A DNA stretch of 39,051 nucleotides from Moraxellaceae bacterium. GTDB lineage: Bacteria > Pseudomonadota > Gammaproteobacteria > Pseudomonadales > Moraxellaceae. The notes under the pieces are model-generated. The model saw nothing but the letters and a program-made list of their open reading frames with translations, made no database searches and was not told the DNA's origin. The translations under genes were made by a program, and so were the position numbers. Positions 1 through 39,051 of this stretch are shown here, one piece after another (position 1 is the first letter of the stretch; each line of letters opens with the position of its first letter). The stretch is taken from NCBI GenBank assembly GCA_947373945.1, contig CANBZV010000004.1:1-39051 (forward strand), given 5' to 3'.

Positions 1-105
1 ATTAGTGAAAAAGTCGGTTATAGCTCAGAAACGGCCTTTAGTCAGGCTTTCAAGCGACAATACGAGTTATCACCCAGTCAGTATAAAAAAGAGCATGGGC
101 TATAG
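1..105 (+). CDS. AraC-family transcriptional regulator, C-terminal fragment (5' end outside window)
   Basis: Frame 1 reads ISEKVGYSSETAFSQAFKRQYELSPSQYKKEHGL*, typical of the second HTH of AraC/XylS regulators (VGYSSxxAFSRAFKRxxGxSPxxYR). Confidence 0.85.
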   Translation: MSEKVGYSSETAFSQAFKRQYELSPSQYKKEHGL

Positions 106-407
106 ATTCTGTTGACGTTTCGTAGCAGTCGCCAAAAAAATGAAGTTCCCCTCTTTAGTAAAGAGTGGCTAGAGGAGATTTGCAGAGTTTGGCTTTGCCT
201 TGCTGGTAAAGTCCTACTTTGGTAAAGGAGGGGGCTAAAATGTCTATAGTCGTGTTGAGATGTCAAGTGTGCGTCATTTTGTCCATTTTATAATGAACGC
301 CATTTTTATCCGTATGACATATTTCAACAATGGAAATGTCTTGTCAGCCAATGGCGAGCGTGATTATCTTTGCCATGGTTAGCTGACTACTACCGAAGAG
401 AACAACA

Positions 408-1331
408 ATGGCTACTCTCTCTACTGCTTCATCAAATCCGCCTAAATGGACACGTGCTATTGCGTGGTTTACTAATCCCCATGGTTTGAATAATGATCAA
501 AAACTGGCCAAAGCGGTTGGTGGCAAAATTGTGCTGATTACTGGTGCCTCATTTGGCATAGGTGAGGCGACGGCCAAACGTATGGCCTCTGCGGGCGCAA
601 CGGTTTTATTAGTTGCCCGTAGTGCCGATAAATTGGAGCAAGTGGCAGCTACGATTCGTGCCGCTGGTGGCACAGCGTATACTTACACGGCTGATTTGAG
701 CGAGCCTGAACATGCCAAAACCTTGATTGCTGATGTTTTGCGCGAGCATGGTCATGTCGATGTCTTGATCAATAATGCCGGTAAATCTATTCGTCGTTCG
801 ATTGCCTTGTCGGTTGATCGTTTTCGTGATTTTGAGCGGACGATGGCGATTAATTATCTCGGGCCAGTGCAATTGGTACTAGCGTTGTTGCCGTCGATGC
901 AGGCGCGCAAACAAGGGCATATCGTCAATATTTCAACGTGGGGTGTACGGACGTTGCCGGGCGCGCGCTGGGCGGCGTATCAGGCGTCTAAAGGGGCTTT
1001 TGATACGTGGTTGCGTAGTGTGGCGATGGAAGTGAAAGTTGATGGTATTACCACCACGTCTATTTATCCGGCGATTGTTTATACCCGTATGAGTGCGCCA
1101 ACGCCGTGGATGCACTTATTGCCGGGTATGACGACTGAAGATGCCGCGCATGTGATTGAACGAGCAATTGTCGATAAACCTGAAGAAATTATGCCGCCGT
1201 GGTTGCACTCATTAGTGTTGGCATCGGTAGTGTTTCCAACGCCGATGCGTAAAGGCATGGAGTTGATTTTCCGGCTGACGAAAGACAGTGATGCTAGTGT
1301 AGAAAGTGCGCATCGAGACCCCGTCAAATGA
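408..1331 (+). CDS. SDR-family NAD(P)-dependent oxidoreductase
   Basis: Rossmann motif ITGASFGIG, NNAG motif, active-site YQASK. Confidence 0.92.
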   Translation: MATLSTASSNPPKWTRAIAWFTNPHGLNNDQKLAKAVGGKIVLITGASFGIGEATAKRMASAGATVLLVARSADKLEQVAATIRAAGGTAYTYTADLSEPEHAKTLIADVLREHGHVDVLINNAGKSIRRSIALSVDRFRDFERTMAINYLGPVQLVLALLPSMQARKQGHIVNISTWGVRTLPGARWAAYQASKGAFDTWLRSVAMEVKVDGITTTSIYPAIVYTRMSAPTPWMHLLPGMTTEDAAHVIERAIVDKPEEIMPPWLHSLVLASVVFPTPMRKGMELIFRLTKDSDASVESAHRDPVK

Positions 1332-2356
1332 CTAAAAATATAAAAACTTTACTGCTATCGTCGGTGGTGTTGTGTGGTGCCTGTAGCAGCATTTGGGCAA
1401 ATTCTATTGCTAGTAAAATGACTGACAATATTTTGGCGATGGACAGCATGGAAGGTGAGCTGGTACAAAAGAAGGTGTTAGTTGATTACCCGAATGTTGA
1501 TGTAGTGCAGAAAGTTATCTACCAAAAGCCATGGAAATTGCGCACTGAAATACTGGCACCCGCGTCGATCAAAGGCAGTCTGTTTTTATATGATGGCAAG
1601 CAGAATATTCTCTGGTGGCCAAACGAGTTGTTTGGTATTCGCGCCATTAATATCACTAGTCCTGAACGTGATGAGGTATATAAGCACTTAACTCATGAGA
1701 GCGAAGTGGCATTGCGGGATTATGCTTTTTCACTGAGTAAGACCGAAAAAATTGCCGGTGTAGAAACAAATTTATGGAAAATTCTACCAATGGTTGATGA
1801 TGATTATCATCATTACCATGAGATGTGGATGGTGGAAAAATACTCTACACCACTCAAAGTCGAGATTCTCGATAAAGATAAAAAACTGTGGTACGGCATG
1901 GAGTACAAAAAAGTCAGCTTCAACAAACCATTGCCGGATAATGCTTTCGCCTTTGAGTTTCCCACCAATGCGATGGTAATTGACTGGGACTATGCCGATA
2001 CAGGTATATCCTTGGAAGAAGCGAAAAAAACGATGAATTTTAGTGTCATGCAGCCGAGCAAATTACCCGCCGGTTTGAAGGTAGAAAAAATCATTCGCGC
2101 TAAAGGCACGATACCGATGTTGGCCATGGTGATGGATCACGGTGGTACTCGAGTAAGCTTGTTTCAGTCGCATGCCTTTGGCCCTTCACCGCTAATGAAA
2201 TATGGCAAAGAGGTCAAAATTGCCAATACCAAAGGCTATTTGAGTTTTACTGGCCCATTTTCATCTATTGTCTGGATCAAAGATAAAACACAATTCACAC
2301 TCATAGGTAATTTGTCTTACCCACAACTATTAGCATTGGCGAGTTCGGTACAATAA
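1328..2356 (+). CDS. LolA/MucB(RseB)-like periplasmic lipoprotein-sorting-type protein
   Basis: N-terminal signal sequence; LolA-like fold pattern (ILAMDSMEGELVQKK...YQKPWKLRTEIL...LYDGKQNILWWP); 4-nt ATGA overlap with upstream SDR. Confidence 0.65.
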   Translation: MTKNIKTLLLSSVVLCGACSSIWANSIASKMTDNILAMDSMEGELVQKKVLVDYPNVDVVQKVIYQKPWKLRTEILAPASIKGSLFLYDGKQNILWWPNELFGIRAINITSPERDEVYKHLTHESEVALRDYAFSLSKTEKIAGVETNLWKILPMVDDDYHHYHEMWMVEKYSTPLKVEILDKDKKLWYGMEYKKVSFNKPLPDNAFAFEFPTNAMVIDWDYADTGISLEEAKKTMNFSVMQPSKLPAGLKVEKIIRAKGTIPMLAMVMDHGGTRVSLFQSHAFGPSPLMKYGKEVKIANTKGYLSFTGPFSSIVWIKDKTQFTLIGNLSYPQLLALASSVQ

Positions 2357-2358
2357 CC

Positions 2359-3186
2359 ATGCTGGAGTTGCTGCAAAAGTCATTGAATGCACCCGTCAGT
2401 ATTATCTATAGCATGATGTATAGCCTCTATGCTTTACTGATTATTAGTGAGGCCAGCTATGGCCAAATAAGAAATCTGGCTTTATATAAATGGCAGGACT
2501 TTGCCGCCAATATGGGTATGTTTGCGGGCTTTTCACTGGTTAATTTGTTTTGGGTACATGCGGTATTTTGGCTTTATACGTGGGTTGGCTCGCTGTCAAT
2601 CATCAGTTTGGGTTCGGGTACTTGGCATTTGTTTGCTTACGGTGGCTGGCGCGAATGGCTACTGTTATTTGTCCTTGATGATCTGTGTTATTACTGTTTT
2701 CATCGTACACATCATCATGTCGCTCTATTATGGCCCGCGCATGTGCCGCACCATTCGTCACAACAATTTAATTTTTCGGTCGCTTTAAGACAAACATGGT
2801 TGCCATTCACGGCGGTGATTTTTTGGTTGCCATTGGCATGGCTAGGTTTTGATCCGTTAATGATTATGACTATGCAAATGGTTAGTTTGTTTTATCAGTT
2901 TTTTCTTCATACTCGTGCCGTCAAATCTTTGGGCTGGTTGGAGTGGGTGTTAAATACACCGTCGCATCATAGTATTCATCATGCGTGTAATGAGCCATAT
3001 GTGAACAAGAATTTTGGTGGTGTGCTGATTATTTGGGATCGGTTATTTTGCTCTTTTGCCAAACTGCAAGCAGATATGAGCGTACGTTATGGCATTGAAC
3101 CGCCATTACAGAGCTATAATCCTCTGGTAATTGCCTTTGCTGACTATAAAAAATTACTTGGTCAGTATTTGGGTGTTAGAAAATAA
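2359..3186 (+). CDS. Sterol desaturase / fatty acid hydroxylase superfamily membrane protein
   Basis: Hydrophobic helices plus His-box motifs HRTHHH, HVPHHSS, HHSIHH. Confidence 0.9.
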   Translation: MLELLQKSLNAPVSIIYSMMYSLYALLIISEASYGQIRNLALYKWQDFAANMGMFAGFSLVNLFWVHAVFWLYTWVGSLSIISLGSGTWHLFAYGGWREWLLLFVLDDLCYYCFHRTHHHVALLWPAHVPHHSSQQFNFSVALRQTWLPFTAVIFWLPLAWLGFDPLMIMTMQMVSLFYQFFLHTRAVKSLGWLEWVLNTPSHHSIHHACNEPYVNKNFGGVLIIWDRLFCSFAKLQADMSVRYGIEPPLQSYNPLVIAFADYKKLLGQYLGVRK

Positions 3187-3203
3187 ACTATGGCAAGATT
3201 CTT

Positions 3204-4034
3204 ATGTATCAAACATTAATTTCCGTAAAAGATGCCAAAAATATCTTAGGCGATGTCGTTTTTGTTGACTGTCGTCATCAGCTAGGAACCCCCTCTTTTG
3301 GGGCAGAGCAGTATCGTTTAGGGCATTTGCCTCGAGCACACTTTGCTCATATTGATCAAGATCTGTCATCGGCAATCATTCCTGGACGCACTGGGCGTCA
3401 TCCACTGCCAGAGCAAGAGTCATTAATATCCCTTTTTAGCGGGTTTGGTATTGGTAAAGAGACACAAGTAGTCGTTTATGATCAAGATATTGGTATGTTT
3501 GCTTCGCGGTTATGGTGGTTATTGCGGGCGATGGGGCATCTGCAAGTTGCGGTACTAGACGGAGGATACTCAGCATGGATTGCTTGTGGTGGTGAGATTG
3601 ATTACACAATTCCTGAACGCGTAGAGGCTAAGTTTGAAGGAGTTTGGCAGCCTCACAGCGTTGAAAGTCAAGCGGTGTTCGTTCAACTTGGAGTCTCTGA
3701 TCGAGTGCTGATTGATGCAAGACTTCCAGAGCGATTCAAGGGTATTGAAGAATCGATAGATCGTAAAGCAGGCCATATTCCGGGGGCCATCAATATGCCA
3801 TTTACGTTGAACTGTCAAAATGGTTACTGGCGCAGCAAAGAAGAACTGCGTGCGCGATTTGAGAAGTTTTCAGCCAGTGAAATGGTCAGCTATTGCGGGT
3901 CTGGTGTTACGGCTTGTCATAACATTCTTGCTTGTGTACATGCTGATTTGCCAGAGCCGTTGCTGTATGCAGGGTCGTGGAGCGAATGGATTACCGATGA
4001 TAGTCGGCCTATAGAGACAGTGTCATTCACTTGA
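3204..4034 (+). CDS. Sulfurtransferase (tandem rhodanese domains; 3-mercaptopyruvate sulfurtransferase/SseA type)
   Basis: Two rhodanese domains; GRTGRHPLP, VLDGGYSAW, catalytic loop YCGSGVTA. Confidence 0.9.
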   Translation: MYQTLISVKDAKNILGDVVFVDCRHQLGTPSFGAEQYRLGHLPRAHFAHIDQDLSSAIIPGRTGRHPLPEQESLISLFSGFGIGKETQVVVYDQDIGMFASRLWWLLRAMGHLQVAVLDGGYSAWIACGGEIDYTIPERVEAKFEGVWQPHSVESQAVFVQLGVSDRVLIDARLPERFKGIEESIDRKAGHIPGAINMPFTLNCQNGYWRSKEELRARFEKFSASEMVSYCGSGVTACHNILACVHADLPEPLLYAGSWSEWITDDSRPIETVSFT

Positions 4035-4048
4035 GCGTATTCGCCGTT

Positions 4049-4076
4049 GGACTAACGACTAGCTAATTGTTAGTCC
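4049..4076 (+). terminator. Hairpin downstream of sulfurtransferase gene (possible terminator)
   Basis: ggactaacga-N8-ttgttagtcc, about 10-bp stem with one G:T-type mismatch; no long U tract immediately after. Confidence 0.35.
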
Positions 4077-4194
4077 CGTCGCAGTTTTCTCAAATTTACC
4101 GAAATAAATCTCCTATAAATATTGCCGTGTGACTAAGACTGGCCTACGCTGATCCATGACCGTTAGGGATGATGTTGATACAGGGAGTTAGGTC

Positions 4195-4563
4195 ATGTGT
4201 TCACGCTATTCTATTTGCTATGCAGTTTGCATAGCTGTTGGGCTTTCAGTATGCACTGTAGCTGGCGCCAGAGATCGTTCCGGTGTTGAGATTTACAACG
4301 ATATTTGTTCCAGTTGCCATGAAAATGGCGATTTTGCTGCACCGAAATTAAATGATTTTGCCGCCTGGAAGCCACGTCTGGCCACAGGTAAAAGAGCTTT
4401 GTACCAAAGTGCTTTCAAAGGCTTGGGGGATAATATGCCTGCCCGCAATGAGTATGAAAGCCATCTCAGTGACCGTGAAATTTATGATGCGGTCAATTTC
4501 ATGGTGAAGAAGGCCGAGCAATACTCCAGTGATACCGATCTAGTAGCCTCAAGCCGTCATTAG
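4195..4563 (+). CDS. Small secreted c-type cytochrome (cytochrome c5-like)
   Basis: Signal peptide; CSSCH haem-binding motif (IYNDICSSCHENGDFAAPKL); distal Met region NMPARNEY. Confidence 0.88.
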   Translation: MCSRYSICYAVCIAVGLSVCTVAGARDRSGVEIYNDICSSCHENGDFAAPKLNDFAAWKPRLATGKRALYQSAFKGLGDNMPARNEYESHLSDREIYDAVNFMVKKAEQYSSDTDLVASSRH

Positions 4564-4577
4564 AGAATAAGAGCCTA

Positions 4578-4870
4578 TAAGGCATTGAAAACCAATAGAC
4601 CGTAGAGTAGGCCATTTTTCGGGGGCTAATAAACTGCTATTTATTTGAACTGTCAGAACGGTTGCCGGCGCAGTAAAGAAGAACTGCGTGTGCGATTTGA
4701 GAAGTTTTCAGCCAGTGAAATAATCTGCTATTGCGGGTCGAGTGTTACAGCTTTTCATAGCATAACATTCTTGCTTGTGTACATGCTGCTGATTTACCAG
4801 AGCCATTGTTGTAAGCAGGGTCGTGGAGCGAATGGATTACCGAGATAGTCGGCCTGTGGGGACCGAGGCA
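4578..4870 (+). pseudogene. Decayed partial duplicate of the 3' part of the sulfurtransferase gene
   Basis: Co-linear with about 3739..4025 (e.g. 'gaactgcgtgtgcgatttgagaagttttcagccagtgaaat' and 'gggtcgtggagcgaatggattaccga'), but with small indels (extra 'agcat', extra 'ctg', lost 't') and TAT->TAA (ttgtaagcaggg vs ctgtatgcaggg). No intact 5' portion. Confidence 0.9.
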
Positions 4871-4988
4871 TTATCACGTTGATAAAGATGGAAGATACAA
4901 TAAATTTTTGCATGGTTACATCTAAATAGAAATATAGATAAAATAACACTATGACGATGGATTTTAGCATCAATTAAACACACACCGG

Positions 4989-7307
4989 ATGAATGTAATG
5001 ACGTGTACGTCTTTCTTATGGATAGTAAGTCTTTCTGTATTATTAGCAGCATGTGGTGGCGGAGGCGGCGATACGGGGACAAATGGTATTTCTTCAAAAG
5101 CGTATGCGATAGGTGGTCAAGTCACGGAGCTGAATGCGACTGGATTAGTGTTGCAATTGAATGATAGCTCAGATCTAGCTGTTGAGGCATTTAACCCAAA
5201 TTTTGTCTTTACGAAGGTGCTAAATGAAGGTTCTGCATATAACGTGAGTGTTCGGACAAATCCAACAGGGCAAATCTGTAACGTGGAAAAAAACGCCACC
5301 GGTATAACGGGGGCTAGTAGCCTTTCTTCTGTCGTTGTGAAGTGTTTTACCCCTGAAGCATCTAATTACACCATAGGTGGAGCAGTAAGTGGTTTAACTG
5401 AGACAGGGCTAATCCTAAGCAATGGCAGTGAGCAAATTGTTGTTGCTCCAAATGCAACACAATTCCAATTTCCTACACCGTTGAAAAGTGGTGAGTCATA
5501 TGATGTCAATATTGAGGCTCAGCCAAGTAAACTTACGTGTGCAATCCTTAATAATAGTGGCTTGGTGAATAAAGGTACAATCACTACAGTGAGCATTAAC
5601 TGTATCCCTACGATGGTAAAAGCAGGCTTTAACCTGAATAAATCGACATTGGATTTTGTTGCCGAGCAGGGGGCTCCGCTAGCCGAGCAAATACTCATTG
5701 GAACTATTGCTGGGGTGACTGAGCCGATCAATGTCGTAATTGAGCATACTAATAATGCGATCAGAGATGCTTATTTTAGTCCAATTTCTGAAAATAGCGG
5801 CCAGTTGGTTGTGGTACCACAGTATAGCGCCAACAAAGTAGGCATCATTAAGGATAACATCACCGTAAAAGTGTGTTTTCAAACAGATGTCAAATGTATC
5901 GCGCCCATTATGGATACCCCAAAGATTATTCCCGTAGTCACGGAAATCCGGCCTCCGCACCCTGCGCCTAACTTAGTTCTTTCTAGTTATGGCGTTGCTT
6001 TGACATCAGTGCCTAATCATGAAAAGTTAACACATACCTTAAAAGTGACTCAATCGTTGGGACAGGACATTAACTGGTCTGCTAGTTCGAACCAGCCGTG
6101 GTTAAGTGTGACCTCTGCGGGTAAAAGTACTGATGCATTAATAATAAAAGCCAATACAACTGGTTTAACGGCTGGTCAGCATTATGCGGAGGTGATTGTT
6201 TCTACGAGTGATGCCGAGTTGACTTCGCAAAAAGTACGCGTAGGTTTTTACGTGAGTAGCGCAAAGGTGGCTCAAGGTTTTGAACCGGAAGTTGATGTGG
6301 AAGAAGTTAGTTTATATGTTGACCCCATACGTCCTTATATTTACAACATCGTCACTTATACCGTTGCTACCACTGAGGAAGGTTCAGTAGATAAACCTTT
6401 TGAGATTCTTGTTCATAATATTTATACGGGTAAACGTGTAGCGAAAATAAAAGTCCCGTCTGGACGCTATGGTTATGATATGGGATTGGCACTTTCTAGT
6501 GACGGCTCATATTTATATGCTACTGATACTATTGACCATGTTATTGATGTCTTTAGTCTTGATACATTAAAACGGGTTAACACCTTGGATTTTAGTACAT
6601 ATCAAAACTCAGCTGATAATCGAGGCACGAGAATAGTATATAGTCATGTGCAAGGCAGGCCTGTGATTATTCTTAACTCATTGAATCTTGAACATAATAA
6701 TCATTTCCGTAATTATTTTTTTGATGATAGCTCGGTATTTCTAAATCCATTTACCGGAGAGGTTCTTGGGCAGTTACTTTATCTCAACAGCGACTTATTA
6801 CCCGGAGGCAACCGTTTCCATGTTGTCAGCCCTGATGGCAATGTGCTTTATCATTCGGTTTATGGACTGTCAGGTTATTTACCCCCCGCCATACGGTTCG
6901 ATCTTAAGGTAAACTCCAAGGGTAATATTTATGGTGTGAGAACGGCTGATACTGGGGACTTGGATGGTGAATCGCCCTTTATTTTTGCAACCAATAATGA
7001 TGGCAGCAAAGCCTATTCGGATAGATTTGTAATCTTAGAAAATATTAATGGGATACTTAAACCAAAAACAATGACTCCTGCTTCAACAAATAGATATTTA
7101 TTGACGTCTAAATTTGACCCCAATGGAAATTTCCTATGCTCTGTTTTTGACGATAAAGGTTTCCCCGATTATATGGAAATTCTGGATGAAAGTTTTAAAT
7201 CGCTTCGTCGGATCGAATGGATTGAGGGTTTAGGAGGTATGCGTTCTGTCTATTTTTCCAGCGATGGACTAAGAGTATTTAATAGATCAAATTTACGTGA
7301 TTATTAA
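4989..7307 (+). CDS. Large surface/periplasmic lipoprotein with two N-terminal repeats, BACON-like domain and C-terminal beta-propeller-like region
   Basis: Lipobox LLAAC followed by GGGGGD; duplicated module starting YAIGGQV / YTIGGAV and ending VVVKC / VSINC; BACON-like INWSASSNQPWLSVTSAG; propeller-like DMGLALSSDGSYLYATDTIDHVIDVFSLDTLKR. Confidence 0.75.
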   Translation: MNVMTCTSFLWIVSLSVLLAACGGGGGDTGTNGISSKAYAIGGQVTELNATGLVLQLNDSSDLAVEAFNPNFVFTKVLNEGSAYNVSVRTNPTGQICNVEKNATGITGASSLSSVVVKCFTPEASNYTIGGAVSGLTETGLILSNGSEQIVVAPNATQFQFPTPLKSGESYDVNIEAQPSKLTCAILNNSGLVNKGTITTVSINCIPTMVKAGFNLNKSTLDFVAEQGAPLAEQILIGTIAGVTEPINVVIEHTNNAIRDAYFSPISENSGQLVVVPQYSANKVGIIKDNITVKVCFQTDVKCIAPIMDTPKIIPVVTEIRPPHPAPNLVLSSYGVALTSVPNHEKLTHTLKVTQSLGQDINWSASSNQPWLSVTSAGKSTDALIIKANTTGLTAGQHYAEVIVSTSDAELTSQKVRVGFYVSSAKVAQGFEPEVDVEEVSLYVDPIRPYIYNIVTYTVATTEEGSVDKPFEILVHNIYTGKRVAKIKVPSGRYGYDMGLALSSDGSYLYATDTIDHVIDVFSLDTLKRVNTLDFSTYQNSADNRGTRIVYSHVQGRPVIILNSLNLEHNNHFRNYFFDDSSVFLNPFTGEVLGQLLYLNSDLLPGGNRFHVVSPDGNVLYHSVYGLSGYLPPAIRFDLKVNSKGNIYGVRTADTGDLDGESPFIFATNNDGSKAYSDRFVILENINGILKPKTMTPASTNRYLLTSKFDPNGNFLCSVFDDKGFPDYMEILDESFKSLRRIEWIEGLGGMRSVYFSSDGLRVFNRSNLRDY

Positions 7308-7485
7308 GCGTGAAAATGTACTGATTGGCCGTGGGGCTGAAGAGTAATCAAAGAACTGAATAAAATTGTAGAATTGCTGGGCTAATCTGTCATGCACGCT
7401 CTTGTATAATGAAAATCAGTGTAGTGCAACAAGTTCGGCTAATGTTGCTAACAACCATTGAGCTTTTGGCCAGAGCATTAGCTTC

Positions 7486-7512
7486 AGGTGCGACATAAAA
7501 AATGTTGCACCT
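7486..7512. repeat. Inverted repeat upstream of greB
   Basis: aggtgcgaca-taaaaaa-tgttgcacct: 10-bp arms with one mismatch. Confidence 0.55.
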
Positions 7513-7569
7513 ATACCAGTAGACTAGTAAATAATACCCTCTATCTATTTTTCTCATTGAACGCCTTGT

Positions 7570-8082
7570 ATGTCCCATTACCGCCCGCCTGCGCCACCCA
7601 AAAGCCCATTAATCACGCCTGAGGGTTATAAAGTCTTGCAAGATGAGCTGGATTATTTATGGCGTGTCAAACGACCCGAAATCACCCGCTCAGTGAGTGA
7701 GGCAGCAGCACAGGGGGATCGCTCCGAAAATGCCGAGTATATTTATGGCAAAAAATTGCTGCGAGAAATTGATCGTCGTGTCCGTTTTTTAGAAAAGCGT
7801 TTACCTGAGTTACGTGTCGTTAGTGAAAAACCGACCGATAAAAGTCGTATCTTTTTTGGTGCTTGGGTTGAGTTGGAAGATATTGATAGCGGTGAAGAAT
7901 TAAAACTACGCATAGTAGGCTGCGATGAAATTGACCCGCATAAACACTGGATTAGTATTGAAGCGCCAATGGCGAAAGCGTTGTTGAAAAAAACCATAGA
8001 CGACGAAGTGGTCGTTGAACGGCCAATGGGTAAAGGGACGTTTATTGTCCTTGATGTGCGTTATCATGAGCACGTCGACTGA
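7570..8082 (+). CDS. greB: Transcription elongation factor GreB
   Basis: [64 protein letters not shown] is the characteristic GreB coiled-coil. Confidence 0.95.
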
Positions 8083-8103
8083 TAATGATAGGGAAAATAA
8101 GGA

Positions 8104-9021
8104 ATGGCTCAGCCAATAAATAAAACAATATTGTCTTGCGCTATCGAACTACCCGACGGTTTTCGTACGCATGATGTACTGACTTTTCATCAGCGCGATA
8201 ACCAAATGATCGCCGAACGTGTTGACGCACAGACCTTGCACAAAGGTTTGGTTTGGGCGGGGAGTCCGGCTTGTTTAACGATGCAGTTTCATCATCAGTG
8301 CGTGGAAGTCACACTCGCGATTGATGGTGCGCCAACCGAGGATGCCCGTGTTGCCTTAACAAGTATGGCGCAACGTATGCTTGGCTTGACCCAGCGTGTA
8401 GAGGAGTTTGAACAGGCCTATGGTCAACATCATCAGTTAGGCGCATTGATTACCAAGAAAGTCGGCTTACGAGTACCACTGACCCCAACACCCTTCGAAG
8501 CGCTAACTTGGGCGATTATTGGCCAACAAATTAGCGTCAGCGCCGCAGTATCCATCCGGCGTAAACTGATTCAAGCCGCAGGTCTGCAACATTCCAATGG
8601 TTTGTGGTGTTATCCAGACGCACTTCGTCTAGCGCAAATGACCGAAGCTGATTTACGCTTGACGGGGCTGTCCCTGACTAAAGCCCAAACGATCATGACA
8701 TTAAGTCAATTGATCGAAAGCAAGCAGTTGCCGCTTGATGAATGGCTGAATACGCTACCGATAGACGATATTCGTACCCAACTGCAGCAGATTCGAGGTA
8801 TTGGTCCTTGGACAGTTAACTATGCCTTACTTCGTGGATTCGGCTGGCTCGATGGGTCGTTACACGGCGATGCTGCAGTACGGCGCAACTTGCAACTACT
8901 ACTTGGAAAAGCTGACAAAATAAGTGCCGAAGAAGCAGAACGGTGGTTGGCCGAGTTTTCACCTTGGCGGGCTCTCGTTGCCGCCCATTTATGGTCAATA
9001 CGGGCTGTTAGCGATTATTGA
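8104..9021 (+). CDS. alkA: DNA-3-methyladenine glycosylase II (AlkA-type HhH-GPD)
   Basis: HhH-GPD motif QQIRGIGPWTVNYALLRGFGWLDGSLHGDAAVRRNL; upstream TPFEALTWAIIGQQIS. Confidence 0.88.
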   Translation: MAQPINKTILSCAIELPDGFRTHDVLTFHQRDNQMIAERVDAQTLHKGLVWAGSPACLTMQFHHQCVEVTLAIDGAPTEDARVALTSMAQRMLGLTQRVEEFEQAYGQHHQLGALITKKVGLRVPLTPTPFEALTWAIIGQQISVSAAVSIRRKLIQAAGLQHSNGLWCYPDALRLAQMTEADLRLTGLSLTKAQTIMTLSQLIESKQLPLDEWLNTLPIDDIRTQLQQIRGIGPWTVNYALLRGFGWLDGSLHGDAAVRRNLQLLLGKADKISAEEAERWLAEFSPWRALVAAHLWSIRAVSDY

Positions 9022-9098
9022 ACGTCTTAACGCGCAGTTTGGCAATTTCGATTAATAGCTAAGCTATAAAACTTACTCCTTCCTCAAGTTAGCACAAA

Positions 9099-9115
9099 TG
9101 CACCGTAATGGTGCT
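9099..9115. promoter_or_regulatory. NtrC-type operator
   Basis: TGCACCGTAATGGTGCT matches the dyad consensus TGCAC-N7-GTGCA with one end mismatch. Confidence 0.7.
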
Positions 9116-9198
9116 ATTCTGCGTCGTAATAACACCACGGGTGCAGTACTGTGCATTTTTTTAGTGCCTTCGTTGTTAATTATATGGATTTTAATAGT

Positions 9199-9214
9199 TG
9201 GTTCGATTTTTGCA
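9199..9214 (+). promoter_or_regulatory. Sigma-54 (-24/-12) promoter of ntrBC
   Basis: TGGTTCGATTTTTGCA vs consensus TGGCACGRNNNTTGCW: correct GG/GC spacing, two mismatches; about 85 bp downstream of the NtrC-like dyad and 70 bp upstream of ntrB. Confidence 0.7.
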
Positions 9215-9284
9215 TAAAGTAACTGGCTTTTAGTATTACGCTATAAAAAACATTCATGTAAATTGATATAGGAATAGATGAGTC

Positions 9285-10379
9285 GTGTTTGCGCCATCAT
9301 TAGAATTTTTTAAACATTTATTAGATAACCTCAGTACTGCGGTATTGTTGGTTGATGATAAATTATGTGTTAGTTATTTGAATCCGTCGGCAGAGATGTT
9401 ATTGGCAGTGAGCCGCTCGCGTGCTGAAGGCTATCCGTTGGCGCAAATCTTTATTGACTCGTCTGCTAATAGCCTCATTGATAAAATGGCGGATACCCTG
9501 AAAACAGCTCATCCCTTTACTAAACGTGAGGCGTGTATGCGCGTGGGGGTGAATGAAGTTATCGTCGACTATACGGTAACCGCGTTACTGAGCCCGAATC
9601 ATCCGACATCATTGCTCATTGAAATGCAGCAGATTGATCGTTTATTACGAATCTCCCGTGAGGAAACCATTTTAAGTAACCATCAAGTAACCAAACAATT
9701 GGTACGGGGTGTTGCTCACGAGATTAAAAATCCGCTGGGTGGCATTCGTGGAGCAGCGCAACTGTTAGGTCGTGCCTTACCTGATAAGCAACTTGCCGAA
9801 TATACAAACATTATTATTGAAGAAGCTGACCGTTTACGTAATTTAGCTGACCGAATGTTAGGACCGCGTAAACTCCCTGATCTGCAACCGATCAATATTC
9901 ATGAATGTCTGGAACGCGTGCGCTCATTGATTTTGGTGGAAGCGGAAGGCGAAGTGGCGATTGTGCGGGATTATGATTTATCGTTGCCTGAACTGAATGC
10001 AGATCCTGATCAACTGATTCAGGCTATTTTGAACATTACCGGCAATGCTTTACAAGCCTTGCGCGAGAACAGCAAACAACAGTCACCAACTATTATCCTT
10101 CGTACTCGTGCCCAACGCCAATTCACTATTGGTGTCGTTCGCCATCGCTTAGTACTAAGGATTGATATTATTGATAATGGCCCCGGTATTCCTCCCCATT
10201 TAATTGATTCCATTTTTTACCCGATGGTGACAGGGCGTGCGAGCGGCTCTGGCCTAGGGTTGTCGATTGCTCAAGATATTATTCATTTGTATCACGGCCT
10301 GATTGAGTGTGAGTCTCAAGTGGGAAAAACCGTGTTTAGTATTTATTTGCCTTTGGAGAGTGGCTATGAACGCCGATAA
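9285..10379 (+). CDS. ntrB: Nitrogen regulation sensor histidine kinase NtrB (GlnL)
   Basis: PAS domain, H-box GVAHEIKNPLGGIRGAAQLL, N box and G box DNGPGIPPHL, GSGLGLSIAQDI; followed by NtrC. GTG start. Confidence 0.93.
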   Translation: MFAPSLEFFKHLLDNLSTAVLLVDDKLCVSYLNPSAEMLLAVSRSRAEGYPLAQIFIDSSANSLIDKMADTLKTAHPFTKREACMRVGVNEVIVDYTVTALLSPNHPTSLLIEMQQIDRLLRISREETILSNHQVTKQLVRGVAHEIKNPLGGIRGAAQLLGRALPDKQLAEYTNIIIEEADRLRNLADRMLGPRKLPDLQPINIHECLERVRSLILVEAEGEVAIVRDYDLSLPELNADPDQLIQAILNITGNALQALRENSKQQSPTIILRTRAQRQFTIGVVRHRLVLRIDIIDNGPGIPPHLIDSIFYPMVTGRASGSGLGLSIAQDIIHLYHGLIECESQVGKTVFSIYLPLESGYERR

Positions 10380-11796
10380 AGTATGGATAGTTGATGATGA
10401 TCGTTCGATCCGCTGGGTATTAGAAAAAACACTCATGCAAGAAGGGTTGGAAGTCACTGCATTTGAAGACGCCCAAACCCTGCTTAATAAGCTCGGCAAA
10501 GACAAGCCTCATGCCATTGTTACCGATATCCGTATGCCCGGAATCGATGGCTTGACGTTGTTGGCGAAAATTCGTCTTGAGCATCCGGATGTGCCGGTAA
10601 TTGTGATGACCGCGCATTCCGATTTGGACTCAGCGGTATCATCGTATCAAGGTGGTGCGTTTGAGTATTTGCCTAAACCGTTTGATGTTGATGATGCCAT
10701 TAGCATTGTTAAGCGCGCTATTGCTCATCATCACGAGCAGCAAAAAACCGCAACGCCGTTACTGGTGGCGACTAAAGGCGTCGACATTATTGGTGAGTCA
10801 CCGGCGATGCAGGAAGTGTTTCGGGCGATTGGCCGTTTGTCTCACTCACATATCACGGTACTGATTAATGGTGAGTCGGGAACAGGCAAAGAGCTAGTCG
10901 CACAGGCGTTGCATCGCCATTCACCACGCAGCAGTCGGCCATTTATTGCGTTGAATATGGCAGCTATTCCCAAGGACTTGATGGAGTCCGAATTGTTTGG
11001 CCATGAAAAAGGCGCCTTTACCGGCGCTAGTCAATTACGTCAAGGACGTTTTGAGCAGGCCAATCATGGTTCGTTATTTTTAGATGAAATCGGCGACATG
11101 CCACTCGATACGCAAACTCGGTTATTGCGAGTATTAGCTGATGGCGAATTTTATCGCGTCGGCGGTCATATTCCCGTCAAAGTGGATGTGCGTATTATTG
11201 CCGCGACTCATCAAAACCTTGAGCGTTTGGTGGTGGAGGGCAAGTTTCGGGAAGACTTGTATCATCGTTTGAATGTCATTCGAGTGCATATTCCGCGCTT
11301 GCGTGATCGTAGTGAAGATATTCCTATGCTTGCCCAGCATTTTCTTGCCCGCGCTGCGCGTGAACTGAATGTTGAGCCAAAAGTGTTGCGTTTGGAAGCG
11401 TCGTCCTTTTTGCAGCAATTGCCATGGCCGGGTAATGTCCGCCAATTGGAAAACACGTGTCGCTGGTTAACAGTAATGGCATCAGGCCGTGAAATCGTTC
11501 CTTCTGATTTGCCTCCTGAATTGCAGCAAGTCAGCAGCCATGAAGTTGTACGTTCCGTACAAACATGGGAGCAGGCATTGGCAGAATGGGCGCGTAAAGA
11601 ACTAGCAAGTGGAACTAAACTATTGCTGGAACAAGCATTGCCTAGCTTCGAAAAAGTGATGATTTCTGCTGCGTTGAATCAAACGGGCGGTCGTCGTCGT
11701 GATGCGGCTGAAGTGCTCGGTTGGGGCCGTAACACCTTAACGCGCAAGATTAAAGAACTGAAAATGGAAGTGGCAGGTGAAGAAGACGAAGAGTGA
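10366..11796 (+). CDS. ntrC: Nitrogen regulation response regulator NtrC (GlnG)
   Basis: REC domain VWIVDDDRSIRWVLEK; AAA+ Walker A GESGTGKE, GAFTGA sigma-54 loop; C-terminal Fis-type HTH GRRRDAAEVLGWGRNTLTRKIKEL. ATG at 10366 is preferred to the longer ORF start at 10303. Confidence 0.95.
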   Translation: MNADKVWIVDDDRSIRWVLEKTLMQEGLEVTAFEDAQTLLNKLGKDKPHAIVTDIRMPGIDGLTLLAKIRLEHPDVPVIVMTAHSDLDSAVSSYQGGAFEYLPKPFDVDDAISIVKRAIAHHHEQQKTATPLLVATKGVDIIGESPAMQEVFRAIGRLSHSHITVLINGESGTGKELVAQALHRHSPRSSRPFIALNMAAIPKDLMESELFGHEKGAFTGASQLRQGRFEQANHGSLFLDEIGDMPLDTQTRLLRVLADGEFYRVGGHIPVKVDVRIIAATHQNLERLVVEGKFREDLYHRLNVIRVHIPRLRDRSEDIPMLAQHFLARAARELNVEPKVLRLEASSFLQQLPWPGNVRQLENTCRWLTVMASGREIVPSDLPPELQQVSSHEVVRSVQTWEQALAEWARKELASGTKLLLEQALPSFEKVMISAALNQTGGRRRDAAEVLGWGRNTLTRKIKELKMEVAGEEDEE

Positions 11797-11820
11797 TATT
11801 CACTTTCTCAATTTCTTTTG

Positions 11821-11855
11821 GAGCGTCATTCCCGTGAAAACGGAAATGACGTCTC
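11821..11855. repeat. REP/dRS3-like intergenic hairpin between convergent ntrC and DUF4105 genes
   Basis: gagcgtcattcccgt-gaaa-acggaaatgacgtctc: near-perfect inverted repeat with CGTCATTCCCG core. Confidence 0.55.
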
Positions 11856-11893
11856 AGCTGCATTGGTATTGAGAAAAGATAATTTTCGTCTAC

Positions 11894-13801
11894 TCAAAAA
11901 TACCTTACCCAGCCCAACTCGCCACTTTGCCAATGCTGACCATTTTCTTGCTCATACCGACCTTGAAGCCTTAAGGCATTATCGGTATTAAACTGCCATT
12001 GATAACCCAATTTGGCAGTCGTTAAAAACTGCTCGCTATCTTGATGATATAAACTTTGCACATCAACAAACAGTTGACCCAGCGTGGACTGTTGACGACA
12101 GCCAATCCGTGGTCCTAAGCCAACACGCCAGCCTTGATCCAAATGACTGCCTGCCTGCATATGACCTTCAACAAAGCCATAGCACAACCAATTGTTGGTA
12201 TTTAACTGACTGCTAACACCCGCGCTGCCTTCGAAAAAAGCGACACTATGCTCTTGGCCAGTACTAAATTTACCGTCATGGTCAACGGCTGCTTGTTCGC
12301 CACCAATCGCAAAAGACCACGACAATGGCTTAAGAAAGTCATTACGGGGGGCCAATGAGTCAATACTGACAAACGTAAAACGTTGTAGTTTTAGTTGCTG
12401 ACTCTCGGTGTAGTAACGCAATTGTACGCGCAAGAAATCAATAGCCGCGCCTCGACGATATCCGTCATCGTTGTCCAGTAAATCGTGGTAGGCAGGGCGA
12501 TAATCCACACTAACAAAAGCATTGTCTTGTGCCGAACCTGTACCCAAAATAAAACGACTGGTATCGTGGCCATGAGCTGGGTCAACGATTGGGCGTGGTG
12601 GGGTTTGGCGAGTATCAGCGACGGCATACGTACTACGTTTGATGAGTAAGGTTCGTAGTCTTTTCGGTGCGCTATCTTTGTTGGTTTCGTGCCCCAAAAA
12701 TAAATAATACAGATAGTCATACGCCATTTCATACGCCCGTGCCTGTTCATCTACCGCTAAAGCACTGACGTCGGTTTCGGGGTCTTCTGCTAGTTTTTTC
12801 GATAGGGCATTAACTTGTGGGCTATTTTCTTGCGCGTGAAAAGCTAAGGCAGTGCCACTGGCAGGACGATAGACAATTTGTTTAAGCATGTTTTTTTCTA
12901 GCAATATCCGTCGCACGGTATCAGTAGGAATCGCATACACAGGAAAATCACGGCGCAGATAGGTATTGGGACGAGCAGCCTCTAACAAGCCTAATAATTG
13001 ATAAGAGCAGTTAGATGCCAGGAAATAATATGGCAAGTTCACGCCTTTCATTTCCCACAAATGGGCTAATAATTGATTGATTTCTTCAGGCGTTAAATTG
13101 AGCTGATACTCCCATAAGTCTCTGTTTTCAAAGTCATTGTATTCTTTAACTTTTTCATAATAGGGCAATACCGAAAATGCACCACCATAGCCGCCCGATA
13201 AGCCTTTATACGCAAACTCTAAACCATTACTGGTATTAGTTTGTGCCGCGTAATTGACAGCATAGGCGAGCAACCGGGTTTCTTCGGTTTGGTCTGGGGC
13301 ATCAATACGCAATAAGGTATGGCCAAACATAGATGAGGGATTATTAACAAAATCGGCGGCAAAAACCAAGGTGGCTTCGTGAGGGTTAAGCCCTTTGAGC
13401 CAGGTGTTGAAAGCAGGGCAGTTTGCAGACGCTAAGTCATTATCACTAATATTAAGTTGTTGACGTAGCCAAGCGACGCGTGCCGGAAATTTACAGGCAA
13501 CCGCATCATCGGCTTTGGCTGTACTAGGCGCGACAAGCGCTTTTAACGTGGCATTTAACTCTTCTTCGGGGTTAGTTCGGCCTTCGGGACTGACAAAAAA
13601 TGAGGGCTGATTGTGTATCAGGCTAGAGAGTTGGTCACCTTGCTGGTCTTCGTAACGCAGTAAAATATGCCAATAAGGCTGCTGGCTAAGCTGTTGTTGC
13701 TTAGCTTGTGCAAGCCAATTATCAATAGCGGCGGCTGAGCTAAAAGAAGAATAGACGGTTAAACCGAGAAGACAGGCCAAACGAGATAATGGAAAAGTCA
13801 T
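11894..13801 (-). CDS. DUF4105 (Lnb N-terminal periplasmic-like) domain protein
   Basis: Signal peptide; PSSMFGHTLLRID, YAVNYAAQ, GLSGGYGGAFSVLPYYEKVKEYNDFENRDLWEYQLNLTPEE, LASNCSYQLL are the signature of DUF4105; C-terminal beta-barrel-like region. Confidence 0.85.
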   Translation of the reverse strand: MTFPLSRLACLLGLTVYSSFSSAAAIDNWLAQAKQQQLSQQPYWHILLRYEDQQGDQLSSLIHNQPSFFVSPEGRTNPEEELNATLKALVAPSTAKADDAVACKFPARVAWLRQQLNISDNDLASANCPAFNTWLKGLNPHEATLVFAADFVNNPSSMFGHTLLRIDAPDQTEETRLLAYAVNYAAQTNTSNGLEFAYKGLSGGYGGAFSVLPYYEKVKEYNDFENRDLWEYQLNLTPEEINQLLAHLWEMKGVNLPYYFLASNCSYQLLGLLEAARPNTYLRRDFPVYAIPTDTVRRILLEKNMLKQIVYRPASGTALAFHAQENSPQVNALSKKLAEDPETDVSALAVDEQARAYEMAYDYLYYLFLGHETNKDSAPKRLRTLLIKRSTYAVADTRQTPPRPIVDPAHGHDTSRFILGTGSAQDNAFVSVDYRPAYHDLLDNDDGYRRGAAIDFLRVQLRYYTESQQLKLQRFTFVSIDSLAPRNDFLKPLSWSFAIGGEQAAVDHDGKFSTGQEHSVAFFEGSAGVSSQLNTNNWLCYGFVEGHMQAGSHLDQGWRVGLGPRIGCRQQSTLGQLFVDVQSLYHQDSEQFLTTAKLGYQWQFNTDNALRLQGRYEQENGQHWQSGELGWVRYF

Positions 13802-13828
13802 TATATTTTTAGAACTATAGATGAATAA

Positions 13829-13858
13829 TAAATAAAAAGCCCCTCAAAACGAGGGGCT
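13829..13858 (-). terminator. Intrinsic terminator of the DUF3015 genes
   Basis: On the minus strand: AGCCCCTC-GTTTT-GAGGGGCT followed by TTTTTATTTATT. Confidence 0.88.
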
Positions 13859-13876
13859 AGTTTTAGCGATAACGCA

Positions 13877-14356
13877 TTAGCTTGCTTGGTAAACAGCTAA
13901 CGCGGCATCTTGCGCCATCACTTGTTGTAATGCCGCTAATACTTGACCGGCTGTTTGATTTTCTGGAGCGAAAATCTTGCCAAAGTTGACTTTAGCTGCT
14001 TGGAAGAATGTGCCTTTATCTTCGGCCTTGATGTTCATCAAATTAGCCAACACATCTAAAGACTCACCATGACCCACGGACATATCGCGAGCTAAACGCT
14101 CGGAGTTAGTACCCATAAACATACTTAAACGAGCGCGGGAGCTAATAACGCCATCAGCTTGGCAACCCAGCGTACCACTTGTAATACCAAAAGTCTGGTT
14201 GCCCGACGTGCCATTAGTTGTAGCAGCTAACACTTTAGGAACGATACCGGATTGGCCTGCCCAAACCATTGTACCCAAACCACAACCAACATCGTTATCA
14301 GCCATAGCAACTGAAGAGCCGGATACTAATAAAGCGATCGCAAGAATTTTTTTCAT
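13877..14356 (-). CDS. DUF3015 family periplasmic protein (copy 2)
   Basis: Signal peptide; GCGLGTMVW, TTNGTSGNQTFGITSGTLGC; paralogue of adjacent ORF. Confidence 0.85.
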   Translation of the reverse strand: MKKILAIALLVSGSSVAMADNDVGCGLGTMVWAGQSGIVPKVLAATTNGTSGNQTFGITSGTLGCQADGVISSRARLSMFMGTNSERLARDMSVGHGESLDVLANLMNIKAEDKGTFFQAAKVNFGKIFAPENQTAGQVLAALQQVMAQDAALAVYQAS

Positions 14357-14381
14357 TTTTCATTTTCCTTGAGTTGTTGTC

Positions 14382-14858
14382 TTAAACAGCAGTGTAAGTG
14401 GCTAGTACCGCATCTTTAGCCATTACTTGTTGCAGAGCAGCAAGTACTTGACCTGCCGTTTGGTTATCAGCAGCAAAGATTGTGCTGAAATTAGCTTGAG
14501 TTGTTTGGAAGAACAACGCTTTATCTTGCTCTTTAACACCCATTAAGTCAGCTAATACGTTCAAAGACTCACCATGACCTACAGACATATCACGGGCAAC
14601 GCGTTCTGAGTTAGTACCCATAAACATACTTAAACGAGCGCGGGAGCTAATAACACCGTCAGCTTGGCAACCTAGTGTTCCGGATGTAATACCAAACGTT
14701 TGATTCCAGTAGGTGCCATTTGTTGTTGCTGCCAACACTTTAGGCGCTACACCAGATTTACCTTCGAATAAAATAGTACCCAAACCACAGCCTACGTCTT
14801 GGTCAGCCATTGCTACCGTAGAGCCTGCGAGTAACACCAGTGCGATTAGTTTCTTCAT
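14382..14858 (-). CDS. DUF3015 family periplasmic protein (copy 1)
   Basis: Signal peptide; GCGLGTILFEGKSG, TTNGTYWNQTFGITSGTLGC; paralogue 25 bp upstream of copy 2. Confidence 0.85.
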   Translation of the reverse strand: MKKLIALVLLAGSTVAMADQDVGCGLGTILFEGKSGVAPKVLAATTNGTYWNQTFGITSGTLGCQADGVISSRARLSMFMGTNSERVARDMSVGHGESLNVLADLMGVKEQDKALFFQTTQANFSTIFAADNQTAGQVLAALQQVMAKDAVLATYTAV

Positions 14859-14938
14859 CTTCAGATTCCCGTCTATGTTGTTGTGTGAAAAATCTTCTAA
14901 GCGTTGAGCCTACCCGATTGCTTTTATTTCGCCAAGCC

Positions 14939-16054
14939 TTAGCCTTCGGTTTGTTGTTGATTTAATGCCCATTTAATGTGTTCTTGCACCAAATTGGACA
15001 CGGAGTCTACTTTTTCGAGTAAGGCTTGAATGATTTGTGGGTGACGAGGGGCATTGCCCAAACCAATGGCAATATTACGTAAAAAGCCATCATAACCAAT
15101 ACGGCGAATCGGTGAACCTTCGGTTTTAGCCAAATACGTTTTTTCATCCCATGTAAATAATGTTAAAAGTGATGCGTTATCAAGGCCGTGGCGCGCTTTA
15201 AAATCACTTTCTTGGCTAACTTGGGCATAACGATTCCAGGGACAAATAAGCTGACAATCATCACAGCCAAAAATACGATTGCCAATTTTGGTGCGTAAAT
15301 GCTCGGGAATACTACCAGAGTACTCAATAGTTAAATAAGAAATACATAAGCGCGCATCCAGTTGATAGGGCGCAACAATCGCTTGAGTGGGGCATATATC
15401 CAAACATGCCTGACACGAGCCACAATGATGACTGACGGGGCTATCCACAATGAGTGGCAGATTGGTGAATAACTCACCTAAAAAGAAAAATGAGCCAGCC
15501 TGACGATTCATCAGCATAGTGTTTTTGCCAATCCAGCCTATTCCTGCTTGTTCGGCGACAGCTCGCTCCAGCACAGGCGCTGAGTCAACAAAGGCGCGAT
15601 AACCAATGTCGCCCACCTCGCTACTGATTTTTTCGGCAAATTTTTGCAACCGTTTACGCATAACTTTGTGATAATCACGTCCAAAAGCATAACGGGCGAT
15701 CACCCCTTGTTGAGGATTATGGGGTACGCTACGTGGCGCAGGTTTCTCGACTAAATAATCCATGCGCACACTAATAATGCGTTGGGTGTTTTCTTCTAAT
15801 AATTCAGGCCGCCAACGTTTTTCGCCATGGCTGGCCATATAGGCTAAATCACCATGAAAACCCTTGGCTAACCAGTCTTGTAGATGTTGACCATGTTGTC
15901 CCAAATCCACGCCGCTAACACCGACTTGCTGAAAACCAAACTCCTGACCCCATTGTTTTATTTGGCTAGTCAGTTGCGTCATATCGACCGGTTGTATAAA
16001 GATTTTTTGCATAACGTAACGAGGGTGTCGAAGGGAGAGAAAATAAGAGACCAC
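14939..16054 (-). CDS. queG: Epoxyqueuosine reductase QueG
   Basis: Two 4Fe-4S motifs (CGSCQACLDICPTQAI; CDDCQLICPWN); YDGFLRNIAIGLGN. The true start may be internal (MQKIF... or MTQLTS...). Confidence 0.93.
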   Translation of the reverse strand: MVSYFLSLRHPRYVMQKIFIQPVDMTQLTSQIKQWGQEFGFQQVGVSGVDLGQHGQHLQDWLAKGFHGDLAYMASHGEKRWRPELLEENTQRIISVRMDYLVEKPAPRSVPHNPQQGVIARYAFGRDYHKVMRKRLQKFAEKISSEVGDIGYRAFVDSAPVLERAVAEQAGIGWIGKNTMLMNRQAGSFFFLGELFTNLPLIVDSPVSHHCGSCQACLDICPTQAIVAPYQLDARLCISYLTIEYSGSIPEHLRTKIGNRIFGCDDCQLICPWNRYAQVSQESDFKARHGLDNASLLTLFTWDEKTYLAKTEGSPIRRIGYDGFLRNIAIGLGNAPRHPQIIQALLEKVDSVSNLVQEHIKWALNQQQTEG

Positions 16055-16178
16055 GGATTTGATGTAGTTTAGCGCATTTTGTCAACATTCAGTCGTGAAC
16101 AGCAGTAGTCATGTAAGTTAATAAGCAATAAGCGCGTCCGTCCTAAGGCGTTTATACTAGGCACGAATAATATAAACA

Positions 16179-17639
16179 ATGCTTGAGCCAGTCATGGATA
16201 CCCCTATTTATAGTACAGCGCAAATTCGTCATATCGAAGAGCAAGCATTTGCAAGTGGTGTTGTTAGTAAAGCACTCATGGCATTGGCGGGTGCAACGGC
16301 ATTTACGGAGTTAACGCAAAAATGGCCCCAAGCACAACATCTGATTGTGTGCTGTGGCAGTGGCAATAACGGCGGTGATGGTTATGTCATTGCCCGTTTA
16401 GCTCAACAAGCCGGTCATCAAGTCGAGGTGTTCTACAGTTCTTCGCCAAAAACGCCTGATGCACAGTTTATGATGCAGCAAGCTCAACAGGCAGGTGTCA
16501 TTACTCAATTGTGGGCCGGACAAACCCTAGTTGCTGACGTACTGGTAGATGCTTTATTGGGTATAGGTTTGAATGCACCTGTAACAGGTATTATTGCTGA
16601 AATGATCACGGCAATGAATGGCAGTTTATTGCCGATATTTGCCGTTGATGTGCCATCGGGTATAGATGCTGATACGGGGGCAGTGTGTGGCGTTGCCATA
16701 CAAGCGCACTGTACGGTGTGTTTTATTGGCTATAAATTAGGCTTGTTAACGGGTGAAGGGGCATCTCACGTTGGCCAGTTAGTACTGAAAGATTTACAAA
16801 TGGCCAGAGAGTTTTATCCTGAGACCGCAATTGCCGGATTATTAAATCATGCGCAATTACACTTTCCCAGACGTGACCGAAATTGCCACAAAGGAGATTT
16901 TGGTCATGTTCTGGTGATCGGTGGCGATGAAGGGATGGGCGGAGCAGTCATGATGGCTGCTGAAGCGGCGTTGCGTTCAGGTGCGGGACGAGTGACGGTA
17001 GCAACCCATCCTAATCACGTGGTGGCTTTATTAGCACGCTGCCCTGAAGTGATGGTGCAAGGTATTCAGCATCCCTCACAACTAGAGCCATTGTTAACAT
17101 CAGCGACGGTGATTGTGATTGGTATGGGGCTGGGGCGGCAGGCATGGGGTCAACGCTTATGGTTGGCGGTACAGGATTGTCCTCAACCCATGCTAGTTGA
17201 CGCGGATGGCTTGTATTGGCTGGCGCAACAACCCAATCATCGGACTAATCGGGTTTTAACGCCACATGCAGGCGAAGCGGCACGGTTGTTGGCAACCGAT
17301 AATTTGTCGATTCAACGTCATCGATTGGCATCTATTCAGCAACTAGTGGCGTTATATGGTGGCGTAGTGTTGTTAAAGGGCGCTGGCTCCTTAATTGCCG
17401 ATGAACAGACTGTTAATCTTTGTCCTTATGGCAATGCGGGGATGGCTACTGCAGGTATGGGCGATACGTTGGCAGGTATTATGGGTGGTTTGATAGCGCA
17501 ATTTGGCTTGAGTTTGAATACGGTGAGTAAAGCGGTCCTGGCCCATGCCTTAGCGGGGGATAAAGCGGCGGAAGCTGGCGAGCGCGGGTTATTAGCGACT
17601 GATTTATTGCAGCCGTTACGTGGATTATTGAATAAATAA
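16179..17639 (+). CDS. nnr: Bifunctional NAD(P)H-hydrate epimerase / ADP-dependent dehydratase
   Basis: Epimerase domain CGSGNNGGDGYVIARLA, VDVPSGIDADTG; dehydratase domain VLTPHAGEAARLL, GNAGMATAGMGDTLAGIMGGL. Confidence 0.93.
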   Translation: MLEPVMDTPIYSTAQIRHIEEQAFASGVVSKALMALAGATAFTELTQKWPQAQHLIVCCGSGNNGGDGYVIARLAQQAGHQVEVFYSSSPKTPDAQFMMQQAQQAGVITQLWAGQTLVADVLVDALLGIGLNAPVTGIIAEMITAMNGSLLPIFAVDVPSGIDADTGAVCGVAIQAHCTVCFIGYKLGLLTGEGASHVGQLVLKDLQMAREFYPETAIAGLLNHAQLHFPRRDRNCHKGDFGHVLVIGGDEGMGGAVMMAAEAALRSGAGRVTVATHPNHVVALLARCPEVMVQGIQHPSQLEPLLTSATVIVIGMGLGRQAWGQRLWLAVQDCPQPMLVDADGLYWLAQQPNHRTNRVLTPHAGEAARLLATDNLSIQRHRLASIQQLVALYGGVVLLKGAGSLIADEQTVNLCPYGNAGMATAGMGDTLAGIMGGLIAQFGLSLNTVSKAVLAHALAGDKAAEAGERGLLATDLLQPLRGLLNK

Positions 17640-18118
17640 TGATGGCAAATATTATGATGAGTGATTGGCAGACTACCGCACCTGATGAACTGGCGATGGT
17701 GGAATTAGGTACAAAATTAGCTCAAGTATTAACCAAAGGTAGTGTGGTGTATTTGATTGGCGATTTGGGCGCGGGTAAAACAACGTTTACTCGGGGGTTT
17801 TTACGCGGCTTAGGGCACCAGGGGAATGTGAAAAGTCCAACGTATACGTTGGTCGAACCATATGAATTAGCGCAAGGTATCGTGTATCATTTTGATTTAT
17901 ATCGTTTACAAGACCCTGAAGAATTAGAATTACTGGGAATTCGTGATTATTTTCATCGGGACAGTATCGTTTTAGTAGAATGGCCCAGTCAAGGTGAGCC
18001 AATTTTACCTGCGCCTGATTTATCATTAACGATTAGTTTGCTGCCGCAGGGCCGTGCCTTACATTTCGCCGCTTTAACCCAACAAGGGCAACAGGCTTTA
18101 CAACAGCTATCTATATGA
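17639..18118 (+). CDS. tsaE: tRNA threonylcarbamoyladenosine biosynthesis ATPase TsaE
   Basis: Walker A GDLGAGKTTFTRGFLRGLGHQGNVKSPTYTLVEPY; HFDLYRLQDPEELE. Confidence 0.95.
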   Translation: MMANIMMSDWQTTAPDELAMVELGTKLAQVLTKGSVVYLIGDLGAGKTTFTRGFLRGLGHQGNVKSPTYTLVEPYELAQGIVYHFDLYRLQDPEELELLGIRDYFHRDSIVLVEWPSQGEPILPAPDLSLTISLLPQGRALHFAALTQQGQQALQQLSI

Positions 18119-20397
18119 AAATAAGCCGTATGAAATTAAGAAAGTTTATGCTCTTTGCTGGTTTGTGCTTATTTGCTATGGACGGCTTTGCTGCAACAGT
18201 GACAGCAGTACGCTCATGGCGTGCGCCTGATAATACGCGGTTGGTGCTGGACTTATCGGAAACTGTTCGTTATCGCCAAGTCAGTATTAGCGCCAGACAG
18301 TTGGTGATCGAGTTAGACAATACCGATGTTGCCGTCGCTACACCGAGCCTGCCTAGCCATATTGGTTTAATGCAAAGTGTGCAGTTCCAACCTGATGGCA
18401 CTAAACAACGATTAATTATTAATTTAAGCGACGATGTCCGTCCGCATGTTTTTTTATTACCTGCTAACGATAAATATAGTCCGCGTTTGGTGGTTGATTT
18501 ATTTGATAAAGTGACACTTCAGGCAACTGCCCCTGTAGAGGAAGAAACGAACGAAAATGAAGATAATAATGGCCGTTCGGTGATTGTTGTTGTTGATGCC
18601 GGTCATGGTGGTGAAGATTCGGGTGCGATTGGTGCCAATGGCCATTATGAAAAACATGTGACCTTAGCCATTGCTAAAAAATTGGTTGCTATTTTGCGCA
18701 AGTCTGATGGTTTTAAGGCCTATCTGACCCGTGATGAAGATTATTTTATTCCCTTGCAGGATCGTCGGAAAATTGCCCGTAATCGTTATAAAGCCGATAT
18801 TTTTATTAGTATTCATGCCGATTCGTCACCATCTCCCTTAGCCAGAGGTGCTTCAGTATTTGCTTTGTCTCGTAAAGGGGCAACCACAGCAACATCCCGT
18901 TTTGCTCAGGCCTTAGCTGAAAAAGAAAATAAATCCGATTTAATTGGTGGTGTTGATGTCGAAGCGGGCAAAGACAGCCAATTGACTAATATTCTGGCTG
19001 ATATGGTCGTCGAAGGCTCGTTAACCCACAGCCTGCATATGGGTGGACAAATTCTCAATGAATTAAGTGATATTGGCCCATTGCATACTCGGCATATTGA
19101 ACAGGCAGGTTTTGCGGTGCTGAAAGAGCCCGGCATGATCTCAGTGTTGGTGGAAACGGGTTTTATTTCTAATCCTGACGAAGAGGCAAAACTAACTAAC
19201 CCCGATGATCAACAGCGTACGGCACAGTCAGTGTTTAACGGTGTTAAAAGCTTTATGCAAAAATACCCTATTCCCAGAACCTATTTTGCTTGGGCTAAAG
19301 AGCGGCACTTGGGTAAACAAAGAACACAAGCTTTGCAAGCAGTGTCGGCGTTACCTGAACCAAAACCCGTTAAATTAGAAGTCATTCCTGTTAAACGTTC
19401 AGAACCCCCAGTTGTTATCAATAAGCCGATGGAACCTATTATCTCTGTTGCTAATAAACCGATAGAGCCAGAGAAAAAAGTCGCTGTTGATACACCTAAG
19501 TCCGTTGTTGCTGAAGTTAAGTCTGACAAAACATTGATTATCGAAAGTCGGCCATTAAGCTTGACTGCGATAAAGCCTGAAGCCGAATACAAAACGGAAG
19601 TTAAAGTTATTGAAGGTAATACTGCAACAAAACCGGCCATTCAGTCGTCAACCAAAGCCACGGTTACGGCAACATTGCCGAATTCCCTTGATGATTTTAT
19701 GGCTGGAATTCCACAGCCATTGGCAACTGTCAAATCGACGGCAAACGTGAAAAAGAGTGAGAAAAATGGTCTAAATAAGCCTGTTGAAGCCGTCAAAGAT
19801 AAAGTGAGATCTCCTACCAAAGCTGTTAGCAAAATACCTGAATCAGTTAAAACTGAAGGTAAACCAGCGGTGCCAACAGTAAGTGCTAAAGCGCTGAAGC
19901 ATAAAGTTGAACAGGGCGATAGTTTGTCAAGCATTGCCGCCGATAACGATATTACGTTAGATGATTTAAAAGCGTGGAACAAACTAAAAAGTGATAATGC
20001 CGTGTTAGGTACGACTTTACGTTTGACTGCACCGGCAGCAAAAGTGGATGAGGGCCAGTCTCTGAGCAAGCCCGTGGATAAAAATGCCAAAGTCGATAAA
20101 GACAGTACCGCTCTTGAAAAATCTACTGTAAAAGTAAATGCCGATAAAGCAAGCATTGATAAAGCTGATAAGCCCGCCAAAACGGATGTTCCTGAAAAGA
20201 CTAAAGCGACTACAGAATTAAAAGCGAGTGTGAGTAGCGACACTAAAATCAGCAAAACCCATAAGGTTAAAGAAGGTGATAGCCTGTCAAGCATTGCGTC
20301 AAAATATGACGTGTCGGAGAAGGCATTACGTGAAACTAATCATCTAAAAAGTGATAATGTCATGCTCGGCCAAAGCTTGAAGATTCCTACACCATGA
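18115..20397 (+). CDS. N-acetylmuramoyl-L-alanine amidase (AmiB/AmiC type) with AMIN domain and two C-terminal LysM domains
   Basis: AMIN-like N-terminus, Amidase_3 motifs VVDAGHGGEDSGAIG, SIHADSSP, LVETGFISNP(D)EE; two LysM repeats HKVEQGDSLSSIA.. and HKVKEGDSLSSIA..; position before mutL. Confidence 0.92.
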   Translation: MKISRMKLRKFMLFAGLCLFAMDGFAATVTAVRSWRAPDNTRLVLDLSETVRYRQVSISARQLVIELDNTDVAVATPSLPSHIGLMQSVQFQPDGTKQRLIINLSDDVRPHVFLLPANDKYSPRLVVDLFDKVTLQATAPVEEETNENEDNNGRSVIVVVDAGHGGEDSGAIGANGHYEKHVTLAIAKKLVAILRKSDGFKAYLTRDEDYFIPLQDRRKIARNRYKADIFISIHADSSPSPLARGASVFALSRKGATTATSRFAQALAEKENKSDLIGGVDVEAGKDSQLTNILADMVVEGSLTHSLHMGGQILNELSDIGPLHTRHIEQAGFAVLKEPGMISVLVETGFISNPDEEAKLTNPDDQQRTAQSVFNGVKSFMQKYPIPRTYFAWAKERHLGKQRTQALQAVSALPEPKPVKLEVIPVKRSEPPVVINKPMEPIISVANKPIEPEKKVAVDTPKSVVAEVKSDKTLIIESRPLSLTAIKPEAEYKTEVKVIEGNTATKPAIQSSTKATVTATLPNSLDDFMAGIPQPLATVKSTANVKKSEKNGLNKPVEAVKDKVRSPTKAVSKIPESVKTEGKPAVPTVSAKALKHKVEQGDSLSSIAADNDITLDDLKAWNKLKSDNAVLGTTLRLTAPAAKVDEGQSLSKPVDKNAKVDKDSTALEKSTVKVNADKASIDKADKPAKTDVPEKTKATTELKASVSSDTKISKTHKVKEGDSLSSIASKYDVSEKALRETNHLKSDNVMLGQSLKIPTP

Positions 20398-22208
20398 TCG
20401 CGCGTATTAATCGTCTTGATACACAACTTGCAAACCAAATTGCCGCTGGCGAAGTTGTTGAACGTCCGGCATCGGTGATTAAAGAGCTGCTTGAAAATGC
20501 TATTGATGCGGGTGCAACTCAAATAGATATTACCATCGAAGAAGGTGGGATTCGCCTATTGCAGGTGCGCGACAATGGTGGCGGTATTCATCCCGATGAT
20601 ATGCCCTTAGCGTTGGCACGCCATGCGACGAGCAAAATTCGCGGTTTAGATGATTTGGATGCGGTGTGTAGCTTAGGGTTTCGTGGCGAAGCCTTGGCAT
20701 CCATTGCGTCGGTGTCGCGCTTGAGTTTGACCTCTAGCCATGAAGACACAGGTTTAGGTTGGTGTGTGCAAAGTGAAGGCCGCGATATGGTGGCATCAGT
20801 CACTCCGGCTAATCATGCACGTGGTACAACGGTTAGTGTTCGTGATATTTTCTTTAACACCCCCGCTCGGCGTAAGTTTTTGAAATCTGCCAGTACCGAG
20901 TTTGGTCATATCGAAGAAGTGATCAAACGCTTGAGTTTGGCTAATTTCCACGTTGGTATTCAACTACAGCATAATGGCGCGCGCCGCTGGCATTTCAAAC
21001 CCGCCACCACCGACATTGAACAGCTACGTCGGGTCAGCACGTTATGTGGACAAGCATTTATCGAAGGCGCGCTTCCCATTGATACGGACGTGACTGGTTT
21101 ACGTTTATTTGGCTGGTTAGGTAGTCCGAGCATGGCGCGTGGCCAAGCGGATATGCAGTACTTTTACGTCAATGGTCGTGTCGTTCGCGACAAAGTCGTT
21201 AGTCATGCAATTCGTACGGCTTACCGTGATGTGTTGGCCCCAAATCGCCATCCTGCCTTTGTTTTGTTTTTAGAGTTGGAACCATCGGCGGTTGATGTCA
21301 ATGTCCATCCCACCAAACATGAAGTGCGTTTTCGGGATCAGCGTTGGGTGCATGAGTTCTTGGCGCGCTCGATCCATCGCGGTTTAGCGGGGTTAAAAAC
21401 AGAGCTTTATGCCAGTCAGCAAATTGCTACTGAGCCTGTTGTTACGTCTGATACTTTATTAACACTAACACCTCAACCCACAGAGCAAAATAATCTACTT
21501 CCTGCCTATAACCCAATTACGCGTTCTACGACTGCTTATCAAGCGCAAGATGCCTTAGCAGATTATTTGGCCCCCCTACGAGACACGGTTTCAGCTCCTG
21601 TTAGCAGGACAGAAACGGCCGATATGCCGCCTTTAGGTTATGCCTTGGCGCAATTGCACGGTATTTATGTCTTGGCGCAAAATGCTCAGGGTTTGATCAT
21701 TATTGATATGCATGCCGCCCATGAGCGCCTGATGTATGAGCGTTTAAAAATTGCATGGCAAACGGGGCGACTGGCATCACAACCGTTGTTGATTGGACAA
21801 ACGGTAGCGGTGAGTCGCGCCGAAGCGGAATTGGTCGAACCCGCTAAGGCCTGGTTTACGCAACTTGGCTTTGATGTTGATAGAATCGGCGAAGAGACAT
21901 TGGCGGTACGTGCAATTCCTGCATTACTACATAAAGCGGATTTGGCTGGTTTGATTCGCGACATTTTGGCGGATTTTAAAACGCATGGTCAGTCATACCG
22001 GGTTGAAGAAGCGATTAACGACTTGTTTTCCAGCATGGCGTGTCATGGCGCGGTGCGAGCGAATAGGGCGTTATCGTTACCAGAAATGAATGCTTTATTA
22101 CGCGATATGGAAGCGACAGAATTTAGCAGCCAATGTAATCATGGCCGACCAACATGGCGACAATTTAGTTTGGCAGAGCTAGATAAATTATTTTGGCGAG
22201 GACGGTAA
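20394..22208 (+). CDS. mutL: DNA mismatch repair protein MutL
   Basis: IAAGEVVERPASVIKELLENAIDAGAT, RDNGGGI, LGFRGEALASI; C-terminal dimerisation domain. Confidence 0.97.
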   Translation: MIARINRLDTQLANQIAAGEVVERPASVIKELLENAIDAGATQIDITIEEGGIRLLQVRDNGGGIHPDDMPLALARHATSKIRGLDDLDAVCSLGFRGEALASIASVSRLSLTSSHEDTGLGWCVQSEGRDMVASVTPANHARGTTVSVRDIFFNTPARRKFLKSASTEFGHIEEVIKRLSLANFHVGIQLQHNGARRWHFKPATTDIEQLRRVSTLCGQAFIEGALPIDTDVTGLRLFGWLGSPSMARGQADMQYFYVNGRVVRDKVVSHAIRTAYRDVLAPNRHPAFVLFLELEPSAVDVNVHPTKHEVRFRDQRWVHEFLARSIHRGLAGLKTELYASQQIATEPVVTSDTLLTLTPQPTEQNNLLPAYNPITRSTTAYQAQDALADYLAPLRDTVSAPVSRTETADMPPLGYALAQLHGIYVLAQNAQGLIIIDMHAAHERLMYERLKIAWQTGRLASQPLLIGQTVAVSRAEAELVEPAKAWFTQLGFDVDRIGEETLAVRAIPALLHKADLAGLIRDILADFKTHGQSYRVEEAINDLFSSMACHGAVRANRALSLPEMNALLRDMEATEFSSQCNHGRPTWRQFSLAELDKLFWRGR

Positions 22209-22276
22209 CTCAGTTAGCTGTTAGGGTTGAGTGTATTGGTGTACTCGTCAACCCTTTGGGTTACTACTAACTGTTC
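22208..22276. terminator. Imperfect nested inverted repeat between convergent mutL and lipoprotein gene
   Basis: agttag...gggttga...tcaaccc...ctaact arrangement; imperfect, no strong U tract. Confidence 0.3.
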
Positions 22277-22282
22277 ACAGAA

Positions 22283-23311
22283 TTACATGTTGTCTAATAA
22301 CTGACCCAAGTCCTTAGAAGGTTGAGCCTTTTCATCCCAAAAACTACTAAAGTTTTGTGTTGGTGCGCGATGGCCTTCGTGCTCCATCCAGTAACGATCA
22401 GCCACATGACGAATTTGCAGTGCCGCAATCTGGTTCAACAGTTTGTATTGCGGGTTTAATGATTCATTTGGAATCGCTTCATAACGTTTTAGCGCGTCAC
22501 GCAACAAGTCATCTCGTCCTTTGCTGGAAGCCATAATAGCGTAGGTGGCATGGCTCAAGCGCACACCGGTTTGCAAGCCAACATCGGTGGCATCTTGTAA
22601 GCCTTTCCAAGCAGCTGCTTCTTCATTAGCATCTTTAGGCAGAATGGTTTTTAATCCTGAAGCAATCGCTTGAGGCTCTCCCCACCATTTGTCATTGTTT
22701 AAGCAGGCCATTGCCCGACCCACTTTAGGCGGAATACTCATATCGACATTAATTAAGCGTCCTGAAGCAATGTCATTTTGTAGTGCTTGTAAAGCAGCAG
22801 TTGCGCCGACCAATAACAAGTATTCTTCAATATTTTTGTTGAACTTAGGGCAAGAGCCTTCGCCTAAATCATAGTTATATTTGTTTTGAAAGTAACTAGC
22901 CGTATATTGGTACGCCTTTAATTGACGCATACCCGCATCACGATTCAACAATTGTTGTGAAATGCGCGCATCTTCGGCAACGTTATACCATTTTTGTTTT
23001 TGAGCTAAAGATGACCATAATTCCTTTTCGACAGCGTCATTCTCTGTGCAAATAGCTGCACCCGAGTAACTAAACGCTAAAACTAAATCGCTATTAACCT
23101 TGTAATGCTCGTAGCCCATGAGTAACGGGACAGTGCTTTCATTAGCATGACAAATCAGGGCAATATCATCTGTTGTCATTGCTGCTGGGAGTACATGGTC
23201 AGTAGCAAACTTATTCAGTTGAGTACCAACGATCTGATTGGGTGAGCAAGCGGCAGTTAATAAAGCGATTGATAGTACACTGAGTCGAAAAGCATTGCGC
23301 GATGTAGACAT
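22283..23311 (-). CDS. Uncharacterised lipoprotein (alpha-helical; possibly TPR-like)
   Basis: Signal peptide with lipobox LLTAAC (SVLSIALLTAACSPNQ); long helical body; plausible start and length. Confidence 0.75.
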   Translation of the reverse strand: MSTSRNAFRLSVLSIALLTAACSPNQIVGTQLNKFATDHVLPAAMTTDDIALICHANESTVPLLMGYEHYKVNSDLVLAFSYSGAAICTENDAVEKELWSSLAQKQKWYNVAEDARISQQLLNRDAGMRQLKAYQYTASYFQNKYNYDLGEGSCPKFNKNIEEYLLLVGATAALQALQNDIASGRLINVDMSIPPKVGRAMACLNNDKWWGEPQAIASGLKTILPKDANEEAAAWKGLQDATDVGLQTGVRLSHATYAIMASSKGRDDLLRDALKRYEAIPNESLNPQYKLLNQIAALQIRHVADRYWMEHEGHRAPTQNFSSFWDEKAQPSKDLGQLLDNM

Positions 23312-23579
23312 GAGTCATTCCTTACTACGGTTTTATAAAATTGACCGTGTTGAGCCATTTTGTTCACACTAAACGTGAAATGACAACAGGTCAAAATAAT
23401 GTTTATTAGCTCTGTACTTTAGCAATTGTCAGACAATGCGGCAATCTGTCCATAGGTAGAGTTTGAGCTAGGCCACATTAAATCAATACTTCTGCCAAAA
23501 TATGACAATTCTTGACCAACTAGCAAGCTGATTTTAAGGAGATTATCACCACTAAGTCATAAGTTGCTTGGGTTAATGG

Positions 23580-24596
23580 GTGTGCTCACCTAAAATGAGC
23601 CTTTATTACCCGTTTGATTACGATATTAAGATGACTGACTCTGTTTTATCGGCTGAAGCATTACCTCCTGCCATTTTTTTAATGGGTCCTACGGCAAGTG
23701 GTAAAACTGACCTTGCCATACATTTAGTGCAAGAGTACCCCATTGATATTATTTCTGTTGATTCAAGTATGGTTTATAAAGGGTTGGATATAGGAACGGC
23801 CAAACCCTCGGCTGATGAACTAGCGTTAGCACCACATCGCTTAATTGATATTCGTGATCCTGCACAACCCTATTCGGCGGCTGATTTTCGTGAAGATGCA
23901 TTACGGGAGATGGCAGAGATCAGTGCTAGGGGGCGAATTCCCTTATTGGTGGGCGGCACAATGCTCTATTTCAAAGTACTCAGGGATGGACTAGCAAATT
24001 TACCTGAAGCTAATGAAGAAATACGTGCTGATATTATGAAGCAAGCGCAGGCTGAAGGCTGGCCAGCCGTTCATCAAAAATTGGCTGAAGTTGATCCTGT
24101 GACTGCCGCACGTTTAAAACCAACGGACTCCCAGCGATTGCAACGAGCTCTTGAAGTCTATTATGTGACGGGTCAACCACTATCTGCTCTACATGAGCAA
24201 CAGGAAGTTCAAACGCTTCCTTATAATGTTATTGAATTTGCACTATTACCGAAAGAGCGAACCATACTGCACGAACGCATTGAGCGCCGCTTTGATCTCA
24301 TGCTGGCAAATGGTTTTATTGAAGAAGTCCGTGCCTTAAAAGCGCGGGATGATTTGCATTTGGATTTACCTGCGATTCGATCGGTCGGTTATCGCCAAGT
24401 ATGGGAATATTTAGATGGTTTGTATGATGCGGAAGAGATGCGTTTTCGGGCAATTGTGGCCACACGCCAGCTCGCCAAACGTCAACATACGTGGTTACGC
24501 AGCTTAAATGAATCCGTTCACCAACTACACACAGAAGATGCTTGGATTGTCCTACAGAATCACTTGATAAATTTTGGAATAGGCCGCAAATTATAG
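23580..24596 (+). CDS. miaA: tRNA dimethylallyltransferase MiaA
   Basis: [48 protein letters not shown]. The start may be downstream (ATG 23595 or 23631). Confidence 0.96.
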
Positions 24597-24686
24597 CCAT
24601 TGGCAATACTTAACTTTTTACATTGTCATTTTTTTATTTGCACTGATTAAAATTTAGTCTGCCGTTTTGGCGGAGGAGAAACGATT

Positions 24687-24998
24687 ATGTCTAAAGGGCA
24701 AACCTTACAAGACCCGTTTTTAAACGCTTTGCGTAAAGAACGTATTCCTGTGTCCATTTTCTTGGTTAATGGCATTAAATTACAAGGTCAAATTGAGTCC
24801 TTTGACCAGTATGTTGTGTTGTTGAAAAATACTGTGAGCCAGATGGTTTACAAGCACGCGATTTCTACGGTTGTACCGTCACGCAATCCACGTCCAGTTG
24901 GCGCACCAAATGCTCCGATTGGTCCTATGAGCAGCGGTACGATGGGTGGTGGTTATCCGTATGATGATCAAGGCGATGATCAGGACGCAGGTTATTAA
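24687..24998 (+). CDS. hfq: RNA chaperone Hfq
   Basis: [65 protein letters not shown]. Confidence 0.98.
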
Positions 24999-25027
24999 TC
25001 TGCGTTAGCTGATGTGATGTGTCTAAT

Positions 25028-25056
25028 AACGCCGCTTTTTAGCGGCGTTATTTTTT
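25028..25056 (+). terminator. Intrinsic terminator downstream of hfq
   Basis: aacgccgct-tttt-agcggcgtt followed by attttttgg. Confidence 0.88.
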
Positions 25057-25060
25057 GGGT

Positions 25061-25765
25061 TTATTCTTTGAATTTAAACTGCAAAGGCGTTTTATAATCG
25101 TTATATTCACCGCTTAGGGCCATCCGCTGTAAGCCCAGCATCACGGAATATGGCGCATTACGCTGAACATAGTTGGTTGCCCAAGCAGGTGTAATCCCAC
25201 CCGGATCTAAATAGCCCTCGGACTCTAGACGTGTTTTGCCGTTTGGCAGTGGCGTAAAGGTCACCGTCATATTCATCGCAAGAATACGCACCAAACTAGG
25301 TTGCTCAGGCATGAAAGTTGGCACAGCGGTAATATTGAAGCGTAAAAAGCCTTTCTGTGGTGTATACGGCTCAATAACGTTGTGCAAAATAACATCACGA
25401 TCTGGCAAACCGTAAGGCGCACTAAAGACTTGGTAATAATACACTTCTGTTGGTGAAACCCGTTTGAGCAATTTCGAGTTTCTGGCTTTAAAATACCAGT
25501 GCGTGTAATTGTCATAATCAAAGTGAATACGGGCAAGCGTTTCCAGTGGTGCATCAACAATCATGTCTACTTTAAATGAGCGAATGCGTTTGCCATCTTC
25601 ACGTTTTGAGAAGGTTTGAATATTACGGCGTGCATCGTTTTTAACTAATTGCCATTCATTCGCATCGTTACTCCCACGAAGTTCGTCAAGATCATCGGTA
25701 GCGGCAATAACACTTGTCAGTGGCAGCATTAAAACAAGCCCAAGGGCTAGAGTTTTTTTCATCAT
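25061..25765 (-). CDS. START-domain-like secreted protein
   Basis: Signal peptide; DANEWQLVKNDARRNIQTFSKREDGKRIRSFKVDMIVDAPLETLARIHFDYDNYTHWYF ... GLPDRDVILHN typical of bacterial START-domain proteins. Confidence 0.8.
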   Translation of the reverse strand: MMKKTLALGLVLMLPLTSVIAATDDLDELRGSNDANEWQLVKNDARRNIQTFSKREDGKRIRSFKVDMIVDAPLETLARIHFDYDNYTHWYFKARNSKLLKRVSPTEVYYYQVFSAPYGLPDRDVILHNVIEPYTPQKGFLRFNITAVPTFMPEQPSLVRILAMNMTVTFTPLPNGKTRLESEGYLDPGGITPAWATNYVQRNAPYSVMLGLQRMALSGEYNDYKTPLQFKFKE

Positions 25766-25980
25766 ATTTACAGAGATAGTGATTTAACAAGCGCGGAGCC
25801 TACGAGTTATTTTTTTAGTGATCATTGACCGGAATGCAGGTATCGAATGTCATTCAGGTCATTTTTTTGGCTGGTGAAACATTGGTTGTGGTATTGCAGT
25901 GTCAGTACATGAATATGCTAAGTGCCAGTAGTTAATTACGGTAGAATGACCTTAGTAAAATTAATATCAAGAGATTAACA

Positions 25981-27300
25981 GTGGAATTTTTTGAACGACA
26001 TCAGGGTGGTGAAAAAGCCATTTTAGTCCATTTAGAATTAAGACAATATTCTCAAGATGAGGATTTAAGTGAGTTTAAATTACTCGCGACATCGGCTGGT
26101 GCAGAAATCCTAGGCGTTATTACCGGTAGCAGGCAAAAACCTGATGCCAAGTTATATGCTGGTAGTGGCAAAGTAGAAGAAATAGCTGCGCTCGTTAAGG
26201 CAACCGAAGCCGATCTGGTGTTGTTTAATCATGCCTTGAGTCCTGCGCAAGAGCGTAATCTGGAGCGTATTTTAGAGTGTCGGGTGTTGGATCGAACCGG
26301 TTTAATTCTCGATATTTTTGCTCAACGAGCCCGAACCTTTGAAGGTAATCTGCAAGTCGAATTGGCGCAGTTAAAGCACCTGAGCTCGCGTTTAGTGCGC
26401 GGTTGGACGCACTTGGAACGTCAAAAAGGCGGTATTGGTTTACGTGGTCCCGGTGAAACACAGCTGGAAACGGATCGTCGCTTGTTAAAGAATCGTGTTG
26501 TGATGCTAACTGAGCGACTCGAAAAAGTTCGACAAACACGCCAGCAAGGTCGAGCGGCACGACAAAAAGCCGCCATTCCAACCGTGTCACTTGTGGGTTA
26601 TACCAATGCGGGTAAATCGACATTATTCAATCGTTTAACATCCTCAGATGTATATGCAGCAGACCAGTTATTCGCCACGCTGGATCCGACATTACGCCGT
26701 GTTGATATTGAAAGTATTGGTGCGGTTGTGTTGGCAGATACTGTTGGCTTTATTCGCCATTTGCCTCATCAGTTAGTCAACGCTTTCAGAGCGACGCTGG
26801 AAGAGACCCTTGAAGCGGATTTGTTATTACATATAGTCGACGCCGTTAGCCCTGAACGTGAAATGCAGATTGAAGCAGTCAATGAGGTATTAAAAGAAAT
26901 TGGTTGTAAAACCCCAATGTTGATGGTGTACAACAAAATTGATTGTCTTGATACTCACGAGCCACGTTTAGTATTGGGCGAAGATGGCTTGCCGAGTGAG
27001 GTATGGTTGTCGGCACGTGATGGCATTGGTTTGGAGGGGTTGCATCAAGCGCTAATTAAATTACTTGTTGGCGATATCCGTACTTTTTACCTGCATTTAC
27101 AACCACATTATGCGAAACTTCGCGCCCAATTATTTGCTTTGAACGCGGTTAAAAACGAAGTCATTGAAGAAGATGGCTGTATGACCTTAACAGTTCGGTT
27201 GGCGGTAAGTGATTTGGCCAGCGTTTTAAGGCGAGTGGGTATACAGGCACAAGATGTGGGTGTTGACCTCAGCGAATTTACGAGTTTATTAGAAGGGTAG
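25981..27300 (+). CDS. hflX: GTPase HflX
   Basis: GSGKVEEI, GGIGLRGPGETQLETDRRLL, G1 VGYTNAGKSTLFN, DTVGFIRHLPHQLV; GTG start. Confidence 0.96.
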   Translation: MEFFERHQGGEKAILVHLELRQYSQDEDLSEFKLLATSAGAEILGVITGSRQKPDAKLYAGSGKVEEIAALVKATEADLVLFNHALSPAQERNLERILECRVLDRTGLILDIFAQRARTFEGNLQVELAQLKHLSSRLVRGWTHLERQKGGIGLRGPGETQLETDRRLLKNRVVMLTERLEKVRQTRQQGRAARQKAAIPTVSLVGYTNAGKSTLFNRLTSSDVYAADQLFATLDPTLRRVDIESIGAVVLADTVGFIRHLPHQLVNAFRATLEETLEADLLLHIVDAVSPEREMQIEAVNEVLKEIGCKTPMLMVYNKIDCLDTHEPRLVLGEDGLPSEVWLSARDGIGLEGLHQALIKLLVGDIRTFYLHLQPHYAKLRAQLFALNAVKNEVIEEDGCMTLTVRLAVSDLASVLRRVGIQAQDVGVDLSEFTSLLEG

Positions 27301-27304
27301 AGTT

Positions 27305-28429
27305 ATGGCGTGGAATCAGCCTGATAATGGCCAAAATAATGGTAGTGGTAATAATCCGCCACCATCAGGTAATGGCGGGGGCAGACGCGGTTCAAATGGC
27401 CAGCCACCCCCAGATATCGACGAATTTTTGCAACGAATTAATCAAAGTTTTGATCGTTGGTTTGGTGGCAGTAATCGTAACTCGGAAATGTATGCTTTCA
27501 ACATTGCCGCAGCGATTGTGGTCGTGTTGTATATTATGGTTGGTTTTTATCGCGTTGAACAAGCCGAAGAGGCTGTTGTCTTACGTTTTGGCAAATATCA
27601 CAGTACCGAGCAGGCAGGTTTGCATTGGGCACCACCCTTTGTTGATGAAGTCAAAAAAGTAAACATCCAGCGTATTGAGCAAATGCCGCTCAATGCCCGC
27701 ATGATTACCGAAGATACTAATATTGTTGAGATTAATCTAACGGTTCAATATCGAATTTTAGAACCCGTTGATTATTTGTTAAAAGTCAGTGACCCCGAAG
27801 CGGCTTTATTGCACGCCACCGAAAGTGCCTTACGTCACGTTGTTGGGGGGGCCAAAATGACTCACATCCTAAATGAAGGACGTGCGACCTTGGCGCGAGA
27901 TATTCAGCCTCGTCTGCAAAGTTACCTCAATGCCTATCACACGGGTTTGCAAATCACGGGGGTGAATATTTTAGAAGCATTGCCGCCAAAAGAAGTGAAA
28001 GCAGCATTTGATGATGTTATCCGCGCTAAAGAAGATAAAGAACGCCTGAAAAATCAGGCTGAAACCTACGCTAATGGCATTGTTCCTGAGGCCCGTGGTC
28101 AAGCCGCCCGCATTCTAGCGGAAGCGAATGGCTATAAGCTTGAAGTGGTTGATAAAGCCAAAGGTGATGCCGCCCGTTTTGATCAATTGGTCGTTGAGTA
28201 TAAAAAATCACCCCAAGTCATTCGTCAACGTCTGTATTTGGAAACCATGGAGTCTGTATTGTCGAAAACCAATAAAGTGGTGCTCGAAAATAGTGGTAAT
28301 AGCATGGTCTATTTGCCACTGGACAAGATGATGAATACGAATGCCAACACAGCACCCACTGCGAGTGTTCAGCCTGAGGCTGCGGCAAGAGCGCCGAGTT
28401 TACGTCAGGGCCGTGGAGAGGGGCGTTAA
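27305..28429 (+). CDS. hflK: HflK (FtsH-associated SPFH protein)
   Basis: Gly/Pro/Asn-rich N-terminus, TM helix, SPFH domain; between hflX and hflC. Confidence 0.95.
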   Translation: MAWNQPDNGQNNGSGNNPPPSGNGGGRRGSNGQPPPDIDEFLQRINQSFDRWFGGSNRNSEMYAFNIAAAIVVVLYIMVGFYRVEQAEEAVVLRFGKYHSTEQAGLHWAPPFVDEVKKVNIQRIEQMPLNARMITEDTNIVEINLTVQYRILEPVDYLLKVSDPEAALLHATESALRHVVGGAKMTHILNEGRATLARDIQPRLQSYLNAYHTGLQITGVNILEALPPKEVKAAFDDVIRAKEDKERLKNQAETYANGIVPEARGQAARILAEANGYKLEVVDKAKGDAARFDQLVVEYKKSPQVIRQRLYLETMESVLSKTNKVVLENSGNSMVYLPLDKMMNTNANTAPTASVQPEAAARAPSLRQGRGEGR

Positions 28430-29301
28430 TGATGAATCCAAGAATGATGCAAATTTTAACGGTTGTCCTCGTTGTGCTGACTGTGTTGTCGAGTTCAATT
28501 TATACTATTCGTGAAACTCAGCGTGGCGTTTTGGTACAGTTTGGTGAAATTATCGATGCCGACCTTAAAGCCGGTATTGGCTTCAAGCTGCCATTTATTC
28601 ATGAAGTGCGTAAGTTCGATGCCCGTACTCAAGTGAGTGACTCAGAACGTACCGAATATCTAACGCAAGAAAATAAGTTTTTGATCGTTGATGCCTATGT
28701 GTTATGGAAGGTGGCAAATGTCAAAAAATATTTCACTGTCACAGGTGGCGACAAAAGTAAAGCTGAGTTGTTATTGATGGCACGCGTTAAAGATAGTCTG
28801 AAAAACAAGGTTTCTGAGCGAACGGTACAGGAAGTCGTTGCAGGTCAGCGTGACCAACTGATGTTCGAGTTAACCCAAGATGCCAATAGGATTGCCAAGC
28901 AAGAGTTTGGTATCGAAGTCGTTGATGTGCGGGTGAAGCGTGTGGATTTTCCTGATTCTATTGCCGAGTCGATTTATAACCGCATGCAAACCGAACGTGA
29001 ACGTGAAGCACGTGAATACCGTTCGCAAGGCAATGAATTGGGTGAAACGATCAAGGCTGAAGCAGATCGTGCACAAAAAGTATTGTTGGCTGAAGCTTAT
29101 CGCCAATCAGAAACATTACGTGGCGAAGGTGATGCAACCGCAGCTGCTATTGCCGCCGCAGCATTTAGCAAAGATGCTGAGTTTTATCGTTTTTATCGTT
29201 CTATGCAGGCCTATCGAAACAGCTTTAGCAAGCCGAATGATTTGATGGTGTTAAAAGGCGATAGCGAGTTTTTGCGTTATATGCGCCAGCCGAATAAGTA
29301 A
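28429..29301 (+). CDS. hflC: HflC (FtsH-associated SPFH protein)
   Basis: SPFH protein starting 1 nt overlap with hflK; LKAGIGFKLPFIHEVRKFDAR, YRSQGNELGETIKAEADR. Confidence 0.95.
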   Translation: MMNPRMMQILTVVLVVLTVLSSSIYTIRETQRGVLVQFGEIIDADLKAGIGFKLPFIHEVRKFDARTQVSDSERTEYLTQENKFLIVDAYVLWKVANVKKYFTVTGGDKSKAELLLMARVKDSLKNKVSERTVQEVVAGQRDQLMFELTQDANRIAKQEFGIEVVDVRVKRVDFPDSIAESIYNRMQTEREREAREYRSQGNELGETIKAEADRAQKVLLAEAYRQSETLRGEGDATAAAIAAAAFSKDAEFYRFYRSMQAYRNSFSKPNDLMVLKGDSEFLRYMRQPNK

Positions 29302-29314
29302 TTAACAAGCACGG

Positions 29315-29342
29315 AGCCGCTAATCGGCGGCTTTAACTTTTT
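29315..29342 (+). terminator. Probable terminator downstream of hflC
   Basis: agccgc-taatcg-gcggct followed by ttaacttttt. Confidence 0.6.
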
Positions 29343-29370
29343 GAGGAGCTTTTTTGATGGCTGTTATCGT

Positions 29371-29721
29371 ATGCCGTATCTAATTGCTAAATATCTTATG
29401 ACGGCCGCTGTGGTGGTCATGGTCTCGGAGTTGGCTAAACGCAGTGATAAACTGGGGGCATTGATTGCATCGCTTCCCTTGATCACGGTGTTAACATTAA
29501 TTTGGCTACATTTAGATAATCAGCCGTCAGCCAAAATTGCTAATCATGCTTATTATACTTTTTGGTATGTGATTCCAACATTGCCGATGTTTTTCTTTTT
29601 CCCCCGTTTACTGGAACGCTGGAGTTTTTGGCCGGCATTAGCGGTATTTGTGGTGGCGATGATGATGGTATTTGCGGTTTTTGCCGTGGTTATGAAGCGT
29701 TTTGGCGTGGATTTAATTTAA
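29371..29721 (+). CDS. DUF3147 family membrane protein
   Basis: MPYLIAKYLMTAAVVVMVSELAKRSDKLGALIASLPLITVLTLIWLH; 4 TM helices. ATG 29371 preferred over the TTG at 29341. Confidence 0.8.
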   Translation: MPYLIAKYLMTAAVVVMVSELAKRSDKLGALIASLPLITVLTLIWLHLDNQPSAKIANHAYYTFWYVIPTLPMFFFFPRLLERWSFWPALAVFVVAMMMVFAVFAVVMKRFGVDLI

Positions 29722-29723
29722 TT

Positions 29724-30068
29724 ATGCAAGCCATTTTTATCTTGCTGGTATTTCAGTTGACGGGTGAGCTATGCGTGCAACTGATGCAGTTGCCGTTATC
29801 GGGCAATATCATGGGCATGGTCTTGCTGTTTTTGTTTTTGGTACTACACGGCCGTGTGCCTGAAAGTCTGGCATTTTTTAGTTCTAAGTTTTTACAACAT
29901 CTGGCTCTGTATTTATTACCCGTGTCGGCGGGGGTCATTACGTTATGGCCACTACTGCAGCAGGAAGGTATAACCATTGTTTTGGTGATGATGATTGCTA
30001 CTGTTATTCCGCTAGTGCTGTGCGCATGGCTACTGGACAAATGGCTGCAAAAGGGGCGTGTCAGTTAA
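29724..30068 (+). CDS. CidA/LrgA family membrane protein
   Basis: FQLTGELCVQLMQLPLSGNIMGMVLLFLFL is the CidA/LrgA signature; ATG at 29724 inside the longer listed ORF. Confidence 0.9.
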   Translation: MQAIFILLVFQLTGELCVQLMQLPLSGNIMGMVLLFLFLVLHGRVPESLAFFSSKFLQHLALYLLPVSAGVITLWPLLQQEGITIVLVMMIATVIPLVLCAWLLDKWLQKGRVS

Positions 30069-30760
30069 TGGATAAATTACTCACCTCGCCGTTGTTGTGG
30101 ATGACATTAACGCTGGTTGCCTATGAAGCCGGATTTTGGCTGCATAGGCGGCTGCGTGAGCCGGTGTTAATGCCCCCGATGTTGTTGTCGCTGTCATTAT
30201 TGATCGTCGCTTTAGTGATGGGGCATGTGGATTACCAAACGTATTTTCACGGTAATGCTTTTATTCATTTTTTGTTGGGTACCTCAACGGTGGCATTAGC
30301 AGTGCCGTTATATCAGTCCTTACCACGTTTAAAGGCTGCGATTGTACCGCTCTTGGCGACACTTGTAGTCGGGTCATTGGTGGGTGCGGGACTGGCTATG
30401 TCGTTGGCGTGGGCGGCTCATCTGTCACATAGTAGTGTCTTAGCGTTTGCTACACGGGCGGTGACAACACCCATGGCATTGGGTATTGCCGAGAAAATCC
30501 ATGCACCACTTGCTTTGGCGTCAGCGATTGTGATTGTGTCTGGTTTGGTAGGTGCTATTGCGGCAGAACCACTGCTGAAATTCGTACGTCATGATATGGC
30601 CAAGGGCTTTGCGTTGGGGCTTGCTGCACATGGTGTTGGTACGGCGCGAGCGCTACAAATTAGTCCAACGGCTGGGGCATTTGCAGCGTTAGGCATGAGT
30701 TTGAATGGTATTTTGACCGCGCTGTGGCTGCCAACGGCGATTCGCTGGTGGTTTTCGTGA
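30068..30760 (+). CDS. CidB/LrgB family membrane protein
   Basis: SSVLAFATRAVTTPMALGIAEKIHAPLALASAIVIVSGLVGA, GLAAHGVGTARAL; ATG at 30068 overlapping the LrgA stop. Confidence 0.92.
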   Translation: MDKLLTSPLLWMTLTLVAYEAGFWLHRRLREPVLMPPMLLSLSLLIVALVMGHVDYQTYFHGNAFIHFLLGTSTVALAVPLYQSLPRLKAAIVPLLATLVVGSLVGAGLAMSLAWAAHLSHSSVLAFATRAVTTPMALGIAEKIHAPLALASAIVIVSGLVGAIAAEPLLKFVRHDMAKGFALGLAAHGVGTARALQISPTAGAFAALGMSLNGILTALWLPTAIRWWFS

Positions 30761-30887
30761 TTCATCAAAGAAAACGCAGACCACGAACAACGCTTTGTAG
30801 GCATTTAAAATGAATTTTGCCTACGTCTTAGGCGCTAGAGCGACAAAATACCTGCGTAAAGACGGCAAAAGTGATATTATTAGTCAG

Positions 30888-30911
30888 CCGAGTTCCTACT
30901 CGGTTTTTTTG
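30888..30911 (+). terminator. Intrinsic terminator upstream of hisZ
   Basis: ccgagt-tcct-actcgg followed by ttttttt. Confidence 0.8.
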
Positions 30912-30953
30912 TGTCCAATTGGGGACACGTTCTGATTTAGAGTGAAGTAAAGC

Positions 30954-32123
30954 ATGGTTATGCGTGCCGAAACGTGGTTATTGCCCGATGGTGTCGAAGA
31001 TGTGTTGCCACAAAGCGCCGCACACTTGGAAAAACTGCGTCGTCGTTTGCTTGATATGTTTGCCGCTAGTGGTTACGAGTTGGTTTTTCCTCCGCTAGTC
31101 GAATATATCGAATCCTTGCTCACAGGCTCAGGCCGTGATCTTGATCTCATGACTTTTAAAGTGACCGATCAAATGACCGGGCGTCTAATGGGCGTTCGTG
31201 CTGACATTACTCCGCAAGTAGCGCGTTTGGATGCTCACTGTATCCCTACCGATCATACAGCGCGTTATTGTTATAGTGGTATTGTCTTGAATACCCAACC
31301 ACAAGGTCTGACGACCTGCCGCACACCCATTCAAATTGGTGCCGAACTATATGGTTATGCGGGAGTTGCCGCTGACATTGAAATTATTCAATTGATGCTT
31401 ACGACCTTAACAACATCGGGTGCAACCGAGATTCATCTTGATTTGGGTCATGTGTCGGTATTTCGGGAATTGGCTCAAGCGGCCGAGTTATCGGCGGGCT
31501 TAGAAGCGCAACTATTCGATATTTATCAACGGAAAAGCTTGCCGGAACTTAACGCCTTACTACCTCAATTGCCACATAGTGAATGGTTTGCCGCCCTCGG
31601 TCAGTTGTCTGGTGAAGCTAGTGTTTTAGCCGAAGCACATCAACTATTTGCCGACGTACCTGCGGCTGTGCAAAAAGCATTGGATGATTTGCAATATGTG
31701 GCTCAGGCATTACAACGCTCGCACCCACAAGTGTCTATTTCTGTCGATTTAAGTGAGTTGCGTGGCTATCACTACCATACAGGTTTGGTTTTTGCTGCTT
31801 ACACACCTCATTCAGCCGGAGAAATTGCCAAGGGTGGTCGTTATGATCATATTGGCGAAGCCTTTGGTAGAGCGCGTCCCGCGACGGGTTTTAGCGCCGA
31901 CTTAAAGTCACTGGCCAAGTTTGTGACTAATCAAACCGTGGTAGAAAAGATTTTTGCTCCTGTCAGCCAAGACGGCTCATTACAGGCATTAGTCAAAAAA
32001 TTACGCGAAGAAGGGCGAGTGGTTATTCAGGCGTTACCTGGTGATCACGGCTGCGCTCAAGATTTCGGTTGCCATCAGCATATTGTCTATTGTGATGGTG
32101 CTTGGCTCGTTCAGGTTTTGTAG
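30954..32123 (+). CDS. hisZ: ATP phosphoribosyltransferase regulatory subunit HisZ
   Basis: HisRS-like paralogue: LPDGVEDVLPQSAAHLEKLRRRLLDMF, FRVRADITPQVAR-type motif, YYHTGLVFAAY; adjacent to purA as in Pseudomonadales. Confidence 0.93.
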   Translation: MVMRAETWLLPDGVEDVLPQSAAHLEKLRRRLLDMFAASGYELVFPPLVEYIESLLTGSGRDLDLMTFKVTDQMTGRLMGVRADITPQVARLDAHCIPTDHTARYCYSGIVLNTQPQGLTTCRTPIQIGAELYGYAGVAADIEIIQLMLTTLTTSGATEIHLDLGHVSVFRELAQAAELSAGLEAQLFDIYQRKSLPELNALLPQLPHSEWFAALGQLSGEASVLAEAHQLFADVPAAVQKALDDLQYVAQALQRSHPQVSISVDLSELRGYHYHTGLVFAAYTPHSAGEIAKGGRYDHIGEAFGRARPATGFSADLKSLAKFVTNQTVVEKIFAPVSQDGSLQALVKKLREEGRVVIQALPGDHGCAQDFGCHQHIVYCDGAWLVQVL

Positions 32124-32156
32124 ACGTTTTTTTGAATTTCTTATTGTCGGATATAA

Positions 32157-33506
<1,350 letters not shown>

Positions 33507-33520
33507 TATGATTGGCTAAA

Positions 33521-33560
33521 AAGCCCTGCTGTATGCCTGTACAGCGGGGCTTTTTTTTGA
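33521..33560 (+). terminator. Intrinsic terminator downstream of purA
   Basis: aagccctgctgt-N-acagcggggctt followed by tttttt. Confidence 0.92.
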
Positions 33561-33837
33561 CTGAAATAACGTGTGTCACATTAGCATAGCTTAAGGCTAG
33601 ACATTATTCATTAAGACGGTCTTTCACTATCCTGTCATCATAGGATTTTCCGGATACAGTCAGGGGGACTTGCATTGTGCAAGATACTGTCCACAATGTT
33701 AATGGATGTTAGCGAATAATTTTTCATCACTGCGAGAAGTTTTAGCCTGGGTTTGTAGCGCGCAGACTTCCTGCAATTGAATGACATGGCTATTGGAATT
33801 CTAGGATGAGGTAAGGGCAGGGAGGTCGTGTATTAAC

Positions 33838-34062
33838 ATGCTTACAATGAGTGCTCTTACTTTCGGCGATCGTGTTGGTTATTTCGTGTCGCCTGCCTTT
33901 CCTTCAACACACTCCCAGCAATTGAAGGGGGATCTCCCTCTGCAATTTGGCCTGACTCCACATGACTATGTTGGCGCACTGCCATTACCAGATGGCAGTT
34001 GTACTTCTGCAATACAAGTCGTCTACACAATTGACCTGAGCCTGATAACGAGGTTTAGATGA
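33838..34062 (+). CDS. Hypothetical short ORF overlapping the YfiR-like start (weak)
   Basis: 74-codon ORF whose stop overlaps the next start as ATGA; no recognised domain. Confidence 0.25.
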   Translation: MLTMSALTFGDRVGYFVSPAFPSTHSQQLKGDLPLQFGLTPHDYVGALPLPDGSCTSAIQVVYTIDLSLITRFR

Positions 34063-34610
34063 ATATTGTCAGGCTCACCGCAATTTATATCACTCTGATG
34101 GGGTGGGCCGCCATGGCATGGGCCGAAGATGCCAGCAGCGATATGGCAAATCATGTCAAAGCAGCTTATTTGTTGAAATTTGCCTCTTATGTTGAGTGGC
34201 CAGTGAGTTCTTTCCCGCAAGACAGTACCCCTGTGACCATTGGTATTATTGGCTCTGACCAGATAGCTATGGCATTAGGCAAGTTAAGTATTAATAATCT
34301 GGTCAATAACCGGGTTGTACGTGTCAAGCAATTAAAAACAGGTGAGCCAATAACGGGTGTGCAAGTTTTGTTCATCGGTTGGCAAGAGCAGGAGCGGCTT
34401 AAGCAGTGTCTGGATGATATACAGTCACAACCTATTTTAACGGTGTCCGAACGGAAGGGTGCGCTTAGCGTAGGTAGTGTCATCAACTTTTTGTCAGAAG
34501 ATGACCGTATCCGTTTCGAAGTGTCAGTCTCGAGTGCTGAGCGTAATGGGCTGAAAATTAGTGCCAGATTACTGGGAGTGGCACAAAAAGTCGAAGGAAG
34601 ACGGCCATGA
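34059..34610 (+). CDS. YfiR family (DUF4154) periplasmic protein
   Basis: Signal peptide; [41 protein letters not shown] ... VLFIG ... [28 protein letters not shown] is the DUF4154/YfiR signature. Confidence 0.92.
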
Positions 34611-37390
34611 TGTTTAATTTTCAACTGCGCTCGGTTCGACACAAACTGTTATTGATAGTTTTAGTGGCAAATTTTTGTACGCTCGTTGTCGCCAGTGGTG
34701 CCTTGCTATACCACGATCTGATGGCTGACCGGACGAAAACAGCGACAGAACTAACTGCGCTTGCGGGTATCTTAGGTCAAGGCAGCTCTACCGCGCTGGA
34801 GTTTGATGATCCTCGTGTTGCTAATGAAAATCTCGCTATGCTACGGGCGAACAATAATATTGTTTCTGCCGCCATTTATACCAGTAAAGGTGCATTATTT
34901 GCGCTATATAACCGTGATCCGGCATCAAAAGACAAGCAGGCAACACCAGAACAGGAGGGCTTCAGATTTGCTGGTGAGGAGTTAGTTGTATTCAAACACA
35001 TTGATAAGTCGGGTGAAATGCTAGGTACAGTCTATATCAAAGAGCACTATGCACTATTTCTTTGGCTTCGCGATTATCTCGTGATTCTTGGGGGCGTTCT
35101 GCTTGTCAGCCTGTTGCTTGGGTTACTCATTTCATCACGCTTGCAGCGCTGGATTTCCGGCCCTATACAGGCGGTTAGCCTACTGGCGGCACAAGTGATG
35201 GCTCAACGTAATTATCGTTTGCGGGCAATCAAGACAACTGAGGATGAAATTGGAGATTTAGCTGACTCTTTCAATGGCATGTTGCAAACGCTGGAGCACG
35301 AAATTGCTGAACGAGGCAGCGCTGAACAAGCCGTGCGAACACTTAATGCTGAATTGGAGCAACGTGTGGTGGAACGTACTGCGGCTCTGGAAATTGCCAA
35401 TAAGGAGCTCGTCAACCGTACAGAAGAAGCTGAAGCCGCCAATCGAGCCAAAGCGGAGTTTCTGGCTAATATGAGCCATGAGATTCGTACCCCTATGAAC
35501 GCCATTCTCGGGCTTGCCTATTTACTCAATCAACGGCAACTGGCGGGTGATGCGTCCGAATTAGTGAAGAAAATTCATAATGCTGGCCATTCACTTCAGG
35601 CAATTATCAACGACATTCTTGATTTTTCTAAGATAGAGGCAGGGCGGCTGGAGATCGAAAATGCGCCTTTGCAAATGGGCAATGTCCTCGACAATTTGGC
35701 CAGTATTATGGGGGCAAATGCTGGAGGTAAAGATCTGGAGCTAGTAATAGCGCCATTACCAAATATTGGTGGGCAATTGTTGGGGGATGCGCTCAGGCTA
35801 GAGCAGATTTTGATTAATTTGACAGGCAACGCTATTAAATTTACTGATCATGGTGTGATCAAGGTGAGTATTAGTCTGCTGGCGCGGGATGGCAAGACAG
35901 TTATTTTGCGCTTTGCCGTTAGCGATTCTGGAATAGGTATTCCTCCGGAGAAGCAGGCCCATATTTTTACCGCCTTTTCACAAGCGGATACGTCAACGAC
36001 CCGGCGTTTTGGCGGAACGGGTCTGGGATTGACTATTTGTCGGCATTTGGTTAGTAAAATGGGTGGAGAAATTGGTGTAATCAGCGAGCCTGGAAAAGGC
36101 AGCGAGTTCTGGTTTACTGTCCCTTTTGACTGGCGTGCGATGACTGAGTGCGCACCGGTTGAATTGACAGGGCTTGATATACTCATTGCTGATGATAGCG
36201 AAATTGCTCGTGCTAATCTGGCGTTATCGGTTCAGTCAGTCGGCTGGAGTGCAACTCAGGCAGCATCAGGCGAAGAAGCTGTTCAAAAGGTAAAAGCCAA
36301 GTTCGAAAATCATGGCTGTTATGATGTGCTATTGCTCGATTGGAAGATGCCCGGCATAGATGGCTTAACTGCGGCAAGTATGATTCGCCGTAACTATCAA
36401 GGGCATAGACCACCGATCGTGCTTATGGTGACAGCGTTCTCGCACGATGAATTACTTAAACAACCCAATATTGATTACGTAGATGGTGTCCTTACCAAGC
36501 CCGTGACAAGTTCATCGATTTATAACAGTGTTGCCGAGGCACTACAGCGACTTGGTCGCAGCAGTATGAAAAATAAGCTTGTGTCTGCACAGAATGACAA
36601 ACGCATTGCTGGTGTGCGCGTGCTTGCGGTAGATGATAGTGATATTAATCGGGAGGTCGCTCGGCGTATCCTCGAAGGTGAAGGTGCAATCGTTAGTTTG
36701 GCAAGTGACGGCGAAGCTGCAGTGTCGTGGTTGCGGGATAACGTTTCCGCGGTTGATATTGTGCTCATGGATGTGCAAATGCCGATTATGGATGGCTATG
36801 AGGCAACTCGTCTATTACGTACACTTCCGCAGTTTACTGATTTACCCGTTGTTGCACTAACGGCTGGCGCATTCAAAGCACAACAAGATGCTGCACGTGA
36901 TGCTGGCATGAATGCGTTTGTAGCCAAACCATTCAATGTTGAGGATTTAATAGCGACTATCCAGCGTCTGACGCATGTTCAAGAAAAAACGGTGATAACG
37001 GTGACCAAGGATGTAACATCTGACGATATAACGCCAGAGCCGCCCTCCCAAAACAAGCAGCTTTCGGGGCTTGATGTTGATAAAGGATTAAAAATATGGG
37101 GGGATGCAGGAGCCTATAGAGAGTTCCTGCTCAAGTTTACTATTGATTACGCTGATTGCCAGAAGCGGCTGAACACGTATTACACTGAGGGTAGCTATGA
37201 TGAGGCTCGGGCTTTAATTCACGAGTTAAAAGGCGTAGCGGGTAATTTAGCACTGATAAATATTGTCAGTTGCGCGAAAGAGATTGAAGAGGCTAACAAA
37301 GAAGTTGTTGAAACTCCAATTGACGCCTTGAAACGATTACAGTCAGCTCTCGAAACAGCATTTACGTCAATTGCTGTGTATATTGAATAA
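34607..37390 (+). CDS. Hybrid sensor histidine kinase: CHASE8-like sensor, HAMP, HisKA, HATPase, REC, REC, Hpt
   Basis: YfiN-like periplasmic segment ([34 protein letters not shown]); [39 protein letters not shown]1 ([19 protein letters not shown]); REC2 ([25 protein letters not shown]); Hpt [11 protein letters not shown]. Confidence 0.95.
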
Positions 37391-37417
37391 CTTCATTAAT
37401 AAAATAGAGCAATCATT

Positions 37418-38074
37418 ATGTTTGATAAAAAAATGCCTGAAGCTTGGCGAGTCTTGCGTATTCAATCCGAGCTTGTTGATGGCATTGAGCATTTAGTTAA
37501 AATTCAATGTGCCGTTAATATTTTTGGCAGTGCCCGACTAGACGAAACAAGTCCGTATTATGCAGAAGCAGAAAAGTTAGGTTGTTTGTTATCTCAAGCA
37601 GGTCTGGTTGTCACTACCGGAGGCGGGCCGGGTATTATGGAAGCAGCCAATAAAGGCGCTTTTCAAAATGGCAGTTTATCGATTGGTTTGAATATTACAT
37701 TACCTCATGAACAAAAACCGAATAGATATCAGGATATTAGCCTGAGTTTTCGCTATTTTTTTGTTCGTAAGTTTATGTTTATGAAGCATGCGGTTGCGTT
37801 TGCTATTTTCCCTGGAGGTTTTGGCACGCTGGATGAAACCTTTGAAGCACTGACCCTGATTCAGACTGAAAAAAGTGAACCATTTCCAGTGGTGTTAATT
37901 GGCAAGGATTATTGGCAGGGCCTGATCACGTGGTTAAGGCAGACCGCATTAGCTAAAGGCTGCATTAATGAAGTTGACATGGATTTAATTACCTTGGTTG
38001 ATAGCGCTGATGAAGCAGCTCATATTATTATTCAGCATTACCGTAAATATGTGGCTAGCCAAGTGGATGCCTAA
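37418..38074 (+). CDS. LOG family protein (TIGR00730-like; putative Rossmann-fold nucleotide phosphoribohydrolase)
   Basis: GGGPGIMEAANKGA and PGGFGTLDE motifs. Confidence 0.9.
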   Translation: MFDKKMPEAWRVLRIQSELVDGIEHLVKIQCAVNIFGSARLDETSPYYAEAEKLGCLLSQAGLVVTTGGGPGIMEAANKGAFQNGSLSIGLNITLPHEQKPNRYQDISLSFRYFFVRKFMFMKHAVAFAIFPGGFGTLDETFEALTLIQTEKSEPFPVVLIGKDYWQGLITWLRQTALAKGCINEVDMDLITLVDSADEAAHIIIQHYRKYVASQVDA

Positions 38075-38550
38075 TGCACATTACTATTGATATTCAAAAG
38101 CAGCTGTTAACTGTATACGATGCCGATATCATCTATCGTCAATATCCTATTTCTTCTGCCGCCAAAGGTGTAGGAGAGCAAAGTGGCAGCGAGCAAACTC
38201 CCCGTGGACTGCATATTATTCGTGCCAAAATTGGTGCGAATAAACCCATTAATAGCGTGTTTAAGGGGCGTCGTCCGACAGGGGAGATTTATTCACCTGA
38301 ACTAGCCAAACAGTTCCCCCTCCGAGATTGGATTTTAACGCGCATATTATGGCTGTCAGGCTGCGAGGTGGGTAAAAACCGTTTAGGGAACTGTGACTCT
38401 ATGCGTCGTTATATTTACATTCATGGCACTCCCGATACCGAGCCAATGGGTGTACCTGCCTCCCATGGCTGCATTCGTATGCATAACAGCGACATAGCAG
38501 ATTTATTTACTCTGACGCCGCTTTATACAACCGTTTTTATACAAGAGTAA
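38074..38550 (+). CDS. YkuD-type L,D-transpeptidase/L,D-carboxypeptidase family protein without evident signal peptide
   Basis: YkuD motif IHGTP...SHGCIRMHNSDIADLF; N-terminus MHITIDIQKQLLTVYD begins directly with the catalytic fold. Confidence 0.88.
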   Translation: MHITIDIQKQLLTVYDADIIYRQYPISSAAKGVGEQSGSEQTPRGLHIIRAKIGANKPINSVFKGRRPTGEIYSPELAKQFPLRDWILTRILWLSGCEVGKNRLGNCDSMRRYIYIHGTPDTEPMGVPASHGCIRMHNSDIADLFTLTPLYTTVFIQE

Positions 38551-38693
38551 TGATTAGACATTAGCTGTAGAAAAAATAAACGACAATAGTTACGTGTAAG
38601 TAGTGTGGCTGACTGAACTAAAGCGATTGATGGAAGGGTTTGTTTATATTTGACTTTTTTTTGTGCAAACGAAATGAAATCGTCAAAAAAGTT

Positions 38694-38721
38694 TTGACAA
38701 GCAAATATAAGTCTCTATAAT
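38694..38721 (+). promoter_or_regulatory. Sigma-70 promoter of the tRNA operon
   Basis: TTGACA-16 bp-TATAAT, followed by GC-rich gcaccccacacc. Confidence 0.88.
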
Positions 38722-38743
38722 GCACCCCACACCGAGAGACGAT

Positions 38744-38819
38744 GGGTGCTTAGCTCAGCTGGGAGAGCATCGCCCTTACAAGGCGAGGGTCGTGGGTTCG
38801 ATCCCCTCAGCACCCACCA
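38744..38819 (+). tRNA. tRNA-Val (anticodon TAC)
   Basis: Acceptor GGGTGCT/AGCACCC, anticodon arm TCGCC-CTTACAA-GGCGA, TpsiC GGTTCGATCC, encoded CCA. Confidence 0.97.
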
Positions 38820-38839
38820 TATCGTTCTCAAGTGACTAC

Positions 38840-38916
38840 GCAGCGGTAGTTCAGTCGGTTAGAATACCGGCCTGTCACGCCGGGGGTCGCGGGTTCGAGT
38901 CCCGTCCGCTGCGCCA
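38840..38916 (+). tRNA. tRNA-Asp (anticodon GTC)
   Basis: Acceptor GCAGCGG/CCGCTGC, anticodon arm CCGGC-CTGTCAC-GCCGG, TpsiC GGTTCGAGTCC, encoded CCA. Confidence 0.97.
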
Positions 38917-38949
38917 TATCGAAGTTTAGCATGTTCTAGACTTTTCAAT

Positions 38950-38984
38950 AAAGCCTTGATTCTTATGGAGTCAGGGCTTTTTTG
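38950..38984 (+). terminator. Intrinsic terminator of tRNA operon
   Basis: aagccttgattc-ttatg-gagtcagggctt followed by ttttg; wobble pairs in stem. Confidence 0.82.
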
Positions 38985-39051
38985 TTTCGGTAATAATTCT
39001 ACGTAGTCTTAAAAGCATGACTAGTAACAATTGGGTAGTTCTATTGCCCAA

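Follow-up and report, generated by a model that had tools for sequence, protein, structure and literature searches.

Directly behind a cytochrome c gene in this member of the Moraxellaceae lies a stretch that resembles the end of the sulfurtransferase gene on the cytochrome gene's other side. The arrangement raises two questions, namely whether this second copy is still of any use, and how an intact gene came to stand between a gene and a repeat of its own 3′ end. Both were addressed in the window, that is, the whole analysed stretch of 39,051 nucleotides, and in related genomes.

The parent gene (3204–4034, forward strand) is an intact open frame of 276 amino acids. It contains two PF00581 stretches (91.5 bits), which place its product in the two-domain rhodanese superfamily, and a Cys-containing active-site loop, CGSGVTAC. 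With the SseA-type 3-mercaptopyruvate sulfurtransferases it shares the two rhodanese domains and the CGSGVT loop, and its best PDB matches are 3-mercaptopyruvate sulfurtransferases. However, its score of 124.2 bits is below the cut-off of 250 bits of the NCBIfam equivalog model NF008557, and its assignment as an SseA equivalog failed.

In the spacer that follows (4035–4194, forward strand), a strong hairpin is located at about 4048–4077, between the sulfurtransferase and cytochrome genes (fold z-score −3.7), without a clear T-run. The next gene (4195–4563, forward strand) encodes an intact monohaem cytochrome c of 122 amino acids, which bears a CSSCH haem motif and matches PF13442 (44 bits) and PF00034 (25 bits). 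Downstream of the fragment, a poorly conserved lipoprotein-like gene of 772 amino acids (4989–7307, forward strand) lies outside the repeat, together with a greB-like gene and an AlkA-like glycosylase gene.

The duplicated portion comprises the last ~294 nt of the sulfurtransferase gene (3741–4034), which pair in direct orientation with 4581–4883. In a gap-allowing local alignment, 253 of the 305 columns are identical, and identity reaches 87% over the 291 ungapped columns. The alignment score of 343 compares with at most 27 among 200 shuffles, and the identity is thus far beyond the background level. In a self-BLAST of the window, the same pair is the top match (83% over 295 nt, E 1.7e-81). 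The sequence-only reading had reported a partial sulfurtransferase duplicate after the cytochrome gene, carrying substitutions, small indels and a TAT to TAA stop. The duplicate is real, with coordinates that had been off by a few bases, and all three kinds of damage were recovered. In detail, the two copies differ by 38 substitutions (26 transitions and 12 transversions) and by seven indels (−1, −1, +5, +3, −1, +2 and +1). The stop is found at 4812–4814, where the T at 3968 of the parent corresponds to an A at 4814. The copy is frameshifted and lacks a start codon and the first 179 codons. Its +5 and +3 insertions copy adjacent bases (CATAG beside CATAA, and TGCTGC), and are of the slippage type, as in replication slippage.

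Among 349 genomes of the family, a close full-length sulfurtransferase (at least 58% identity) besides that of the window was found only in G025 (70%), G232 (68%) and G001 (58%, same genus). These three served as outgroups in order to polarise the differences. On the fragment's own branch, there are 24 clear changes, which fall on codon positions 1, 2 and 3 as 9, 8 and 7 (p 0.88 vs. an even spread) and show no codon-position bias, whereas only six clear changes fall on the branch of the intact gene (p 0.001). The even spread and the concentration of changes on the fragment are an indication that it evolved without coding constraint. A third-position excess between the copies (18 of 38, p 0.05), which could have meant divergence while both were functional, was gone after the changes had been assigned to branches, with seven ambiguous third-position sites remaining.

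The fragment is 86% identical to the window's gene and 75–77% identical to those of Alkanindiges, which indicates that it arose within the lineage of the window. It still holds a few bases that have since been altered in the intact gene, for instance in the codons of Pro184, common to nearly all relatives, and of Cys229, common to the nearest ones. Residue 229 (window 3888–3890), two residues ahead of the Cys of the active-site loop, is Ser in the intact gene and Cys in the three closest relatives and in the dead fragment.

Based on the evenly spread changes of its branch, the frameshifts and the stop, the stretch 4581–4883 (forward strand) is very probably (probability of about 0.88) a neutrally decaying, non-functional 3′ fragment of the neighboring sulfurtransferase gene, in agreement with the decaying pseudogene that had been proposed earlier. 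Local recombination in the Moraxellaceae lineage, after the split from Alkanindiges, would have left this 3′ fragment, which would have been without start codon and N-terminal domain from its birth and has decayed neutrally. The locus is an ordinary pseudogene fragment and the commonplace scar of a past recombination. Similarly to the truncated gene-fragment pseudogenes that partial local duplications leave in bacteria, it consists of a 5′-truncated copy close to the intact parent gene, and the copy shows frameshifts, a stop and neutral substitutions. Nothing essential distinguishes it from them, except that here a whole intact gene lies between parent and copy.

A fragment that has escaped deletion might instead serve as a short peptide gene (ORF 4645–4848), as a promoter for the downstream lipoprotein gene or as an RNA. 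There is a promoter-like site within it (4697–4724), where the fragment's substitutions turn AATGGT into AATAAT and create a promoter-like −10 hexamer, but sites of this kind occur in the region at chance number (6 vs. 4.2 expected). An Rfam search returned two tRNAs only, both far from the fragment, and no match inside it. With the seven indels breaking its frames and the absence of codon-position bias on its branch, any such function is very improbable. An artefact of assembly is more improbable still. The draft genome is indeed fragmented (271 contigs, 74.7% complete), but both copies are placed inside one 39-kb contig, the misassembly of one sequence gives no such differences as the 38 sites and seven indels seen here, and these differences are neutral in pattern when compared with the outgroups. 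The locus matters mainly for annotation, in which 4581–4883 should be entered as a pseudogene fragment, without a gene call for the small ORF (4645–4848).

The edges of the repeat bear on its origin. At the right edge, homology stops within about 7 nt of the sulfurtransferase stop codon. Anchored extension past the stop over the next 90 nt (4035–4124 vs. 4884–4973) scores zero, and the hairpin spacer is absent after the fragment. This coincidence of the edge with a stop codon is the one mildly instructive point of the locus. At the left edge, the fragment starts 7–20 nt after the cytochrome stop; it might reach out to about 4570, an extension that is not significant. A derivation of the cytochrome C-terminus from the sulfurtransferase gene is not supported, as the upstream extension beyond 4581 into the end of the cytochrome gene is no better than chance (74 of 300 shuffles were as good).

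Two origins had been offered by the sequence-only reading, that is, a tandem duplication followed by deletion, or an insertion of the cytochrome gene. A single additive insertion is inferred to be the most likely route, at slightly less than an even chance. The incoming DNA would have carried the 3′ end of a sulfurtransferase gene with the hairpin spacer and the cytochrome gene behind it. One side would have recombined within the resident sulfurtransferase gene, the other would have joined illegitimately to that gene, again in its interior, and the resident 3′ end, displaced downstream of the cytochrome gene, would then have died. More tentatively, the cytochrome gene may have entered by one such homology-assisted event, in which case the donor would have supplied the 3′-terminal third of the intact gene, and the dead fragment would be the displaced original end. 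When donor and resident share the gene but have different downstream neighbors, a right edge at the stop codon is expected. The sulfurtransferase gene has different neighbors in every relative examined, and these, together with the end of homology at the stop codon, mildly favor insertion over tandem duplication and deletion. The evidence for insertion is nevertheless weak. Any donor must have been nearly identical to the resident gene, since there are few clear synonymous changes on the intact-gene branch. The GC3 of the intact gene is 0.35 in its 5′ part and 0.42 in its 3′ part, a gap too small to be a sign of a mosaic.

Homology-facilitated illegitimate recombination has been documented in Acinetobacter baylyi, of the same family as the window (PMC6382021). 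Additive integration as in Acinetobacter would yield an intact gene, new DNA and a truncated 3′ copy, and the homology would break off at the point where the donor and resident neighborhoods diverge. The difference is that here the event is deduced from the DNA, with neither a donor nor a pre-insertion state observed. Integration of an element at the 3′ end of the gene by a site-specific recombinase is unlikely, given a repeat of ~300 nt and an insert devoid of integrase genes.

The observed order would also result from a tandem duplication of the sulfurtransferase 3′ part, spacer and cytochrome gene, if the second spacer and the second cytochrome gene were then deleted and the fragment decayed. 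The left edge of the fragment, so close to the cytochrome stop, would in that case mark the duplication junction. This concerns the route alone, and the fragment is dead either way. Tandem duplication does occur locally in the window, as the adjacent DUF3015 genes demonstrate, but here it needs a second event whose breakpoint happens to coincide with the stop codon of the fragment. Moreover, the second spacer is untraceable (4884–4973 vs. 4035–4124), and the self-BLAST of the window revealed no second cytochrome copy near the first, so that no tandem remnant is seen. This origin is considered plausible, at clearly less than an even chance, and what remains goes to other routes; all these weights are judgements and were not computed. 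If the cytochrome gene was indeed inserted, the locus would illustrate on a small scale how, in nature, a gene can be gained at another gene's 3′ end with the host gene kept intact. It would then bear the natural footprint that one-sided-homology integration leaves in the Moraxellaceae, some members of which are naturally transformable.

In the search of the relatives, neither the sulfurtransferase-cytochrome nor the sulfurtransferase-lipoprotein order was found. Alkanindiges illinoisensis, also of the Moraxellaceae, carries the same sulfurtransferase gene (record NZ_JHUX01000008.1). No close relative of the cytochrome protein was present among 392 genomes of the order. The comparison of the locus, which had been suggested earlier, revealed no ancestral state and no strain lacking 4050–4870 among the sampled relatives, and neither an empty site nor a donor arrangement was seen in the genomes searched. 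None of the sampled relatives shares the sulfurtransferase-cytochrome-lipoprotein order, and synteny thus gives no direction for the event. The whole locus had no match in a plasmid collection, and an exact 26-nt pattern did not occur in viral contigs.

The repeats had also been credited with the capacity to remove the cytochrome gene by recombination. This is physically possible, as there are identical blocks of 30, 29 and 28 nt, and the cytochrome gene could be lost with the intact gene fused to the damaged end. However, every such deletion would alter the C-terminus of the sulfurtransferase, a consequence absent from the earlier reading. The products would have 268, 291 and 255 amino acids instead of 276, with the last 12 to 50 residues altered, and no identical block would leave a clean sulfurtransferase gene. 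The direct repeats seem to have no present function.

Two further duplications or remnants were noticed. Within the window, the adjacent DUF3015 genes (13877–14858, reverse strand) encode 159 and 158 amino acids and share 75% of their nucleotides over 416 nt. The pair is an old tandem duplication in which both genes have kept open frames. In G035 (L062:8736–8925), which carries the genus label of Alkanindiges illinoisensis G025, only the last ~50–60 sulfurtransferase codons are left; they are in frame and come immediately after an EF-hand-like gene. One side of this region is syntenic with the G025 locus of the full-length gene, and the remnant is an independent leftover 3′ end, from which the 5′ part has been lost.
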